Assembly (NCBI RefSeq): GCF_014640155.1
Contig: NZ_BMGK01000004.1
Location: 169,350 to 233,349 of the forward strand
Length of the DNA: 64,000 nt
Direction of reading: 5' to 3'
Source of the DNA: Planktosalinus lacus
Lineage (GTDB): Bacteria > Bacteroidota > Bacteroidia > Flavobacteriales > Flavobacteriaceae
Program-made: the position numbers and the translations under genes
In this document: in pieces, positions 1 through 64,000 of the stretch
Layout: the number at the start of each line of letters is the position of its first letter
How positions within the stretch are numbered: the first letter of the stretch is position 1
The notes under the pieces: model-generated
Told to the model about the DNA's origin: nothing
The model's input: the letters and a program-made list of their open reading frames with translations, nothing else
The model's database searches: none

Positions 1-309
1 GATGGTAACAATGCAAAAGCCACCCGCGAAATTGACGGCGGTAAAGAAACGCTCAGCACCTCATTACCACTTGTAATTGGAGGGCAAAAAGGATTGGTAG
101 AAGAAAGTGATCTTCGCATCCCTAATATGAGAGGCATTATGCAAGCCCGCCAAAAACCCTTGAAAGTTGTTGAAGCGGTTGCTGCTGAAAGTGCTACCGG
201 AATTCAGTCTTTTGAAAAACCTGCACCCAAAGGAGCAGTGAAAATGGTTGACCCTGAAAATGTGGAAGAACTTATTAACCTGCTTCACAATGAAGCTAAA
301 GTAATTTAA
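1..309 (+). CDS. etfB: Electron transfer flavoprotein subunit beta (C-terminal part)
   Basis: This is the 3' end of a gene that begins before the window; 102 residues are visible in frame 1 from base 1. EtfB pairs with EtfA to carry electrons from acyl-CoA and other dehydrogenases to the quinone pool, and binds AMP. The visible part holds the family's C-terminal motif (REIDGG at residues 9-14 of the fragment, then SLPLVIGGQKGL and RIPNMRGIMQARQKPL). The stop at 307-309 is followed after 53 bases by etfA on the same strand, so the two are almost certainly one operon. No start or promoter can be judged. Confidence 0.95.
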   Translation, partial: DGNNAKATREIDGGKETLSTSLPLVIGGQKGLVEESDLRIPNMRGIMQARQKPLKVVEAVAAESATGIQSFEKPAPKGAVKMVDPENVEELINLLHNEAKVI

Positions 310-362
310 ACTTGCTGAGTATTTACGAATGAATTTGAAAAAAACAATTAAAGATTAAAACA

Positions 363-1331
363 ATGTCCGTACTAGTATATACAGAATCTGAACAAGGTAA
401 ATTTAAAAAAATAGCGCTGGAAGCAACTTCCTATGCAAAAGGAATAGCTGATATGATGGGCACCACAGTAACAGCTATAAGCATCAATGGAGGAAATGCT
501 GAGGAACTAGGTACTTATGGCGCTTCAAAAGTACTCGAAGTATCAGATAGCAAACTGGATCAGTTCAATGCAAAAGCATATGCTGATGCCATCGCACAGG
601 TAGCAAAAAAAGAAAACGCCCTTGTAGTCATTTTGAGTAGCAGTGCTAACAGTAAATTTTTGGCTCCGTTGCTCTCAGTTCAACTTGATGCCTCTTTTGC
701 ATCCAATGTGGTAGCACTTCCTGAAAGCACCTCACCATTTATTGTAAGATCTAGTGTTTTTACCAACAAAGCCTTTGCAAAAAATGAATTGAAAAACGAA
801 ATCAAGCTTATTGGACTTTCCAAAAACGCATTTGGTTTAAAAGAAAATAATACAGATGCTTCCGCGGAAGCATTTAGCCCATCCTTAAATGATGCTGACT
901 TTGCTGTCAAAGTTGAAGCAGTTGATAAAGTCACTGGTCAGGTAACCATTGCCGATGCCGAAATTGTGGTATCTGGTGGAAGAGGTTTAAAAGGTCCGGA
1001 AAACTGGGGAATGATAGAAGAACTCGCCGAAGTGCTGGGTGCTGCCACGGCCTGCTCAAAACCGGTAAGTGATATGGGATGGAGACCCCACAGCGAACAC
1101 GTAGGGCAAACCGGAAAACCGGTGGCCTCTAATTTATATATCGCAGTAGGAATTTCAGGTGCCATTCAACACCTTGCAGGTATCAATGCCTCTAAAGTAA
1201 AAGTCGTCATCAACAACGACCCCGAAGCACCTTTTTTCAAGGCAGCTGATTATGGTATTGTGGGCGATGCTTTTGAAGTAGTTCCTAAACTCATCGAAAA
1301 ATTAAAAGAATTTAAAGTCAATAACGCATAA
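363..1331 (+). CDS. etfA: Electron transfer flavoprotein subunit alpha
   Basis: 322 residues, normal for EtfA. The N-terminal half (about 1-190) is the ETF alpha/beta domain. The C-terminal half is the FAD-binding domain, with VVSGGRGLKGPENW near residue 202, then SKPVSDMGWRPHSEHVGQTGKPV and LYIAVGISGAIQHLAG, which bind FAD. It forms the cytoplasmic EtfAB heterodimer with the product of the upstream gene and passes electrons from fatty-acid and amino-acid catabolic dehydrogenases to ETF-quinone oxidoreductase. The ATG at 363 follows an A-rich stretch and has no Shine-Dalgarno sequence, as usual in this phylum. Confidence 0.97.
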   Translation: MSVLVYTESEQGKFKKIALEATSYAKGIADMMGTTVTAISINGGNAEELGTYGASKVLEVSDSKLDQFNAKAYADAIAQVAKKENALVVILSSSANSKFLAPLLSVQLDASFASNVVALPESTSPFIVRSSVFTNKAFAKNELKNEIKLIGLSKNAFGLKENNTDASAEAFSPSLNDADFAVKVEAVDKVTGQVTIADAEIVVSGGRGLKGPENWGMIEELAEVLGAATACSKPVSDMGWRPHSEHVGQTGKPVASNLYIAVGISGAIQHLAGINASKVKVVINNDPEAPFFKAADYGIVGDAFEVVPKLIEKLKEFKVNNA

Positions 1332-1354
1332 TTTTTTATAAATTGTGCCTCTAT

Positions 1355-1548
1355 TTAGGGCTGTTTAAGAAGTGGTTTAATCTTTTTTGATTGATGCGAA
1401 AAATGATGATTTTTGTCTCATATGAAGACTTTTTTGAGTTGTATAGCCATAGCTATGGAAGGAAAAAAAGACAAGTATGGGCCTAAAAAGAGCATTTTTT
1501 TAGCCAATTGAAAAAAGTTTAAACCACTTCTCAATAAGTTTTAGCCCT
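1355..1548. repeat. Imperfect long inverted repeat, possible MITE-like or dispersed palindromic element
   Basis: The etfA to BFN gap is almost filled by an imperfect inverted repeat. The left arm around 1357-1395 contains AGAAGTGGTTTAA. The right arm around 1505-1546 contains TTTAAACCACTTCT, and over 22 aligned bases the arms agree at 18 positions, with an outer AGGGCT/AGCCCT pair. The centre holds a perfect CCATAGCTATGG palindrome at 1449-1460. CTGTTTAA occurs directly at 1361-1368 and again at 1547-1554, which could be a target duplication or part of the repeat. No transposase is encoded. Confidence 0.5.
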
Positions 1549-1578
1549 GTTTAAACAACCTTTTGGTTTGAATCACTT

Positions 1579-2202
1579 ATGAGCTTAGTTCGACTTAACA
1601 TTAAAGGAATTTCATACAGCCAAACTCAAAACGGAGCCTATGCCCTGATTTTAAGTGAAGTGGATGGCGAACGCAAACTTCCCATAGTGATTGGCGCTTT
1701 TGAAGCTCAGTCAATAGCAATTGCTTTGGAAAAAGAAATCAAACCTCCAAGACCGCTCACCCACGATTTATTTAAAAACTTTGCTGACCGTTTTGAAATA
1801 CAGGTCAAACAAGTGATTATCCACAAATTGGTGGACGGTGTGTTTTTTTCCAGCATTATTTGTGAAAGGGACAAAATAGAAGAAATCATCGATGCCAGAA
1901 CCAGTGATGCTATAGCGCTTGCCCTCCGGTTCAACGCTCCAATTTTTACTTATAAAAACATACTTGAAAAAGCGGGTATTTATCTAAAACCAAGCCCCCG
2001 AAAAAAGGACAAAGATGAAACTGAACAAGCAATTCTGGAGCAATTGATGACAGACGATACAGAATCAAAAAAGAAAACTTCAAAAAGCTATAAAAGCTAT
2101 TCTCTAAAAGAGCTGCACAACCTGCTTGACAAAGCAGTAAACAATGAAGACTATGAGAAAGCAGCCCTGATCAGAGACGAAATCTCCAAAAGGGAAAAAT
2201 AA
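1579..2202 (+). CDS. Bifunctional nuclease (BFN) domain protein with C-terminal UVR motif
   Basis: 207 residues. Residues about 10-130 form the BFN/DUF151 domain: LILSEVDGERKLPIVIGAFEAQSIAIALE, then a segment ending SDAIALALRFNAPIF. A charged linker follows (about 135-165), and the C-terminal 38 residues form a UvrB/UvrC-type UVR helix hairpin (YSLKELHNLLDKAVNNEDYE). Plant BFN proteins were reported to cleave RNA and DNA; the bacterial role is not settled and nuclease activity here is only an inference from family. It stands 12 bases upstream of the nucleoside transporter gene on the same strand, so the two are probably co-transcribed. Confidence 0.85.
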   Translation: MSLVRLNIKGISYSQTQNGAYALILSEVDGERKLPIVIGAFEAQSIAIALEKEIKPPRPLTHDLFKNFADRFEIQVKQVIIHKLVDGVFFSSIICERDKIEEIIDARTSDAIALALRFNAPIFTYKNILEKAGIYLKPSPRKKDKDETEQAILEQLMTDDTESKKKTSKSYKSYSLKELHNLLDKAVNNEDYEKAALIRDEISKREK

Positions 2203-2214
2203 CCCGACACCACT

Positions 2215-3909
2215 ATGATTAGATTTTTATTCCTCAGTGTATGTTTCCTTTTATCTCAGGGAATTTTTGCACAAAGCATTGAAAAAGACTGGACCTTTTC
2301 ATCCATCACTCAGGAATCAAACCCACTTTTTGAAATCAACCAGGACAAAGATTCCATCAGTTTTAACAATGGTACTTTTCAGTACTCCCTTTCGGCAAAA
2401 GACAACCTAAACGCATCGGGTGACTATATTTTACAGAACAATTTACTGGTGTTATTTTACAATGCTCCAAAAGACACTATAAGGCGGTATCGCATTCAGG
2501 AATTAACTGATGACAAACTGGTTTTTACAGAAAACAACACTACTTACAGTTTTGAAGAACGATCATCAACTTTAACCGAAACTTTGCAAAAGGAAATGAT
2601 ACCAAGTGCCGGGTTTTCAATGGACAGCCTGTGGCGTGGTGTGATGGGAATGAGTGTTTTACTTATCCTTGCCTTTTTACTGAGCAGTAACAAAAAACAC
2701 ATCCGATGGAAAACTGTTGGAGTTGGCTTAAGCGCACAACTACTACTTGCCATAGGTGTTTTAAAGGTTCCTTTCATTCAAAGTTCATTTGAATTTGTGG
2801 GAAAAATATTTGTGAAAATTCTCGATTTCACACAGGCAGGAAGTGAATTCCTCCTGGGGGGAATGATGAATGTAGAAAGCTTTGGGTTTATCTTTTTATT
2901 TCAGGTACTGCCCACAATTATTTTCTTCTCAGCTTTGACCTCTGTGTTGTTTTACCTCGGTTTTATTCAAGTTGTAGTGAAAGGGCTCGCCTGGGTTTTA
3001 ACACGTTTGATGGGTATTTCAGGAGCTGAAAGTTTATCGGTGGCCGGAAACATTTTCTTGGGACAAACCGAAGCCCCTTTAATGATCAAAGCCTATCTTG
3101 AAAAAATGAGTAAGTCTGAAATGTTGTTGGTGATGGTGGGCGGAATGGCTACCGTTGCCGGAGGTGTGCTAGCAGCATACATTGGCTTTTTAGGCGGTGA
3201 AGACGAGGTGATGAAAATATTTTATGCAAAACACCTCTTGACTGCCTCTGTAATGGCAGCGCCGGGAGCTATCGTCATCTCAAAAATGCTGTATCCCGAA
3301 ACACAAAAAATTACCAATGAAATAGGGGTTTCTGAAGATAAAATCGGCTCAAACATTCTGGATGCCATCGCCAACGGAACCACCGAAGGACTCAAACTGG
3401 CCGCCAATGTGGGTGCAATGTTATTGGTATTCATAGCCTTTATCGCAATGATCAATTATGGTTTTGAAAAAATTGGTGATATAACCACCCTCAACAATTG
3501 GGTTGCTTTAAGCACACCCTATGAGAAATTCTCACTTGAATTTATGTTGGGATATATTTTTGCTCCCCTGATGTGGTTGATTGGAGTAGCGCAGGAAGAT
3601 ATGGCATTGATGGGACAATTATTGGGTATTAAATTAGTCGCCAGTGAATTTGTGGGCTACATACAATTAGCCGACTTAAAAAACACTGCCAACCTAATTA
3701 GTTTCAACTACGAAAAATCGGTGATTATGGCCACCTATATGTTGTGCGGTTTTGCAAACTTTGCATCCATCGGAATCCAAATAGGTGGGATAGGTTCCCT
3801 GGCTCCCGGACAACGTAAAACCCTTTCAGAGTTTGGCATCAAGGCATTGATTGGGGGAACCTTAGCCTCATTGCTTTCAGCAACTATAGCCGGGATGATC
3901 ATCGGCTAA
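2215..3909 (+). CDS. Concentrative nucleoside transporter (CNT/NupC family) with periplasmic N-terminal extension
   Basis: 564 residues, longer than a plain CNT of about 400. A signal-like segment (MIRFLFLSVCFLLSQGIFAQ) is followed by about 110 soluble, beta-rich residues resembling a lipocalin-type domain. From about 140 the membrane transporter begins. The CNT signature region GNIFLGQTEAPLMIKAYL is clear near 275-295, as are the conserved GVAQEDM and the C-terminal CGFANFASIGIQIGGIGSLAP. It should import nucleosides with an ion gradient across the inner membrane. The upstream nuclease-like gene (12-base gap) suggests salvage of nucleic-acid breakdown products, but that link is inference. 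Confidence 0.9.
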   Translation: MIRFLFLSVCFLLSQGIFAQSIEKDWTFSSITQESNPLFEINQDKDSISFNNGTFQYSLSAKDNLNASGDYILQNNLLVLFYNAPKDTIRRYRIQELTDDKLVFTENNTTYSFEERSSTLTETLQKEMIPSAGFSMDSLWRGVMGMSVLLILAFLLSSNKKHIRWKTVGVGLSAQLLLAIGVLKVPFIQSSFEFVGKIFVKILDFTQAGSEFLLGGMMNVESFGFIFLFQVLPTIIFFSALTSVLFYLGFIQVVVKGLAWVLTRLMGISGAESLSVAGNIFLGQTEAPLMIKAYLEKMSKSEMLLVMVGGMATVAGGVLAAYIGFLGGEDEVMKIFYAKHLLTASVMAAPGAIVISKMLYPETQKITNEIGVSEDKIGSNILDAIANGTTEGLKLAANVGAMLLVFIAFIAMINYGFEKIGDITTLNNWVALSTPYEKFSLEFMLGYIFAPLMWLIGVAQEDMALMGQLLGIKLVASEFVGYIQLADLKNTANLISFNYEKSVIMATYMLCGFANFASIGIQIGGIGSLAPGQRKTLSEFGIKALIGGTLASLLSATIAGMIIG

Positions 3910-3927
3910 CCAATTCCTGCGACTTTG

Positions 3928-3980
3928 TACTACGAAGCTTTATATCCTCTGAAGCTTCAGTAAAAGAGGAAAGCGTAGTA
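3928..3980. other. Stem-loop downstream of the nucleoside transporter gene
   Basis: TACTACG at 3928-3934 pairs with CGTAGTA at 3974-3980, and inside this GCTTT and CCTCT pair with AGAGG and AAAGC across small bulges; the tip contains the palindrome GAAGCTTC. There is no following T-run, so it is a weak candidate terminator or an RNA-processing or end-protection hairpin. The rest of the 281-base gap up to thyA is AT-rich with no recognised feature. Confidence 0.4.
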
Positions 3981-4190
3981 GTAAGGCGGAAATCTTGGAC
4001 ATTAAAACTCAGTATTGGTTAATAACTTTTTATAGAAAAACTAAACTTTCCAAACACATTCAAAAGCTTTTTTTTATTTTCGGTTTGTAGTAAGAAACTC
4101 AACTATATAATCTTAATTGATTAACTCCATTGAACTTAAAGCTTACCTCACCAAGTTGAATTGGGGACAGAAAAAAGATAAAAAAGAAAT

Positions 4191-5042
4191 ATGAAACAAT
4201 ACCACGACCTCGTTAAACATGTAATGGAAAACGGCACTTTTAAAGGTGACCGCACCGGTACCGGAACTAAAAGTGTATTTGGCTACCAAATGCGTTTTGA
4301 CCTCAGCGAAGGCTTTCCCATGGTGACCACCAAAAAACTGCACTTAAAATCCATCATTTACGAATTGCTTTGGTTTTTAAAAGGTGAGACTAACATTGGT
4401 TATCTTCAGGAAAATGGCGTGAAAATATGGAACGCCTGGGCCGATGAAAACGGCGACCTGGGCCCTGTTTACGGCCACCAATGGCGCAACTGGAACAGTG
4501 AAAACATCGATCAAATCAGTGAACTCATTGAGACCCTCAAAACAAACCCCAACAGCCGCCGAATGCTGGTTTCTGCATGGAACCCAAGCGTGCTGCCCGA
4601 CACCTCAGTATCCTTTAGCGAAAATGTGGCAAACGGCAAAGCTGCTCTACCACCTTGCCACGCCTTTTTTCAGTTTTATGTATCACCACCCGATGAGTCA
4701 AAAGGAGAAACCAATGGTAAACTCTCCTGCCAACTCTACCAACGCAGTGCTGACATCTTTCTCGGTGTACCATTTAACATTGCTTCTTATGCGCTGCTTA
4801 CTATGATGATTGCCCAGGCTTGTGATTTGGAAGCCGGCGACTTTGTGCATACCTTCGGCGATGCACACATCTATTCAAACCATATGGAACAACTGGAATT
4901 GCAACTTTCAAGAGAACCAAGAGCCTTACCCAAAATGATTCTCAATCCTGAAGTAAAAAATATCTTTGATTTTAACTTTGAAGACTTTACCTTAGTCGAT
5001 TATAATCCGCATCCACATATAAAAGGAGCGGTTGCTGTTTAA
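4191..5042 (+). CDS. thyA: Thymidylate synthase
   Basis: 283 residues against 264 for the E. coli enzyme. It converts dUMP and methylenetetrahydrofolate to dTMP and dihydrofolate. The N-terminal phosphate-binding [11 protein letters not shown], the [10 protein letters not shown] stretch and the nucleophile Cys156 in [10 protein letters not shown] are all present, as is the [14 protein letters not shown] substrate-binding segment. Small insertions flank the active-site cysteine ([14 protein letters not shown] before it, [11 protein letters not shown] after it) and account for the extra length. The dihydrofolate it makes would be recycled by the DHFR fusion two genes downstream, an arrangement common in bacteria. 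Confidence 0.98.
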
Positions 5043-5063
5043 CAATTTAAAATACCCCAACTT

Positions 5064-5495
5064 ATGAAATACCTTATTTTAGTACTTTGTTTTTCATTTA
5101 CCTTTACAGGTTTTGCCCAGGAAACATGGGGAAATGTTGACAAAAACAAAGTGTCCATGAAAGAAATTGCCCCGGTTTGGCCAGGTTGTGAAAGCAATGA
5201 CGTTGCCAAAACCGATGCCTGCTTTAACCAAAAACTGGCGCAACACATTCAATCCAATTTTCGCTATCCTACCAATGCCTGGAAAAATAATATCCAGGAA
5301 CGCATTGTGGTGACCTTCATTGTCAACACCAAAGGAGAAGTGGAAATCAAAAAAGTTGAAGGCAAAAACAAAGAACTTAAGGAGGAGGCACAAAGAAACA
5401 TCTTGTCCATTCCCAAAATGAAACCGGGCATGCTTGCCGGAAAACCGAAAGCCATTGAGTATATGGTGCCTTTTAATTTTAAAACCGGTAAATAA
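5064..5495 (+). CDS. TonB C-terminal domain protein (energy-transducer-like), exported
   Basis: 143 residues with a Sec signal peptide (MKYLILVLCFSFTFTGFAQ). After about 50 residues a TonB_C domain follows: FRYPTNAWKNNIQERIVVTFIVNTKGEV, then an IPKMKPGMLAGKPKAIEYMVPFNF ending, typical of the small periplasmic TonB-like proteins abundant in flavobacteria. It has no N-terminal membrane anchor beyond the signal peptide and no Pro-rich spacer, so it is unlikely to be the TonB of the ExbBD complex. It lies between thyA and the DHFR fusion with gaps of about 20 bases, probably in the same operon. Its function is unknown. Confidence 0.85.
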   Translation: MKYLILVLCFSFTFTGFAQETWGNVDKNKVSMKEIAPVWPGCESNDVAKTDACFNQKLAQHIQSNFRYPTNAWKNNIQERIVVTFIVNTKGEVEIKKVEGKNKELKEEAQRNILSIPKMKPGMLAGKPKAIEYMVPFNFKTGK

Positions 5496-5515
5496 CTATC
5501 AGTCTCAACACCACC

Positions 5516-6394
5516 ATGAGTAAGCAAAATAACAACCCACAAAACGAAGACCGCGAGCAATTTCTGTACGCCCAGGACCGAATCCGTCAAAAAAAACGAC
5601 TCAATCAACACTTTGTAGTGTTTCTTGTTGGCTCGGCTTTTATTATTGTTCTCGACCAGGTGATGGGGGTGGGTGAAAATATTCCCGTTCAAAATTGGTA
5701 TATCTGGGCCATCCTTATCTGGGCGTTCTTTTTTCTCATTCACGCCTTAAACGTCTTTTTCACCAACCGCTTTATGGGTAAAAAATGGGAAAACGAGCAA
5801 CTCGACAAACTCAAAGCAAAACAACAAAAAAGAATTAAAGAACTTCAGGCGAAAGTAGATAAAGACATGCCGTTACCGGAAATATCGGTACAAAAACCAC
5901 AAAAAAATCAAACCCTTACCATCATCGCCGCAGCTGCTGAAAACGATGCCCTTGGAAAAGACAACGATTTAGTATGGCACCTGCCTGACGACTTTAAACG
6001 CTTTAAAAAGCTCACCACAGGACACCATATCATCATGGGCCGAAAAACATTTGAAACCTTCCCGGAACCACTACCTAACAGAATTCACGTGGTGATCACC
6101 CGTGATAAAACCTATAAGAAGTTTGGTGCCGTAGTCGTGCATTCCCTTAAAGAAGCATTGGAACTTGCTAAAAGTGACGATCAACCATTCATCATTGGCG
6201 GTGGCGAAATCTACAAACAAAGCCTGGAATATGCTGATAAAATCGAACTTACCCGGGTGCACGCCGAAGTAGCAGCAGATACCTTTTTTCCACACATTGA
6301 CGAACACAAATGGAAAGTGGTAAACGAAGAACACCACCCCAAAGATGAGAAACACGAGTATGCGTTTAGCTATTTGACTTATGTACGAAAGTAA
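5516..6394 (+). CDS. folA: 2TM-domain / dihydrofolate reductase fusion
   Basis: 292 residues in one uninterrupted frame. Residues 1-30 are charged, 32-46 and 62-82 are two membrane helices of a 2TM-type domain, 88-118 is a Lys/Glu/Gln-rich probable coiled coil, and from about 132 a complete DHFR follows. The DHFR part has TIIAAAAENDALGKDNDLVWHLP, Asp159 at the position of the catalytic Asp27 of E. coli DHFR, HIIMGRKTFE, VVITRD and FIIGGGEIYKQ. It should reduce the dihydrofolate produced by ThyA, but tethered to the cytoplasmic face of the inner membrane. A separate start inside the frame for a soluble DHFR is possible: Met118 precedes the domain. Confidence 0.9.
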   Translation: MSKQNNNPQNEDREQFLYAQDRIRQKKRLNQHFVVFLVGSAFIIVLDQVMGVGENIPVQNWYIWAILIWAFFFLIHALNVFFTNRFMGKKWENEQLDKLKAKQQKRIKELQAKVDKDMPLPEISVQKPQKNQTLTIIAAAAENDALGKDNDLVWHLPDDFKRFKKLTTGHHIIMGRKTFETFPEPLPNRIHVVITRDKTYKKFGAVVVHSLKEALELAKSDDQPFIIGGGEIYKQSLEYADKIELTRVHAEVAADTFFPHIDEHKWKVVNEEHHPKDEKHEYAFSYLTYVRK

Positions 6395-6426
6395 TAACAA
6401 TTCCCCTTTAAGGTTCTTTGCAAAAA

Positions 6427-6434
6427 TACCTTTG
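6427..6434 (+). promoter_or_regulatory. Candidate -7 box (TACCTTTG) for the fructosamine-kinase-like gene
   Basis: TACCTTTG matches the Bacteroidota -7 consensus TAnnTTTG and lies 10 bases before the GTG start at 6445, implying a very short leader. No clear TTTG is found 17-23 bases upstream, so the call is weak. Confidence 0.3.
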
Positions 6435-6444
6435 AGAACTTTGC

Positions 6445-7311
6445 GTGAAAAACAGTGAATCCATATCAAATATCTTACAAAACATCCTCCAACAGGAAAA
6501 ACTAAAACTCCTGAACCACCAGCCACTCAACGGTGGCGATATCAATGAAGTAACCCTCCTGAAAACCAACAAAGGCAACTATGTTCTCAAAACAAACGAT
6601 GCCAACCGCTTTCCAAAAATGTTTGAAGCAGAAGTTAAAGGGCTCCGCCTTCTAAAAAGCACCCAAACATTTTGCATTCCTGAAGTCATCAATGTAGGTG
6701 AAACCGAAAACCAATCCTATCTCTTGATGGAATACATCGCCGAAGGACAAAAACAAACCGTCTTTTGGGTAACCTTTGGATTTCAATTGGCACAACTCCA
6801 TCAAACCACATCACCGCAATTTGGCCTCGACCACAACAACTACATCGGCAGTCTGCCCCAAAAAAATGATGGAAACCATACCCATGCTGCTGATTTTTAC
6901 CTCGAAAAAAGACTCCTCCCCCAACTGGACCTCGCAGCAACAAAAGGCTTTTCTTTTCAGAACCTCAATAGTTTTTACTACAACATACAGCAAGAGATTC
7001 CTGAAGAACCACCCGCACTCATCCACGGCGACCTCTGGAATGGCAACTATCTGACAGATGAAAACGGAAACCCTTGCCTGATTGACCCGGCGGTATGTTT
7101 CGCTTCACGCGAAATGGACCTCGCTATGATGCAGCTCTTTGGTGGTTTCCCCGAAAGGGTATTTGAAAGCTATCACCATGCATTTCCTTTACAACCCGGT
7201 TGGAAAACCCGCACCGACCTCTGGCAACTCTACTACCTGCTCGTGCACCTCAACCTCTTTGGGAGCGGCTACTATAATTCCGTAAACACCATCCTTAAGA
7301 AGTATTCCTGA
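6445..7311 (+). CDS. Fructosamine kinase family protein (aminoglycoside-phosphotransferase fold)
   Basis: 288 residues, the normal family length. It starts at GTG, since no better ATG lies upstream and the APH fold begins soon after. A nucleotide-binding region (GGDINEVTLLKTNKGNYVLKTN) is followed by LLMEYIAEG. The catalytic loop HGDLWNGNYL is at about 192-201, and the metal-binding LIDPAVCFASREMDLAMMQLFGG follows. Family members phosphorylate ketosamines such as ribulosamine or fructosamine on proteins, which then de-glycate spontaneously. The actual substrate cannot be read from sequence. It lies 50 bases downstream of the DHFR fusion. Confidence 0.88.
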   Translation: MKNSESISNILQNILQQEKLKLLNHQPLNGGDINEVTLLKTNKGNYVLKTNDANRFPKMFEAEVKGLRLLKSTQTFCIPEVINVGETENQSYLLMEYIAEGQKQTVFWVTFGFQLAQLHQTTSPQFGLDHNNYIGSLPQKNDGNHTHAADFYLEKRLLPQLDLAATKGFSFQNLNSFYYNIQQEIPEEPPALIHGDLWNGNYLTDENGNPCLIDPAVCFASREMDLAMMQLFGGFPERVFESYHHAFPLQPGWKTRTDLWQLYYLLVHLNLFGSGYYNSVNTILKKYS

Positions 7312-7375
7312 TTTATTTTGTTATTTTTGTTAAATTAAAGTAATGGAAAATTACCAAAACCACCGTTACATAAAA

Positions 7376-7407
7376 CTTTGAACATTGAACCTAAAACATT
7401 GAACCAT
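7376..7407. repeat. TTGAAC-type degenerate intergenic repeat
   Basis: TTGAAC occurs at 7378, 7385 and 7399 (spacings 7 and 14) directly before fabD. The same hexamer with almost the same spacing, in inverse orientation, lies at 41820-41847, and related copies are at 59223-59304. Confidence 0.5.
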
Positions 7408-7410
7408 ATT

Positions 7411-8295
7411 ATGAACGCATATATCTTCCCCGGTCAAGGCGCCCAGTTTACCGGAATGGGCAAAGACCTCTACGACAACTCAGACATTGCTAAAAAACGC
7501 TTTCAGCAAGCCAACGAGATACTGGGCTTTGACATCACCAAAATCATTTTTGAAGGTACAGCTGACGAACTCAAGGAAACCAAAGTCACCCAGCCCGCCA
7601 TCTTTTTGCATTCGGTGATACTCGCCGAAGTGCTGGGAGATTCATTCAAGCCCGATATGGTTGCAGGACATTCCCTTGGGGAGTTCTCAGCTTTGGTGGC
7701 CAACAAGACCCTTCAGTTTGAAGATGCCTTAAAACTGGTCTCCAAACGCGCACTCGCCATGCAAAAAGCCTGTGAAAAGCAACCTTCAACCATGGCAGCC
7801 GTTTTGGGTCTCGAAGACCATATCGTAGAAGCCGTTTGCGCTGATGTGGAGGGCATTGTGGTAGCCGCCAACTACAACTGCCCAGGCCAGCTGGTGATTT
7901 CAGGGGAAGTAAAAGCCGTGGAAGAAGCCTGCGAACGCTTAAAAGAACGCGGTGCCAGACGAGCATTATTACTTCCTGTGGGCGGTGCTTTTCACTCACC
8001 CTTGATGGAACCCGCCCGTGAAGAACTTGCCAAAGCCATTGAAAGCACACCCTTTGCAACGCCCATGTGCCCCGTCTATCAAAACGTAAGCACCTTTGCC
8101 GTAACCGACCCCGAGGAAATCAAAAAGAACCTCATCTTTCAGCTCACCGCCCCGGTTAAATGGACCCAAAGCGTCCAAAACATGGTAAGCGATGGCGCCA
8201 CCAAATTCATCGAAGTAGGCCCCGGAAACGTGCTACAAGGCCTGGTCAAAAAAATACACAAAGACGCTGTGACTGAAGCTGCAAAATTTGATTAA
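7411..8295 (+). CDS. fabD: Malonyl-CoA:acyl carrier protein transacylase
   Basis: 294 residues from the ATG at 7411. The frame stays open upstream to 7378, but that stretch is the TTGAAC repeat, and the shorter start gives the family's usual opening YIFPGQGAQ. The nucleophile Ser88 sits in GHSLGEFSAL, and the partner His in GGAFHSPLM at about 195. The enzyme loads malonate on ACP for fatty-acid synthesis. The hairpin right after the stop ends its transcription, and the gene converges on the amidohydrolase. GC content and codon use look like those of a well-expressed housekeeping gene. Confidence 0.97.
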   Translation: MNAYIFPGQGAQFTGMGKDLYDNSDIAKKRFQQANEILGFDITKIIFEGTADELKETKVTQPAIFLHSVILAEVLGDSFKPDMVAGHSLGEFSALVANKTLQFEDALKLVSKRALAMQKACEKQPSTMAAVLGLEDHIVEAVCADVEGIVVAANYNCPGQLVISGEVKAVEEACERLKERGARRALLLPVGGAFHSPLMEPAREELAKAIESTPFATPMCPVYQNVSTFAVTDPEEIKKNLIFQLTAPVKWTQSVQNMVSDGATKFIEVGPGNVLQGLVKKIHKDAVTEAAKFD

Positions 8296-8299
8296 AAAA

Positions 8300-8332
8300 A
8301 ACCCTCTCAGGGTTTTAAACCCTGAGAGGGTT
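8300..8332. terminator. Bidirectional hairpin terminator after fabD
   Basis: A perfect 16-base inverted repeat: AACCCTCTCAGGGTTT at 8300-8315 pairs with AAACCCTGAGAGGGTT at 8317-8332. A run of A precedes it and TT follows, so it can act for fabD and possibly for the convergent amidohydrolase gene ending at 8452. Confidence 0.8.
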
Positions 8333-8451
8333 ATATGCTGTAAAAATCAGCTCAATCTGAGCACTGCCACTGAATACTGAACACTATTTCTTGGAATTTG
8401 GTGCTTGCTTTTTGGTATTTAAAATGTTCCTGCAGTCCTAAGTCAACACCA

Positions 8452-9729
8452 TCAATCCTTATAAACCACCCCATCCTTCATCACAAACACCACTTCTTCA
8501 ACTGCATGGATGTTTTGGGTAGGGTCATCGTTGGTCGCGATAATATCAGCAATATAGCCGGCTTCCAGGGCGCCCAACTTTCCTTTCATACCGAGTAAGT
8601 CGGCATTGGTCACTGTGGCCGATTGTAAGGCTTCCATCACCGGCATCCCGGCTTCGGTCATATAGATAAATTCTTTGGCATTTTCGCCGTGAGGAAATAC
8701 ACCCGCATCGGTTCCAAAAGCGATGGGGACCCCTGCTTTATAAGCCCTGCCAAAAGTAGCTTGAATCTGCGGACCAATAGCCAACGCCTTGGGAACAATA
8801 ATCGCAGGATAGAAATTCTCAACCTTGGCCTTTTCAGCTACATACTTCCCGGCAGAAATGGTGGGCACATAAAAGGCATTGTGTTGTTTCATCAGGTCCA
8901 TGGTTGCTGCACTCATTTCAGTACCGTGCTCAATGGTTTTCACCCCGGCCTTGATGGCACGCTGCATGCCTTCATCGCCGTGGGCATGGGCGGCTACGTT
9001 CATACCATAATCCTTGGCAGTGGTTACAATAGCGGCAATCTCATCTTCAAAGAACTGCGGATTGGAACCGCTCTTAGCGACACTCAATACCCCGCCGGTA
9101 GCGGTAATCTTGATCCAGTCTGCGCCGTTTTTATAACGCTGGCGCACGGCCTTTTTGGCGTCTTCAAGGCTGTTGACCACGCCCTCTTTAGGTCCCGGGT
9201 CGCCCATCAGGTCCTTCTTTCGGCCGTTGGTGGGGTCAGCATGCCCGCCGGTGGTGGCCAGTGATTTTTCGGAAGTATAAATACGTGGTCCGGTTACTTT
9301 TTTACTGTTGATGGCATTCCGCAGAGAGACATTCACCCCACTGCCACCCAAATCCCGCACGGTGGTAAAACCGGCCATCAAGGTGCGGTGGGCAATTTCT
9401 TGTGCATTAAAAGCAACGTCAGCTTCGTTAAGTGTAAAGGCTTCCAGATATTTTGTGGGGCTGGTCTCAGACTCAATATGCACATGCATATCAATCCACC
9501 CGGGCATGACAGTTTTGGTTTTTAAATCGATTATTTTGTCGGCTGAATTGGTTGGGTTGACATAGCCATCTACAACTCTTGAAATGGTATTGCCGGAAAC
9601 AACAATGGTCTTTTCAGTGAGCACCCGGCCGTTTTGAGTGTCAATGAGTTTACCACAATGGATATACGTGTTTTGGGCAAAGGCTACTGCTGTAAAAGCA
9701 AAGAGCAAAAGGGAGAGAAATTTTTTCAT
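8452..9729 (-). CDS. Exported amidohydrolase (imidazolonepropionase / Xaa-Pro dipeptidase-like)
   Basis: 425 residues from the start at 9729 (an ATG three codons upstream is equally possible). These starts give a clean signal peptide, MKKFLSLLLFAFTAVAFAQ, whereas the full open frame would put 26 odd residues before it. The metal-dependent hydrolase core is complete: GWIDMHVHIE (HxH), HAHGDEG, the conserved IEHGTEMS, and AFGTDAG with the last metal-binding Asp. Related periplasmic enzymes cleave cyclic amides or dipeptides; the substrate is unknown. It is transcribed towards fabD and is apparently monocistronic. Confidence 0.88.
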   Translation of the reverse strand: MKKFLSLLLFAFTAVAFAQNTYIHCGKLIDTQNGRVLTEKTIVVSGNTISRVVDGYVNPTNSADKIIDLKTKTVMPGWIDMHVHIESETSPTKYLEAFTLNEADVAFNAQEIAHRTLMAGFTTVRDLGGSGVNVSLRNAINSKKVTGPRIYTSEKSLATTGGHADPTNGRKKDLMGDPGPKEGVVNSLEDAKKAVRQRYKNGADWIKITATGGVLSVAKSGSNPQFFEDEIAAIVTTAKDYGMNVAAHAHGDEGMQRAIKAGVKTIEHGTEMSAATMDLMKQHNAFYVPTISAGKYVAEKAKVENFYPAIIVPKALAIGPQIQATFGRAYKAGVPIAFGTDAGVFPHGENAKEFIYMTEAGMPVMEALQSATVTNADLLGMKGKLGALEAGYIADIIATNDDPTQNIHAVEEVVFVMKDGVVYKD

Positions 9730-10131
9730 AAGCTTCATACACCGCCACGGGCGGAATTTAAGATTTAGTTGGATAAAAAATAAAGATAAAGGTTTTTTTG
9801 AAAACAAGCATTCTATTCAAAAGGTAGAAAAATTGAATGTTCACCATCAACTCGCGATTGCATCATAGTTATGCCAATAATTAAATATTATAGTTTTATC
9901 GGAAATAATATAACTTCAAAACACTTCAAAGTCTTTCAGAGGGAAAAAGTGTAAGGAATTTATAATCAAACGAACTAACGAAATAATCTTTAAATTGCAA
10001 TAATGTAGATGTGTAAATCATGACCCAATGTCTTAACTCATCATTGACACAGGGATGATAAACTGTGATTGGAACAGCGCTGTTTTTGGAATATCTGAAG
10101 CCAATCATCAAAATATTTTTGTATTTTTAAG

Positions 10132-10156
10132 TGAAATCACCCAATGGGTAGTTTCA
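10132..10156. promoter_or_regulatory. Strong dyad, candidate operator or small hairpin
   Basis: TGAAATCACCC at 10132-10142 pairs with GGGTAGTTTCA at 10146-10156 across an AAT loop: 10 of 11 pairs form, counting one G-U. It lies about 240 bases before the hydrolase-OsmC gene, in otherwise featureless DNA, and lacks a T-run. Confidence 0.4.
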
Positions 10157-10331
10157 TAAACCTAAATTGTTGAATTCTTAGAGTTGCAAGAATGACTTTT
10201 CATCAATGATCAGGGTTTTTAAAAGTATCCTGTCTCAAAACAAATGTACATTGAAAATCAAAAATGGTGTCATTGAACTCGTTAGGTGTACTCTTCTTAC
10301 ACTGATTATTAGTTCTTTTAAAGCCTAAAAC

Positions 10332-10360
10332 CCATATCCGTATTTAACGGTTATGGTTTT
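10332..10360 (+). terminator. Weak terminator-like hairpin upstream of the hydrolase-OsmC gene
   Basis: CCATATCCGT at 10332-10341 pairs with ACGGTTATGG at 10347-10356 with one mismatch and is followed by TTTTATTGTT. It has the shape of an intrinsic terminator, but no gene is seen just upstream; it could be an operator or leader structure for the gene at 10399. Confidence 0.3.
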
Positions 10361-10398
10361 ATTGTTAGTGCAAAATTGTTCATTTTGAAAATAAAACT

Positions 10399-11598
10399 AT
10401 GAAAACACATATAGCCATACCCAATTCAAACGGAGAAACCCTCCACGCCACCCTTGAAATACCTGCCGATAAAAAAGTAAATCAATATGCTGTTTTTGCT
10501 CATTGCTTTACCTGCAGCAGTCAATTATCCATAGTAAGAACCATCAGCAATGAACTCACTCAACATGGTTTTGGGGTACTCCGTTTTGATTTTACAGGAT
10601 TGGGTAAAAGTGACGGGGAGTTTGCCGACACAAACTTTAGCCACAACCTGCAAGACTTAATCACGGTAAACACCTTTTTAAAAAATAATTATCAAGCGCC
10701 CACTTTGCTCATTGGCCATTCGCTGGGCGGCGCAGCTGCTTTGATGGCTGCCGGTAATCTATCCAATATCAAAGCACTGGTGACAATTGCTGCCCCTGCA
10801 GATGTTGCTCACGTCACTCAACTTTTGGGGGAAAGAAAAAAGGAAATCCAACAAAAAGGCGTAGCTTCGCTTTCAATTGGCGGAAGGCCTTTTAAAATTA
10901 AAAAACATTTTTTAGATGATTTGGAAAAGCACGACGCCAAAGAAATCATTCCCAAACTTCGTATTCCCCTATTGATTTTGCACTCTCCACAAGATAAAAT
11001 AGTAGGTATTGAAAATGCTGCCAAAATATACCAATTAGCCCATCATCCCAAAAGCTTTATCAGCCTGGATGGAGCTGACCATTTGCTGTCAAAAAAAGAA
11101 GACAGTCTGTATGCCGCACGTTCAATTGCCACCTGGGCAGACAGATATTTGAATGTTTTTAAAGAACGCGCACTATTGAAGCCCCATCAATCGCAAGTAG
11201 TCGCTCATCTGGATTTGGAAAATGGCTTTACAACACATATTTCCAATGGCCGAAACACCTTGGTCGCAGACGAACCCCTCAATGTGGGTGGAGATGATGC
11301 AGGCTTTGCTCCTTTTGAACTGCTTCAGGCAGCGCTGGGAGCCTGTACAAATATGACTCTAAAACTCTATGCCGAACGCAAAAAATGGCCGCTGGAAGAG
11401 GTGTATACACATATGAGTTTTGTGAGAGACACTTTAGATAATGAAAAAATAGAAACCATCACCAAAATGATAAGTCTCGAAGGTAATTTGAATGAAAAAC
11501 AAAAACAACGTTTATTAGAAATAGCCGCGAAATGCCCGGTTAATAAAACCTTAATGACAGGTGTAAACATTGAAACGCTGGTGGATACAAGTCAATAA
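10399..11598 (+). CDS. Alpha/beta hydrolase fused to OsmC-family peroxidase domain
   Basis: 399 residues. Residues 1-255 form an alpha/beta hydrolase with the nucleophile Ser108 in LLIGHSLGGAAAL and likely partners Asp199 (SPQDK) and His228 (GADHLL). Residues about 265-399 are OsmC/YhfA-like, with the two redox cysteines Cys316 (GACTNMTL) and Cys379 (KCPVNKTL). OsmC proteins reduce organic hydroperoxides with cysteine thiols. The fusion occurs elsewhere in Bacteria; its hydrolase substrate is not known. It lies 30 bases upstream of egtB and probably shares its transcript, placing a peroxide-reducing enzyme with synthesis of the antioxidant ergothioneine. Confidence 0.92.
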   Translation: MKTHIAIPNSNGETLHATLEIPADKKVNQYAVFAHCFTCSSQLSIVRTISNELTQHGFGVLRFDFTGLGKSDGEFADTNFSHNLQDLITVNTFLKNNYQAPTLLIGHSLGGAAALMAAGNLSNIKALVTIAAPADVAHVTQLLGERKKEIQQKGVASLSIGGRPFKIKKHFLDDLEKHDAKEIIPKLRIPLLILHSPQDKIVGIENAAKIYQLAHHPKSFISLDGADHLLSKKEDSLYAARSIATWADRYLNVFKERALLKPHQSQVVAHLDLENGFTTHISNGRNTLVADEPLNVGGDDAGFAPFELLQAALGACTNMTLKLYAERKKWPLEEVYTHMSFVRDTLDNEKIETITKMISLEGNLNEKQKQRLLEIAAKCPVNKTLMTGVNIETLVDTSQ

Positions 11599-11628
11599 CC
11601 TTCAGGATTGGAATAAAATAATTGAATA

Positions 11629-12780
11629 ATGAAATCATTACAACAGCAATTTGAACAAACCCGAAAGCGTACAGAGGAAATCTGTGAACCTTTGGAAACA
11701 GAAGACTTTGTGGTGCAGCCAATGAATAACGTTTCGCCACCCAAGTGGCATTTAGCACACACCACCTGGTTTTTTGAGCAATTTGTTCTGGTAAAATTCA
11801 ACAGCAACTACAAAGAGTTTCATGCTGATTATGCCTTTTTGTTCAATAGCTACTACAACAATTTAGGGGAACGAACACAACGGGATCATCGCGGATTTAT
11901 GACACGTCCGGGAGTAAATAAAGTGCTTGAATACCGTGAATATGTGACAAGGGCAGTTCTGCAACTCCTTGATCAAAATGATACTCCTGAAATGTTGAAA
12001 CTCATAGAAATTGGCATCAACCACGAGCAGCAACATCAAGAGCTTCTGGTGTACGACATCAAGTATATTTTGGGCACCCAACCCACCTTCCCTGCTTTGG
12101 GACGTTTTTTTGAGTTGGAAGAAGAAGAATATAGCCACGAATGGATTGAATTTACAGAAGGCGTTTATACCATCGGTAATACCGGTAATTCATTTTGTTT
12201 TGATAACGAAATGCCACAGCACAAACACTATTTACAAGCTTTTGAAATTAGCAGTAAATTGGTCACCAATGCAGCCTATCTTGAGTTTATAGAAGATGGA
12301 GGCTATGAAAACTTCAATTATTGGCATGATGAAGGCTGGCATTTTTTAAAAGACAACCAAATAAAAAGTCCGCTTTATTGGCATTATAAAAATGGTGAGT
12401 GGCTGCAATACACCTTCAACGGGTTGAAAAAAATAAATCCGGAGGAGCCTGTAATGCACATTTCGATGTATGAAGCATTTGCATTTGCCGAATGGAAAGG
12501 AATGCGCCTGCCCACTGAATTTGAATGGGAAGTGGCAGCAAGCAAATTGAAATGGGGGAAGTTATGGGAATGGACTCAATCTGCTTACCTGCCTTATCCC
12601 GGTTTTACTAAAGCCCCGGGAGCTTTGGGTGAATACAACGGAAAGTTTATGATAAACCAAATGGTATTGCGCGGTGCCTCAGTGGCCACCCCAAAAGGTC
12701 ATAAAAGGCACACCTATCGCAACTTTTTTCACGCCGCTTCCAGGTGGATTTTTTCAGGTATTAGATTGGTAAAGAAGTAA
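11629..12780 (+). CDS. egtB: EgtB-type sulfoxide synthase (ergothioneine biosynthesis)
   Basis: 383 residues. The N-terminal DinB-like half carries candidate iron ligands: His41/His44 in KWHLAHTTWFFE, and His132 and His136 in NHEQQHQELL. The C-terminal half (about 170-383) is a formylglycine-generating-enzyme-like domain with LPTEFEWEVAA, LWEWTQSAYLPYPGF and HTYRNFFH. It joins oxygen, hercynine and a thiol donor into a hercynyl sulfoxide. It is shorter than the mycobacterial enzyme of about 430 residues. Whether the donor is cysteine or gamma-glutamylcysteine cannot be decided by reading, but no egtA or egtC is nearby. Five bases separate it from egtD. Confidence 0.93.
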   Translation: MKSLQQQFEQTRKRTEEICEPLETEDFVVQPMNNVSPPKWHLAHTTWFFEQFVLVKFNSNYKEFHADYAFLFNSYYNNLGERTQRDHRGFMTRPGVNKVLEYREYVTRAVLQLLDQNDTPEMLKLIEIGINHEQQHQELLVYDIKYILGTQPTFPALGRFFELEEEEYSHEWIEFTEGVYTIGNTGNSFCFDNEMPQHKHYLQAFEISSKLVTNAAYLEFIEDGGYENFNYWHDEGWHFLKDNQIKSPLYWHYKNGEWLQYTFNGLKKINPEEPVMHISMYEAFAFAEWKGMRLPTEFEWEVAASKLKWGKLWEWTQSAYLPYPGFTKAPGALGEYNGKFMINQMVLRGASVATPKGHKRHTYRNFFHAASRWIFSGIRLVKK

Positions 12781-12785
12781 ACACT

Positions 12786-13727
12786 ATGGAAACATTTTTT
12801 GAACACGTTAAGGCCGGATTGTCTCAAAAACCCAAAAAATTATCTTCACGCTACTTTTATGATTCCAGAGGTGATGTACTGTTCCAGCAAATTATGCGCA
12901 TGGAAGAATATTATTTACCTGCCTGTGAAATGAACATCATTAAAGACAAAAGCAACCACATTGCCAGGGATATTTCAAAAACACACAAAGCAATTCAAGT
13001 GGTAGAATTAGGTGCCGGAGACGGTAGTAAAACCAAGTATTTTTTGGAACAGTTTAAACCGTTTTTTGAAATAATTGAATACAAAGCTTTAGACATCTCC
13101 AAAAATATTTTGGATGCAAACAAACAGCAAATTGAAACCTTTGTTTCAAATATACAATGGACAGGAGTTCCCGGAAACTACTTCCAAACCTACAAGACCT
13201 TAGAGCCCACTACAAAAGGAAGGTTAGTGCTCTTTTTAGGAGCTAATATTGGGAATTACACCAAAGAAGGAGCCATTGATTTATTCAAATTCATCAAAAG
13301 TCAATTAAAACCGGATGATTTTATACTCATCTCTTTTGATTTGGTTAAAAACCCCCGTAAAATCATTAAAGCATACGACGACAGTAAGGGTATTACAAAG
13401 GCATTTAATATGAATTTATTGGAACGAATGAACAGGGAACTGGGTGCCAACTTTGATGTGTCAGCATTCGAACACTTTCCCTTTTACAATCCATTGACCG
13501 GTATAACATCCAGCCAAATAATAAGTTTGAAAAAACAAACAGTCCGATTTTCAGATGATTTTGAAGTGCACTTTGAAGCTTTTGAAGCCATCCACACTGA
13601 AATATCTAAAAAATACTACCTCTCTGATATTTCTGATTTAGCCAATGAAAGCGGCTTGCAATTGTATGAAACCTATTTTGATGACAATAAAGAATATGCC
13701 TTTGGATTGTTTCAACCAAAAGAATGA
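12786..13727 (+). CDS. egtD: L-histidine N-alpha-methyltransferase
   Basis: 313 residues, normal for EgtD (321 in mycobacteria). It trimethylates histidine to hercynine with S-adenosylmethionine, supplying the substrate of EgtB. The N-terminal LSSRYFYDSRGDVLFQQI and MEEYYLPACEMNII are the family hallmark. The SAM site VVELGAGDGSKTKYFLEQF is at about 72-90, and the C-terminal FSDDFEVHFEAFEAIHTEISKKY is also conserved. It follows egtB by five bases. The last step needs a C-S lyase (EgtE), which is not in this window. Confidence 0.95.
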   Translation: METFFEHVKAGLSQKPKKLSSRYFYDSRGDVLFQQIMRMEEYYLPACEMNIIKDKSNHIARDISKTHKAIQVVELGAGDGSKTKYFLEQFKPFFEIIEYKALDISKNILDANKQQIETFVSNIQWTGVPGNYFQTYKTLEPTTKGRLVLFLGANIGNYTKEGAIDLFKFIKSQLKPDDFILISFDLVKNPRKIIKAYDDSKGITKAFNMNLLERMNRELGANFDVSAFEHFPFYNPLTGITSSQIISLKKQTVRFSDDFEVHFEAFEAIHTEISKKYYLSDISDLANESGLQLYETYFDDNKEYAFGLFQPKE

Positions 13728-13822
13728 ATAAACAGGGACTGCTCTTGACGGGGAAAAGTCTACATCCCGTGAAAAGTTGTTTAAAGAAGAAAAAGGTGTT
13801 CTGAAAAGAATCCTAAGCGATC

Positions 13823-14932
13823 TTACCCCTTTACATCCAACGCATCCCTGAGAGCGTTGCCAATAAGCATAAACGCCATCACCAGGCTCATTATAGCTGC
13901 TCCCGGTATGATGGCCAGATAAGCTTTTCCCAGAATGATATAGGAATAGTGGTCTTTAATCATTGCTCCCCAACTGGGCATCGGGGGTTGTGCACCAATA
14001 CCCAAAAAACTCAAGCCGCTTTCTATTAAGATAGCTGCTGCAAAATTGGCTGCTGAGATTACAATCACCGGTGCCAGTATATTGGGAATGATATGATTTT
14101 TTATGATTCTAAAATCATTGAAACCAAGCGCTTTTGCGGCCGTAACATACTGCATTTGTTTTATGCCCATCACTTGACCCCTCACGACACGCGCAACTTC
14201 CACCCACATAGTGAGTCCCACGGCAATAAACACTTGCCAAAAACCCTTCCCTAAGGTAAGTGTAATGGCAATTACCAGCAATAAAGTGGGTATAGACCAG
14301 GTAACGTTGATCAACCACATGATAAAAGCATCGGTTTTACCGCCATAATAACCCGCGATTGCTCCAAGGGAAATACCAATAAGCAGCGAAATAAAGACCG
14401 CAATAAATCCAATGGACAAAGAAATGCGAATACCCACCAGCATCCTGCTCAAAAGGTCTCTGCCATACTTATCAGTTCCTAAAATAAACGTTTGCTTTTT
14501 GATGTATTTCTCTGCGATTTGTTCTGGCCTACTGATATTTGGAAATTGACTTAGTGAAAACTCCTTGGAAAGTCCCTCAGCATCTCCGTCAACATACTGC
14601 TGAATGGTAATCCCGTTTGCCGTTAATTGATAGTCTTGTATGGGAATGGCAGTATCAGTATTTTCTTTTCCAAAAAACACACTGTGCAACAAGCTCTTTG
14701 TATTGGCTTTACCGGAGGGCACTGTGAGCATCATCACTTCAAAACCCGGCCGTTTAGAGTGAACAGAGACATGCATTTGATTGGCATTTTGAGAGTCATC
14801 AGGAGCGATGAGGTAACAAAATACAGCAACTAAAATACAGAGAACCAGAAAGCCAAAACTAAAAACGCCCCAAAAGTTTGTTTTAAACTTTTGGAGCGCC
14901 AATTTAGAAAGGGATGTTGCTTTTTGACTCAT
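13823..14932 (-). CDS. ABC transporter permease (DppC/OppC-like)
   Basis: 369 residues, longer than typical DppC (about 300). A first membrane helix (about 20-45) is followed by about 100 periplasmic residues (MHVSVHSKRPGFEVMMLTV onward), then FILGTDKYGRDLLSRMLVGIRISLSIG and the permease core with the EAA-type loop AAKALGFNDFRIIKNHIIPNI. It ends with the typical LRDALD. It would be one half of a membrane pore for peptides or nickel-like substrates. Neither a DppB partner nor ATPases are adjacent; it lies 9 bases behind the prc gene, so partners must be elsewhere. Confidence 0.9.
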   Translation of the reverse strand: MSQKATSLSKLALQKFKTNFWGVFSFGFLVLCILVAVFCYLIAPDDSQNANQMHVSVHSKRPGFEVMMLTVPSGKANTKSLLHSVFFGKENTDTAIPIQDYQLTANGITIQQYVDGDAEGLSKEFSLSQFPNISRPEQIAEKYIKKQTFILGTDKYGRDLLSRMLVGIRISLSIGFIAVFISLLIGISLGAIAGYYGGKTDAFIMWLINVTWSIPTLLLVIAITLTLGKGFWQVFIAVGLTMWVEVARVVRGQVMGIKQMQYVTAAKALGFNDFRIIKNHIIPNILAPVIVISAANFAAAILIESGLSFLGIGAQPPMPSWGAMIKDHYSYIILGKAYLAIIPGAAIMSLVMAFMLIGNALRDALDVKG

Positions 14933-14941
14933 TGCAAGTCG

Positions 14942-17131
14942 TTAATCTTTAATGTTTGCGAGTTTTTCTCTTTTAATATTGTTCATTTTAAGGTCTTCCA
15001 ACACATTGACGGCTTCTTCAACATAAATATCGTGACTTAAATTTTTATGCCATCTGCTGCGTTTTTCACTGAGGATAGAGTCTAACTTTTTAAGCTCTTG
15101 TTCTTTGATATGCGAACTAAAGCCGAGGTTGTTTTCATATTCTGTTATGGAATCAAACTCTTTTGATTTTTCCCTGTTTTGTTCAATATCAGCTATGTAT
15201 TTTTCGTAGTTTAAGGGCACAACATTATTATCTCTACGCTCTTTAATCCAGCGCGCTTGCTGGTCGATCAACTTTAATTGTTCACTTGCGGCAATTCTAT
15301 TTTTACTTTCCCTGATGGTTCTTTCAAGATTGATATAACCATCCCAGGTTTGATAATCGGCCGGGGCAATTTTATCATAGGGCATCGGGTTTTTATAATC
15401 TCTTTCACCCAGGTCAAAATAGCTGTATCTATCAGGCACCACCACATCACTTTTCACACCTTCCAATTGTGTAGAGCCTCCATTGATTCTGTAAAACTTT
15501 TGTGTGGTTACTTTTAAAGCTCCCAGGTCGCCGTGCTGATTGTTACGCATCCAGCGGTTGAGGTCAATAACATTTTGAACGGTTCCTTTACCATAGGTTT
15601 GTTTGCTGCCAATCACCACGCCACGCTCGTAGTCTTGCATTGCTGCAGCAAGAATTTCGGAAGCTGAGGCTGATATTTCATTGACTAAAATAACCAATGG
15701 CCCATCCCATTCCACATCGCTGTTTCGGTCGTTGAGAACTTCTACCTCTCCGTCGCCCGAAGCTACTTGCACTATGGGTCCTTTTTCGATAAACAATCCT
15801 GCAATATCGATAGCCGTTTTAAGGGATCCACCTCCATTGTTTCTAAGATCAAGCACCAATCCTTCCATGCCTTCTTCTTTAAGTCTGATGACTTCCTCCT
15901 TCACATCGCTGGCGGCATTTCTGGCTTTGTAGTCTGTCATGTCAAAATAAAATCGCGGCAGGTCTATGAGTCCATATTTTTTTCCGTCCTTGTCAATTAT
16001 AGTTGACTTAGCATAGGTTTCTTCCAGTTCAACCACATCTCTCACAATGGTTACATCTTTAAAGGTGCCATCCATCTTTTTGATGGTCAGCGTTACTTTG
16101 GTTCCTTTAGGGCCTTTAATGAGACCCACAGCATCGTCCAGACGCATCCCACCAATACTTACTGATTCGGTTTCACCTTCTTGTCTTACGCGGGTAATCA
16201 GGTCTCCCACTTCTATTTCTTCACCCCTCCAGGCAGGTCCTCCACTAATGACCTCGACCACTTTTACGCTTTCGCGTTGTTTTTGCAAACGGGCTCCGAT
16301 TCCTTCAAGCTTACCTGACATAGCTACATCAAAACGGTCTTTATCCTGAGGAGCAAGATAGTTGGTATGCGGATCAAAATCTTCCACTATGGAATTGACA
16401 AAAATGGCAAAGTAATCCTTACGATTTAAATCGTCAATAAATGAAAAATAGTCATCCAAAGAAGAAAGGGTAGATTCCCTGGCTTCAATCTCTATTTCTG
16501 AATCTGTTTTGGGTTCTGTGGCTTCTGTAATGTTCTTTTCTGTAGGTTCTTCTTCAAAACGCTCATCTTCAGCCTCACCCGGTTTCAAATCTTTCAGTGC
16601 ATTTTGTTCCTCCTTGATATCATAGAAAGTTGAGATGGTAGAAAATTTTAACTGCTCTTTCCATCGGGCTTCAAGTTCTTCAGGAGTATTGGCATAAGGA
16701 ATCTTTTCATAATCTACATCAATGGTTTGATCTTCTGTAAAATCAAAAGGAGAATCAAGCACCTTTTTGTAAATGTCCTTTGCTTCCATCATTCTTTGTT
16801 CCAATCGTTCGTGAACTACATTGAAAAAAGTGAGGTCTTTATTTTTTAACTGATCGTCAATCTGATGTTCATAGACTTTAAACTCCTCTATATCAGACGC
16901 CAGAAAATAGCGTTTAAGGGGGTCTACATCGTTGATAAACTTGTTATATACCGAGGAAGAAAAGGTATCATCAAGCTCTTTATTGGCAAAGTGGGTTTTC
17001 TCGAGCACATAGGATATCAATTCTACCAGAAGTTTATCTTTTTCAGGGTTGTCAAAGCTTTTGGTGGTAAAGCTGCACGATGCGGCAGCTACAAATACTA
17101 CCAGCAAAAGCACTTTAAAATTCTTTTTCAT
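14942..17131 (-). CDS. prc: Carboxy-terminal processing (tail-specific) protease, probable lipoprotein
   Basis: 729 residues from the ATG at 17131; one upstream in-frame ATG at 17140 adds three residues. The N-terminus looks like a lipoprotein signal (VVFVAAASCS). It then has the long N-terminal Tsp domain, a PDZ domain (about 230-330, beginning near GKLEGIGARLQ), the S41 core with ISASASEILAAAMQDYERGV carrying the catalytic Ser, and QTYGKGTVQNV carrying the catalytic Lys, and a C-terminal DUF3340-type region. Such periplasmic proteases cut proteins from the C-terminus and tune cell-wall hydrolases. An acidic, low-complexity insert (DERFEEEPTEKNITEATEP) lies near 205. The ABC permease gene follows by 9 bases. 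Confidence 0.94.
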   Translation of the reverse strand: MKKNFKVLLLVVFVAAASCSFTTKSFDNPEKDKLLVELISYVLEKTHFANKELDDTFSSSVYNKFINDVDPLKRYFLASDIEEFKVYEHQIDDQLKNKDLTFFNVVHERLEQRMMEAKDIYKKVLDSPFDFTEDQTIDVDYEKIPYANTPEELEARWKEQLKFSTISTFYDIKEEQNALKDLKPGEAEDERFEEEPTEKNITEATEPKTDSEIEIEARESTLSSLDDYFSFIDDLNRKDYFAIFVNSIVEDFDPHTNYLAPQDKDRFDVAMSGKLEGIGARLQKQRESVKVVEVISGGPAWRGEEIEVGDLITRVRQEGETESVSIGGMRLDDAVGLIKGPKGTKVTLTIKKMDGTFKDVTIVRDVVELEETYAKSTIIDKDGKKYGLIDLPRFYFDMTDYKARNAASDVKEEVIRLKEEGMEGLVLDLRNNGGGSLKTAIDIAGLFIEKGPIVQVASGDGEVEVLNDRNSDVEWDGPLVILVNEISASASEILAAAMQDYERGVVIGSKQTYGKGTVQNVIDLNRWMRNNQHGDLGALKVTTQKFYRINGGSTQLEGVKSDVVVPDRYSYFDLGERDYKNPMPYDKIAPADYQTWDGYINLERTIRESKNRIAASEQLKLIDQQARWIKERRDNNVVPLNYEKYIADIEQNREKSKEFDSITEYENNLGFSSHIKEQELKKLDSILSEKRSRWHKNLSHDIYVEEAVNVLEDLKMNNIKREKLANIKD

Positions 17132-17369
17132 AAATCGCATAGAAATTCTTTTTTATTATACTAATTTATACAAAAAACCGTGCCATAATCAACAGATGGT
17201 ACTAATTTTATGTTAAACATAGAATTGTCATGCAAGATAAAAAACTGGAGAGAAACTATTCAACATATTTATACTTTTTTTAAAATTTGATAACTTTTGA
17301 AAAGCTGACTACAGGCTTTGTTAAGATTGGAAATTAAATTATGTATTTTAGCACTAAATATTTGAAAGT

Positions 17370-18143
17370 ATGCATAAAAAAAGGCCCTTAATACTGGTAA
17401 CCAATGACGATGGAATTTCTGCCCCGGGTATCAGAATGTTGATTGCGATTATGAAAGAAATTGGTGATGTAATTGTGGTGGCTCCCGATAAACCCCAAAG
17501 CGCAACAGGTCATGCAATCACCATCAACAACACCCTGTACATCAATAAAATCAATATTGACGACGATGTTCAGCAGGAATACAGTTGTTCAGGTACCCCA
17601 GTTGATTGCGTAAAACTGGCAGTTCATGAAATCCTGAAACGCAAGCCTGATATTTGTGTTTCGGGGATCAATCACGGCTCCAATTCATCCATCAATGTAA
17701 TTTATTCCGGTACTATGAGTGCTGCCGTGGAAGCCGGCATAGAAGGGATTCCCGCCATTGGTTTTTCATTGCTGGATTACTCCTGGGAAGCTGATTTTAA
17801 ATCGGCTTCAAAATACATTCGAAAAATCACTTTAGAAGCCATAAAAAACGGCTTGCCCAAAGGGGTGGTATTGAATGTGAACATTCCCAAATTGAAAGAA
17901 AATGAAATAAAAGGCATCAAAGTTTGCCGTCAGGCCAATGCCCAGTGGATAGAAACGTTTGATAAACGCACCAACCCCCAAGGAAGGGATTACTACTGGC
18001 TCACCGGTGAGTTTGTAAATGAAGACAAAGGAGAAGATACTGATGAAGCTGCTCTGGAAAATGGGTACATTTCGATTGTTCCTGTTCAATTTGACTTGAC
18101 CGCTCATCACGCAATTAAAGACATCAACAACTGGGAAATATAA
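17370..18143 (+). CDS. surE: 5'/3'-nucleotidase SurE
   Basis: 257 residues. SurE removes phosphate from nucleoside monophosphates and is often a stationary-phase survival factor. The metal site begins in ILVTNDDGISAPGI (Asp-Asp near residues 13-14), with SATGHAITIN, YSCSGTPVDCVKLA and VSGINHGSNSSINVIYSGTMSAA all conserved. It opens a plus-strand group with a small membrane protein, lpxB and an NlpC/P60 gene. Upstream is a divergent promoter region shared with prc. Confidence 0.97.
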   Translation: MHKKRPLILVTNDDGISAPGIRMLIAIMKEIGDVIVVAPDKPQSATGHAITINNTLYINKINIDDDVQQEYSCSGTPVDCVKLAVHEILKRKPDICVSGINHGSNSSINVIYSGTMSAAVEAGIEGIPAIGFSLLDYSWEADFKSASKYIRKITLEAIKNGLPKGVVLNVNIPKLKENEIKGIKVCRQANAQWIETFDKRTNPQGRDYYWLTGEFVNEDKGEDTDEAALENGYISIVPVQFDLTAHHAIKDINNWEI

Positions 18144-18164
18144 ACTGTTAAACATCTTATTACT

Positions 18165-18440
18165 GTGAAAAAAGAAATAATTATTGGTTTTTTGGTTGGA
18201 ATCGCTGCAAATCTTGCCGGGATGTATTTATATATTTTCTTCTTCCTGGATTATGATTTTGAAACCTCCATTCAGTTAGCCAGAGAGAATGACAGCATTG
18301 GCAACCTGATTGGACTGGGTGCGATTTTAAATTTAATTGTATTTTTTCTGTTTATCAAAAAAAGACAATTGTATCGGGCGCGCGGGGTGTTGCTGGCAAC
18401 AATCATTGCAGCACTTTTTATTTTGTTTTCAAAATTTTAA
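18165..18440 (+). CDS. Small membrane protein, unknown function
   Basis: 91 residues from a GTG start; no better ATG exists. Three hydrophobic stretches (about 5-30, 43-62, 73-88) make it an integral membrane protein. It lies between surE (21-base gap) and lpxB (35-base gap) on the same strand and is likely co-transcribed. I do not recognise a family; its position next to lpxB hints at the envelope, but nothing in the sequence proves this. Confidence 0.7.
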   Translation: MKKEIIIGFLVGIAANLAGMYLYIFFFLDYDFETSIQLARENDSIGNLIGLGAILNLIVFFLFIKKRQLYRARGVLLATIIAALFILFSKF

Positions 18441-18475
18441 AATCAATATAAACCCATTTTTTCAGGAGTTTAAAA

Positions 18476-19597
18476 ATGAAGTATTACATCATTGCCGGAG
18501 AGGCCTCAGGAGATTTACACGCTTCCAATTTAATGAAAGAAATCAAGCTCAAGGATACTTCAGCTGATTTTCGATTTTGGGGTGGTGAACTCATGGAAGC
18601 TCAGGGAGGTGTTTTAGTAAAACACTACCGGGAGTTGGCTTTTATGGGCTTTATTGAAGTACTTCTCAACCTGGCCACCATTTTAAAAAACATCAAATTC
18701 TGCAAGCAGGATATAGAAAACTTTCAGCCTGACGCACTAATATTTATCGATTATCCAGGCTTTAATATGCGCATCGCCAAATGGGCTAAACAAAAAGGCA
18801 TTCCCACACATTATTACATTTCACCACAAATATGGGCCTGGAAAGAAAACCGCATCAAAGACATCAAACGCGACGTGGATGCGATGTATGTCATCCTTCC
18901 GTTTGAAAAAGACTTTTATGAAAAGAAGCACGATTTCCCTGTGCATTTTGTGGGACACCCTTTGATTGATGCCATTTCAAACCGGCCTTTGATCAACCCG
19001 AAAGACTTCAGGGAACATTTGGGACTGGATGCCCGGCCCATCATTGCCCTTTTGCCCGGCAGCCGTAAACAGGAAATCAAAGTGATGCTTTCGGTCATGC
19101 TGGAGGTAGTCAATGAATTCCCAAATTACCAGTTTGTGATTGCCGGTGCACCCAATCAGGACGAAGCCTTTTACCGACAGTTTATCAAAAAGGAAAACGT
19201 GCACTTGCTACTCAATAAAACCTATGATTTACTGAGTGTTTCCTATGCTGCCCTGGTTACTTCAGGAACGGCAACTCTGGAAACCGCTCTCTATAAAGTA
19301 CCCGAAGTGGTGTGCTATAAAGGAAGCCGCATTTCCTATGAAATTGCCAAACGCGTAATAAAACTCAAATACATTTCGTTAGTAAACCTGATCCTGGATA
19401 AAGAAGTGGTCACCGAACTGATTCAAACAGATTTTAATAAAAAGCGTTTAAAGGAAGAACTTGAAAAAATCCTGGATGATTACAAACGCGCCAGTTTATT
19501 TCTGGATTATTATGATTTGGAAAAGAAACTTGGTGGAAAAGGTGCCAGTGCTAAAACCGCTCAACTGATCGTGGACAGTTTAAAACAACCTCGCTAA
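18476..19597 (+). CDS. lpxB: Lipid-A-disaccharide synthase
   Basis: 373 residues, normal length. It joins UDP-diacylglucosamine and lipid X to the lipid A disaccharide on the inner face of the cytoplasmic membrane. Start MKYYIIAGEASGDLHASNLM, then LIFIDYPGFNMRIA, YISPQIWAWKENRI, FVGHPLIDA, LLPGSRKQEI and TSGTATLETALYKVPEVV are the family's conserved blocks (GT19). Its stop overlaps the start of the NlpC/P60 gene by one base (TAATG), which indicates translational coupling. Confidence 0.97.
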   Translation: MKYYIIAGEASGDLHASNLMKEIKLKDTSADFRFWGGELMEAQGGVLVKHYRELAFMGFIEVLLNLATILKNIKFCKQDIENFQPDALIFIDYPGFNMRIAKWAKQKGIPTHYYISPQIWAWKENRIKDIKRDVDAMYVILPFEKDFYEKKHDFPVHFVGHPLIDAISNRPLINPKDFREHLGLDARPIIALLPGSRKQEIKVMLSVMLEVVNEFPNYQFVIAGAPNQDEAFYRQFIKKENVHLLLNKTYDLLSVSYAALVTSGTATLETALYKVPEVVCYKGSRISYEIAKRVIKLKYISLVNLILDKEVVTELIQTDFNKKRLKEELEKILDDYKRASLFLDYYDLEKKLGGKGASAKTAQLIVDSLKQPR

Positions 19598-20181
19598 TGA
19601 AATCGATTGTTTGTACTTTACTACTGAGTTTGCTCATAATTTCCTGCGGGTCTTCCCGAAAAAAATACGATTCAAAAATTAGTTTGGACCCTGAGGATCG
19701 ATCAATTCCTAAAAACCGTGTTTCCAAGCCTGCCACTAAGCACAAAGAGGTGGTTATTTATAATGAAGACACCCCCAGAGATGAATTGCCTGAAGCTCTT
19801 AAAATAAATATAATTGTAGAAACTGCGCGTTCATATCACGGCACCCCTTATAAATATGGTGGAATGACTCAAAAAGGGATTGATTGTTCAGGCTTGGTGT
19901 ATAATTCCTTTAAAGAAGGAGACATTATTTTACCCCGCATTTCGAGAGACATCGCCCGGGAAGGGAAAAAAATAGCATTTCATGAAATAGAAAAAGGCGA
20001 TTTGGTTTTCTTCAAAACCAATCGAAACCGCAATGTCATAAACCATGTGGGCATCGTGGTAGATATCTTTCCGGGAAAAGTTTTATTTATTCATTCCTCT
20101 ACTTCACAAGGGGTTATTGTATCATCACTTGATGAAACCTACTGGAACCAGACGTTTGTCGAAGCCCGAAGGGTTTTGTGA
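19597..20181 (+). CDS. NlpC/P60 family lipoprotein (C40 endopeptidase)
   Basis: 194 residues. A lipoprotein signal ends at Cys17 (LIISC), giving an envelope-anchored protein. After a basic linker the NlpC/P60 domain runs from about 70 to 194. The catalytic Cys97 lies in KGIDCSGLVYNSF, His150 in NHVGIVVD, and a third polar residue is probably His166 (FIHSSTSQGV). It should cleave stem peptides of peptidoglycan. It overlaps lpxB by one base. No terminator was found right after it; the next hairpin belongs to the phhA leader. Confidence 0.93.
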   Translation: MKSIVCTLLLSLLIISCGSSRKKYDSKISLDPEDRSIPKNRVSKPATKHKEVVIYNEDTPRDELPEALKINIIVETARSYHGTPYKYGGMTQKGIDCSGLVYNSFKEGDIILPRISRDIAREGKKIAFHEIEKGDLVFFKTNRNRNVINHVGIVVDIFPGKVLFIHSSTSQGVIVSSLDETYWNQTFVEARRVL

Positions 20182-20223
20182 TTTTATTTTAATATTTTTT
20201 CTCCCTCTCATAATTTTTTTCAT

Positions 20224-20231
20224 TAGATTTG
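20224..20231 (+). promoter_or_regulatory. Candidate -7 box (TAGATTTG) of the phhA leader transcript
   Basis: TAGATTTG fits the Bacteroidota -7 consensus TAnnTTTG exactly and would start transcription near 20238, about 9 bases before the leader ORF. The -33 region (around 20201-20207) lacks a good TTTG, so the promoter is plausible rather than proven. Confidence 0.5.
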
Positions 20232-20246
20232 AATTTTACAAGCACA

Positions 20247-20309
20247 ATGAAAAATCTAAACAATACTTATTATTACTATCCAATTCTTACAAGAAGAATC
20301 GGACAGTGA
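20247..20309 (+). CDS. Tyrosine-rich leader peptide of phhA
   Basis: A 20-codon ORF, ATG at 20247 and TGA at 20307-20309, reading MKNLNNTYYYYPILTRRIGQ. Four consecutive Tyr codons (20268-20279) sit in the first half. It is followed 31 bases later by an intrinsic terminator that lies just before phhA, whose product makes tyrosine from phenylalanine. The layout is that of a ribosome-mediated attenuator, in which slow decoding of Tyr codons would favour read-through. The ORF is too short to judge by coding statistics; its support is the codon run, the hairpins and the downstream gene. Confidence 0.7.
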   Translation: MKNLNNTYYYYPILTRRIGQ

Positions 20310-20373
20310 TGTATTGTTAAAAAATAAATACGTTAACCTAAAATCCCGGTTCTGACAGAACCGGGATTTTTTT
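20283..20373 (+). promoter_or_regulatory. Attenuator region with alternative hairpins before phhA
   Basis: Four segments can pair in two ways. Segment 1 (20283-20288, ATTCTT) pairs with segment 2 (20294-20299, AAGAAT) over a 5-base loop. Segment 2 (20295-20302, AGAATCGG) can instead pair with 20346-20353 (CCGGTTCT), all 8 positions with one G-U; this would block the terminator. Segment 3 (20341-20354) with segment 4 (20356-20369) forms the terminator. A ribosome halted on the Tyr codons would cover segment 1 and leave 2 free to pair with 3; one that reaches the stop codon would cover segment 2. Pairings were found by eye, not by energy calculation. Confidence 0.65.
20341..20373 (+). terminator. 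Intrinsic terminator in the phhA leader
   Basis: AAATCCCGGTTCTG (20341-20354) pairs perfectly with CAGAACCGGGATTT (20356-20369), and the T-run extends to 20373. It lies 20 bases before the phhA start and 31 bases after the leader stop codon, so it would cut off phhA unless an alternative fold forms. It would also end any transcript running on from the lpxB-NlpC operon. Confidence 0.85.
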
Positions 20374-20393
20374 ATGCCTAAAAATGAAGCGCT

Positions 20394-21128
20394 ATGCAAC
20401 AAAAGATGAACACTTACACCGTCGAAGACCAAAAAGTATGGAAACTTCTTTTTGACCGCCAATCTGAAAACCTGAAGATTAAAGGTTCCAAAGACTATCT
20501 GGAGTCGTTATCGTTAATGCGGTCCGTTTTAAACGGAAACGATATTCCGGAATTTAAAAAAATGAACCGCTGGTTTGAGTCAAAAACAGGCTGGAAAATA
20601 GAAGTGGTCCCGGGATTGATTCCTGTGGAAGATTTCTTTGAACTGCTTTCGCAAAAGCGGTTTTGTTCGTCTACCTGGCTGCGCAGTTTTGAAAATCTTG
20701 ATTATCTTGAAGAGCCTGATATGTTTCACGACACCTTCGGGCATATTCCGTTATTGGCAAATCCTGTGTTTTCAGAGTTTGTCTATGAGTTTGGAAAGCT
20801 GGGGAAGGAATTTATCAATGATACCGAAAAACTGGTTCAGTTGCAACGCCTGTACTGGTTTACGATCGAGTTTGGGGTAATTAAAGAAAGTGGAATGATA
20901 AAATCCTATGGGGCCGGGATTATTTCGTCTTTTGGGGAAACCAATCAAATTTTCAATCAGGAAGCCAACTTTTTCCCATTTGATATTGAAACCATTTTAA
21001 ACAAACCCTTTAGAACAGATGTGATGCAGGAAGATTATTTTGTGATTGAGTCACTGGAACAACTGTATGCTTCTCTTGAGGAAGTAAAAAAAATATTGCA
21101 GACACCTGTTCCAGCCGTAAACTTTTAA
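20394..21128 (+). CDS. phhA: Phenylalanine 4-monooxygenase
   Basis: 244 residues from the ATG at 20394; the ATG at 20406 is an alternative. It hydroxylates phenylalanine to tyrosine with a pterin cofactor and O2. The non-haem iron ligands are His112 and His117 in MFHDTFGHIPLL and Glu159 in YWFTIEFGVIKESG, and SYGAGIISSFGE follows. Only the catalytic domain is present, with no N-terminal ACT domain, as usual in bacteria, so control is more likely at expression. The leader upstream provides such a control. Its end overlaps the convergent symporter gene by four bases. Confidence 0.96.
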   Translation: MQQKMNTYTVEDQKVWKLLFDRQSENLKIKGSKDYLESLSLMRSVLNGNDIPEFKKMNRWFESKTGWKIEVVPGLIPVEDFFELLSQKRFCSSTWLRSFENLDYLEEPDMFHDTFGHIPLLANPVFSEFVYEFGKLGKEFINDTEKLVQLQRLYWFTIEFGVIKESGMIKSYGAGIISSFGETNQIFNQEANFFPFDIETILNKPFRTDVMQEDYFVIESLEQLYASLEEVKKILQTPVPAVNF

Positions 21129-21991
21129 GCCGTTTTTGGTTTTCTTGTGCCTATGTAAATCATCAGCAATACGGCCGGAAACATAATGATGCTGTAAATC
21201 GCCGACGGTATCGTCATGACTGAGTTTTGCAGAATGCCGGCAGCAATGGCAATGCCCAGCGTGCCGTTTACAATGCCCACCTCAACGCCCACGGCCACCG
21301 CCCGGGCTTTGTTTTTGGTGATGGCTTTGGTGATATAATAACCGGAGAGCATCCCCAGCAAGTTGAGCAATAAGGATAACGGACCGGCTTTGATGAAAAA
21401 TTCGACAAGGTTTGCCCGTTCTTTAATTAGCACGGCTGCAATTATCAGCACTAAAAATACAGCTGAAAGTATTTTCACGGGGCGTTCCGCTTTGTGGGAG
21501 AGTTTGGGATATTTGCTGTGAATAAACATCCCAACGCATACCGGAACAATGGTAATCACCAATATCTGACCAATGGTTTTAAAAAACGGAAGTTCAATCA
21601 CCTGACTTTCCCCCATAAACTGCAACATCCCAAAATCAACCAGAAGGGGAATTGTAAAAACCGTAATAACACTTGCAGTGGCGGTTAAGGTAATGGAAAG
21701 CGCCACATCGCCTTTGGCTAAGTGCGTGATCAAATTGGTGGTTGCCCCACCGGGGCAAGCAGCCAGTAAAACAAAACCCACAGCCAGCTCAGGCTGCAAA
21801 GGAATTAAATACAACAGACCAAATGTCAATGCCGGAATAAAAAGCAGTTTCAACACCAGCCCCACGCCCACCGCTTTGGGAAACAAAATCACATTCCTGA
21901 AATCTTTTGGTTTTAGCGTCAACCCCATGCCCAGCATAATGATAAACAGGGCAAGGGGTAGAAAAAGTTGGGTGAGGAGGTTTGATTCCAA
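21125..21991 (-). CDS. Bile acid:sodium symporter family protein
   Basis: 288 residues with about nine hydrophobic helices. The start MESNLLTQLFLPLALFIIMLGMGLTLKP, the FVLLAACPGGATTNLITHLAKGDVALSITLTATASVITVFTIPL block and the C-terminal AVGVEVGIVNGTLGIAIA are the hallmark repeats of the BASS/SBF family. In free-living bacteria these import organic anions such as pantoate, pyruvate or sulfated compounds with sodium; the substrate here is unknown. The gene converges with phhA and follows the AT-rich orphan at 21995. Confidence 0.92.
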   Translation of the reverse strand: MESNLLTQLFLPLALFIIMLGMGLTLKPKDFRNVILFPKAVGVGLVLKLLFIPALTFGLLYLIPLQPELAVGFVLLAACPGGATTNLITHLAKGDVALSITLTATASVITVFTIPLLVDFGMLQFMGESQVIELPFFKTIGQILVITIVPVCVGMFIHSKYPKLSHKAERPVKILSAVFLVLIIAAVLIKERANLVEFFIKAGPLSLLLNLLGMLSGYYITKAITKNKARAVAVGVEVGIVNGTLGIAIAAGILQNSVMTIPSAIYSIIMFPAVLLMIYIGTRKPKTA

Positions 21992-21994
21992 TTT

Positions 21995-22597
21995 CTATTT
22001 ATCTATAAGTTTTTTTAACTTCTGAATTTCATCGTAATCGTCAATATTTAAAATCACTGTAAGTGCTAAGAAAGATATTTTATCAAGCTTACAAAAGTAT
22101 ATTAACATATCCCTATTCTTTTTGATGAATTCGTCTTCATAGTTTTGTTTAAATTGTACTTTTCTAACTGATGAATCATTAAGCTTAATTTCAAAGTAAT
22201 TATCTACGCCTGCAGATTTACAAGGGTAAGAAGTATTGACTAAAACAAAAGAAAACTTATCTTCATAATCATCAGACTTAATAGTAATGTTTAAAATTTC
22301 ATCAAGTTTAAAATGTTCCTTTCCTAAAATTACTTCCTGATCTGTTAATATAATTTCACCACTTAAAACCCCATATAATTTTTCTTTTTCAGTTATACTA
22401 GAAAAAACAAAATAAAGCCATAAAATAATTAAAGATATTCCTACGAACTTAAGAAAAGAAATTAAATAATCAACCTCAAGAAAATTAAAACTCTCAATGA
22501 TTATGATGACTATAATACACAATAGTGCTCCAAGTATAGTATAATACCTTTTATTGTAATTTTTTTTCTCTTGAGGAATAAAAATATAAACACTCAT
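21995..22597 (-). CDS. Membrane protein of unknown function, AT-rich
   Basis: 200 residues. Two membrane helices (about 20-38 and 45-66) are followed by a soluble region of about 130 residues rich in Lys, Asp and Ile that resembles the two-helix plus PH-like layout of small orphan proteins. The gene is visibly richer in A and T than its neighbours on both sides, suggesting recent acquisition or weak selection. It sits 3 bases upstream of the symporter gene and 10 bases downstream of the S9 peptidase. I do not recognise a family. Confidence 0.65.
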   Translation of the reverse strand: MSVYIFIPQEKKNYNKRYYTILGALLCIIVIIIIESFNFLEVDYLISFLKFVGISLIILWLYFVFSSITEKEKLYGVLSGEIILTDQEVILGKEHFKLDEILNITIKSDDYEDKFSFVLVNTSYPCKSAGVDNYFEIKLNDSSVRKVQFKQNYEDEFIKKNRDMLIYFCKLDKISFLALTVILNIDDYDEIQKLKKLIDK

Positions 22598-22607
22598 TAA
22601 CCCTAAT

Positions 22608-24521
22608 TTACAACGTCTCCTTCAACCACCTAAAAAACTCCCGCTGCCATACCATCCCGTTTTGTGGGGAGAGGATCCAGTGGTTTTCTTCGGGGAAAAG
22701 AACAAACCTGCTTTTGATGCCTTTTTGTTGCAACACCTGAAAAGCTTCCTGACTTTGGCCCACAGGCACACGATAATCTTTTGCCCCTTGAATAATCAAC
22801 ATGGGCGTGTTCCATTTACCGACATTGGTGATGGGGTTAAATTCTGAATAGGACTTTTGTGCAGCTTTGTTGTCAATGTCCCAGTAGGGACCTCCAATAT
22901 CCCAGTTGACAAAGAAGAGCTCTTCTGTGGTGCCATACATGCTTTCAAGATTAAAAACTCCTGCATGGGAGATAAAGGTTTTAAAGCGGTTGTTGTGCAT
23001 TCCGGCAAGTTGAAAGGCAGAGTAGCCCCCAAAACTGGCTCCCACGGCGCCAACCCTTGTATCATCTACATATGTTTCTTTGCACAAAGCATCAATAGCT
23101 GAGAGGTAATCATCCATGGCCTGGCCTCCCCAGTCCTTACTTATTTGCTCGTTCCATTCGACACCGTGACCCGGCATCCCGCGACGGTTGGGTGCCACCA
23201 CAATATAGCCTTGCGCAGCCATCACCTGAAAGTTCCAGCGGTAAGAATAAAACTGCGTTAACGCACCTTGAGGCCCTCCCTGAAGGTACAATAGTGTGGG
23301 GTACTTTTTTGTTGCATCAAAATTGGGCGGATAAATCACCCAGACGAGCATTTCTTTTCCATCAGTGGTTTTGACAAATTTCCGTTCAGCTGTGCTTAAA
23401 TCAATACTGTCATACAAAGCGGTATTCACATGGGTGAGTTGCAGCCATTCTTTATTTTTTAAATCGAATGAAAAAACTTCGGTGGCGTGGTTGAAATCAG
23501 TTCGGGTAAGGATGATTTGACCTTTGGAAAAACCTACGATTCCGGTGATATCAAAATCACCTTTGGCAACTTCATTGACAATGATAGCCCTTTTGGTATT
23601 TCCTGGAAAATTTACTTCATATAGGTTTACAGTTCCGCCTGAAGGTGCTACAAAATAGATTTTTGAACCATCGGGGCTCCATTTAAAGGAATTGACAGTT
23701 CCATCCCAGCCAGCTGTGAGGTTCATTTCCATTCCATTGTGGCGTACGATAACGTCATTTTTATCGCTCTCATAGCCGTCGCGCTTCATTTGAAGCCATG
23801 TTAAGTGTCCATCTGGTGAAAAAGCAGGGTATTTATCATACCCGTGATTGTCTGCTGTCAGGTTTTTGGTTTGCCCTGTGTTCAATTCATATTCATAAAG
23901 ATCAGAATTGGTACTGTTTGCATATTGAGTTCCGGTAAGTTTTTTGCTAACGTAAATAATTTTTGTTCCATCAGGATTCCAGATATAATCAGCCTCTCCT
24001 CCAAAAGGTTTCATAGGCGTGTGGTAAGGCTCGTCTTTCATGATATCAATGCCTTCAGCTCCTTCTTTGTTTTCCTTATAAAAAACGTGATTGAACTTGC
24101 CCTCATTGTAGGTATCCCAATGCCGATAGTCAAGTGCATTATAAATTAAGACGTTAGCATCTTCCATTTCAGGATAATAATCTTTACCCAAAACCTTTTC
24201 AACTTTTACGGCTTCGTGATACAGGACATGCCTGCCATCCGGAGAAAGTTTTTGATCCCTTAAGAACGATTTGTGGTCTTCAATTTTAGTGGCTCCTCCA
24301 CCTGAAACAGGAACTGTATAATAAGTAGTATTAAAGTTATTTTTTTCAACAGAAGGTGTTGAAACCCTGTACACAAGCTGGTTGCCATCTTTTGAAACCC
24401 CCAATGCAGAAACCCTGCCCAGTTCCCAGAGTTTTTCGGGTGTCATTACATTTTGAGCAGTTAAAGTACCTAGGCTAAAAACGAGTAGTAAAAGGATGCT
24501 AAAATTTTTCATTGTATTCAT
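22608..24521 (-). CDS. Exported S9 family peptidase (acylaminoacyl-peptidase-like)
   Basis: 637 residues. A signal peptide (MKNFSILLLLVFSLGTLTAQ after two possible Met starts) is followed by a beta-propeller of about 350 residues with WSPDGSKIYFV-type WD-like repeats, then the prolyl-oligopeptidase domain. The catalytic Ser lies in GAVGASFGGYSAFQLAG, the Asp in IIQGAKDYRVPVGQSQ and the His in PEENHWILSPQN. It should cut short peptides in the periplasm. Another S9 enzyme of the DPP-IV type lies at 29067, so peptide breakdown is well represented. Confidence 0.93.
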   Translation of the reverse strand: MNTMKNFSILLLLVFSLGTLTAQNVMTPEKLWELGRVSALGVSKDGNQLVYRVSTPSVEKNNFNTTYYTVPVSGGGATKIEDHKSFLRDQKLSPDGRHVLYHEAVKVEKVLGKDYYPEMEDANVLIYNALDYRHWDTYNEGKFNHVFYKENKEGAEGIDIMKDEPYHTPMKPFGGEADYIWNPDGTKIIYVSKKLTGTQYANSTNSDLYEYELNTGQTKNLTADNHGYDKYPAFSPDGHLTWLQMKRDGYESDKNDVIVRHNGMEMNLTAGWDGTVNSFKWSPDGSKIYFVAPSGGTVNLYEVNFPGNTKRAIIVNEVAKGDFDITGIVGFSKGQIILTRTDFNHATEVFSFDLKNKEWLQLTHVNTALYDSIDLSTAERKFVKTTDGKEMLVWVIYPPNFDATKKYPTLLYLQGGPQGALTQFYSYRWNFQVMAAQGYIVVAPNRRGMPGHGVEWNEQISKDWGGQAMDDYLSAIDALCKETYVDDTRVGAVGASFGGYSAFQLAGMHNNRFKTFISHAGVFNLESMYGTTEELFFVNWDIGGPYWDIDNKAAQKSYSEFNPITNVGKWNTPMLIIQGAKDYRVPVGQSQEAFQVLQQKGIKSRFVLFPEENHWILSPQNGMVWQREFFRWLKETL

Positions 24522-24670
24522 TTGAATTGCTTATTTGAAGAAGCATTAAAAGTAATTAAAAAAAAATTAATTAAATTTGGATTCATCACAGAAGCATTCC
24601 CCACCTAAAACTCCTCATTTAAAATCAATAAAGTAATTGCCGCAGTATTTACTATTTAATAGTATTGACT

Positions 24671-26698
24671 ATGCGTTTGGTTAATTACACGGCCTTTAAA
24701 ATCACGTTGATTTTTATACTCGGAATCCTCTTCAGTCACTTTTCAGGTATATCAGAATCAACACTATTTAAGGGGCTGATTTTTTCAGCAATCCTCCTAA
24801 TTCTCGTTTGGATCAGAGCTCGCTATCAACTATTTCAGGATGTGCTTTTTGGCTTGGCAACTTATGGAGTTCTTTTTGTATTGGGGGCGTGGTTGTATGA
24901 ATACAAACAACCGGTAAACCACAATTCACATTACAGCCACTCACAAGTTCTAACAAAACCTTTTCTGGAACTTAAAATTAAATCACAGCTCAAACCCGAC
25001 TTGTATCACGAGAAGTATATTGCAACGATCAATGCAATTGACAGGAAGCAGGCAACCGGCGATTTTTTATTGCTGGTGATTAAAGACAGTGTAATAGACA
25101 GCTATAATGTTGATGAGGTGCTTTTGGTAAAAACCACTATTGAGGAGGTTCCTGAGGTAAAAAATCCATATCAGTTTGATTATGGGGACTATTTAAAACA
25201 ATTGGGAATTTATCATCAACTAAAAATAAGTTCGTCAGAAGTTTTGAAACAAACCAGGGGTACTATTACATTAAGGGGAATAGCTGCTAGTTTAAGAAAT
25301 CAAATCAATGCCCAACTTAAAGAAAATGGATTTTCAGGCAATTCACTCACGCTGATCAATGCTTTACTACTTGGTCAGCGACGAGATTTGTCTCCCGAAA
25401 TTTATGCAGATTTTGCAGCAGCAGGTGCTGTACATATTCTGGCTGTTTCCGGTTTACATGTGGGGATCGTCATGTTGTTTTTTCAGTTTATGTTTAAACC
25501 GGTGGAGCGTTTTCGATATGGAAAAACAATTAAAGTCATCTTAGTGGTGTTGTTTTTGTGGGGATTCGCATTGATTGCCGGTTTGTCGCCATCGGTATTG
25601 AGGGCTGTGCTAATGTTTTCATTTTTAACCTACGCAATGGAAACCACCCGTGAAACAAGCACGTTCAATACTATGCTTGCTTCAGCTTTTGTATTGCTTG
25701 TCATTGACCCTAATATACTTTTTCACATTGGGTTTCAGATGAGTTATCTGGCTGTTTTTTCGATTATCTGGATCAACCCATTATTGCAAAAATATTACAG
25801 ACCTCGTTTTTTTATTGACAGAAAGATCTGGGAAACCATTACCGTAACAACCTCTGCTCAGATAGGCGTAGCCGTTTTGAGTATCTATTATTTCAATCAT
25901 TTTCCTGGATTGTTTTTTATAACCAACATTGTTATTTTACCCTTTTTAGGGATTGTATTGGGCTCCGGAATTATGATGATTATCGGCAGCCAGTTTACAA
26001 GTATTCCAAAACTGATTGTTGATGGTTACTCAAACTTGCTCGATTATAAAATCTCATTTATCAAATGGGTTGCAAGGCAAGATAGCTTTTATTTTGAGGG
26101 CTTGAGCCTTTCAATTCCCGAAGTAATCTTCATTTACTTATTGATTATAGCCTTTATTTTAGTGTTTCAGCGCAGAACCTATTTGCGCATTGTGTTCTTT
26201 CTAGTTTCAGTGGTGTTTTTACAAACCGTATTTATTTTTAAAACTTATCAAACTTCTTCACAAGAACTGGTCATATTTCAAAAAAGCAGGTTTAGCATCT
26301 TTGGCGTCAAAAACGGAACACAATTACTTGTACAGACTAATTTAGATTCTACCGAAGTTTTCAATGAGCGCTTATTGGAAAGGTATATTACTAAATCAAA
26401 TATCAGTCAGGTTTCGACAGATTCCATTTATAACAGTTTCCAATATAAGAACCTCCGGTTTTTAGTGATTGACAGCCTGGGTATTTATCCAACAACTGCA
26501 CTTGGGACTGATGTGGTAGTTTTAAGAAATAGTCCGCGTATACATTTGGAACGTATGTTAGATTCCATTCAACCCGGAAGGATTATTGCAGATGGAAGCA
26601 ATTACACTTCTTATGTAAACCGATGGCGGGAAACTTGTCATCAAAGAAAACTCCCTTTCCACCATACCGGTAAAGAGGGAGCTGTGATATTTGATTAA
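24671..26698 (+). CDS. comEC: ComEC/Rec2-type DNA uptake channel protein
   Basis: 676 residues from the ATG at 24671 (a TTG two codons upstream also reads). N-terminal helices and an OB-like DUF4131 region are followed by the Competence domain with AAAGAVHILAVSGLHVGIVMLFF near 255-280 and AGLSPSVLRAVLMFSFL, both hallmark blocks. The C-terminal 150 residues occupy the place of the metallo-beta-lactamase domain found in Gram-positive ComEC but show no HxHxDH motif. ComEC carries single-stranded DNA across the inner membrane in natural transformation. The gene stands alone between two minus-strand genes. Confidence 0.92.
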   Translation: MRLVNYTAFKITLIFILGILFSHFSGISESTLFKGLIFSAILLILVWIRARYQLFQDVLFGLATYGVLFVLGAWLYEYKQPVNHNSHYSHSQVLTKPFLELKIKSQLKPDLYHEKYIATINAIDRKQATGDFLLLVIKDSVIDSYNVDEVLLVKTTIEEVPEVKNPYQFDYGDYLKQLGIYHQLKISSSEVLKQTRGTITLRGIAASLRNQINAQLKENGFSGNSLTLINALLLGQRRDLSPEIYADFAAAGAVHILAVSGLHVGIVMLFFQFMFKPVERFRYGKTIKVILVVLFLWGFALIAGLSPSVLRAVLMFSFLTYAMETTRETSTFNTMLASAFVLLVIDPNILFHIGFQMSYLAVFSIIWINPLLQKYYRPRFFIDRKIWETITVTTSAQIGVAVLSIYYFNHFPGLFFITNIVILPFLGIVLGSGIMMIIGSQFTSIPKLIVDGYSNLLDYKISFIKWVARQDSFYFEGLSLSIPEVIFIYLLIIAFILVFQRRTYLRIVFFLVSVVFLQTVFIFKTYQTSSQELVIFQKSRFSIFGVKNGTQLLVQTNLDSTEVFNERLLERYITKSNISQVSTDSIYNSFQYKNLRFLVIDSLGIYPTTALGTDVVVLRNSPRIHLERMLDSIQPGRIIADGSNYTSYVNRWRETCHQRKLPFHHTGKEGAVIFD

Positions 26699-26709
26699 TG
26701 CCTAAAAAG

Positions 26710-27249
26710 TTATTGAAACGTAGGCTTGAAGTTTTTTTGATATTCATTCCAGGCAGCAGAAGTAGTCAAATTTTTATAATCATCATTGGCCATCATCTTC
26801 AGATATATTTCTAATTGTTGAGGGGTTTTGTAACCAGGAACAGCTTGAATAAATGTTCCTTCTTCGTCAAAATAAGCCAGACTTGGATAACCGGTTACTT
26901 TCAATGCTCTTGTAAAAAGATGTGTGGCATTTCTACCCTTTCTACCTTCCTGGTATTGAGGGTTTTTGTATGTAAAGCCGTTGTATGTTACTACTTCTTT
27001 TCCTTCAGCATTAAACTTTACCGGATAAAAATGGGTGTTGATATAGTTTATCACATCCCTGTTTGAGAATGTGTTTTTGTCTAGCAATTTGCAGGGGCCA
27101 CACCACACCGTGTATACATCAACAAATATTTTTTTAGGTTCTTCTTTTTGAGCTTCCAAAGCCTCATTCATTGACATCCATTGTATTTCCTGTCCTGAAC
27201 TCACAAAAGAGGTGAGAGCTAAAAATGCACTGAGAATAATATATTTCAT
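26710..27249 (-). CDS. Periplasmic thioredoxin-fold protein
   Basis: 179 residues with a signal peptide (MKYIILSAFLALTSFVSSGQ). The redox motif is WCGPC (Cys50, Cys53) in IFVDVYTVWCGPCKLLDKNTF, followed by an insertion (about 80-110) and the cis-Pro segment VTGYPSLAYFDEEG. It resembles the DUF255/SoxW group of thiol:disulfide proteins in the periplasm. It is convergent with comEC (11-base gap between stops), and no partner membrane reductase is adjacent, so its electron source is unknown. Confidence 0.9.
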   Translation of the reverse strand: MKYIILSAFLALTSFVSSGQEIQWMSMNEALEAQKEEPKKIFVDVYTVWCGPCKLLDKNTFSNRDVINYINTHFYPVKFNAEGKEVVTYNGFTYKNPQYQEGRKGRNATHLFTRALKVTGYPSLAYFDEEGTFIQAVPGYKTPQQLEIYLKMMANDDYKNLTTSAAWNEYQKNFKPTFQ

Positions 27250-27390
27250 TTCTTATTTATTTAGTTGTTTTTAAAAGATCATTAAATGATCAAATCAGTT
27301 ATTTTGATTTATCAGCCTTAAACCAATTCGTCATAAATTAATTTTTAGTTTTACTTGAACTGATTCCTTTACTTTAATTTTTACAAATTC

Positions 27391-27421
27391 AAAAAGCGTT
27401 CCAAATATATGAAACGCTTTT
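27391..27421 (-). terminator. Intrinsic terminator of the peptidase-POT operon
   Basis: AAAAGCGTT (27392-27400) pairs with AACGCTTTT (27413-27421). On the minus strand it follows the stop of the POT gene at 27448 by about 27 bases and ends in a T-run. Confidence 0.75.
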
Positions 27422-27447
27422 CAAAGATTAAAAATTGTAATAAATCT

Positions 27448-29034
27448 TTAACGGATTCCGTGCATCATTTTGATTAGTTTTCCGTTGAGCAATAGCATAA
27501 CTATACCTGCTCCAATAGGCACCAGTGTAAAAATCATAAAGAAAGTTGCCATTGAGTAATTTTCAACAATCACATCGATGTAACTTCCTGTAATACCTCC
27601 CAACAAGTTGGCAAAGAAACTGGAAACAAACCAAATACCAAACATCAACCCAACTAGTTTTTTGGGTGATAATTTACTTACATAAGAAAGACCCACAGGA
27701 GAAAGACACAGTTCACCAAGCGTATGGAATAAATAAGCAAAAATCAAAAAGATCATACTAACGGCAGCCGTTGAAGCTCCCTGAGGGATGGACATTGAAC
27801 CGTAGGCAAGAATCCCAAAACCTAAACCAAGTAGTATGAGTCCAACTGCAAACTTGACCGGTCCGGATGGATTGTATTTACTTTCCCACAGTTTAGAAAA
27901 GAGGGGTGCAAATGCAATAATAAAGAAAGAGTTCAAGATTCCAAACCAGGAAGCAGGCACTTCAGATTGTTCTGAGTTGAATTCACGGTAAAGCATCCAA
28001 ATTACAATAGCCCATATAATCACAAAACTGGTTCCCAGAAATATGTTAGATAGCGCATACTTTTTAAAAGTTTGTTTGAAAAGCATGATCAGTACCCAGG
28101 TTATAATGACCAGTGGTACAATTGTCAACAAGGTGTTGAATATTTTAAAAATCAGTGCTCCATTATCAACCAGTACACGATCTGTATAATCCTTTGCAAA
28201 AATGGTCATTGACCCACCGGCCTGTTCAAAAGCCCACCAAAAGAAAATGGTGAAAAATGCAAAAATCCCGATTACTTTTAATCTGTCATTGCTCACGTGT
28301 TTTGGCACTTCGACCTCGGGTAAATCGGGGTTTTCGTCTTCCTGAATATCTACCCCGGGAGCAGCGTCAATAAAGCTGTCGGTTTTAGCGGGTTTCATAC
28401 CTATTTTCCCAAAAATACTTTGTGCATAATGAAATTGTAGCATTCCGAAAAACATAAAGATTCCTGCCAGGCCAAAGCCCCAGTGCCATCCTACTTTTTC
28501 ACCAATATAGCCACAGAGCATAATTCCAAGGAAGGCTCCTGCGTTGATTCCCATATAGAAAATAGTATATCCGGCATCTTTTTCTTTACCCTCGGTTTTA
28601 TACAATTGACCAACAATTGAAGAGATATTTGGTTTGAAAAGACCGTTCCCTACAATTAAAAGTACAAGCCCCAGATAGAAAAACGGATCTGCAAACACTT
28701 CCAACGCCATAGAAAGGTGCCCTAAAGTCATTATGAGCGCTCCTAAAAATACCGCTTTTCGGTAACCCGTTATTTTATCGGCGATGAGTCCTCCCAAAAT
28801 TGGAGTAATATAGACCAACGAGGTATACCATCCATAAAGGATTAAAGCATCTGCACGGTCCCAGCCCCATCCTTCATCAAGCAATGAAGTAACTAAAAAC
28901 AGCACCAACAAAGCACGCATTCCATAGTATGAAAAGCGCTCCCACATTTCTGTAAAAAACAAGACAAACAACCCTGAAGGATGCCCCAGTACTGTTTTTT
29001 GATTTTCAGTCGAACCTCCAAATTTAAATTCCAT
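27448..29034 (-). CDS. POT/PTR family proton-dependent oligopeptide transporter
   Basis: 528 residues with about 12-14 membrane helices. The opening GHPSGLFVLFFTEMWERFSYYGMRALLVLFL carries the E-x-x-E-R-F-x-Y-Y motif of the family, followed by GGLIADKITGYRKAVFLGA and FKPNISSIVGQLY. The large central loop (about 215-250) is Asp/Pro-rich. It imports di- and tripeptides with protons. It lies 32 bases behind the DPP-IV-like gene, a pairing that makes sense: the peptidase releases dipeptides which this carrier imports. A terminator follows. Confidence 0.95.
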   Translation of the reverse strand: MEFKFGGSTENQKTVLGHPSGLFVLFFTEMWERFSYYGMRALLVLFLVTSLLDEGWGWDRADALILYGWYTSLVYITPILGGLIADKITGYRKAVFLGALIMTLGHLSMALEVFADPFFYLGLVLLIVGNGLFKPNISSIVGQLYKTEGKEKDAGYTIFYMGINAGAFLGIMLCGYIGEKVGWHWGFGLAGIFMFFGMLQFHYAQSIFGKIGMKPAKTDSFIDAAPGVDIQEDENPDLPEVEVPKHVSNDRLKVIGIFAFFTIFFWWAFEQAGGSMTIFAKDYTDRVLVDNGALIFKIFNTLLTIVPLVIITWVLIMLFKQTFKKYALSNIFLGTSFVIIWAIVIWMLYREFNSEQSEVPASWFGILNSFFIIAFAPLFSKLWESKYNPSGPVKFAVGLILLGLGFGILAYGSMSIPQGASTAAVSMIFLIFAYLFHTLGELCLSPVGLSYVSKLSPKKLVGLMFGIWFVSSFFANLLGGITGSYIDVIVENYSMATFFMIFTLVPIGAGIVMLLLNGKLIKMMHGIR

Positions 29035-29066
29035 ATAATTTCAGTTAATTAGTTAATATTCGTTTT

Positions 29067-31238
29067 TTATAAATTTTCCAAAATGAATTTAGTCATTTTA
29101 TTGTATAAATGTAAGCGGGTATTGCCCCCGTAAATTCCGTGGTTTTTATCAGGGTAAATGGCCCATTCAAATTCTTTGTTTGCCTGCACCAGTTCTTCTA
29201 CTAACCGTGTGGTGTTTTGAACATGCACATTGTCATCTGCACTTCCGTGCACCAAAAGATATTTTCCTTTGAGCTTGTCTACATGTGAAATGGGGGAATT
29301 ATCATCATAACCAGAGGGGTTTTCCTGGGGTGTCAACATATAACGCTCAGTATAAATTGTGTCATAAAACCTCCAGCTTGTTACCGGTGCCACTGCTATG
29401 GCAAGTGCAAAAGTGTCTGCTCCCTGAAAAAGCGCATTTGAAGACATAAAGCCGCCATAACTCCATCCCCAAATTCCAATACGGCTTGCATCTATATATG
29501 AGCGGCTACCCAGTTCTTTAGCTGCGTCAATTTGATCGATGGTTTCATATTTACCCAATTCTTTTTGAGTCATTTTTTTGAAGTCACGCCCTTTCAGTCC
29601 GGTACCCCTTCCATCCACACAAGCAATGATATAACCTTGTTGGGCCAGCATTTGATGCCAGTAATCATTGGTGCCGTTCCAGCTGTTGGATACCGATTGT
29701 GATCCCGGTCCGGAATATTGGAACATCAACATTGGATATTGTTTTTCCGGGTCAAAATCCAATGGCTTGATTAAATACATATTGAGAGCTTCACCATTTA
29801 TACTAATAGTAGAGAATTCTTTTGGCGAGATTTTATAATTGTTCAGTTTTTTTGTGAGGTCTGTATTTTCTTTGATGACTCTTATTTTTTTTCCGCTTGA
29901 AGCATTTCTAAGTGTATAAGCAGGCGGTGTGGTAGTATCTGAAAATGTATGAATAAACAAACTGAAATCAGCACTGAATGAAGCTTCGTTTCTTCCGGGG
30001 CTTGCTGCTAACGCAGTTTTGCCGTTTCCGTTGAGTTTTACTGAATATACTCCTCTGTTGATGCTTCCATTTTCAGTGCTTTGATAGAACACACTGTTGG
30101 TGTTTTCATCAAAGCCATAATAACGGGTGACTTCCCAGTTTCCATTGGTAATTTGGTCACGCAGTTTTCCCGTTTTATCATAATGATAAATATGATTCCA
30201 CCCACTTTTTTCACTGGTCCATATAAAGCTGTTGTCTTCCAGAAATGTAAGGTCATTTGTAACATCCACATAAGCAGCATCGGTTTCTGTCAGGATGCGT
30301 TTAGTAGAGTTGTTTGTCGCATCAACAAAAACAAGCTGGAGTTGATTTTGCTTTCTGTTTGTGAGTTGTACACTTAAAATATTCTTTTCGTTGGTCCACT
30401 CCAATCGGGGAATGTAATAACTTTCATAATTGGAAAGGTCAACCGGAGATGTTTTTCCGGATTTGAGGTCATAAATGTGAAGAGAAACTTCGGCGTTCTT
30501 TTCTCCCGCTTTTGGATATTTAAATACTTCTTGTTTTGGGTATAAATCACTTCCGTAAACATCCATTGAAAATTCGGGGACTTCAGTTTCGTCAAACCTG
30601 ATATAGGCAATTTTATCACCCGTTGCATTCCAGTCAAAAGCTCTAACAAAGGCAAATTCTTCTTCATACACCCAATCTGTGATCCCGTTGATGATGTGGT
30701 TTTTCTTTCCATCAAAAGTAAACTGAAATTTCTCTCCGCTGGAGATGTTTTTAATAAACAAATTGTTTTGATAGCCGTATGCTATTTTTGAACCATCAGG
30801 TGAAAACTTGGGCTCCTGAATTTCGTTGTCTGAAACAAGTGTAAGGTTTTTATCTTCCAGATCAAACACATAATATTTTCCCAGTGTTGATCTTCTGTAA
30901 ATTGATTTCAATGAAGTTGCAATCAAGAGCTTTTTTTCATCTATACTAAAGGTGTATGACACAATTTGATCAATCTCATCAAGGTCCGCAGAGTTTATCA
31001 GGGTGATAACCTTTTCGGCAGTGTTGTAATCATAAACATCAATTGTTGAAGCCCTGTTGCTTCTGTCGTAATTCAATACACTGTATTGATTTCCATTTTG
31101 CAGTGAGTGCAGGCGCTCTAGGCTTTGAGTTCTGAATTCACCATCCCAAATTTCTTCGAGTGAGATGGTTTTTAATTGAGGGTAGACAACAGATGTAAAG
31201 AGTAATAAAAGGGGGATAATCGCTTTGTAAAAACGCAT
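29067..31238 (-). CDS. Exported DPP-IV-like S9 peptidase
   Basis: 723 residues from the start at 31238; the longer open frame (to 31298) would add 20 residues before a clear signal peptide, MRFYKAIIPLLLLFTSVVYPQ, so the inner ATG is preferred. The DPPIV N-terminal propeller covers about 90-470 and contains the conserved ITDWVYEEEF, with the Glu-Glu pair that binds the peptide N-terminus. The hydrolase domain has Ser in IGIWGWSYGGFMSSNAL, Asp in VHGSADDNVHVQNT and His in DKNHGIYGG. It removes dipeptides from peptide N-termini in the periplasm. It is followed by the POT transporter gene. Confidence 0.94.
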   Translation of the reverse strand: MRFYKAIIPLLLLFTSVVYPQLKTISLEEIWDGEFRTQSLERLHSLQNGNQYSVLNYDRSNRASTIDVYDYNTAEKVITLINSADLDEIDQIVSYTFSIDEKKLLIATSLKSIYRRSTLGKYYVFDLEDKNLTLVSDNEIQEPKFSPDGSKIAYGYQNNLFIKNISSGEKFQFTFDGKKNHIINGITDWVYEEEFAFVRAFDWNATGDKIAYIRFDETEVPEFSMDVYGSDLYPKQEVFKYPKAGEKNAEVSLHIYDLKSGKTSPVDLSNYESYYIPRLEWTNEKNILSVQLTNRKQNQLQLVFVDATNNSTKRILTETDAAYVDVTNDLTFLEDNSFIWTSEKSGWNHIYHYDKTGKLRDQITNGNWEVTRYYGFDENTNSVFYQSTENGSINRGVYSVKLNGNGKTALAASPGRNEASFSADFSLFIHTFSDTTTPPAYTLRNASSGKKIRVIKENTDLTKKLNNYKISPKEFSTISINGEALNMYLIKPLDFDPEKQYPMLMFQYSGPGSQSVSNSWNGTNDYWHQMLAQQGYIIACVDGRGTGLKGRDFKKMTQKELGKYETIDQIDAAKELGSRSYIDASRIGIWGWSYGGFMSSNALFQGADTFALAIAVAPVTSWRFYDTIYTERYMLTPQENPSGYDDNSPISHVDKLKGKYLLVHGSADDNVHVQNTTRLVEELVQANKEFEWAIYPDKNHGIYGGNTRLHLYNKMTKFILENL

Positions 31239-31399
31239 AGGTTCTTTCTTAAAAAATTGCAAGGTCAAGTTTACTAAAAAATCTCCAAAAAAAGACATTT
31301 TTAAGTGTTAAATGCATTTTTGTAAGTGATCAAACTTTAGGCACCAGAAAAGTGACCAGATTTCAAATCCTGAAAAATCATTTGATGTTTGATAAATTC

Positions 31400-31407
31400 T
31401 ATCTTTG
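31400..31407 (+). promoter_or_regulatory. -7 box (TATCTTTG) of the HMG-CoA reductase promoter
   Basis: TATCTTTG matches TAnnTTTG. A TTTG at 31381-31384 is only 15 bases upstream, a little close for the -33 element. Transcription would begin near 31414, 16 bases before the ATG at 31430. This placement rules out the longer open frame from 31352 as the translated form. Confidence 0.55.
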
Positions 31408-31429
31408 CAAAGATAAATTTGTAAGAACT

Positions 31430-32728
31430 ATGCCTAAACCTGTCACCGGATTTTCAAAACTCAGCAAGCATCAAAAAATTGATTGGCTAATAACACATTA
31501 TTTCAATAAGGACGAATCGTTTAAAGACATACTACTTGCTTATTGGAACAGTAGCCAAAAACTTCAACAGCTGCACGACGAGTTTATTGAAAACACCATT
31601 AGTAACTTTTATTTACCCTTTAGTGTGGCACCCAATTTTTTAATCAACCACCGTTTATTCACTATTCCAATGGTTATTGAAGAAAGTTCGGTGGTAGCGG
31701 CAGCCAGCAATGCCGCTAAATTTTGGATGGATCGGGGCGGTTTTGAGGCCGAAGTGATTTCAACCACTAAAAACGGTCAGGTACATTTTAATTATTATGG
31801 TGAAAAAGAAACCATTTTTGAGTTTTTCAATACTATAAAACCGGAGTTATTCAAATCGATTGTACCCCTTGAGGCCAGTATGAAAAAACGTGGTGGCGGT
31901 CTTTTAGACATGAGTCTGGTTGACAAAACCGAAGCTCTTGAAGGATATTTTTACCTGCATTGCACCTTTGAAACGGCCGATGCTATGGGCGCCAATTTTA
32001 TAAACAGCTGCCTTGAACAATTGGCCAAAACCCTAAAAGAACAAGCCGAAAAAAATTCGTTGCCTCTGGAAATCGTTATGAGTATTCTTTCCAATTATGT
32101 TCCTGAATGTTTGGTAAGAGCCCGTGTTTCATGTAAAGTGGATGCACTTACAACACCCGAATTTGAAGGAAAACAGTTTGCTGAAAAGTTTGTAAGAGCA
32201 GTAGCCATTGCCCACAATGAACCTCGCAGAGCGGTGACCCATAACAAAGGTATTATGAATGGAATTGATGCAGTGATACTTGCCACAGGAAATGATTTCA
32301 GAGCGGTTGAGGCCGGTATCCACGCTTATGCTTCCAAAAACGGTACCTACACAAGTTTAACCCACGCCCAAATTAAAGACGACATCTTTCATTTTTGGAT
32401 TGAAGTTCCTTTAGCTATCGGAACCGTCGGCGGATTGACTTCACTACATCCGCTCGTGAAAGTAGCATTAGCTATGCTTCAAAAACCAAAGGCCACAGAA
32501 TTGATGAAAATAATAGCAGTAGCAGGACTGGCTCAAAATTTTGCGGCAATTAAATCGCTTGTGACAACCGGAATTCAACAAGGGCACATGAAAATGCATT
32601 TAATGAATATACTCAATCAACTCGAAGCAACACCTGCCGAAAAAGAACTGGCAGTCAATCATTTTAAAGACACAACGGTCACACATAGTGCGGCCATTAA
32701 TTATATCAAATCCTTAAGGGAAAACTAA
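31430..32728 (+). CDS. Hydroxymethylglutaryl-CoA reductase (class II type)
   Basis: 432 residues starting MPKPVTGFSKLSKHQK at 31430. The frame is open to 31352, but a -7 box lies inside that extension. Class II hallmarks are EESSVVAAASNAAKFW, the central TADAMGANFINSCLE, ATGNDFRAVEAGIHAYA, GTVGGLTSLHPLV, and a C-terminal catalytic His likely in VTHSAAINYI. Without the N-terminal membrane domain it is soluble. It reduces HMG-CoA to mevalonate (or the reverse), supplying isoprenoid precursors. The GHMP kinase gene starts one base past its stop, so the two form an operon for the mevalonate route. Confidence 0.95.
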   Translation: MPKPVTGFSKLSKHQKIDWLITHYFNKDESFKDILLAYWNSSQKLQQLHDEFIENTISNFYLPFSVAPNFLINHRLFTIPMVIEESSVVAAASNAAKFWMDRGGFEAEVISTTKNGQVHFNYYGEKETIFEFFNTIKPELFKSIVPLEASMKKRGGGLLDMSLVDKTEALEGYFYLHCTFETADAMGANFINSCLEQLAKTLKEQAEKNSLPLEIVMSILSNYVPECLVRARVSCKVDALTTPEFEGKQFAEKFVRAVAIAHNEPRRAVTHNKGIMNGIDAVILATGNDFRAVEAGIHAYASKNGTYTSLTHAQIKDDIFHFWIEVPLAIGTVGGLTSLHPLVKVALAMLQKPKATELMKIIAVAGLAQNFAAIKSLVTTGIQQGHMKMHLMNILNQLEATPAEKELAVNHFKDTTVTHSAAINYIKSLREN

Positions 32729-32729
32729 T

Positions 32730-33638
32730 TTGAAAACCACCTTTTACAGTAACGGAAAACTACTACTCAGCTCTGAATATTTCGTTTTAGACGGCGCTGA
32801 AGCCTTGGCTATTCCCACTAGTTACGGACAAAAACTAGAAGTGAATCCTATTGTTGGAACAATTTTAAATTGGAAGAGTTTTGACCATCAAAACCACCTT
32901 TGGTTTGAAGGAAATTTTGATATCGGAGACTCTTTTCAAATACGCTCGTCTTCAAACAAAAAAATCGCTCAAACTTTACAGAGTATTTTAACTGAGGCAA
33001 AAAGTCTAAATCCATTTTTTCTTTCTGAAAACAAAGGGTTTGAAGCTCAAAGCCATATGGATTTTCCAAGAGAGTGGGGCTTGGGAAGTTCTTCAACTTT
33101 AATCAATAATGTTGCCCAATGGGCCCAGGTGGATGCTTTTGAGTTACTTCAAAATAGTTTTGGAGGCAGCGGTTATGACATTGCGTGTGCGCAACACAAC
33201 ACCCCTTTGGTTTATTCCAATAAAACTTCCCCTCCAATTGTTAGAAAGGTGGAATTTAACCCTGCTTTTAAAGATGCACTCTTTTTTTTGTATCTCAATA
33301 AGAAACAAGACAGTAAAGAAGCAATCCATCACTACAAGAAAACAGCGGTTGCCACAAAAGAACAAATAACCGCTTTTGATAAGCTCACCCAGGAGATTCT
33401 AAATGCAACAAATTTAAGGGATTTTGAAAACGCATTGAATACTCACGAAAACCTGATTTCAGAACTACTTGGATTGGAAAAAATAAAAGATCGCTTGTTT
33501 TCAGATTATGAAGGGGCTGTCAAAAGCCTTGGGGGTTGGGGTGGAGATTTTGTTTTGGCCACCGGTTACCAAGCTGTTTCCTATTTTAGGAAAAAAGGCT
33601 ATAAAGTTATAATCCCTTTTAAGGAAATGATAAAATAA
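32730..33638 (+). CDS. GHMP kinase (mevalonate-pathway kinase-like)
   Basis: 302 residues from a TTG start immediately after the HMG-CoA reductase stop; no ATG exists near the family start. The opening FYSNGKLLLSSEYFVLDGAEALAIP, the ATP loop REWGLGSSSTLINNVAQW near 113-130, GSGYDIACAQHNTPLVY and GGWGGDFVLATGY (motif 3) place it in the GHMP superfamily, in the group of Bacteroidota proteins named for their GYDIA motif. Its position suggests phosphorylation of mevalonate or phosphomevalonate; the exact step cannot be read from the sequence. A bidirectional terminator follows the stop. Confidence 0.88.
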   Translation: MKTTFYSNGKLLLSSEYFVLDGAEALAIPTSYGQKLEVNPIVGTILNWKSFDHQNHLWFEGNFDIGDSFQIRSSSNKKIAQTLQSILTEAKSLNPFFLSENKGFEAQSHMDFPREWGLGSSSTLINNVAQWAQVDAFELLQNSFGGSGYDIACAQHNTPLVYSNKTSPPIVRKVEFNPAFKDALFFLYLNKKQDSKEAIHHYKKTAVATKEQITAFDKLTQEILNATNLRDFENALNTHENLISELLGLEKIKDRLFSDYEGAVKSLGGWGGDFVLATGYQAVSYFRKKGYKVIIPFKEMIK

Positions 33639-33670
33639 AAAAGCCCTTCAGAAATCTGAAAGGCTTTTTT
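33637..33670. terminator. Bidirectional terminator between the GHMP kinase and ppiD genes
   Basis: AAAAAAGCC then TTCAGA (33637-33652, with one mismatch inside) pairs with TCTGAA and GGCTTTTTT (33655-33670) over a 2-base AA loop. A- and T-runs flank it on both sides, so it can serve the plus-strand GHMP gene and the minus-strand ppiD gene ending at 33691. Confidence 0.8.
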
Positions 33671-33690
33671 ATTAGGTGATGAATTTTTAA

Positions 33691-35811
33691 TTAATAAAAA
33701 TTCGCTCTTCTGTCATCGATATCTGCTTTCTTTTTCAGTGCATTGAATACTCCCGTAGTAAGGCCAGCTGTTCTTCTGTTTTTCAATTGAGAAACATAAG
33801 CTGAATAGTTTTCAACATCAGCAGCTTCTGTTTTTGAAAGCACTCTTACTTTGTAAATACCGTTTCTGCCTTCTATAAGTCCGGAGGTTTCACCTTGGTT
33901 CAATCCAAATGCGGCGCCCACAACTTTTGGCTCAGTACCTGCATCGGGAATTACAGGTGATTTCCTGTTTAAAGCATTTGCTCTTTTAACTGTTGTATTG
34001 TGGGCAGATGCGATTTCTTCAAGAGTGGTTTCTGTAACTGAAGCCATCAATTGCTCAGCTTTTTTCTCATTTTTAACCAAGGGTGTCACCTGAGCTGAAG
34101 CATCTGAAGCAGACAAAAGACCTTTTTTAGTTTTTGCAGTTAACTGTACTATTGCATATCCACTATTCACATTGAAACGTTTTACATCACCTACGTTAGT
34201 TTCTTTGTTGAATGCCCAGTTAACAATTTCTCTGTTATTCCCTATTCCGGGAATGTTTTCTTCCAGTTCACCAATTCTGTTAACAGGCCTTACATCCACC
34301 ATAGCTTCTTTTGAAGCAGCCATAAAGTCGGTTTTTGAGGCATCAGATTCAAAGCGAGTGGCTTCTGTGAATGTTTGGTTTAAAGTTTCTTCAGAAGGCT
34401 CAATATCCTTTGTAATGAAAGCAACTTTAATTGCTTTTTGAATATTTTTTTGATCTTCAATACTGATTACGTGAAAACCAAAATCGGTTTCAACGACACC
34501 TTTCTCCCCAACATTATTGTTGAAAATAAAATCATCAAACTCTTCTACAGTAGCCTGTGGAGGTAAATAACCCAAGTCACCATTATTTTGAGCAACGCTT
34601 GGGTCGTTTGAAAACTGACCAGCCAATTCTTCAAATTTTGAAGCATCCCGTTTGATGACATTTAACAAGCTGTCTGCTAGTGTTTGTGCCTGTTCTTTGG
34701 GTCTGCTTACATCACCTGCTGTTTGTAAACCATCCCAGGAAATCAAAATGTGTTTTGCCTGAACTGAATCTGCAAGTTGGCGTTGATCAACTATTTTTGC
34801 TAAGTTATATTGCTGTTCAGTTTTATAGGGGCCGAATAAGGCTCCAACATTCATAGAAAATAAAGTATCTGCAACATCTTGAGGAAGTTGACTTTTAAAA
34901 TACCAGCGATCATTGTAAGGACTGTCAGAATGCTGTGTTAGATAGGTTACATAGTCAGTCACATTTGCAAATCCGGGTACAGTATCGTTTTGCTTGGTGA
35001 TAGCGTTGTATTCAAGTTGTGGTTGTAATAAAGCGGTAATTTCTTCTTCAACTTGAGCTTCGTCAGATGAAGTAGGTTCTTCAGAAAACAAAACATATTG
35101 AATGTCAACAGCAGCTTCTGCCTGGTAACGTTGAGCATTTCTCTTGATGTAGTCTTCGATATCGCTTTCATTTACCTGAATTTCATCATCTGAAATATTT
35201 GAATAAGGGATTTGAATAAATTCAATATCAACTTTGTCGTTTTCAAGCTTGTATTCTTGCTTCCCTTCATAGTTGATTGGGTTAAGCCCGGCACTAATTA
35301 AAGTATAATATGTTTGCTCTTTTGCATTTTGGCTAACACTGTTTTCAAATTGCACAAACTGAGTGTACATTTCAGGTGCGTTTACTTTTACATCTGCAAG
35401 ATATTCCTGCAATTTGTAGTTATCAAAAACACCAGCTTCATTGGTAAAAGTTGGGTTTCCGGCCAGATTTTCTGCTAAAGCATTTTGTAGTTGGTCATCA
35501 CTTATCTGAAGACCTAGTTTTTCAAACTGCTCTTTAAGCAGGGTTGAACGTAACTCATTGTTCCAAACAGCATTTACAGCCTGAAGACTTGTAGCATTAC
35601 TGCCCATATTTCTGAGAGCATTCTCAACTTTGGTAACAAATTCTGTCCTTGAAATGTCATTCCCATTTACAGTTGCAATAGTGTTTTGCTCCTTGTTTGA
35701 TGTAAATCCACCTGAATCAATAACATCCATAAAAACAAAAGAAAAGAGCGCAAGCGCTATAATTACAATTAAGAATACTGATTGTTGTCTAATTTTATTT
35801 AATACTGCCAT
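33691..35811 (-). CDS. PpiD-like membrane-anchored peptidylprolyl isomerase
   Basis: 706 residues from the ATG at 35811; the open frame reaches 35856, but MAVLNKIRQQSVFLIVIIALALFSFVFMDV is the normal family opening, with one membrane anchor. A SurA-N-like domain (about 35-200), a parvulin-type domain with AKHILISWDG ... LADSLLNVIKRDASKFEELAGQFSNDPSVAQNNGDLGYL, and a C-terminal region with a second parvulin-like remnant follow. It is a periplasmic chaperone that helps fold outer-membrane proteins at the inner membrane. In flavobacteria this gene is usually next to lptC, as here. Confidence 0.92.
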   Translation of the reverse strand: MAVLNKIRQQSVFLIVIIALALFSFVFMDVIDSGGFTSNKEQNTIATVNGNDISRTEFVTKVENALRNMGSNATSLQAVNAVWNNELRSTLLKEQFEKLGLQISDDQLQNALAENLAGNPTFTNEAGVFDNYKLQEYLADVKVNAPEMYTQFVQFENSVSQNAKEQTYYTLISAGLNPINYEGKQEYKLENDKVDIEFIQIPYSNISDDEIQVNESDIEDYIKRNAQRYQAEAAVDIQYVLFSEEPTSSDEAQVEEEITALLQPQLEYNAITKQNDTVPGFANVTDYVTYLTQHSDSPYNDRWYFKSQLPQDVADTLFSMNVGALFGPYKTEQQYNLAKIVDQRQLADSVQAKHILISWDGLQTAGDVSRPKEQAQTLADSLLNVIKRDASKFEELAGQFSNDPSVAQNNGDLGYLPPQATVEEFDDFIFNNNVGEKGVVETDFGFHVISIEDQKNIQKAIKVAFITKDIEPSEETLNQTFTEATRFESDASKTDFMAASKEAMVDVRPVNRIGELEENIPGIGNNREIVNWAFNKETNVGDVKRFNVNSGYAIVQLTAKTKKGLLSASDASAQVTPLVKNEKKAEQLMASVTETTLEEIASAHNTTVKRANALNRKSPVIPDAGTEPKVVGAAFGLNQGETSGLIEGRNGIYKVRVLSKTEAADVENYSAYVSQLKNRRTAGLTTGVFNALKKKADIDDRRANFY

Positions 35812-35986
35812 CTTTCGTATAGATTTATAGGGGGCGAAAATACCAATTTTGAACAACTTATGAAAAACTTATTCATCAAAAGTTTACTTATTTTTTGAAA
35901 ATAATTTTTTGGAGGGTAAAAAAAAGGAATTAGTAATATATAATTCTGTTTTACAGCCAATTAAAACAAACACTCAAAAGTTGATA

Positions 35987-36187
35987 TTAATTATCTTGCT
36001 GTCGTTTTTCAAGTTTTTTTCGGAAGTTGCGCTTAAAGAAGTACATAAAAATGGAAACCACTGAAAAAAACAAAAATAAATAGGCGCGGTCTCTGTCAGA
36101 ATTCCAACTTGTAACAACTGCAACAACAGAGAGCACAAACATTACCAAATAGGCATATTCAAATATTTTATAAACTTTTTTATTCAT
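35987..36187 (-). CDS. Small two-helix membrane protein
   Basis: 66 residues with two membrane helices (about 10-30 and 36-50) and a basic C-terminus (KRNFRKKLEKRQQDN). Its start overlaps the 3' end of lptC by eight bases, so the two are translationally linked. It belongs to the coaX-to-ppiD envelope block; no family function is known to me. In related genomes a CorC/hemolysin-like gene often follows here, but none is seen. Confidence 0.75.
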   Translation of the reverse strand: MNKKVYKIFEYAYLVMFVLSVVAVVTSWNSDRDRAYLFLFFSVVSIFMYFFKRNFRKKLEKRQQDN

Positions 36188-36749
36188 CTTCTATAGTTTT
36201 ATCTACGATTTGCACTCCCACATTTCTTCTCGAAATGAAATTACTAAAATCCTCACTTGAATCAAAGCGAGATCCATCATTAAAAGAGCCGTCTTTAAAT
36301 TCAATACGGTAAGGTTGGTCGGTAAACACCCATTTGTTTTTTTGATCCCAATACAGTTGGTTGGCGTTTAAGGTGACGCTATCACTGGTAACAAGTACCA
36401 CATTTCCTCTTAAATCAACAAGGTTTGATTGGTCAAAATGAATTCCGTAATCTGAAGTTACTGTGTTTTTATCACCCTTTTCATCCCAAAAAACAACTTC
36501 AACACCATCGGGAAATTCTGTAAAAGAATAGTTGTAATTTGAGAAATCAAGTAAAGTTGGAGTGATTAAATTAGCTACAAGTTTACCGGAATCAGTATGT
36601 TTAAGATTCACCCCCTTACCCTCAGCCACTGGACCCAGGTCTGCTATGCTGAGTTGTTGTATCTGCCTGTAATTATCTTCACAAGCAAAAAGCGTTAGGA
36701 CTGCAAGAACAGTCATAACGCTTTTAAAACTTGTGTGTAAAAATTTCAT
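36180..36749 (-). CDS. lptC: LPS export ABC transporter periplasmic protein LptC
   Basis: 189 residues. A lipoprotein-like signal with Cys23 (VLTLFACEDNY) is unusual relative to E. coli LptC, which keeps a membrane helix, but common in this phylum. The rest is the beta-jellyroll fold: VNLKHTDSGKLVANLITP, FPDGVEVVFWDEKGDKNTVTSDYGIHF, LRGNVVLVTSDSVTLNANQLYWDQKNKWVFTDQPYRI. It receives lipopolysaccharide from LptB2FG and hands it to LptA. The TPR gene is 2 bases upstream. Confidence 0.92.
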   Translation of the reverse strand: MKFLHTSFKSVMTVLAVLTLFACEDNYRQIQQLSIADLGPVAEGKGVNLKHTDSGKLVANLITPTLLDFSNYNYSFTEFPDGVEVVFWDEKGDKNTVTSDYGIHFDQSNLVDLRGNVVLVTSDSVTLNANQLYWDQKNKWVFTDQPYRIEFKDGSFNDGSRFDSSEDFSNFISRRNVGVQIVDKTIEDE

Positions 36750-36751
36750 TC

Positions 36752-38131
36752 TTATAGATTTGGAACTCTAACACTGCCACCCACCCAGCATTTGCCGAAT
36801 GAGATGGTCTTGCCTTGCATTCCTTCCTGGAAAATAAGTCCTCGGCTTGGAGCACGTTGCATATAACTGTTTGCTGCAGCATTAGCATTTCCGGCAACAG
36901 AAGGGTCAACGCGTGCTGCGGTTCGAGCAAGGTCTGCAGCCAACCAGTTTATAGCTCTTCTTTCAAATACATTATCTCCACAGTTGTTTGAACTGTTAGC
37001 AATCATACTTGCAATTTGAAGATATGCTCTACCATAAGATGGTTTTGCTTCAATTGCCTTTCTATAGAAAGTTCTGGCGTTGCTTAAACTTCCGGTTTTT
37101 CTATAGTTTTCACCAAGCTTATAGTAAGTATCTGCTTTTTTGTTGTTATTCGTTTCAAGTTCTGCTGATTGTAAAAAATAATCCAACGCAACTTTTGATT
37201 TGCCATCAGCTTCTGCCAATTGACCTAGGTAATAGGCAGATCTAGAAGAAGGATTCAGGTTGTGAAGTTCTTGTACCAATTTAAAGAACAATGGATCTTC
37301 ACATTCTTTTGCCGAAAGTCTTCCCGCTGCAGACTGTAGCCAGTCTACATCAGTTTTCTTTTCTTCAAAATCTTTATTGTATAAAGGAATTAAGTTTTCA
37401 CAATCTGCCAGGATTCCCAATTTACCGTTTACACTTCCTTTAACTTGAGAATAAGCTCTTAGGTTAGTTTCACCAGCACTCAAGAGTTTTTCTTCAGATT
37501 GGCTCAGTTTAGTACCAGCATCCTGCTTTTCGATTAAAGGTGTAATTCTTGCAGCCAAAGAGTTTTCTTCTTCTTCAATTTTAGCAATTAATTCATCATA
37601 TAGTTCAAAAACTTCAGAAACGTCTTTTTTACCTGCTGCTTGTAAGTCTACTGCCAAGGAAAAATAGGTGTATAACGACTTTGGACTTGTAAAATTTTCT
37701 TTATCTTTTTTATAAGCAGCATCAAACGCATCAAACATGTCCATAGCAGTTCCTATTCTGTTATCAAACATAACTTGGGCAAAATCTGCCAACATGGTTC
37801 CTTCTTTGGTTTTTTCAGGAAAATACTGCAAACGCTCCCTGTATAGTTTTTTGTATTCATTATACTCGGCCATTTTCTGATCTTCTTCTGCGTTTTCGAT
37901 ACGGTGTTTGTATAGTCTTTCACCATATTGATACATCGATAAGTGAAAATCAGGACAATCTCTTCTTAAGTTTTGCAAATGGGGATATGCTTCAGTGTAG
38001 TTTTCAACTTTAGCAGCGTCGGTAAATAAGGTTAGTGTTATCACACACTCCTCATTTGTATTTGCAACAGTTGCATTGCTTACAAGGAAAAAACTAAACA
38101 GTAATAATGTGGCTTTGATTTTCATTTTCAT
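36752..38131 (-). CDS. Exported tetratricopeptide-repeat protein
   Basis: 459 residues with a signal peptide (MKMKIKATLLLFSFFLVSNATVAN). The middle and C-terminal part holds TPR-like helical pairs: YYLGQLAEADGKSKVALDYFLQSAELETN, then YYKLGENYRKTGSLSNARTFYRKAIEAKPSYGRAYLQIASM. It ends with a short Gly/Cys/Val tail. Such proteins act as scaffolds for envelope assembly; its precise role is unknown. It is 22 bases behind the outer-membrane protein gene and 2 bases ahead of lptC, so a shared transcript is likely. Confidence 0.88.
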   Translation of the reverse strand: MKMKIKATLLLFSFFLVSNATVANTNEECVITLTLFTDAAKVENYTEAYPHLQNLRRDCPDFHLSMYQYGERLYKHRIENAEEDQKMAEYNEYKKLYRERLQYFPEKTKEGTMLADFAQVMFDNRIGTAMDMFDAFDAAYKKDKENFTSPKSLYTYFSLAVDLQAAGKKDVSEVFELYDELIAKIEEEENSLAARITPLIEKQDAGTKLSQSEEKLLSAGETNLRAYSQVKGSVNGKLGILADCENLIPLYNKDFEEKKTDVDWLQSAAGRLSAKECEDPLFFKLVQELHNLNPSSRSAYYLGQLAEADGKSKVALDYFLQSAELETNNNKKADTYYKLGENYRKTGSLSNARTFYRKAIEAKPSYGRAYLQIASMIANSSNNCGDNVFERRAINWLAADLARTAARVDPSVAGNANAAANSYMQRAPSRGLIFQEGMQGKTISFGKCWVGGSVRVPNL

Positions 38132-38153
38132 TGTTTTTATCTAAAAATATATA

Positions 38154-39398
38154 TTAATCATAAAGTGTTTTTATAAACCAGCGATCGTTGAGCGATAAGC
38201 TTATAATAGTATTGAAAAAGTTTTCCTGAACGAGTCCGCTGTTTTTTGTACCGCGGCTTCCAACCTCAAATCCGATGTTGAAATTGGAAAACATTCTACC
38301 CACCGGTAATCCTACTCCAAAAGATATGCCAAACTCATTTATGTTTTCGTTGTTCACAATAAGACCGGTATCTTCATATCTTACTCCTGCTCGATAAGTA
38401 ACTTTGTTAAAGTAACTTGAAAGAGAATTGTAACGAGGGGTATAAAAACCTCCTAATTTATATTTTGAGGCATCTTTAAAACTCACATTGTCCAACGTAA
38501 ATGTTCTATTGCTATTCCCACTTGTTTTTTGAGAAGTATATTCAGCACCTATAAACCATTTTCTGGGTTGACCAACTCCAAAACCTACTGTAAATTGTGA
38601 AGGCAATGTAAGCTTCGAGTCATCAACATCCACTTCACGAACATCTACATCTACCTGAAAATTCAAATCAGGTACAAAAACGCTGGCAAATTCCCTAAAA
38701 TTTTCGGAAGTCAATTTGGTTTCTGGAGTAAATGTTGCTGAAGAATACATCTCCAGTTTATCAGTGAGCATTCTTTTGTATGTAGCCCCAAAGTTCAAGC
38801 TAAATCCAGATAGGTTTGACCTGTTTGTTTCACGGGTCCCAAATTCTACATTCTGATTAAAAAGCAGGGTATTATTGATGATGTTTCCAAAATTGTAATT
38901 TGCATCTATCCCAACACTCAACTCTTTATTAATTGCATAAGCCAATGAAAGAAACACCTTATTCATACCACCTTCTCCGGTATTTTGAACAATAGCCTCT
39001 GAAGATTGCCCCTCAAGGCTATATCCTACAGAAGTTAGTGGTAATATTCCAAAACCAGCACCAAATTTTTCACCCAAAGGAATTCCAAGAGCCAAATAAT
39101 TTACAGAAGTAGAAGAGGCTTTGCCTGTTTCCAATTCAGTTTCCTGAGTGATGTATTTATGAGTACCGCCAACTGAAAACGTTACTAGTTTAAGATGAGC
39201 CAATCCGGAAGGGTTTTGCAGATTCAAGTGGATGCTGTCTGAAAACATACTTATTCCACCCATGCTTCTGTTCTCGACCGTTCCTTTAAAATTGAGGGAC
39301 CCAACTCCAAAATAGGAATATGGAGAAGAAGTAGCCTCTTGTGCCGAGGCAATAGAAGTAATGCATATCAGAACGATTACTAAAATTCTTTGTATCAT
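38154..39398 (-). CDS. Outer-membrane beta-barrel protein (FadL/OmpP1-like)
   Basis: 414 residues with signal peptide MIQRILVIVLICITSIASAQ. SSPYSYFGVGSLNFKGTVENRSMGGISMFSDSIHLNLQNPSGLA resembles the N-terminal hatch region of FadL-like proteins, followed by many alternating hydrophobic strands and a C-terminal aromatic strand (NDRWFIKTLYD). It may transport hydrophobic molecules, though FadL substrates differ widely and no specific residue is conclusive. It overlaps coaX by four bases and heads towards the TPR-lptC genes. Confidence 0.82.
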   Translation of the reverse strand: MIQRILVIVLICITSIASAQEATSSPYSYFGVGSLNFKGTVENRSMGGISMFSDSIHLNLQNPSGLAHLKLVTFSVGGTHKYITQETELETGKASSTSVNYLALGIPLGEKFGAGFGILPLTSVGYSLEGQSSEAIVQNTGEGGMNKVFLSLAYAINKELSVGIDANYNFGNIINNTLLFNQNVEFGTRETNRSNLSGFSLNFGATYKRMLTDKLEMYSSATFTPETKLTSENFREFASVFVPDLNFQVDVDVREVDVDDSKLTLPSQFTVGFGVGQPRKWFIGAEYTSQKTSGNSNRTFTLDNVSFKDASKYKLGGFYTPRYNSLSSYFNKVTYRAGVRYEDTGLIVNNENINEFGISFGVGLPVGRMFSNFNIGFEVGSRGTKNSGLVQENFFNTIISLSLNDRWFIKTLYD

Positions 39399-40126
39399 GC
39401 AGTTTGGTTATATTCTAATAAAAAGTTTAACCCTTCAAGGAGAAAATTTGAATTCGCAAATATGCTATTTTTTAATCTATCTCGCAAAAAATGCGCATTT
39501 CCACCTGTTAAAATAACTGTTAAATCTTTATTTTCTTGTTTATATTGGGAAATAACGCCATCAATTTCAAAGCTAATACCAAACACTACACCAGAATGAA
39601 TGGAGGTTTGTGTTGAATTACCAATAATATTTTCTGGTGCATTTACATCAAGCAAAGGGAGTCTTTCTGTAAATGCATTGAGCGCCTTGTAGCGCATATT
39701 AATTCCGGGGGATATAGCTCCTCCTTTATAATGCCCCTCAGAGTTTATAAAATCATAGGTGACACAAGTGCCCATATCAATCACTAAACAATTTTTGCCT
39801 GGAAATTGATCAAAAGCCGCAGAAACCAAAGCAAGACGATCTACTCCAAGGGACTTTGGAGTTGTATATTCATTCAAAAATGGCATCTTACTTTCAGGCG
39901 TGAAATAGATTGTCTGAAAGTGTTTATTGATTCTTGAAGTGCTCTTTTCAGAAAAACTTCCAACCACACTTAATATCGCCTTCCTTACCTCAGAGAATTC
40001 TTCCAAAACGAGATCCAGGGTTTTGTCAAAATCATTTTTTACTACAATTTTTTTATATACGATGGTTTTACCGCTAAAAACGGCCATTTTCACCAAAGTA
40101 TTACCAACATCAACTACTAAGTTCAT
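39395..40126 (-). CDS. coaX: Type III pantothenate kinase
   Basis: 243 residues, typical for CoaX. It phosphorylates pantothenate in the first step of coenzyme A synthesis. The first phosphate-binding motif MNLVVDVGNTLVKMAVF, the GVDRLALVSAAFDQFP block, VIDMGTCVTYDFI and the later GGAISPGINMRYKAL are all present. It begins the envelope block in the minus direction and overlaps the next gene by four bases (ATGA). A -7 box is seen 20 bases upstream. Confidence 0.96.
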   Translation of the reverse strand: MNLVVDVGNTLVKMAVFSGKTIVYKKIVVKNDFDKTLDLVLEEFSEVRKAILSVVGSFSEKSTSRINKHFQTIYFTPESKMPFLNEYTTPKSLGVDRLALVSAAFDQFPGKNCLVIDMGTCVTYDFINSEGHYKGGAISPGINMRYKALNAFTERLPLLDVNAPENIIGNSTQTSIHSGVVFGISFEIDGVISQYKQENKDLTVILTGGNAHFLRDRLKNSIFANSNFLLEGLNFLLEYNQTA

Positions 40127-40145
40127 TTTGAAAGTACTAAAGTGG

Positions 40146-40153
40146 CAAAAATA
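40146..40153 (-). promoter_or_regulatory. Candidate -7 box (TATTTTTG) for coaX
   Basis: On the minus strand the bases read TATTTTTG, which fits TAnnTTTG, 20 bases before the coaX ATG. The nearest TTTG upstream is 26 bases away, longer than usual, so it is only a fair candidate. Confidence 0.4.
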
Positions 40154-40215
40154 CGATTTGGTTTTTAAATTGGTCTCTCAAAAGTTAGAAATAAAAACTT
40201 TTTTTATTTTTATGT

Positions 40216-40245
40216 TTTGTGCAAACTAAAATAACTTTATATTTG
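40216..40245 (+). promoter_or_regulatory. Promoter of the tRNA-Phe gene
   Basis: TTTG at 40216-40219 and TATATTTG at 40238-40245 are 18 bases apart, a textbook Bacteroidota housekeeping promoter. Transcription would begin near 40252, 50 bases before the mature tRNA. Confidence 0.8.
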
Positions 40246-40301
40246 CAGCCGCTTAGGCAACAAAAAATGTTGTTTTTGCAGGCAACGTTCAAAATTTTGC
40301 C

Positions 40302-40374
<73 letters not shown>

Positions 40375-40378
40375 CTTT

Positions 40379-40414
40379 AAAACCCCTGTAAGCACTATGT
40401 TTATAGGGGTTTTT
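40379..40414 (+). terminator. Intrinsic terminator of tRNA-Phe
   Basis: AAAACCCCT (40379-40387) pairs with AGGGGTTTT (40405-40413), with partial inner pairing and a T-run after it. It starts five bases after the tRNA. Confidence 0.8.
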
Positions 40415-40420
40415 CTTTTT

Positions 40421-40440
40421 TGTGTGCTGATTTGTGTGCT
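40421..40440. repeat. Two direct TGTGTGCT copies next to the tRNA gene
   Basis: TGTGTGCT at 40421-40428 and 40433-40440 (period 12), directly after the tRNA terminator. tRNA 3' ends are integration sites, and repeats of this sort can be integrase arm sites, but no integrase gene is nearby. Confidence 0.35.
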
Positions 40441-40545
40441 ATTAAAAAACAGCTACATTAAAAATATAGCGGTCTTTATTAAGTGTGTAAAACAAATCCT
40501 TAAGATGTCGTACCATCTAATTCAGATTTCCTGTTTAATAACGCA

Positions 40546-41271
40546 TTATAAATCTTTCACGCATCGAACACTAAAGCCACTTCGCTTATCATTATAAAAT
40601 TTCACTACAAAACTATTGCTATAACTTAAATGGCGATACCAGGCATTGTGTTCATTACTTTCTTCTTCACTCCAGTAGAATACTAAATTAGTTATGGCTT
40701 TAAATTCCCCTAAAGAATTTCTTGCTCCACTTGCAACTGCATTGAATCCACTGGTATTTACAGCTCCCACATTTGGTTCAGCCCAATTTGTGCTTCCTAT
40801 TTCCTTCATTTTTCCAGCAGCTACATTATCTCCACCTAAACAATCAACCAATGGAGTCCATTCTTCAGATTTTGGAACGTGCCAGCCTTCCGGCGCAAGA
40901 CCTCTTGGATCATTTACAGCATACCAGTTGTAAAGCTTTCCGTGAACTAACCCTACTCTATTTTCATTCTCATAATAACACCAGGCACCTGTTTTTAATT
41001 TAGCCCATTCCTCCTGATCTTGAACCTGCGGGATTGTATCTCCATTTCTATAACGAGAAACATTCAAATTTTCTATCATCCACTCTCTTCCGTCACACAT
41101 TTCCAAGGTTCTGTAGACATTTCCATCTATATCTTTTACAGATGAAGATTTATAGACTGGAATTACTGTGTTTGAAGTAAATTTTTCTTCACTTTTTGTG
41201 TTTGTCTCCTTGTTCTTACAGCTTAACATAGCTGTAAAAACCATCAACAAAACTATCCTTATTCTAAACAT
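40546..41271 (-). CDS. FISUMP domain lipoprotein
   Basis: 241 residues from the ATG at 41271; the longer frame to 41325 would precede the signal MFRIRIVLLMVFTAMLSC. Lipobox Cys17. The rest is a Fibrobacter succinogenes major paralogous domain: SVKDIDGNVYRTLEMCDGREWMIENLNVSRYRNG, then YNWYAVNDPRGLAPEGWHVPKSEEWTPLV and the closing FYNDKRSGFSVRCVKD. Proteins of this type sit on the outer membrane surface; their ligand is not known. Its own -7 box at 41301 suggests it is monocistronic. Confidence 0.9.
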   Translation of the reverse strand: MFRIRIVLLMVFTAMLSCKNKETNTKSEEKFTSNTVIPVYKSSSVKDIDGNVYRTLEMCDGREWMIENLNVSRYRNGDTIPQVQDQEEWAKLKTGAWCYYENENRVGLVHGKLYNWYAVNDPRGLAPEGWHVPKSEEWTPLVDCLGGDNVAAGKMKEIGSTNWAEPNVGAVNTSGFNAVASGARNSLGEFKAITNLVFYWSEEESNEHNAWYRHLSYSNSFVVKFYNDKRSGFSVRCVKDL

Positions 41272-41300
41272 ACTTTTAAAGTGTTTTAACACAACATTAA

Positions 41301-41308
41301 CAAATCTA
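41301..41308 (-). promoter_or_regulatory. Candidate -7 box (TAGATTTG) for the FISUMP lipoprotein
   Basis: The minus strand reads TAGATTTG, an exact TAnnTTTG, 29 bases before the ATG at 41271. The closest upstream TTTG is 14 bases away, shorter than the usual 17-23. Confidence 0.4.
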
Positions 41309-41425
41309 AACAAAACATTCAACAAAAAAAACTATCCTAACAACTTTATTTGAACAAAAAAATATCCATTGTAAGTAGTAGTTGACCAATACGACTCAAT
41401 GAGTATATTTAACATTCTTTCAAGA

Positions 41426-41454
41426 TTGTAAAAACCAAAGAACCCTTACTTTCG
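41426..41454 (+). promoter_or_regulatory. Candidate promoter of the arsenosugar cluster
   Basis: TTG at 41426-41428 and TACTTTCG at 41447-41454 (TTCG in place of TTTG) are 18 bases apart, 27 bases before the first gene of the cluster. No obvious ArsR-type dyad with strong symmetry was found; ACTCAATGAGT near 41394 is a small palindrome only. Confidence 0.5.
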
Positions 41455-41481
41455 TAAATAAAATTAACCAACACTTTTCTT

Positions 41482-41817
41482 ATGGACAATAACTATTACG
41501 ATCCGAAAGACCTAAAAAAATTTGGAGATATCACCGAATGGAGTGAAGAACTGGGCACCAAATATTTTGACTACTACGGCAAAGTATTTGAAGAAGGAGC
41601 ACTCACTGCAAGAGAAAAGGCACTAATCGCCCTTGCTGTTGCCCACACTGAGCAATGTCCTTACTGTATTGATGCTTACACGGTAGATTGCCTGAAACGC
41701 GGCGTCACCAAAGAACAAATGATGGAAGCTATACATGTGGGAGCCGCTATCAAAAGTGGTGCAACACTGGTGCACGGGGTGATGATGATGAATAAAGTAA
41801 ACAAACTGGACGGATAA
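41482..41817 (+). CDS. Arsenosugar biosynthesis-associated peroxidase-like protein (CMD/AhpD fold)
   Basis: 111 residues of the carboxymuconolactone decarboxylase family. EEGALTAREKALIALAVAHTEQCPYCIDAYTVDCLKRGVTKEQMMEAIHVGAAIKSG contains the AhpD-type redox pair Cys59-Pro-Tyr-Cys62. It starts the arsenosugar cluster, 60 bases before arsS, and belongs to the small group that co-occurs with this radical SAM enzyme. Its reaction is unknown; it could oxidise or reduce thiol-bound arsenic intermediates, which is inference. Confidence 0.9.
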   Translation: MDNNYYDPKDLKKFGDITEWSEELGTKYFDYYGKVFEEGALTAREKALIALAVAHTEQCPYCIDAYTVDCLKRGVTKEQMMEAIHVGAAIKSGATLVHGVMMMNKVNKLDG

Positions 41818-41819
41818 TT

Positions 41820-41852
41820 GTTCAAGGTTCAAATGTTTATGGTTCAAAGTTC
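41820..41852. repeat. TTGAAC-type degenerate intergenic repeat (inverse orientation)
   Basis: GTTCAA at 41820, 41827 and 41842 (spacings 7 and 15) fills the gap before arsS and mirrors the repeat before fabD. Confidence 0.45.
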
Positions 41853-41876
41853 TTTTGTGCCCAATAAAATTAAATT

Positions 41877-42941
41877 ATGACAAAACTTAAATTACAATCC
41901 CTTCATAAACGCGAAAGCGAACTGGCTTACGCCGAAAGGCAATTGGAAATTCTCTCCAATGGTATTTTCAAAAGTGGTGAATTACCTAAATTCAAAGACA
42001 AAATTGCTGAAATAGGTCAGTCGCCATTAAAACCAAAAAAACTGGAAATCCTGCAAATCAACCTGGGTTATATGTGCAACCAAGTGTGCTCCCATTGCCA
42101 TGTGGATGCCGGTCCGGATCGAAAAGAAATAATGACCCGTGAAACCATGAAACAATGTCTGGAGGTTATCAAAAACACCGGAGCACACACGCTGGATTTA
42201 ACAGGAGGAGCGCCGGAAATGAACCCCGATTTTCGCTGGTTTGTGGAAGAAGCCTCCAAAGCAGGCATCGAAGATTTTATCGTACGTTCCAACCTGACGA
42301 TTATTCGTGCCAATAAAAAATACCACGATTTACCGGAGTTCTTTAAAAAGCACAATGTGCATGTGGTTTCCTCTATGCCCCACTGGACAAAAGGAAAAAC
42401 AGACAAACAACGTGGCGACGGGGTGTTTGACAAATCAATCAAAGCCTTGCAGGAACTTAACGCTGTGGGGTATGGTTTACCTGATAGCCGGCTACGATTG
42501 GATTTGGTTTACAATCCTTCGGGCGCCTTTCTTCCCGGCGATCAAACCAGCATGGAAAAAGATTTTAAGAAAGCACTACAAGAAGATTTCGGTATCCGGT
42601 TTCACAACCTTTTTGCCATTACCAACCTACCCATTTCACGCTTTCTGGACTACCTCATTGCTTCCGAAAATTATGAAGACTATATGTACTCCTTAGTGGA
42701 AGCCTATAACCCTACTGCAGTAGAAAATGTGATGTGTAGAAATACATTGTCCATAAGCTGGGACGGCTGGTTGTATGACTGTGATTTTAATCAGATGCTG
42801 GGGCTTAAAGTAGACAGCAAGATCAAACACATTAAAGAGTATAATGAAGATTTGTTAAATAATAGAAACATCATCATTTCCCAACACTGTTATGGTTGCA
42901 CCGCCGGTGCAGGGAGCAGTTGTCAAGGTTCTGTAGCTTAA
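41877..42941 (+). CDS. arsS: Arsenosugar biosynthesis radical SAM protein
   Basis: 354 residues. The radical SAM cluster is Cys67, Cys71, Cys74 (GYMCNQVCSHCH), followed by the TGGAPEMNP segment. Near the end is a Cys-rich tail: ENVMCRNTLSISWDGWLYDCDF and QHCYGCTAGAGSSCQG. ArsS adds a 5'-deoxyadenosyl group from SAM to dimethylarsinite, giving the arsenic-containing nucleoside that leads to arsenosugars. Some relatives carry selenocysteine in the tail; here the frame is uninterrupted and all positions are Cys. The stop overlaps the rhodanese start by one base (TAATG). Confidence 0.95.
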   Translation: MTKLKLQSLHKRESELAYAERQLEILSNGIFKSGELPKFKDKIAEIGQSPLKPKKLEILQINLGYMCNQVCSHCHVDAGPDRKEIMTRETMKQCLEVIKNTGAHTLDLTGGAPEMNPDFRWFVEEASKAGIEDFIVRSNLTIIRANKKYHDLPEFFKKHNVHVVSSMPHWTKGKTDKQRGDGVFDKSIKALQELNAVGYGLPDSRLRLDLVYNPSGAFLPGDQTSMEKDFKKALQEDFGIRFHNLFAITNLPISRFLDYLIASENYEDYMYSLVEAYNPTAVENVMCRNTLSISWDGWLYDCDFNQMLGLKVDSKIKHIKEYNEDLLNNRNIIISQHCYGCTAGAGSSCQGSVA

Positions 42942-43438
42942 TGAAACATCTCCTATACATACTCCTGTTTACATTGAGTTTCCAGACTTTCAGTCAGGAG
43001 ACTTTGGACGATGTTTTGGCCAAATACACTACAGGAAGTGTACCCTACATTTCTGTGGAACAATTACAGAAAACAATGAAAACCGGTGAAATCATAGTGC
43101 TGGATGCCCGTGAAAAAGAAGAATTTGCCGTGAGCCATCTTTCCAATTCTATTTGGGTGGGTTTTGATAGTTTTTCACTGGAACAGACCCTACAAAAATT
43201 CCCAGATAAAAATGCAGAAATCGTGGTATACTGTTCCGTTGGGGTGCGGTCAGAAAAAATTGGTGAAAAACTCCAAAAAGCGGGATATACCCAGGTAAAA
43301 AACCTTTATGGTGGTATCTTTGCCTGGAAAAACAACAATCTACCTGTTTACGATAGAAAAGGGAATAAAACCGAAAAAATTCATGCCTATTCCAAAAAAT
43401 GGGGCAAATGGTTGGAAACAGGTGAAAAAAAGTATTAA
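42941..43438 (+). CDS. Exported rhodanese-like protein
   Basis: 165 residues from the ATG that overlaps the arsS stop; the frame is open further upstream inside arsS, but only this start gives the signal peptide MKHLLYILLFTLSFQTFSQ. Rhodanese domain with the active Cys98 in EIVVYCSVGVRSEKIG and conserved LDAREKEEFAVSHL. It probably works in the periplasm on sulfur or thiolated arsenic compounds. Being tightly coupled to arsS argues for a role in the pathway, but it has no assigned step. Confidence 0.92.
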   Translation: MKHLLYILLFTLSFQTFSQETLDDVLAKYTTGSVPYISVEQLQKTMKTGEIIVLDAREKEEFAVSHLSNSIWVGFDSFSLEQTLQKFPDKNAEIVVYCSVGVRSEKIGEKLQKAGYTQVKNLYGGIFAWKNNNLPVYDRKGNKTEKIHAYSKKWGKWLETGEKKY

Positions 43439-43444
43439 AAACCT

Positions 43445-44053
43445 ATGAACACAAGCAGATTACTACTCATTTTTACTAAAAACCCGGTGCCCGGTCGTTG
43501 CAAAACCCGCCTGGCAAAAACCATAGGCGATGTGGCCGCCACAGAAGTATATAAAGTATTATTGCGACACACAGCCTTAGTTACTAAACCATTAGACGCC
43601 ATCAAAGAAGTACATTATTCCGATTTTGTAGAAGAAGACGATATGTTTTCAGATACCTTTATTAAAAAGGTGCAACAAGGAAATGATTTGGGCGATAAAA
43701 TGAAAAACGCTTTCGCAAAAGGATTTCAGCAGGGGTTTAAACACATCATTGTCATTGGTTGCGATTTGCTGGACATCACTACCGAAGATATCGACGGGGC
43801 TTTTAATGCACTGGAAACCTTTGACTATGTACTTGGCCCTGCCGAAGACGGTGGTTACTATCTGTTAGGCATGAACAAACCCAACAACACGCTCTTTGAA
43901 AATAAAGACTGGGGCAATAACAGCGTTTTACAAGACACGCTAATCGACTTAAAGGACGAACATCTTGCACTTTTGGACGAACGCAACGACATCGACACTT
44001 ATGAAGACCTGGAAGAGTTCAAAGAATTAAAAGAATATTTATTAAACAATTAA
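43445..44053 (+). CDS. Arsenosugar-associated glycosyltransferase-like protein (TIGR04282 type)
   Basis: 202 residues. LLLIFTKNPVPGRCKTRLAKTIGDVAATEVYKVLLRHTA is the CofC-like nucleotidyl/glycosyltransferase opening (KTRL motif), followed by GNDLGDKMKNAFAKGFQQG, HIIVIGCDLLDITTEDIDGAFNAL and VLGPAEDGGYYLLGM. This DUF2064 group occurs with arsS and arsM in many genomes. It could activate or move a sugar in arsenosugar assembly; the substrate is unknown. Six bases separate it from the rhodanese gene. Confidence 0.92.
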   Translation: MNTSRLLLIFTKNPVPGRCKTRLAKTIGDVAATEVYKVLLRHTALVTKPLDAIKEVHYSDFVEEDDMFSDTFIKKVQQGNDLGDKMKNAFAKGFQQGFKHIIVIGCDLLDITTEDIDGAFNALETFDYVLGPAEDGGYYLLGMNKPNNTLFENKDWGNNSVLQDTLIDLKDEHLALLDERNDIDTYEDLEEFKELKEYLLNN

Positions 44054-44083
44054 ATTATTTCCCAAACCTACAGGGAGTTAAGA

Positions 44084-44902
44084 ATGACAATGAAAGAACA
44101 TTTAAACAAAACCGTACAATTTCTAAAAGAACGCGGCTTCGGCACTCCTGAAATTGGTATTATTCTAGGCACCGGCCTCGGTAAACTTGCCGATGCCATT
44201 ACCATTGAAGTGGAAGTGAGTTACAACCATATCCCATATTTCCCCACTGCAACTGTGGAGTTTCATCAGGGGAAATTCCTTTTTGGTGAGCTTTCCGGGA
44301 AAAAAGTGGTAGTAATGCAAGGGCGGTTTCATATATACGAAGGATATTCCATGCAGGATGTAACCTACCCTGTTCGAATCATGGAGCAATTAGGAATCAA
44401 ACAATTATTAGTATCAAACGCCGCCGGAGCCATCAACCTCAACTTTAAAAAGGGCGAACTCATGCTCATTGAAGACCATATCAACTTGCAAGGTGACTCA
44501 CCACTAGCGTTCAAGGGAGTCTCTCAACTGGGGGAACGTTTTGTGGATATGAGCGCTCCTTACGATAAAAAAATGAGCGAAACACTTATTTCAATTGCAA
44601 AAGAAAAGAACATCACACTGCATCAGGGCGTGTACGTTTCCGTTGTGGGCCCACAACTGGAAACACGCGCCGAATACCGTATGCTCAAAATCATGGGTGC
44701 TGATGCCGTGGGGATGAGCACCGTGCCGGAAGTGATTGTGGCCAACCACCTTAAACTTCCCGTTATTGCAGTTTCTGTATTGACTGATGAATGTGACCCC
44801 AATAATTTAGCACCGGTCAACATCAAAGAAATCATGGCCATGGCCAACAAAGCCGAACCTAAACTAGTCACCTTGTTTAAAAATTTAATTGCAACGTTTT
44901 AA
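44084..44902 (+). CDS. Purine nucleoside phosphorylase
   Basis: 272 residues, a PNP of the trimeric class (about 270-290). IGIILGTGLGKLADAI, GELSGKKVVVMQGRFHIYEGYS, LLVSNAAGAINLNFKKGELMLIEDHINLQGDSPL, and MLKIMGADAVGMSTVPEVIVANHL are hallmark blocks that bind phosphate, purine and ribose. Normally it splits guanosine or inosine. Lying between TIGR04282 and arsM, it may instead cleave adenine from the 5'-arsenic-modified adenosine made by ArsS, giving the ribose-1-phosphate needed for sugar exchange. That assignment is inference from position. Confidence 0.92.
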   Translation: MTMKEHLNKTVQFLKERGFGTPEIGIILGTGLGKLADAITIEVEVSYNHIPYFPTATVEFHQGKFLFGELSGKKVVVMQGRFHIYEGYSMQDVTYPVRIMEQLGIKQLLVSNAAGAINLNFKKGELMLIEDHINLQGDSPLAFKGVSQLGERFVDMSAPYDKKMSETLISIAKEKNITLHQGVYVSVVGPQLETRAEYRMLKIMGADAVGMSTVPEVIVANHLKLPVIAVSVLTDECDPNNLAPVNIKEIMAMANKAEPKLVTLFKNLIATF

Positions 44903-44952
44903 AAAATAATCCAGCCACACTCTTCTATTGAAGAGGTTATAGAAAATAATTT

Positions 44953-45921
44953 ATGAACTACTTAGACACTACCTACGACGTTTACAAAGAAGCAGCCCTT
45001 ACTCCCGATGTGGGATTATGCTGTACCACCAATCCCATTTGGGAATTACCCGGATTGAAAATCCCAAAAATCATGCAGGAAATGAACTACGGTTGCGGAA
45101 GCACCGTTCATGCCCGCGACCTTTCCAACAATCCAAAAATGCTCTATGTGGGCGTGGGCGGTGGAATGGAACTCCTTCAATTTGCTTACTTCAATCGTCA
45201 AAAAGGAGGTGTTGTGGGGGTCGATATGGTGGATGAAATGCTGGAAGCCTCCCGCAAAAACTTTATCGAAGCAGAATCCCAAAACCCCTGGTTCAAAAGT
45301 GACTTTGTTGAACTCAAAAAAGGAGATGCACTCCACCTTCCGGTAGAAGACAATTCTATTGATGTGGCTGCACAAAACTGCCTGTTCAACATTTTCAAAG
45401 CCGAAGATTTAAAAAAAGCCATCGATGAAATGTACCGTGTATTAAAACCCCACGGAAAACTGGTGATGAGCGACCCCACTTGTGAGCAACCCATGAACGA
45501 AACCTTGCGCAACGACGACCGATTGCGTGCCCTTTGCCTAAGCGGAAGTTTGCCCATTGCAGAGTATGTAAAAGCACTTACCGATGCCGGTTTTGGAACC
45601 ATTGAAATACGCGCCAGAAAACCTTACCGCATCCTTGATCCAAAACACTACCCTACTGACGAACTCATTTACATTGAGTCTATAGAAGTCGCAGCCATTA
45701 AAGACCCAATGCCTGAAGACGGCCCGTGTATTTTTACAGGAAAAGCAGCTATTTTCTATGGTAATGAAACTTATTTTGATGATAAAAAAGGACACATATT
45801 ACTAAAAAATCAACCGTTGGCCATTTGTGATAAAACTGCTGATGCCTTAGTTGATTTAGGTCGTAATGATATTTTTATTAGTGAATCAACTTTCCACTAT
45901 GATGGTGGCGGGTGTTGTTAA
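44953..45921 (+). CDS. arsM: Arsenosugar biosynthesis arsenite methyltransferase
   Basis: 322 residues. The SAM site is MLYVGVGGGMELLQFAYF. Cysteines that could bind As(III) are Cys23-Cys24 (VGLCCTTNPIW), Cys48 (NYGCGST) and those in QNCLFNIF and SDPTCEQP, plus a terminal GGGCC. It methylates arsenite to mono- and dimethylarsenic, the substrate for ArsS. It follows the phosphorylase by 50 bases. The start MNYLDTTYDVYKEAALTPDVGLCC agrees with the arsenosugar-associated form rather than the canonical detoxifying ArsM. Confidence 0.95.
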   Translation: MNYLDTTYDVYKEAALTPDVGLCCTTNPIWELPGLKIPKIMQEMNYGCGSTVHARDLSNNPKMLYVGVGGGMELLQFAYFNRQKGGVVGVDMVDEMLEASRKNFIEAESQNPWFKSDFVELKKGDALHLPVEDNSIDVAAQNCLFNIFKAEDLKKAIDEMYRVLKPHGKLVMSDPTCEQPMNETLRNDDRLRALCLSGSLPIAEYVKALTDAGFGTIEIRARKPYRILDPKHYPTDELIYIESIEVAAIKDPMPEDGPCIFTGKAAIFYGNETYFDDKKGHILLKNQPLAICDKTADALVDLGRNDIFISESTFHYDGGGCC

Positions 45922-45930
45922 ACCAATCCT

Positions 45931-46644
45931 ATGAAAACAGTTCTGATATTTTTATTCGTTTCAATTTGTTCATTTGCCTACTCCATTGAACAAAAATTAG
46001 ATCATTCCCTTTGGAATGAATTACTCGAAAAACACGTTGACACGAAGGGCAATGTTGACTATAAAGGGTTTTTAAATGACCGTGACGAATTAAAAAAATA
46101 CCTCGATCACTTATCTCAAAACCCTCCAAGTGAAAACGAATCTAAAAACGCACGTTTGGCTTACTACATCAACGCATACAATGCCTTTACAGTTGAATTA
46201 ATTCTAGAAAACTATCCGGTAAAAAGCATTAAAGACATCCGAAATCCCTGGGGGCAAAATTTTATCACGCTGGGCAATGAAACAATTTCACTCAATGATA
46301 TCGAACACAACATTTTAAGAAAAATGAACGAGCCCCGTATCCATTTTGCCATCAACTGTGCTTCAGTTTCCTGCCCCAAACTGTACAACAAAGCTTTTAC
46401 TGCCAATCAACTGGAGGCACAACTCGACAAAGTTACCCGTGCGTTTATCAACTCCCCTGAAAACGTCATTTCAGGAAACGAACTGGGACTTTCCAAAATA
46501 TTTAAATGGTATGAAAAAGATTATCTGGTTAATGGAATCCAATCCCTTGCCCATTTTGTAAGTCAGTATACCGATGTAAAAATCAACCCCAATGCCAAGG
46601 TGCATTTTCTGGATTACAACTGGGATTTGAACGAAAATGAATAA
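45931..46644 (+). CDS. Exported DUF547 protein of the arsenosugar cluster
   Basis: 237 residues. Signal peptide MKTVLIFLFVSICSFAYS, then the DUF547 domain: LWNELLEKHVDTKGNVDYKGFL, AYYINAYNAFTVELILENYPVKSIKDI, ISLNDIEHNILRKMNEPRIHFAINCASVSCPKLYNKAFTANQLEAQL. The NCAS.SCP motif is typical and may be catalytic. DUF547 has no settled function; structural relation to cysteine proteases or transglutaminases has been suggested. It overlaps the next gene by eight bases, so it is firmly part of the operon. Confidence 0.9.
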   Translation: MKTVLIFLFVSICSFAYSIEQKLDHSLWNELLEKHVDTKGNVDYKGFLNDRDELKKYLDHLSQNPPSENESKNARLAYYINAYNAFTVELILENYPVKSIKDIRNPWGQNFITLGNETISLNDIEHNILRKMNEPRIHFAINCASVSCPKLYNKAFTANQLEAQLDKVTRAFINSPENVISGNELGLSKIFKWYEKDYLVNGIQSLAHFVSQYTDVKINPNAKVHFLDYNWDLNENE

Positions 46645-47332
46645 GCCCATGACCCTGAGCATAATCATTCCGGTTTTAAATGAAGAAGAAAACCTTAAGG
46701 TGCTGCTCCCCTTTTTGAAAAAAAACGCAAGCGGAAACATAGAAATTATTGTTGCCGATGGAGGAAGTATAGATGCTTCCCTTGACGTGGCTAAACATGA
46801 AAATGCTGTTGTAATTCCTTCAGAAAAGGGAAGAGCCAAACAAATGAATGCCGGGGCAAAAGCAGCAACCGGATCGGTTTTATATTTTTTACATGCCGAC
46901 ACCCTTCCGCCGAAAGGCTTTGACAAACACATTCTTGAATCCCTAAAAAAAGGAAAGCCTGCAGGATGTTTCAGGATGCGGTTTGACAGCAACCACTGGT
47001 GGTTACAACTCGCAGGATGGTTTACAAGATTTAATATAAAGTCCTTTCGGGGTGGTGATCAAAGTCTTTTTGTGACCAAAAATTTATTTAACGAAATTGG
47101 CGGTTATGATGAGGCGTATATTATCTATGAAGACAATATCCTGATTGCTGAACTTTATAAACGAAATACTTTCACCGTTCTCCCGCAAGCGGTTACAACT
47201 TCCGCCAGAAGGTATCGCGAAAAAGGTGTTTGGCGGCTACAGTATCATTTTTGGAAAATCCATTTTATGAAACGAATGGGGTATTCACCGGAACGGCTTT
47301 ATGGATATTATAAAGAATTCATCGCCAATTAA
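46637..47332 (+). CDS. Arsenosugar-associated family 2 glycosyltransferase (TIGR04283 type)
   Basis: 231 residues. A GT-A fold enzyme with LSIIIPVLNEEENLKVLLPFL, IEIIVADGGSIDAS, KGRAKQMNAGAKAATGSVLYFLHADTLPP (HAD in place of DxD) and RGGDQSLFVTKNLFNEIGGYDEAYIIYEDN. It is one of two transferases that accompany ArsS in many genomes. It probably adds the sugar or aglycone to the arsenic-bearing ribose; donor and acceptor are unknown. It overlaps DUF547 by eight bases. Confidence 0.93.
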   Translation: MNKPMTLSIIIPVLNEEENLKVLLPFLKKNASGNIEIIVADGGSIDASLDVAKHENAVVIPSEKGRAKQMNAGAKAATGSVLYFLHADTLPPKGFDKHILESLKKGKPAGCFRMRFDSNHWWLQLAGWFTRFNIKSFRGGDQSLFVTKNLFNEIGGYDEAYIIYEDNILIAELYKRNTFTVLPQAVTTSARRYREKGVWRLQYHFWKIHFMKRMGYSPERLYGYYKEFIAN

Positions 47333-47358
47333 TGTATCTTTAAATACAATTTCAAGAC

Positions 47359-48660
47359 ATGCAACACATCGTCATTATAGGAAACGGCATCGCAGGCATC
47401 ACTGCAGCCCGGCACATCCGGAAACTTTCAGACAATAAAATTACCGTCATTTCCGGCGAGACCGATTATTTTTTCTCTCGCACGGCCTTGATGTACATCT
47501 ATATGGGACATATGAACTATGAACACACCAAACCCTATGAAGACTGGTTTTGGGAGAAAAACCGTATCGAACTCAAAAAAGCGTGGGTTTCCAAAGTTAC
47601 CCCTGAAGAAAATAAACTGACTTTCGCTAATGGCGAAACGATGCACTATGACCAACTCATCATCGCTTCAGGCTCCAAGTACAACAAGTTTGGCTGGCCC
47701 GGTCAGGACTTAAAAGGCGTTCAGGGATTGTATTCCAAACAAGATTTAGACCTACTGGAAGAAAACGCCCCCAACAACGAAGTATGCAAACATGCAGTGA
47801 TTGTGGGTGGCGGATTGATTGGTATCGAACTCGCCGAAATGCTCTCTACCCGAAAGATTCCCGTGACCTTTCTGGTGCGCGAACATAACTTCTGGGATAA
47901 TGTGCTTCCGGAAAGTGATGCCATACTCATTAATAACCACATCAAAGAACACCATATTGATTTGCGATTGGGCGTAAACCTGAAAGAAATACTCGGGGAT
48001 GAAAACGGACGGGCCCACGCTGTGATTGTAGAAGAAACGGGGGAAGAAATACCCTGCAACCTAGTGGGGCTTACTGCCGGGGTTACACCCAATATCGATT
48101 TTTTAAAAGACAGCGGTATTGAACTCGGCAAAGGAGTTAAAGTAAACCGCTATTTGAAAACCAACATTGAAAATATCTATGCCATTGGCGACTGTGCCGA
48201 GCAGCAAGAACCCACAGGAAACCGAAAACCGGTGGAAGCTGTCTGGTACACCGGGAGGATGATGGGCGAAGTGGTGGCACAAACCATTTGCGGAAACAAC
48301 ATGCCCTACAAGCCCGGACATTGGTTTAACAGCGCCAAGTTTTTTGATATTGAATACCAGACCTACGGCTGGGTGTTTTCCAAACCCAATGAAGGCGAAA
48401 GCCATTTTCACTGGCACCACGAGGATGGCAAAAAAGGCATCACCATTTGTTATGAAACCCAATCCCGAAAGTTTTTAGGCATCAACACCTTTGGCATCAG
48501 ATTGCGTCATGAAGTCCTGGATCGCTGGCTTACAGAAGGTAAATCAGTCGAGGATGTTGTTGCTAACCTCCACCAAGCCAATTTTGACCCGGAGTTTTAT
48601 AAGCGCTATGAAAAGCAAATACAACAAGAGTTTACAACAGAACAAAAAATCAACGTATAA
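47359..48660 (+). CDS. FAD-dependent NAD(P)-disulfide-type oxidoreductase
   Basis: 433 residues. The N-terminal FAD site is HIVIIGNGIAGITAARHIR, the NAD(P) site HAVIVGGGLIGIELAEML near 155-175, and NIYAIGDCAEQQ closes the FAD domain. A C-terminal region follows with WFNSAKFFDIEYQTYG and HFHWHHEDGKKGI. No CxxC redox pair is seen next to FAD, so it resembles rubredoxin or nitrite reductase-type oxidoreductases. It overlaps the ferredoxin-like membrane gene by one base, so electrons probably flow between them. Its place in the arsenosugar pathway is unknown. Confidence 0.9.
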   Translation: MQHIVIIGNGIAGITAARHIRKLSDNKITVISGETDYFFSRTALMYIYMGHMNYEHTKPYEDWFWEKNRIELKKAWVSKVTPEENKLTFANGETMHYDQLIIASGSKYNKFGWPGQDLKGVQGLYSKQDLDLLEENAPNNEVCKHAVIVGGGLIGIELAEMLSTRKIPVTFLVREHNFWDNVLPESDAILINNHIKEHHIDLRLGVNLKEILGDENGRAHAVIVEETGEEIPCNLVGLTAGVTPNIDFLKDSGIELGKGVKVNRYLKTNIENIYAIGDCAEQQEPTGNRKPVEAVWYTGRMMGEVVAQTICGNNMPYKPGHWFNSAKFFDIEYQTYGWVFSKPNEGESHFHWHHEDGKKGITICYETQSRKFLGINTFGIRLRHEVLDRWLTEGKSVEDVVANLHQANFDPEFYKRYEKQIQQEFTTEQKINV

Positions 48661-50237
48661 TGGCCCACAACATTTCAGCAACCGGAGATACCACTTACGC
48701 CCTTTCGCTTCAGCAAAAACTGGCTACGTTACTTGGTTTTGTGGGTCTGTTTATACTCACACTGGCGACCTTTAATACAAGTTTCCCAAATAAGACCCTG
48801 TGGCTCACGCTTTCCCTGGGAGCCATTTGCGTCGGGATTACCTGGTTTAGTGTCAACCAATACCAAAACAAAACTGCCGGTATCAAAAACGATGGCGTGT
48901 ATATTAATGCGTTTACTTCCCGTGGTTTTTGGGCGTGGATGCTGGGAATCTTTCTTACAGGCTTCTATATCGTGCTGTATTTTTATCCGCAATACCTTGG
49001 CTTACGCGAAAACGACAACACCGGACTCATCGCCCTTTTTGACCCCTTGAGCAAACTCTTGAGTGGCAATCCGGCGAGTCAGTGGTTTGTCTATGGCACC
49101 CTGTACACTATTGCCATCGTGTTTTTTGGGGTAAAATTTATTTATAAATACCGCCACAACCATTATCAGCGGCTACGCACCTTTTCGGTGATGTTTTTTC
49201 AATTGGGCTTTGCCTTTTTGATTCCGGAATTTATGATGCGTTTAAACAGCGAAAGTTTCGCCCTGCCTTACTACGACCTGAAAAATATCTGGCCACTCAA
49301 CTATTACAACTTTGAGCAATACCGTGTGGATGAGTTTATTAGTGCGGGGAGCATCGGTATTGCCTTGTTGATTTTTGGTCTAGCATCCATTTTTATTATC
49401 ACCCCTATACTCACCTACAAATATGGCAAACGCTGGTACTGTTCCTGGGTGTGCGGCTGCGGCGGACTCGCAGAAACTGCGGGTGATTCCTTCCGGCATT
49501 TAAGTGATAAACGCTTATTTGCATGGAAAGTGGAGCGCTGGGTAGTGCACAGCGTATTGGTTTTTGTGGTGTTGATGACCACAGCGGTGGTCTATTCTTA
49601 TCTGGGTGATGGCTCAAAAGGCTACTGGCTGACGCGTGATGTATTTCTGATTGGAGTAGCTCTTTTGCTCACAGCTGTTTTTGCCGGCGTGATGATTTTC
49701 AAACGCAATGAATTTAAAAAAGATGCCTTCTATGGCGCTACCGGTTACTTTATAATCATACTCGTGCTCATTGGCCTTCATTATTTTCAAGGGTCGCAAT
49801 TGTTTTTGTTTGAAACCGAAACCCTAAGAAGCACCTATGGTTTCCTTATCGGAAGTATTTTTGCAGGTGTGATTGGTACCGGGTTTTATCCCATTTTTGG
49901 CAACCGGGTATGGTGCCGTATGGGTTGCCCGATGGCAGCCATACTGGGTTTTCAACAACGCCTGTTTTCAAAATTCAGGATCACCACCAACGGCGGGCAG
50001 TGTATCTCCTGTGGGAATTGCTCTACCTATTGCGAAATGGGCATCGACGTGCGAGCCTATGCACAAAAAGGCGAAAACATCGTGCGCTCCAGCTGTGTGG
50101 GTTGCGGTATTTGTGCCGCGGTTTGCCCCAGAGGCGTACTGAAACTGGAAAACGACAGTATGAAAGGTAGAATTAATTCCAATGATGTTTTATTAGGGAA
50201 TGATGTGGATTTGATGACGTTGGTAAATGAAAAATAA
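48660..50237 (+). CDS. Membrane 4Fe-4S protein (NapH/CcoG-like)
   Basis: 525 residues with about eight to ten membrane helices. It contains WYCSWVCGCGGLAETAGDSFRH and WCRMGCPMAAILGF, the cysteine motifs of NapH-like quinol-linked proteins, and two ferredoxin sites: CISCGNCSTYC and CVGCGICAAVCP near residues 450-500. It is likely to pass electrons between the quinone pool and the partner FAD enzyme one base upstream. It is the last large gene of the arsenosugar cluster. Confidence 0.9.
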   Translation: MAHNISATGDTTYALSLQQKLATLLGFVGLFILTLATFNTSFPNKTLWLTLSLGAICVGITWFSVNQYQNKTAGIKNDGVYINAFTSRGFWAWMLGIFLTGFYIVLYFYPQYLGLRENDNTGLIALFDPLSKLLSGNPASQWFVYGTLYTIAIVFFGVKFIYKYRHNHYQRLRTFSVMFFQLGFAFLIPEFMMRLNSESFALPYYDLKNIWPLNYYNFEQYRVDEFISAGSIGIALLIFGLASIFIITPILTYKYGKRWYCSWVCGCGGLAETAGDSFRHLSDKRLFAWKVERWVVHSVLVFVVLMTTAVVYSYLGDGSKGYWLTRDVFLIGVALLLTAVFAGVMIFKRNEFKKDAFYGATGYFIIILVLIGLHYFQGSQLFLFETETLRSTYGFLIGSIFAGVIGTGFYPIFGNRVWCRMGCPMAAILGFQQRLFSKFRITTNGGQCISCGNCSTYCEMGIDVRAYAQKGENIVRSSCVGCGICAAVCPRGVLKLENDSMKGRINSNDVLLGNDVDLMTLVNEK

Positions 50238-50601
50238 TAGTATCTTGATTAAAACAGTAATTATAGTGTGTCTTCTTTTTACTGTTGATAGTTTTTCACA
50301 GGAAAAAGAAACCATCCCTCAAGGCACATTCAACTATGAAATGTATTTTGCCGAGTTTGGCGGGAGAATGGAAAACAGTACCTGTAATGTAGAAATTAAA
50401 GACAACAGAATCAAAGTTTTACAAGATGGAACCACAAACTTTATGGGAGGGAAAGTTATATTTGAAGGTTTAGTCATAAGACACAAATCTGATGTATGGA
50501 TTTTAGCACGTGATGAAGAGGATAAAAACGCAGAAGAGATTGGTGGCTGTACCGAATTTCCTGTCATTTATTTTGATTGTAAATTGATTGAATGGTGTTG
50601 A
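50227..50601 (+). CDS. Small exported protein at the end of the arsenosugar cluster
   Basis: 124 residues with a signal-like segment (ILIKTVIIVCLLFTVDSFSQ). The rest is a beta-rich domain with ENSTCNVEIKDNRIKVLQDG and the cysteine pair GGCTEFPVIYFDCKLIEWC. It overlaps the ferredoxin-like gene by eleven bases, so it is likely translated from the same message. I recognise no family. Confidence 0.7.
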   Translation: MKNNSILIKTVIIVCLLFTVDSFSQEKETIPQGTFNYEMYFAEFGGRMENSTCNVEIKDNRIKVLQDGTTNFMGGKVIFEGLVIRHKSDVWILARDEEDKNAEEIGGCTEFPVIYFDCKLIEWC

Positions 50602-50666
50602 TTTTAGAAGTCAAAAGATGAAGTTTAGACTCTTAAAATGGCATTAGTGTATAAAAGATCAATTCT

Positions 50667-51737
50667 TTACTGGTCGTTTTTATTTGCTTTTTCGATATCC
50701 TCCTCAGACTGTTCCAGTTCTTCTTCCGTTGGTTTTTCTCTTTCTTGAATGACCGTCATTTCAGGTTCAAAGCTCAGCTTGGCAAAATAGGGAAAATGAT
50801 CAGAACCCACATGGTCTCCCAGGGAAATATCTACCACCCGAAATTCTTTAGAAACAAACAAGTGATCCAATGGCCAGCGTAGAAGCCAGTTATTCGCGCT
50901 GTAGGAATTAAACATTCCTCTGCCAACCCTAGGATCCAGTAAGCCACTGACATTTTGAAATAACAAGGTAGATTGTGACCAAGCCACATCGTTAAAGTCT
51001 CCGGCTACAATTACCGGTAGTTTGGAGTCTTTTGCCATTTCAGCAATCATTTGCATTTCTGCATTCCGGTCTGTGGCTTTAGGATTGTGTTGTGGCATGG
51101 GTGGTGTGGGGTGTATTACATGCAATTTGACCTCTTGTCCAGAAGGCAATAGCAAGACGGAATGCGTGGAAGGTATTTCATCATCCACTAAATATTTTAT
51201 TTCTGGAGCAATCAATTTGTATTTGGAGTACAACAACATCCCAAAAGTATTTGAAAGCGGTTCTTCTACTTTAAAAGGATAGTTCTCTGACAATATTCGT
51301 GACACTTCATTCATCCATCTGTCGTTGGTTTCCAAAAGTATCACCAGGTCTGGGTCATACTCCTTTATTTCATTTAAAACCTTCGAATATTCTTCACTTT
51401 TCTCCAAAACATTGATCGACAAAATACTGATAAAATTAGTAGCGTCTTTGCTATTAGCATTCAAAACCTCAACGTTTGCCACAGTGGTGTATGGAAATAT
51501 CTTCACTATTTGAACCAAAAAACAAACCGAAATAATTAAAATAAATGTATAATCCCCCCAATAACGCATATCAAATCGAAAAAAGTAAATCAACAAAGCA
51601 AGAATTGTAAACGCCGTTAATTGCAAATGAGGAAAATCAAAAACCCGTATCCACCAATAGTCAAGCGCCACAAAAGGCAAAATAGTAAAGAGAACGGCAA
51701 TTCCGCCAACAATTTGTAAAAAAACCTTGAATTTCAT
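50667..51737 (-). CDS. Endonuclease/exonuclease/phosphatase family membrane protein
   Basis: 356 residues. Three N-terminal membrane helices (about 5-25, 32-50, 62-82) are followed by the EEP domain: ISILSINVLEKSEEY, LVILLETNDRWMNEV, LHVIHPTPPMPQHN, VIVAGDFNDVAWSQS, WPLDHLFVS and VGDHVGSDHFPYFA, all expected metal and catalytic positions. The C-terminus is acidic (PTEEELEQSEEDIEKANKND). It would hydrolyse a phosphodiester in the periplasm; the substrate is unknown. Confidence 0.9.
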   Translation of the reverse strand: MKFKVFLQIVGGIAVLFTILPFVALDYWWIRVFDFPHLQLTAFTILALLIYFFRFDMRYWGDYTFILIISVCFLVQIVKIFPYTTVANVEVLNANSKDATNFISILSINVLEKSEEYSKVLNEIKEYDPDLVILLETNDRWMNEVSRILSENYPFKVEEPLSNTFGMLLYSKYKLIAPEIKYLVDDEIPSTHSVLLLPSGQEVKLHVIHPTPPMPQHNPKATDRNAEMQMIAEMAKDSKLPVIVAGDFNDVAWSQSTLLFQNVSGLLDPRVGRGMFNSYSANNWLLRWPLDHLFVSKEFRVVDISLGDHVGSDHFPYFAKLSFEPEMTVIQEREKPTEEELEQSEEDIEKANKNDQ

Positions 51738-51803
51738 AGGTAGTTACTATGGGGAATTAAACGTATAAATCCCTTAAATATAACCATTTCCGTGTTTGTC
51801 TGA

Positions 51804-52178
51804 TTATTTCTTTCTCATAAAATTTACCCAAAACGAACATATCAAAGCCGCCACAGTAAGTATCAGTGTCCAGGTATTGACCAAATCTGCACCGGGCAAC
51901 CAACCCGTAAACTTCTCAATTAAAAAAGCGATGTAGCTGTTGGGCATGCCCGTTTCACCCAGTTTGCGCAGTACTTGATAATGCCAATCAGTTAAAAAAC
52001 AATAGCCAAACCCATACCAGATGCCCAAAACACCCCATGAAAACAGGGTAATCACCAAACTGTAAAAATGCAATCTTCTGGTTTTGGGAACCAACCATCC
52101 AAAAAGGTTGAATATGATCAACACTGTGTGAAAGACAAAGAAGAAATAATTTAAAAAATGCAACCAAAAAGCGTCCAT
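51804..52178 (-). CDS. DUF2784 membrane protein
   Basis: 124 residues from the ATG at 52178; the open frame to 52214 adds twelve unlikely residues. Four membrane helices. FNLFGWLVPKTRRLHFYSLVITLFSWGVLGIWYGFGYCFLTDWHYQVLRKLGETG is the DUF2784 signature. Function unknown. It lies alone between two minus-strand genes with gaps of 66 and about 135 bases. Confidence 0.85.
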   Translation of the reverse strand: MDAFWLHFLNYFFFVFHTVLIIFNLFGWLVPKTRRLHFYSLVITLFSWGVLGIWYGFGYCFLTDWHYQVLRKLGETGMPNSYIAFLIEKFTGWLPGADLVNTWTLILTVAALICSFWVNFMRKK

Positions 52179-52314
52179 AACCGTGTTCGTTTTAAACTGA
52201 AAAAAGGTACGCATTTTTTAAAACACATACCTTTTTAAATCACAACACCAATGGGGAAGGAAGTCCATTGGCGTTGTTCAGCTAATTAACACACAAAACA
52301 AATTATGCTTCTTC

Positions 52315-53313
52315 TTATAAGTTTGGTAGTAATACCCTGTCTATCACATGCACCACTCCGTTTGTAGTTTGCACATCCGGAATGACCATATTGGCTTCAG
52401 CGCCTCCGTTTCCGGCGCCGGTAACAGTAAGCGTTTCATTCATAAAGGCTCCTAAAGTCAACGGATCGCCACCCAAAGGAGTCACTGTTCCCGCATCGAG
52501 TTCGCTGGTAAAGCTGTCACCCACAAGTACGTGGTTCAACAACACCGTTGCAACAACTTCCTGTGGCAATTGTCTGATATCTGCCGGTTCATTGAACGTC
52601 AGTCCGAGTGCGGTGCCTAAATCCTTAAATGCCTGGTCAGTGGGCGCAAAAACTGTGAATTCAGAACTGCCGGGAGCGGCTGTCAGCGCCTCTACAAGAT
52701 CAGCATAGACTACCGCTTCCACTAAAAAGGACAATTCAGGTGATGTAAACACACTGGCACTTTGAAGCGCGATGGCAGACTGTACTATATCTACGCCTGT
52801 AGCGATCATTACTTTATCGATGACGTGTACCGTTCCATTGCTGGCAGCTATATCGGTCGCAAGGATTTTAGAGCCGTTGATATAGGTATCATTACCTCTG
52901 GTGATAAAACGTCTGTCAGGTCCCAAAGCGGAAGCAGACATACCACCGGCCATAATATTACCGCTCAATAAGTCTCCGTTGGAAACGTGATAGAGTAAAG
53001 TGCTTGTCAAAAAGGGCTTTTGCAACACCCCCAGGGTTTCTTCATTCAATCCCAAACGGGCAAACGCGTCATTGGTAGGTGCAAAAACGGTATAGCTTCC
53101 TGAGGGATCATTGGGGTTTGGGTTGCTCAATGTTACGGCAACTTCGCCTGCAACGGCTGCTGCTTCCAGCGTACTGAAATCAGGGTTTGAAACTGCTATG
53201 TAGGCAATAGAGGGCAATTCGTCTTCAAAATTGGATTCAGTTTCACAACCGAACAGCATCAGAGTTACCGTGAGGGGCAAAAAAAGGAACTTGAATATAT
53301 TTAGATTTTTCAT
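52315..53313 (-). CDS. Lipoprotein with two fasciclin (FAS1) domains
   Basis: 332 residues. Lipobox Cys23 (MLFGC). FAS1 repeat 1 about 45-175 and repeat 2 about 185-330; each has the YTVFAPTNDAFARLG or FTVFAPTDQAFKDLG motif and ends in NGTVHVIDKVMIA or NGVVHVIDRVLLP. FAS1 domains bind other cell-surface molecules and mediate adhesion. Its gene is 25 bases behind the beta-barrel gene on the same strand, so the two may cooperate at the outer membrane. Confidence 0.93.
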   Translation of the reverse strand: MKNLNIFKFLFLPLTVTLMLFGCETESNFEDELPSIAYIAVSNPDFSTLEAAAVAGEVAVTLSNPNPNDPSGSYTVFAPTNDAFARLGLNEETLGVLQKPFLTSTLLYHVSNGDLLSGNIMAGGMSASALGPDRRFITRGNDTYINGSKILATDIAASNGTVHVIDKVMIATGVDIVQSAIALQSASVFTSPELSFLVEAVVYADLVEALTAAPGSSEFTVFAPTDQAFKDLGTALGLTFNEPADIRQLPQEVVATVLLNHVLVGDSFTSELDAGTVTPLGGDPLTLGAFMNETLTVTGAGNGGAEANMVIPDVQTTNGVVHVIDRVLLPNL

Positions 53314-53338
53314 TGTGTATATTTTTTTGAGTTAGTAA

Positions 53339-54223
53339 TTAAAATGAGTAAACGAGTCCGCCATAAAAACCTGTGGCTTTACCAACATTTCTACCGGCAA
53401 CATAGGTTGAGGCGCCTCCTGACACTCCTATACCTGACACTACAGGCACATATAAATTGACACCCACTCTGGTGTAATTAACCCGGGTGGCAGGGAAAAA
53501 GCCTTCAAAGCCTTCACCTAAAATATCCACACCATCTTTTTCAGAAAGCTGGTTGGCCACAAAGGCATCCACATAAAAATGAGTGCCTGCATACCCCAGT
53601 TTTAATTCAGACAATAAGGCGTGGGGGGCTTTGTTTCCGCGAAAGCTGTATCCCGCCTGCCCGGTTGCGAAAAGACCGAAAGCAGATTTATAATGTACGG
53701 TTCCCAGCATATTGAAACTCGAGGATTCATTCCCAATGGCAATAATGGATTGCAACCCTTCATCAGCGCTGTAATCGCCCAGGGGTGTTTCCAATCCAAT
53801 GGCCCCCATCAGGTCGATGGTACTAGAACCGGTGTTGAATGTGTGAAAAAGATACTTGGCATAGATTTTCACATCCTGAAGACCGCTTCGGGTGTTTTCA
53901 AAACCGTTGTTTTCCAGTACGGCTTCACTGGCATTTCCTTCAGATTCGATGTAAGGAACGTTTAAAATAACATTCAATCGGTCTGTGATTCCCACTTCGG
54001 TGAAAAGTGAAATGCTTGAGATGTTCACCTCATTAAAGACAGGTACTCCATCTACTTCCATCGGAACCAGAAATACCTTGTCATACGATTCCTGTGAGTA
54101 AGAAACCACTACGGAACCTTCACCGGCTTTTTTCATAAATCCGCTTACAGGGCTTTGCGCCGTAAGTAAGACAGAAAACAACAAGCACACGCTTGTAATA
54201 ACTTTGATTTTCATTTTCATCAT
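53339..54223 (-). CDS. Outer-membrane beta-barrel protein (transporter-like)
   Basis: 294 residues from the ATG at 54223; neighbouring ATGs at 54220, 54214 and 54247 also read, but this gives MMKMKIKVITSVCLLFSVLLTAQ as signal. SPVSGFMKKAGEGSVVVSYSQESYDKVF and ITDRLNVILNVPYIESEGNAS, LMGAIGLETPLGDYSADEGLQ are typical of barrel proteins sometimes annotated as phenol-pathway MetA-like or porin-like transporters. It ends in aromatic residues (GGLVYSF), a signal for the assembly machinery. Its operon partner is a FAS1 lipoprotein. Confidence 0.8.
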   Translation of the reverse strand: MMKMKIKVITSVCLLFSVLLTAQSPVSGFMKKAGEGSVVVSYSQESYDKVFLVPMEVDGVPVFNEVNISSISLFTEVGITDRLNVILNVPYIESEGNASEAVLENNGFENTRSGLQDVKIYAKYLFHTFNTGSSTIDLMGAIGLETPLGDYSADEGLQSIIAIGNESSSFNMLGTVHYKSAFGLFATGQAGYSFRGNKAPHALLSELKLGYAGTHFYVDAFVANQLSEKDGVDILGEGFEGFFPATRVNYTRVGVNLYVPVVSGIGVSGGASTYVAGRNVGKATGFYGGLVYSF

Positions 54224-54347
54224 AAAATATTTAGAATTGTTAGTCATACCCTACTTACGACAAAAAGTTTCGTATGGTTTTTAATTCCAAAAAATAAAAC
54301 CAAAACTCCTTACAATTCGTAACTAAACTGAGACACATTTGATCGTG

Positions 54348-54365
54348 TTAGTTACTAGCTACTAA
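54348..54365. promoter_or_regulatory. Palindrome in the divergent region, possible operator
   Basis: The 18 bases beginning TTAGTTACTAG pair 7 of 9 positions around a centre at 54356. They lie in the 166-base region between the divergent barrel and MORN-type genes, where a shared regulator would bind. Support is symmetry alone. Confidence 0.3.
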
Positions 54366-54389
54366 TACGACCTATAAAAAGTAGAGACA

Positions 54390-54866
54390 ATGATTTTAAA
54401 ACTTTTTACAAGCTTTTTCTGTATAATCCTGATGTTTACTTCGACATCCACGGAAGAAGAATATAAAAAAGAGTATTATGCCTCAGGCGTCTTAAAAGCA
54501 GAAGGCCGGATGGAGAACAACCAAAAAACCGGTTACTGGAAATATTACCATCCCAATGCAAGCGTGCAAAAAAAAGGACCCTATCATAAGGGTGAAAAGC
54601 ATGGTTATTGGTACTTTTATTCCCGCGAAAACAACCTGCTTAAAGAGGGTCATTTCAGGAACGGAACGAGGAACGACTGGTGGGTGTTCCACAACGGAAA
54701 ATATGCCCTTAAAGTACAGTATCAAGACGGACAGCGCGAAGGGTACGCATTGGTATATGAACAAAACAAATTGCGCAAGGCACTCAAATATGAACACGAT
54801 AAAAAGGTAGGCGAATGGACCTCAATCATCCGTTTTAAAATAGACAACCCCACAGTTAACTTTTAG
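54390..54866 (+). CDS. MORN-repeat (YwqK-like) exported protein
   Basis: 158 residues. A signal-like N-terminus (MILKLFTSFFCIILMFTSTST) precedes repeats of the form YYASGVLKAEGRMENNQKTGYWKYYH, QKKGPYHKGEKHGYWYFYS, LLKEGHFRNGTRNDWWVFHNGK, and YQDGQREGYALVYEQ, four to five MORN_2 units of about 22 residues. Such domains bind surfaces or partners; no enzymatic role. Its stop touches the start of the first GT2 gene without a gap, so it heads the glycosyltransferase group. Confidence 0.88.
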   Translation: MILKLFTSFFCIILMFTSTSTEEEYKKEYYASGVLKAEGRMENNQKTGYWKYYHPNASVQKKGPYHKGEKHGYWYFYSRENNLLKEGHFRNGTRNDWWVFHNGKYALKVQYQDGQREGYALVYEQNKLRKALKYEHDKKVGEWTSIIRFKIDNPTVNF

Positions 54867-55562
54867 ATGAACACAACTATTAAAGTCATCATCCCGGCAT
54901 TCAATGAAGAAGCTTCCATCGGAAAGGTGGTTGCTGAAATCCCTGACTATGTTTCTGAAATCATTGTGGTGAACAACACCTCATCAGACGAGACGGCAGC
55001 CGTGGCCAAGGCCGCCGGTGCCACCGTGCTTTCAGAAACACAAAAAGGCTATGGCTATGCGTGTTTAAAGGGCATGGATTATATTGCACAACAAGCTGAA
55101 AAGCCCGATATCATTGTCTTTCTCGACGGTGATTACAGCGATTACCCTGAAGAACTCACCAAAATCGTTGCCCCCATTCTTGAAGAAGATATTGACCTGG
55201 TGATTGGCGCCCGTGTAAAACGCTTACGCGAAAAAGGCTCCATGACCTTCCCCCAACTATTCGGGAATTGGCTGGCTACTAACTTGATGCGCTTGTTTTT
55301 CCGGTCGCGGTTTACAGATTTAGGCCCATTCAGGGCCATAAAATACCCAAAACTTTTAGCTTTGCAGATGGAAGACAAAACCTATGGCTGGACAGTCGAG
55401 ATGCAGCTGAAAGCCCTGAAAAGGAAGTATACCTATACCGAAGTGCCCGTGCGTTATAAGAACCGTATTGGCGTTTCCAAAGTATCGGGAACCGTGAAGG
55501 GGGCTGTTATGGCCGGTGTCAAAATATTAGGGTGGATCTTTAAATACAGTTTTAAAAAGTGA
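54867..55562 (+). CDS. Family 2 glycosyltransferase (dolichyl-phosphate-type)
   Basis: 231 residues. VIIPAFNEEASIGKVVAEIP, IIVVNNTSSDETA, PDIIVFLDGDYSDYPEEL (DxD in LDGD) and FTDLGPFRAIKY, GWTVEMQLKALKRKY make it a GT2 enzyme that works on lipid-linked sugars, like dolichol-phosphate glucose or mannose synthase; it lacks membrane helices at the end. It probably makes a polyprenyl-phosphate sugar for the GT87-like enzyme downstream. A four-base GTGA overlap joins it to the next gene. Confidence 0.9.
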   Translation: MNTTIKVIIPAFNEEASIGKVVAEIPDYVSEIIVVNNTSSDETAAVAKAAGATVLSETQKGYGYACLKGMDYIAQQAEKPDIIVFLDGDYSDYPEELTKIVAPILEEDIDLVIGARVKRLREKGSMTFPQLFGNWLATNLMRLFFRSRFTDLGPFRAIKYPKLLALQMEDKTYGWTVEMQLKALKRKYTYTEVPVRYKNRIGVSKVSGTVKGAVMAGVKILGWIFKYSFKK

Positions 55563-57043
55563 TTGTAGAAGGCATTATTATCGTTATGTATACCCTTGCG
55601 CTGGTGTTTATCCTCATCTACGCACTGGCACAACTCAACCTCCTTTTTAATTACGTCAGGAACAGAAACAAACAACAAACGGGCAGAAACATCAACTGGA
55701 AGAACCTGGCCGAAGTCCCCCACGTGACCATCCAATTGCCGGTGTATAACGAAAAGTATGTGATGGCACGCCTGCTCAAAAACATCGCTGAAATAGATTA
55801 CCCTGCTGAGCGACTGGAAATACAGGTACTCGATGATTCCACAGACGAAACACTGGCCGACACGGCACAGCTGGTAAACGAACTCCAACAAACCGGACTG
55901 GACATCCAGCACATCACCCGCACCAACCGCACGGGCTTTAAAGCCGGTGCCCTCAAGGAAGGACTGAAAACCGCCAAAGGCGAATTCATCGCCATCTTTG
56001 ATGCCGACTTCCTTCCCAAACCCGATTGGCTCAAACGCACGGTGCCCCATTTTACTTCAGACAATATCGGGGTTGTCCAGACCCGCTGGGGGCATATCAA
56101 TCGCGATTATTCCATCCTGACCAAAGTACAGGCCTTTGCGCTCGATGCCCACTTCAGCCTTGAACAGGTGGGTCGCAACAGCCACAACCACTTTATCAAC
56201 TTTAACGGCACGGCGGGCATCTGGCGCAAGCAATGCATCATCGATGCCGGCAACTGGGAAGGCGACACCCTCACTGAAGACCTGGATCTGAGCTACCGCG
56301 CCCAACTTAAAGGCTGGAAGTTTACCTATCTGGAAGATGTGGAAACCCCTGCAGAGCTTCCGGTGGTGATCAGTGCGGCGCGCTCGCAGCAATTCCGGTG
56401 GAACAAGGGTGGGGCCGAAAACTTTCAGAAAATGAAGTGGAAGTTAATTACCTCCCCTTCCATTCCGTTTAAGACCAAGATACACGGACTCCTGCATTTG
56501 CTCAACAGCACGATGTTCCTGAACATCTTTATTGTGGCGGTACTGAGCATCCCGATGCTCTATATCAAAAACGAATATGAACACCTGAAAGTCTATTTTA
56601 TCGTGATGAGCTTCTTTGTGCTCAGCACCTTTATCTTTTTTGTCTGCTACTGGGTGATGTTCAAAAAAATATACGGTGGCGGGTTCATGAACTTTTTTAA
56701 GTACATCGGTATGTTCTTTACCTTTTTTTCCATCGCGATGGGCTTTTCACTGCACAACACCATCGCCATTCTTGAGGGGCATTTGGGTAAAAAGAGCGAA
56801 TTCATCAGAACCCCCAAATTCAACATCAACACCCTCAAAGATTCCTGGAAAGGCAATATTTACCTCAAGGAAAAGCTGTCCCCACACGTGGTCATTGAAG
56901 GCCTGTTGATGCTCTATTTTGCCTTTGGGATGTACAGCGCTTTTGTGGTGGGCAAAGAAGGTGACTTCGGTCTCTTCCCGTTTCATTTGATGTTGTTCCT
57001 GGGCTTTGGCTATGTGTTTTTTAAATCGCTGCGATTAAAGTAG
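55559..57043 (+). CDS. Membrane GT2 glycosyltransferase (cellulose synthase/ceramide glucosyltransferase-like)
   Basis: 494 residues from a GTG overlapping the previous stop; the ATG at residue 10 is an alternative. The first helix (about 8-28) is followed by the GT-A core: VTIQLPVYNEKYVMARLL, IQVLDDSTDET, FIAIFDADFLPKPDWL (DxD), TLTEDLDLSYRAQLKGW (ED) and QQFRWNKGG (QxxRW). Four or five C-terminal helices follow. It resembles processive beta-glycosyltransferases or glucosyltransferases of lipids. GC content is higher here than in the region around. Confidence 0.92.
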   Translation: MIVEGIIIVMYTLALVFILIYALAQLNLLFNYVRNRNKQQTGRNINWKNLAEVPHVTIQLPVYNEKYVMARLLKNIAEIDYPAERLEIQVLDDSTDETLADTAQLVNELQQTGLDIQHITRTNRTGFKAGALKEGLKTAKGEFIAIFDADFLPKPDWLKRTVPHFTSDNIGVVQTRWGHINRDYSILTKVQAFALDAHFSLEQVGRNSHNHFINFNGTAGIWRKQCIIDAGNWEGDTLTEDLDLSYRAQLKGWKFTYLEDVETPAELPVVISAARSQQFRWNKGGAENFQKMKWKLITSPSIPFKTKIHGLLHLLNSTMFLNIFIVAVLSIPMLYIKNEYEHLKVYFIVMSFFVLSTFIFFVCYWVMFKKIYGGGFMNFFKYIGMFFTFFSIAMGFSLHNTIAILEGHLGKKSEFIRTPKFNINTLKDSWKGNIYLKEKLSPHVVIEGLLMLYFAFGMYSAFVVGKEGDFGLFPFHLMLFLGFGYVFFKSLRLK

Positions 57044-57103
57044 TTTTTTATTTTTTGTATTTTTAATATCCCGCTTTAGCTTATTGATACCATAAGATGC
57101 GAT

Positions 57104-57673
57104 ATGAAGGACTTTATTAAAATCTTGCTTATACTACTTCTTTCATATCCGCTATATTTACTTGTATACAACATGATGATTAACGGATTGACCCTTTTGG
57201 CAGGAGGTGAATTCTTTTTTTATACTTACGCTAGTATTTGTAAGGTCGACCAAACCCTTTCTTTTATAACCTATTATTCCGTCGTTTTTTTAATCAAAAC
57301 AGCACTGTTCCTCACGGTCCCTGTATTTAAAATTCATCGCTCAAAGAATATGGTGTTACGTTTATGTGGCGTGCTACTTATCGTGCTTTTCAGCTTTGAA
57401 GTATTGAATTTTATCGCGTATGCCATAGATTTACATTTCGATACCTTTTACCGTTCCTTCTTTTACGTATCTTCCGGTACTTATGCTCTTAGCCTCGCTT
57501 TAAACCTTCCCGTTTTAATAATGCCGGCATTATTTTTATGCATTGCCTTTTTTCTAATCTATCCGCTGCTAAAAATTACTAAGACAAAAGAAGTTGTTCT
57601 TTTGCTTATACTTCCATTTTTCAGTGTTCTTTCATATCATTTACTATTTAAAAACATCTTCATTACCAGCTGA
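57104..57673 (+). CDS. Polytopic membrane protein, unknown function, AT-rich
   Basis: 189 residues with about five hydrophobic helices (7-30, 55-75, 85-105, 125-150, 165-185). It is much richer in A and T than the glycosyltransferase genes on each side, and few residues are charged. Its stop overlaps the start of the GT87-like gene by one base (TGATG), so translation is coupled. I recognise no family. It might be a recent insertion into the glycosyltransferase operon. Confidence 0.7.
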   Translation: MKDFIKILLILLLSYPLYLLVYNMMINGLTLLAGGEFFFYTYASICKVDQTLSFITYYSVVFLIKTALFLTVPVFKIHRSKNMVLRLCGVLLIVLFSFEVLNFIAYAIDLHFDTFYRSFFYVSSGTYALSLALNLPVLIMPALFLCIAFFLIYPLLKITKTKEVVLLLILPFFSVLSYHLLFKNIFITS

Positions 57674-59031
57674 TGGGAAAACTCAATCTTTACCGCATCC
57701 CCCTGCTGATGGTGGCAGCCAGCCTTGTGTTTTACGGGTCTTTTGCATACCAACTGGAGCGCAGTGACTTTATCAAGCTGTTCAGCCTGTATGCCGCGCT
57801 CTTCTTTTTGTTCTACAAACTGGTGCAGCTCAACGCCGGGAACTTTAAATTCCTCCTGTGGACGGGCATCGCACTCCGGGCTGTTTTTATCTTTTCCATC
57901 CCCAACCTCTCGCAGGACTTTTACCGCTTCCTCTGGGACGGACGCCTGCTGGTACAGGGCATCAATCCGTATCTTTCTACCCCTGATTCCTTCGCTTCGC
58001 TTGGAATGACGGGTATCCATCAAGCACAAACGCTTATCGATGGCATGGGCACCCTCAATGCCGGTCACTACAGCAACTATCCACCGCTGTCGCAAGGCAT
58101 CTATGCCCTGGCGGCCTTACTTGCCGGAAAGAGCATCCTCGGGTCTGTCATCGTGCTGCGGGTCATCCTCATCGCCGCAGACATCGGGACGGTGTTGTTT
58201 GGTAAGAAGCTGTTGGAAAAGCTCCAGCTGCCGGCACACCATATCTTTTGGTTCTTTTTGAACCCGTTTATCATCATCGAGCTCACCGGGAACCTGCACT
58301 TTGAAGGTGTGATGGTCTTCTTTCTGGTGGGGGCACTCTACTTTCTGGCCACCAAAAAATGGCTGTGGAGTGGGGTTTTCCTTGGACTTTCGGTAGCAAC
58401 CAAATTGATCCCTTTGGTGTTTTTACCTTTGTTGCTGCCTTATTTTATCACGCAATTCCCCACCAAAGCCGCCGCACTCAAAAAGCTAATCATTTATTAT
58501 ATCACAGTGCTCGCAACGGTGTTGGTGTTGTTTCTCCCCTTCCTCTCAGAGGCCTTTCTTCAAAACTTTGGCAAGACCCTGAGCCTGTGGTTTGTCACTT
58601 TTGAGTTCAATGCCGGTGTGTATTACCTCATTCGTTGGATTGGTTTTGAGACCGTGGGCTGGAACATCATTGGCACCGTGGGCACCATCCTGCCGGTCAT
58701 CACCCTGTTGTTTGTCCTCTACCTCAGCTTGTTCAGGAAGGCCGCCTCCATACGGCAACTGATTGTCCTGATGCTATTAGGTATGTGTTTATACCTGCTG
58801 CTCTCCACCACCGTGCATCCCTGGTACCTCACCATCCCGCTGGTACTGAGCCTTTTTACCCGCTACCGCTTTATGCTGGTGTGGAGCTTTATGATTGTTT
58901 TGAGTTATGCTGCCTATAGCCCGGGCGGTTTTCAGGAACACCTCTGGCTCGTGGCACTGGAATATGTGGTGGTGCTGGGGTATTTTATTTGGGAGGTTAA
59001 AAACCACGCGATGCAATCGCACGGGAACTGA
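57673..59031 (+). CDS. GT87-like polyprenyl-phosphate mannosyltransferase
   Basis: 452 residues with about ten membrane helices. The first periplasmic loop carries SQDFYRFLWDGRLLVQGINPYL with the WDG motif of GT-C enzymes, then a TLNAGHYSNYPPLSQGIYALAALL segment, and further on FFLNPFIIIELTGNLHFEGVMVFFLVGALY and GVFLGLSVATKLIPLVFLPLLLPYF, all typical of GT87/DUF2029. It would use a lipid-linked sugar, probably made by the upstream GT2. Residues about 105-113 (DSFASLGMT) match the translation of a dispersed repeat, noted separately. Confidence 0.88.
   Translation: MGKLNLYRIPLLMVAASLVFYGSFAYQLERSDFIKLFSLYAALFFLFYKLVQLNAGNFKFLLWTGIALRAVFIFSIPNLSQDFYRFLWDGRLLVQGINPYLSTPDSFASLGMTGIHQAQTLIDGMGTLNAGHYSNYPPLSQGIYALAALLAGKSILGSVIVLRVILIAADIGTVLFGKKLLEKLQLPAHHIFWFFLNPFIIIELTGNLHFEGVMVFFLVGALYFLATKKWLWSGVFLGLSVATKLIPLVFLPLLLPYFITQFPTKAAALKKLIIYYITVLATVLVLFLPFLSEAFLQNFGKTLSLWFVTFEFNAGVYYLIRWIGFETVGWNIIGTVGTILPVITLLFVLYLSLFRKAASIRQLIVLMLLGMCLYLLLSTTVHPWYLTIPLVLSLFTRYRFMLVWSFMIVLSYAAYSPGGFQEHLWLVALEYVVVLGYFIWEVKNHAMQSHGN
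57985..58013. repeat. In-frame palindromic repeat-like segment inside the GT87 gene
   Basis: GATTCCTTCGCTTCGCTTGG followed by AATGACGGG reads DSFASLGMTG in the gene's frame. The pattern of ATTCC, TTCGCTTCGCT and GGAATGACG resembles intergenic palindromic repeats that are common in many bacterial genomes. ATTCC and GGAAT form its dyad. Confidence 0.5.
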
Positions 59032-59352
59032 GGCACTTCCCTGACTAGGGTTGACCGTTTTTAAGCATTATTTTCATTGTCAAAAAATAGTGATTGATGG
59101 TTTTAAAAATTACTTTAAATAGCATTACCATGCCTTTATCACGCCTTAACCATGCTATACATGTAGCTTTTTTGTTGCATTAGAGTTGAGTAAACGTTGC
59201 CTTAGAGTTACATTCGACCCCCTTGAACCATACATTACCTCAACTTGAATATTGCATTAACCCATCATGAACCATACATTACCTCAGTTTGAACATTGCA
59301 TTAATACGAAAAAAAGACATACTACCATCAGCTTTCGGCCAAGCTGAACACT
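59032..59352. other. Intergenic stretch made of degenerate short repeats
   Basis: No gene. Repeated units include TTGCATTAGAGTT at 59174-59186 and TTGCCTTAGAGTT at 59198-59210, and the 38-base unit listed next. ATTACC and CATGC recur. No promoter motif was found. Confidence 0.55.
59223..59304. repeat. Tandem 38-base repeat, two copies at 44-base period
   Basis: Copy 1 spans 59223-59260 and copy 2 spans 59267-59304; both read TGAACCATACATTACCTCA then a T-rich part and ATTGCATTAA, with four differences. They include the TTGAAC motif seen before fabD and arsS. Confidence 0.75.
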
Positions 59353-59760
59353 GTGTACTTAAAAAAGCGGTCAACTTATATCAGAGACGTACACCCTGCC
59401 TATTATATGCCAAACGAGATATCATTTTTATATCTGTTTTTTATAGTACCGCGCAATGTTTATCTTGTATTAGGTGGTTCAGCTGTAATACTACTCTTAG
59501 GAGAATGGTTACGTGGCTTACGGTCTCTCGAAAAGGGAAGGTTAAGGATTTTTCCTGATAAAATGATCATTGAAACTCCATCAAAAAAATGGGACCTTTC
59601 ATACAATCAAATTCATAAAATCAAAGGATCATCCAATATAATGCATAACTATAGGGAACTCACTTATATGCTTTTACTTTTGGACGGTTCCAAAATTGAA
59701 ATACGCACCAGTAAGGAAATTTTCAATGAATTGACAGATCACTTCCCTGATAAAGTATAA
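59353..59760 (+). CDS. Membrane-anchored protein with PH-like region, unknown function
   Basis: 135 residues from GTG at 59353, or 117 from the ATG at 59407. One helix pair (about 25-53) is followed by a soluble part: GRLRIFPDKMIIETPSKKWDLSYNQIHKIKGS ... YMLLLLDGSKIEIRTSKEIFNELTDHFP, which has the strand pattern of small PH-like domains. It is low in GC and stands alone after the repeat patch. I recognise no specific family. Confidence 0.6.
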   Translation: MYLKKRSTYIRDVHPAYYMPNEISFLYLFFIVPRNVYLVLGGSAVILLLGEWLRGLRSLEKGRLRIFPDKMIIETPSKKWDLSYNQIHKIKGSSNIMHNYRELTYMLLLLDGSKIEIRTSKEIFNELTDHFPDKV

Positions 59761-59821
59761 TCAATTCTAAGAAATAACATATTAATTTTTCACGGTACAC
59801 GGCGATTATTACAAAAGAATT

Positions 59822-59854
59822 AAAAAAAACAACCCAACTGTTCAGAGTGGGTTG
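59822..59854 (-). terminator. Terminator of the polyamine operon
   Basis: CAACCCA (59830-59836) pairs with TGGGTTG (59848-59854); on the minus strand it is followed by a run of eight T. It lies 21 bases after the last gene of the speA operon. Confidence 0.75.
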
Positions 59855-59875
59855 GAGTGTGTTTAGTATAGAAAC

Positions 59876-60187
59876 TTAATCCATGTCGTCTTCATCCTCG
59901 GCGTCCTCGGGGAGGTCTTCGGGGGGTTGTACTGCTTCCGGGTCATCGTCAGCGAAGTCTTCATAGTCGTCTTCGTCATAGTTTTCCATGGTGCGTTCCA
60001 GCTTGGTGCTCACTTTGACCAGGTAAATGGTGTCTTCGGTGCGCACTTCGACACATTCAACGATTTCGCCGGCAGCGTTTTTAAACGTAATGATGTTTAA
60101 ATCGTCATAACCGTCCGGGTACTTTTCGACCAGGAGTTTTAAAATTTCGGGCGTTAGTTTCTTAAAGTCAACGATGATTCTCTTCAT
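59876..60187 (-). CDS. Small acidic protein of the polyamine operon
   Basis: 103 residues. An N-terminal alpha/beta part (MKRIIVDFKKLTPEILKLLVEKYPDGYDD, ITFKNAAGEIVECVEVRTEDTIYLVKVS) is followed by a strongly acidic tail, about 25 of the last 34 residues Asp, Glu or Pro. It begins 3 bases after the DHS-like gene. Such acidic tails can bind basic partners or metal; a link with cationic polyamines is tempting but unproven. I recognise no family. Confidence 0.8.
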   Translation of the reverse strand: MKRIIVDFKKLTPEILKLLVEKYPDGYDDLNIITFKNAAGEIVECVEVRTEDTIYLVKVSTKLERTMENYDEDDYEDFADDDPEAVQPPEDLPEDAEDEDDMD

Positions 60188-60190
60188 AAA

Positions 60191-61168
60191 TTACATATCT
60201 AATAGGTAAGCAAATATAAGAGGTGCCACGATAGTAGCATCACTTTCTATGATAAATTTTGGGGTTTTGATGTCAAGTTTTCCCCAGGTGATTTTTTCAT
60301 TGGGGACAGCGCCTGAATAAGAGCCGTAACTGGTGGTGGAATCTGATATCTGGCAGAAATAACTCCAGAAGGGCGTGTCTGTGCGTTCCATGTCCTGGTA
60401 CAACATCGGTACCACGCAAATAGGGAAGTCACCGGCAATACCGCCTCCTATCTGGAAAAAGCCAATGCCTTTTTCAGAATTCTCAGTGTACCAATCTGCA
60501 AGAAAGGTCATATACTCGATACCGCTTTTCATGGTGCCGGCTTTGAGTTCGCCTTTCAGCACATAAGAGGCAAAAATATTCCCCATGGTGCTGTCTTCCC
60601 AACCGGGAACGACCATGGGAAGGTTTTTTTCGGCGGCCGCATACATCCACGAATCCTTGAGGTCAATTTCATAATACTCTTCCAAAACGCCGGACAAGAG
60701 CATCTTGTACATAAACTCGTGGGGTAAATAGCGTTCGCCCTTCTCTTCAGCTTCTTTCCAGATTTTGACGATGTGTTTTTGCAGTCTACGGAAAGCTTCT
60801 TCTTCAGGGATGCAAGTATCTGTCACGCGGTTGAGGCCTTTTTCAAGCAATTCCCATTCCTCTTCCGGGGTTAAATCGCGGTAATTGGGAATGCGTTTGT
60901 AATGCGAATGCGCCACCAGGTTCATGATGTCTTCTTCAAGGTTGGCGCCGGTGCACGAAATAATGTGTACTTTGTCCTGACGGATCATTTCGGCAAATAT
61001 CTTCCCGAGCTCACCGGTGCTCATCGCCCCCGCAAGGGATACCAGCATTTTGGAACCCTGGTTGAGTTGGTCTTCATAGCCTTTGGCGGCATCGACCAAG
61101 GCTGCTGCGTTGAAGTGTAAATAATATTTTTCTATAAAATTTGAAATGGCTCCTTTATTCTTCGTCAT
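60191..61168 (-). CDS. Deoxyhypusine synthase family protein, probable homospermidine synthase
   Basis: 326 residues from the ATG at 61168 (or 61171); the open frame to 61192 would run deeper into speB. It has SLAGAMSTGELGKIFAEMIRQDKVHIISCTGANLEEDIMNL, GWEDSTMGNIFASYV, FFQIGGGIAGDFPICVVPMLYQDM and, near the end, SGAVPNEKITWGKL, in which Lys matches the catalytic Lys329 of human DHS. Bacteria lack eIF5A, its usual substrate. With speA and speB just upstream and homospermidine known as a main polyamine of flavobacteria, transfer of aminobutyl from one putrescine to another is the likely reaction. Confidence 0.85.
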   Translation of the reverse strand: MTKNKGAISNFIEKYYLHFNAAALVDAAKGYEDQLNQGSKMLVSLAGAMSTGELGKIFAEMIRQDKVHIISCTGANLEEDIMNLVAHSHYKRIPNYRDLTPEEEWELLEKGLNRVTDTCIPEEEAFRRLQKHIVKIWKEAEEKGERYLPHEFMYKMLLSGVLEEYYEIDLKDSWMYAAAEKNLPMVVPGWEDSTMGNIFASYVLKGELKAGTMKSGIEYMTFLADWYTENSEKGIGFFQIGGGIAGDFPICVVPMLYQDMERTDTPFWSYFCQISDSTTSYGSYSGAVPNEKITWGKLDIKTPKFIIESDATIVAPLIFAYLLDM

Positions 61169-62039
61169 CATCGTCGTTTTTTCTGTTTTCATATTTGAAT
61201 TTATAACTCAGCATTTTGTAGTACAGTTTCGCCGCAAGGAAATCTGATGATTTCTCGTTTTCATTGGGACACAGCTCTACAATATCAAAGCCCACCACGT
61301 TTTTCTTTTTAAACATGAGCTTTAAAAACTCCATGGTTTCAAACCACAGCAAGCCTCCGGGCTCAGGCGTTCCGGTGGAAGGCATAATGGAAGGGTCAAA
61401 GGCATCGAGGTCGATGGTGATAAACACATTGGGGGTCATCTGGCCAATGGCGTCGTCCATCCAATCTTCATAGTTTTCCAGGTCGTGGGCAAAATAGGTT
61501 TGGTTTTCGTCCATATACTCCTTTTCGGAAACATCCATCGAGCGGATACCCACCTGAATCAGGTTGGTGGTTTGGCTGGCTTCGTGCACGGCACAAGCGT
61601 GGTTGCATTTGCTGCCTTCATACTCGGGGCGCAAATCGGCATGGGCATCAATTTGCACTACCGTAAGGTCTTCAAATGACTCATTGAACGCGCGAATAGT
61701 CCCGATGGAAATGGAGTGTTCCCCACCAAAAATGGTCACGAATTTATCCTGCTGGATATAGTTTTTTACGGTTTTGTGCACAGCTTCCACCATTTTTTCG
61801 GGAGACGTGTTTTCTGTTACCGGCGGCGCGAGGTACACTCCTTTTTTATACACCTCGCTACGGGTTTCGATGTCATAGAGTTCCATGTTTTCAGAAGCGT
61901 GTAAAAAGGCTTCGGGGCCTTTGTCTGCTCCTTTTCCCCAACTGCTGGTTCCGTCATAGGGAACAGGGATTAACACTACTTTGGCCTCGTCAATGCGGGC
62001 ATACTTGTCCGGGATTCCGGCATAATTTCTCTTAGTCAT
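61155..62039 (-). CDS. speB: Agmatinase (ureohydrolase family)
   Basis: 294 residues. The dinuclear manganese site is shown by TIFGGEHSISIG, VVQIDAHADLRPEYEGS, HACAVHEA and VFITIDLDAFDPSIMPSTGTPEPGGL. It hydrolyses agmatine to putrescine and urea. It overlaps speA by eight bases and the DHS-like gene by about 14, a tight operon. The family also includes arginase, but the neighbouring arginine decarboxylase supports agmatine as substrate. The tail is acidic (KNDDDDEE). Confidence 0.94.
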   Translation of the reverse strand: MTKRNYAGIPDKYARIDEAKVVLIPVPYDGTSSWGKGADKGPEAFLHASENMELYDIETRSEVYKKGVYLAPPVTENTSPEKMVEAVHKTVKNYIQQDKFVTIFGGEHSISIGTIRAFNESFEDLTVVQIDAHADLRPEYEGSKCNHACAVHEASQTTNLIQVGIRSMDVSEKEYMDENQTYFAHDLENYEDWMDDAIGQMTPNVFITIDLDAFDPSIMPSTGTPEPGGLLWFETMEFLKLMFKKKNVVGFDIVELCPNENEKSSDFLAAKLYYKMLSYKFKYENRKNDDDDEE

Positions 62040-63429
62040 TGTATCCTAAAATTTTGAGTAAGTCTTCACTTTTTTGTTGTTCACTGAATAGTTTTTTGGT
62101 AATCTTTCCGTTTTCATCCCGGTCAATTAAAATGTGTTTGGGCGAAGGAATCAGGCAGTGTTGCAGGCCTCCAAAGCCACCAATGGTTTCCTGATAGGCA
62201 CCGGTATTGAAGAACCCAATATACAAAGGTTTTTCTTTTTTATACTTGGGCAGGTAAATGCCGTTCATATGCTGCTCACTGTTGTAATAGTCATCGCTGT
62301 CGCAGGTGAGCCCGCCCAGCAGGACGCGTTCATATTCATCATTCCAGCGGTTTACGGCCAGCATCACAAAGCGTTTGTTGATGGCCCAGGTGTCTGGCAA
62401 GGTGGTGATAAACGATGAGTTGATCATGTTCCACTTCTCCCGGTCGTTTTGTTGTTTTTGGTACAACACTTCATACACAGCACCGCCGCTTTCGCCCACG
62501 GTAAAGCTGCCAAATTCGGTGAAAATATGGGGCACGGGCACTTCTTCAGCATCACATACCAGCTTGATTTGATGTAAAATTTCGTCCACCATATACTGGT
62601 AATCAAATTCAAATGCAAGCGAGTTTTTAATGGGGAAGCCGCCACCAATGTTCAGGCTGTCAAGCGTGGGGCATACTTTTTTAAGCTGCACATACACCTG
62701 CATACATTTAAGCAGTTCGTTCCAGTAATAGGCAGTATCGCGAATCCCGGTATTGATAAAGAAATGCAACATCTTGAGCTGCACTTTCTTGTTGTCTTTG
62801 ATTTGGCGGTTGTAAAAAGGCAAGATATTCTTATAGCCTACGCCCAGACGGGAGGTATAAAATTCAAACTTGGGTTCTTCCTCTGATGCTATGCGGATGC
62901 CTATTTTGTATTTCCCTTTGATTTCTTCATTCAGTAAGCCAATCTCTTCATAGTTATCAATGATCGGGATACAGTTTTTGTGGCCGCTGTTGATGAGGTT
63001 GGCAATGTTTGAGATGTATTGGTCACGCTTAAAACCGTTGCAAATCACATAGGTCTGGTCATCGATTTTACCATCTGCCTTGAGCTTGTTGACAATATCA
63101 ATGTCAAAGGCCGAAGAGGTTTCGATGTGGATGTCATTTTTAAGGGCTTCGTGCAACACATATTCAAAGTGGGAACTCTTGGTGCAGTAGCAGTAATTGT
63201 ACTTGCCTTTGTATTTGTTCTTTTTGATGGCAGACTTAAACCAGCCTTTGGCGCGGTTGATGTTGTCTGATATTTTGGGCAGATACGTAAACTTTAAGGG
63301 GGCGCCATATTCTTCCACCAGTTCCATCAGGTCGATGCCGTGAAACTGGAGTTCGTTGTCTTCAAGTGTGAATTCTTCCTGGGGGAAATAAAAAGTTTGG
63401 TCTATGAGGTCTATATATCTTGTCTTCAT
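62032..63429 (-). CDS. speA: Arginine decarboxylase (short biosynthetic type)
   Basis: 465 residues; E. coli SpeA has 658, and this compact form is characteristic of Bacteroidota. The PLP lysine is Lys84 in YCYCTKSSHFEYVL, and later LDSLNIGGGFPIKNSLAFEFD and VGESGGAVYEVLY bind the cofactor phosphate and substrate. It turns arginine into agmatine, the substrate of SpeB encoded next. Two copies of CGTATAAATTAA lie just upstream and may be regulatory. Confidence 0.95.
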   Translation of the reverse strand: MKTRYIDLIDQTFYFPQEEFTLEDNELQFHGIDLMELVEEYGAPLKFTYLPKISDNINRAKGWFKSAIKKNKYKGKYNYCYCTKSSHFEYVLHEALKNDIHIETSSAFDIDIVNKLKADGKIDDQTYVICNGFKRDQYISNIANLINSGHKNCIPIIDNYEEIGLLNEEIKGKYKIGIRIASEEEPKFEFYTSRLGVGYKNILPFYNRQIKDNKKVQLKMLHFFINTGIRDTAYYWNELLKCMQVYVQLKKVCPTLDSLNIGGGFPIKNSLAFEFDYQYMVDEILHQIKLVCDAEEVPVPHIFTEFGSFTVGESGGAVYEVLYQKQQNDREKWNMINSSFITTLPDTWAINKRFVMLAVNRWNDEYERVLLGGLTCDSDDYYNSEQHMNGIYLPKYKKEKPLYIGFFNTGAYQETIGGFGGLQHCLIPSPKHILIDRDENGKITKKLFSEQQKSEDLLKILGYND

Positions 63430-63446
63430 TCGTGTTAGTAAAATTT

Positions 63447-63500
63447 CGTATAAATTAATAAAAAAAGTTAGTCAATGCGAAAGTTTGTCGTATAAATTAA
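63447..63500. promoter_or_regulatory. Two direct CGTATAAATTAA repeats upstream of speA
   Basis: Exact 12-base copies at 63447-63458 and 63489-63500, 42 bases apart (four helical turns). The second is flanked as TCGT-N8-ACGA. They lie 17 and 59 bases before the speA start on its strand, a good place for a regulator, but no partner is known. Confidence 0.4.
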
Positions 63501-63521
63501 CGAAACCATAATAAAGTTCAA

Positions 63522-63590
63522 ATGCGAATGGGTGTTAAGACCGCAAAAACCGGTGCCGGGTTTTCGGAGGAACGGGTGAAGCTGTTGTAA
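63522..63590 (+). CDS. Possible 22-codon ORF in the region upstream of speA
   Basis: ATG at 63522 to TAA at 63590 reads MRMGVKTAKTGAGFSEERV and three more residues. It is richer in GC than its surroundings, so it may be a remnant of a gene or a small peptide. No known family; chance is also possible. Confidence 0.2.
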   Translation: MRMGVKTAKTGAGFSEERVKLL

Positions 63591-63784
63591 AAAATTTGGT
63601 TTTTTTGTTTCAACACAACTTTTGAATGCAACTGTGTGTATCTCAAAAGACCAAATTGGTTAAAAAAAATCATAAGGCCATCAATGTGCTCTTGCTAACG
63701 TGAAACATAAATGGGTTTAGCACAGTACAAATGAAGTTAAAAAAATTTAATTTTTACTCACACGGAATAAAAAATATTTGTTTT

Positions 63785-64000
63785 TTACATCATCCCTAAA
63801 TTGATGACTTCCTGTTTGGTCAAATGCCTCCAGTGGCCTCTGGGCAGGTCTTTTTTTGTGAGCCCGGCATAAGAAACGCGGTCTAATTTGATGACATCAT
63901 AGCCTAAGCCTTCAAAGATTTTGCGTACAATATTGTTGCGGTTGCTGCTCAGTTGAACGCCGATTTCACTTTTGGGTGCATTCTCCACATAAGAAACGGC
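63785..64000 (-). CDS. rRNA pseudouridine synthase, RluB/RsuA family (C-terminal part)
   Basis: The last 71 residues of a gene that begins beyond the window's end. SEIGVQLSSNRNNIVRKIFEGLGYDVIKLDRVSYAGLTKKDLPRGHWRHLTKQEV is the distinctive C-terminus of the RluB/RluE/RsuA group, with the NNIVRKIFE and LKLDRV-like segments. It should convert a uridine in ribosomal RNA to pseudouridine. The stop is at 63785-63787. Confidence 0.92.
   Translation of the reverse strand, partial: AVSYVENAPKSEIGVQLSSNRNNIVRKIFEGLGYDVIKLDRVSYAGLTKKDLPRGHWRHLTKQEVINLGMM

Follow-up and report, generated by a model that had tools for sequence, protein, structure and literature searches.

What controls phhA in Planktosalinus lacus, where a short reading frame with four tyrosine codons in a row and an intrinsic terminator precede the gene? 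We addressed this question in a stretch of 64,000 nucleotides (G000:C4:169350-233349, hereafter the window, meaning this whole stretch) from a host genome of 2.97 Mb in 39 contigs with 99.98% completeness. Our reading, to which we assign a probability of roughly 0.9, is that the phhA leader is a ribosome-mediated attenuator of the trp type that senses charged tRNA-Tyr and controls phhA, an enzyme that would here make tyrosine. An earlier note on this DNA had described a 20-codon ORF with its run of four Tyr codons, a promoter-like box, a terminator and two alternative pairings, and all of these lie in the sequence where it had placed them (Table 1).

Table 1. The phhA leader and its gene, in positions of the window.
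Feature	Position	Strand	Basis
Sigma-A type -7 box TAGATTTG (TAnnTTTG)	20224..20231	+	read in sequence
Predicted transcription start	~20236	+	rule of a box at -12 to -5 (PMC9723704)
Leader ORF MKNLNNTYYYYPILTRRIGQ, 20 codons plus TGA	20247..20309	+	sequence; kept across phhA loci
Four Tyr codons TAT TAT TAC TAT, predicted regulatory codons	20268..20279	+	sequence
Protector hairpin, 23 bp (5' side, Tyr codons; 3' side, antiterminator segment)	20259..20318	+	fold
Antiterminator segment AGAATCGG, within the last leader codons (R-I-G)	20295..20302	+	shuffles, swap tests, folding
Intrinsic terminator, 14 bp (arms 20340-20353 and 20357-20370, T-run to 20373)	20340..20373	+	
Antiterminator partner CCGGTTCT in the left terminator arm	20346..20353	+	
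phhA, phenylalanine 4-monooxygenase, 244 aa	20394..21128	+	Pfam Biopterin_H 9.5e-44; NF008877

The protein encoded by phhA scores 251 bits against NF008877, above the cut-off of 247, and 240.1 bits against TIGR01267, below the cut-off of 264.75. Within positions 18476 to 21991, lpxB and a gene for an NlpC/P60 peptidase lie upstream of phhA, and a bile-acid-type transporter gene lies downstream in convergent orientation. When all 64 kb were scanned for short ORFs whose amino-acid run precedes a terminator, 6 terminator sites emerged, and the phhA leader is the only one with four of one residue within six codons (the others have three). Runs of four Tyr codons, counted in any frame, number 19 in the host genome, not more than the 33 of the reversed pattern, and only the one before phhA lies inside a short ATG ORF holding the run.

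The RNA of this region can adopt two competing arrangements. The antiterminator segment pairs with its partner in the left terminator arm over 8 of 8 positions, one of them G-U, and a duplex of this quality was equalled in 0 of 200 shuffles. A small hairpin of ATTCTT (20283-20288) with AAGAAT (20294-20299) forms the tip of the 23-bp protector hairpin. The minimum-energy fold consists of protector plus terminator and reaches -42.4 kcal/mol against -19.5 for shuffles (z -6.5); when the leader is folded without the right terminator arm, z is -3.6 against shuffles.

This layout recurs upstream of phhA in related genomes. We collected relatives of the 244-aa PhhA in the GTDB genome collection and took the best 80 of 586 confirmed ones (L004-L083), which together with the window make 81 loci; L032 and L044 were removed for too little upstream DNA, leaving 79. 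A strictly defined Tyr leader (ATG ORF of 8 to 40 codons, with three or more Tyr among five codons and no farther than 300 nt from phhA) is present in 55 of these 79 loci, compared with a mean of 1.3 and a maximum of 4 in 50 sets of dinucleotide shuffles. A chance Tyr run is ruled out by these numbers, and the conservation of the Tyr run among relatives that the earlier note had called for is borne out. At least four Tyr in five codons are found in 31 of the same 79 loci (best 80 of 586 plus the window), while the reverse strand has a Tyr run in only one. In the same search with other residues, Leu comes next (18/79) and the remaining eighteen reach at most 8 each. Under a looser definition (at least two Tyr in five codons, GTG and TTG starts allowed), a leader followed in order by a terminator (dG of -12 kcal/mol or lower, 20 to 140 nt behind the leader start) stands before phhA in 59 of the 79 loci. 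Four of these (L024, L066, L071 and L076) were set aside by judgement as misfits to the common layout, and the resulting set of 55 loci was used for all counts of geometry, arm swaps, folding and promoters, with the four kept in a test of the left terminator arm over all 59. Outside the 59 are L026, with a Tyr-rich ORF 400 nt upstream, and L082, which has a Tyr-run leader with no terminator behind it.

The Tyr runs of the 55 loci comprise 164 TAT and 40 TAC codons, and the two interchange among phhA loci while the in-frame run is conserved. Record labels of leader-bearing loci include Psychroflexus, Flavobacterium, Fluviicola, Crocinitomix, Saprospiraceae and Chitinophagales. Two records labelled Glaciecola amylolytica (L065) and Actinomyces viscosus (L041) carry a phhA with leader near the Fluviicola-like ones and are perhaps mislabelled or contaminated. 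In one sibling genome (L003, L109, L005), phhA contains an in-frame TAG behind an intact leader, through either sequencing error or decay.

Across the 55 loci, the antiterminator segment begins 20 to 33 nt (median 26) past the first Tyr base and a median of 12 nt ahead of the stop codon's last base; the stretch up to the terminator measures 21 to 48 nt, and in 49 of the 55 loci at least 60% of the antiterminator is sequestered upstream. Its pairing is specific to each locus, as swap tests demonstrate: over the 55 loci, each segment with its own left arm gives -9.70 kcal/mol on average compared with -7.68 for permuted arms (0/2000), and when every distinct arm sequence is represented by a single locus (24 loci) the values are -9.53 and -7.40 kcal/mol (again 0/2000), some relatedness effects remaining among the loci. 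In a sliding 20-nt window, this preference for the own arm peaks at the predicted segment, with starts at +18 and +24 from the first Tyr base (z of -4.7 and -4.5 for the 24 loci and of -7.6 and -7.5 for the 55). It declines in the neighbouring windows at +12 and +30, which overlap these, and disappears elsewhere. The protector's preference for its own pairing is strongest from +4 to +26 and fades to about -16 relative to the same base.

We relied on the swap test instead of column-wise covariation, with the MAFFT register seeming to differ between subgroups. In MAFFT alignment A1, 95.0% of the cells in the terminator helix are paired and 24 show a double change (0/500 shuffles). For the protector tip, 61.0% of cells are paired and 70 show a double change (0/500 each); sliding it by -1 does about equally well, and the number of pairs with a double change is not raised (435/500). 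For the antiterminator the signal in the MAFFT register is weak, in that 67.0% of cells are paired (80/500 shuffles as high) with a covariation score at 18/500, and a slide by -1 is equal. Taken one by one against shuffles, the antiterminator duplexes reach p of 0.05 or lower in 29 of 59 loci and 0.01 or lower in 15.

Folding with a masking ribosome allowed us to predict when each arrangement should form. For a stalled ribosome, the RNA was folded up to the end of the left terminator arm, with a mask that extended 12 nt from the start of the first Tyr codon; an antiterminator was called at 5 or more pairs and a terminator at 6 or more. With the ribosome on the first Tyr codon, the antiterminator is predicted in 49 of 55 loci, and with any Tyr codon in the A site in 54; setting the reach of the ribosome to 9, 15 or 18 nt gives 45, 52 and 54 of 55. 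Free RNA has no antiterminator pair in 45 of 55 loci, yet it nonetheless forms the antiterminator in 9, which counts against the model. With a ribosome at the stop codon, assumed to cover 15 nt from the first base of that codon, all 55 of these selected loci have the start of the segment covered and form the terminator. When the full set of 59 loci is considered, 48 have 7 or more left-arm bases paired upstream, compared with a mean of 17.2 and a maximum of 23 for shuffled spacers; 5 or more are paired in 53, a level for which shuffled spacers already give 32.4 (maximum 41). Together with the locus-specific pairing of the swap tests, the masked folding of the 55 loci agrees with the earlier proposal that the folds exclude each other just as in trp-type attenuators. 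The region combines the elements by which such attenuators are recognised, namely an ORF with cognate codons, a terminator between this ORF and the gene, an antiterminator that excludes it and, by geometry, coverage of the segment from the stop codon.

We therefore picture the attenuator as follows. RNA polymerase would start about 11 nt before the leader ORF, and a ribosome would load at once; to our knowledge, Bacteroidota use no Shine-Dalgarno sequence. When Tyr-tRNA is ample, the ribosome would pass the Tyr codons and reach the stop codon, where it would cover the antiterminator segment, and after its release the segment would be locked within the protector hairpin. Either state would let the terminator form and end transcription before phhA. 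When Tyr-tRNA is scarce, the ribosome would stall on the Tyr run and the protector would open, enabling the freed segment to pair with the left terminator arm so that polymerase reads into phhA.

The same hairpin could be explained quite differently as the terminator of the upstream NlpC/P60 peptidase gene, which stops at 20181 on the same strand as phhA, with phhA transcribed from a start after the hairpin and the Tyr ORF being incidental; intrinsic terminators are, after all, common between genes. Promoter positions argue against this scenario. The flavobacterial sigma-A box is described at -12 to -5 of the transcription start (PMC9723704), and 44 of 55 loci have its motif TANNTTYG in the 40 nt that precede the start of the leader (shuffled sequences average 3.3, with a maximum of 8), but 0 of 55 have it between terminator and phhA. 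A start after the hairpin, named by the earlier note as one observation that would speak against attenuation, is disfavoured by where the boxes lie, in terms of starts predicted from them. Moreover, the gene upstream of the leader varies, with 25 clusters in the 52 loci compared and an orientation that is plus in 27 and minus in 25, and therefore leader and hairpin, which stay with phhA throughout, belong to this gene. Given box position, neighbour variety and the Tyr run conserved in 55 of 79 loci, we reject a terminator of the upstream gene or a start after the hairpin as highly improbable.

The same boxes place the leader ORFs close to the predicted 5' end. The predicted 5' UTR is 11 nt in the window, and among the 44 loci with a box it is 0 nt in 9, -1 in one and at most 7 nt in 30 (e.g., L007, L012 and L052), with a maximum of 19. 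In F. psychrophilum, 5.5% of mRNAs are given as leaderless (PMC9723704), and in F. johnsoniae the leader exceeds 10 nt in 87% of the predicted transcripts (PMC6847099); the predicted UTRs of the phhA leader ORFs would be short for flavobacteria. Of the 55 leaders, 26 have an A at -3 and 24 have one at -6, which is not striking.

Leader peptides that sense drugs exist, and some leader C-termini resemble each other among loci (RIG, GTE), as might be expected if the attenuator sensed a general slowing of translation or an effect of the nascent peptide instead of Tyr-tRNA. However, the similar C-termini coincide with the bases of the antiterminator (R-I-G is what its segment encodes in the window), and Tyr is the one amino acid clearly enriched in the leaders. 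Leaders of related layout moreover match their genes, with Tyr runs before tyrA, Phe/Tyr before pheA and His before hisG, so that we regard this explanation as very unlikely, if the least so of the three alternatives. Least probable of all is that the ORF is untranslated and that its RNA is read by a T-box, a riboswitch or an RNA-binding protein. Alternative terminator and antiterminator structures are common to T-boxes, which read tRNA directly without translation, to riboswitches and to protein-bound leaders, and there is a sub-threshold Rfam match to PyrR (31.1 bits vs 54). Yet the in-frame Tyr run is conserved despite the interchange of TAT and TAC, and no Rfam family reaches its gathering score at the window leader or at 11 related loci, the sole match in the window being a tRNA. 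The T-box in particular has no match at gathering score at these 12 leaders and none in the permissive list; the amino-acid leaders of Rfam appear below threshold (Thr_leader, 25.8 bits vs 55, E 0.0047; Phe_leader, 17 vs 55). A T-box or another known Rfam leader was therefore rejected.

In this model, PhhA would make tyrosine for the cell. Bacterial phenylalanine hydroxylases (PAH) are usually described as catabolic, and genetic data compiled for GapMind support biosynthetic use of PAH in Dyella, in Legionella and, among Bacteroidetes, in Echinicola (PMC7311316). Prephenate dehydrogenase (PF02153) is absent from the window genome and from the two phhA-bearing siblings; of the two siblings without phhA, G004 has it and G003 (92% complete) has none. 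Counting matches with E below 1e-20 as full-length, PF02153 is found in 15 genomes of the 80 loci (best 80 of 586). In the 57 leader-bearing genomes (the 55 loci plus L024 and L066), it is absent from 45 and present in 12, with weak matches below the cut-off in three of the 45 (L006, L058 and L059) and with many MAGs among the genomes, for which some absences may be gaps. Because 45 of 57 leader-bearing genomes lack a full-length prephenate dehydrogenase, PhhA is probably their route to Tyr. The 22 leaderless loci have PF02153 in 3 cases, or in 10 when shorter matches over the cut-off are counted; leaderless loci mostly lack it too, and its absence therefore tracks this kind of phhA and not the leader itself. 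In the family of the window genome at large, 205 of 249 genomes have a prephenate dehydrogenase match over the cut-off. All 5 genomes of the window's genus encode 4-hydroxyphenylpyruvate dioxygenase, and catabolic use of PhhA is therefore possible alongside. On the attenuator reading, genomes that lack prephenate dehydrogenase should make their tyrosine through PhhA.

Across the phylum, most of the compact PhhA genes read lack the leader. PhhA relatives at 1e-30 occur in 34 of 198 genomes, and among the best 30 of these 34 loci, window included, the leader is present in 3 (the window, L164 and L170) and absent in 27. Within the family, no Tyr-run leader with ATG, GTG or TTG start precedes the compact PhhA genes L104, L106 and L108 or 24 long aromatic hydroxylases of 575 to 713 aa; one long hydroxylase (L113) follows a short ORF with three scattered Tyr, and L105 (the same gene as L164) has a Tyr-run leader with a GTG start. 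On a quick tree of 111 PhhA proteins, with long branches present and L005 left out, the leader label changes 9 to 11 times compared with about 37 when shuffled (0/500 as low), suggesting by these few changes that the leader is mostly inherited together with phhA.

Similar leaders stand before other genes of amino acid biosynthesis. A covariance model built from the MAFFT alignment, which kept the terminator stem alone (8 pairs), matched in 95 of 395 genomes of the window's order at E of 0.01 or lower, and the 30 of these loci that were read include phhA leaders; weaker matches mix other attenuators with terminators lacking an evident leader. A Tyr-run leader (such as VNFNNGTYYYRIFNSDLG) with terminator lies directly before tyrA in 12 other genomes of two genera (L144, L146, L150, L151, L153, L155, L158, L161, L163, L193, L195 and L196), which were found by similarity, through the covariance model and a pattern search, and are not a census. 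The pattern of these leaders matched in 13 of 80 genomes, 5 times before tyrA, 6 times in long ORFs and twice without leader or gene at hand. Pfam confirmed prephenate dehydrogenase for the three genes tested (L150, L153 and L155), and the remaining nine were assigned by similar N-termini. The terminator ends 14 to 22 nt before tyrA in 10 loci and 81 nt before it in L153 (L155 is outside this count). When a stalled ribosome is assumed, 11 of the 12 have 5 or more left-arm bases paired upstream, weakly (-4.4 to -7.0 kcal/mol), and the box puts the start codon at the first base of the RNA in 12 of 12 by predicted starts. A Phe/Tyr leader with terminator precedes pheA in L143 (PDT 2.4e-58), and the sibling G004, which lacks phhA, has MATHHFFYYNSFFTFFYWKKAGLLLCYDK and a terminator before pheA-tyrA (in L205, on the reverse strand, with the leader at 2698 when the sequence is reverse-complemented). 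A His-run leader, for instance MRNQNTHHHFYTCPQAS, and a terminator precede hisG in L140, L145, L148, L152, L154, L156 and L159, of which the L145 gene was tested (HisG 1.4e-49).

Taken jointly, these loci tip the balance slightly towards a Tyr-specific class of attenuators in Flavobacteriales and their neighbours that follows whichever enzyme makes Tyr, sitting on phhA where tyrA is lost, on tyrA where it stands alone and, as a mixed Phe/Tyr leader, on pheA-tyrA, with a leaderless or nearly leaderless sensor ORF and ribosomes loading on the emerging 5' end. If true, this class would represent attenuation built for cells without Shine-Dalgarno initiation, and tyrosine would join the amino acids sensed by leader-peptide attenuation. 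phhA in these bacteria would then be a biosynthetic gene induced by tyrosine shortage, and its leader could serve as a reporter for transcription-translation coupling in Bacteroidota.

The attenuators of the enteric trp, his and pheA operons have a run of cognate codons in a short ORF and mutually exclusive protector, antiterminator and terminator; a ribosome at the stop codon covers segment 2, and the gene product makes the amino acid that is sensed. The phhA leader resembles them in its codon run, exclusive folds, stop-codon coverage and a product that would be the sensed amino acid. Unlike them, it is predicted to sense Tyr and to control a phenylalanine hydroxylase in Bacteroidota, without Shine-Dalgarno sequence, and has its ORF -1 to 19 nt from the predicted transcription start (44 loci with box). 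T-boxes differ from it by reading tRNA directly, and none matches at the phhA leader. What T-box control of tyrosine genes would share with it is that uncharged tRNA drives the choice between terminator and antiterminator. In a survey from 2005, attenuators are listed for His, Thr and Phe and T-boxes for Tyr (PMC1262725). A survey of 2010 knew leader peptides from Proteobacteria and Actinobacteria only, before its own case in Firmicutes (PMC2965389). More recently, sORFs reminiscent of leader peptides were reported in B. thetaiotaomicron (PMC7366714) and a Phe-codon uORF before aroF in Acholeplasma (PMC8632094). The PAH enzymes of Dyella, Legionella and Echinicola provide a Tyr route, partly without prephenate dehydrogenase, as in the genomes with a phhA leader, and the part of that work consulted describes no regulation (PMC7311316).

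Also close to the phhA leader are the strong clues for leader-peptide attenuation reported upstream of amino-acid operons in F. psychrophilum, which concern the same bacterial class and the same general mechanism; the main text of that study makes no mention of tyrosine, phenylalanine or phhA, and overlap is possible (PMC9723704). A Tyr-codon attenuator of phhA or tyrA was not found in the open-access literature searched, which is a part of the whole, in agreement with the earlier note's remark that such control of phhA was not known to it, with flavobacterial leader-peptide attenuation in general having already been proposed (PMC9723704). The kind of mechanism is classical; as far as we searched, the sensing of Tyr, phhA as a target, the exchange of targets between phhA and tyrA, and a sensor ORF predicted to be nearly leaderless are new.
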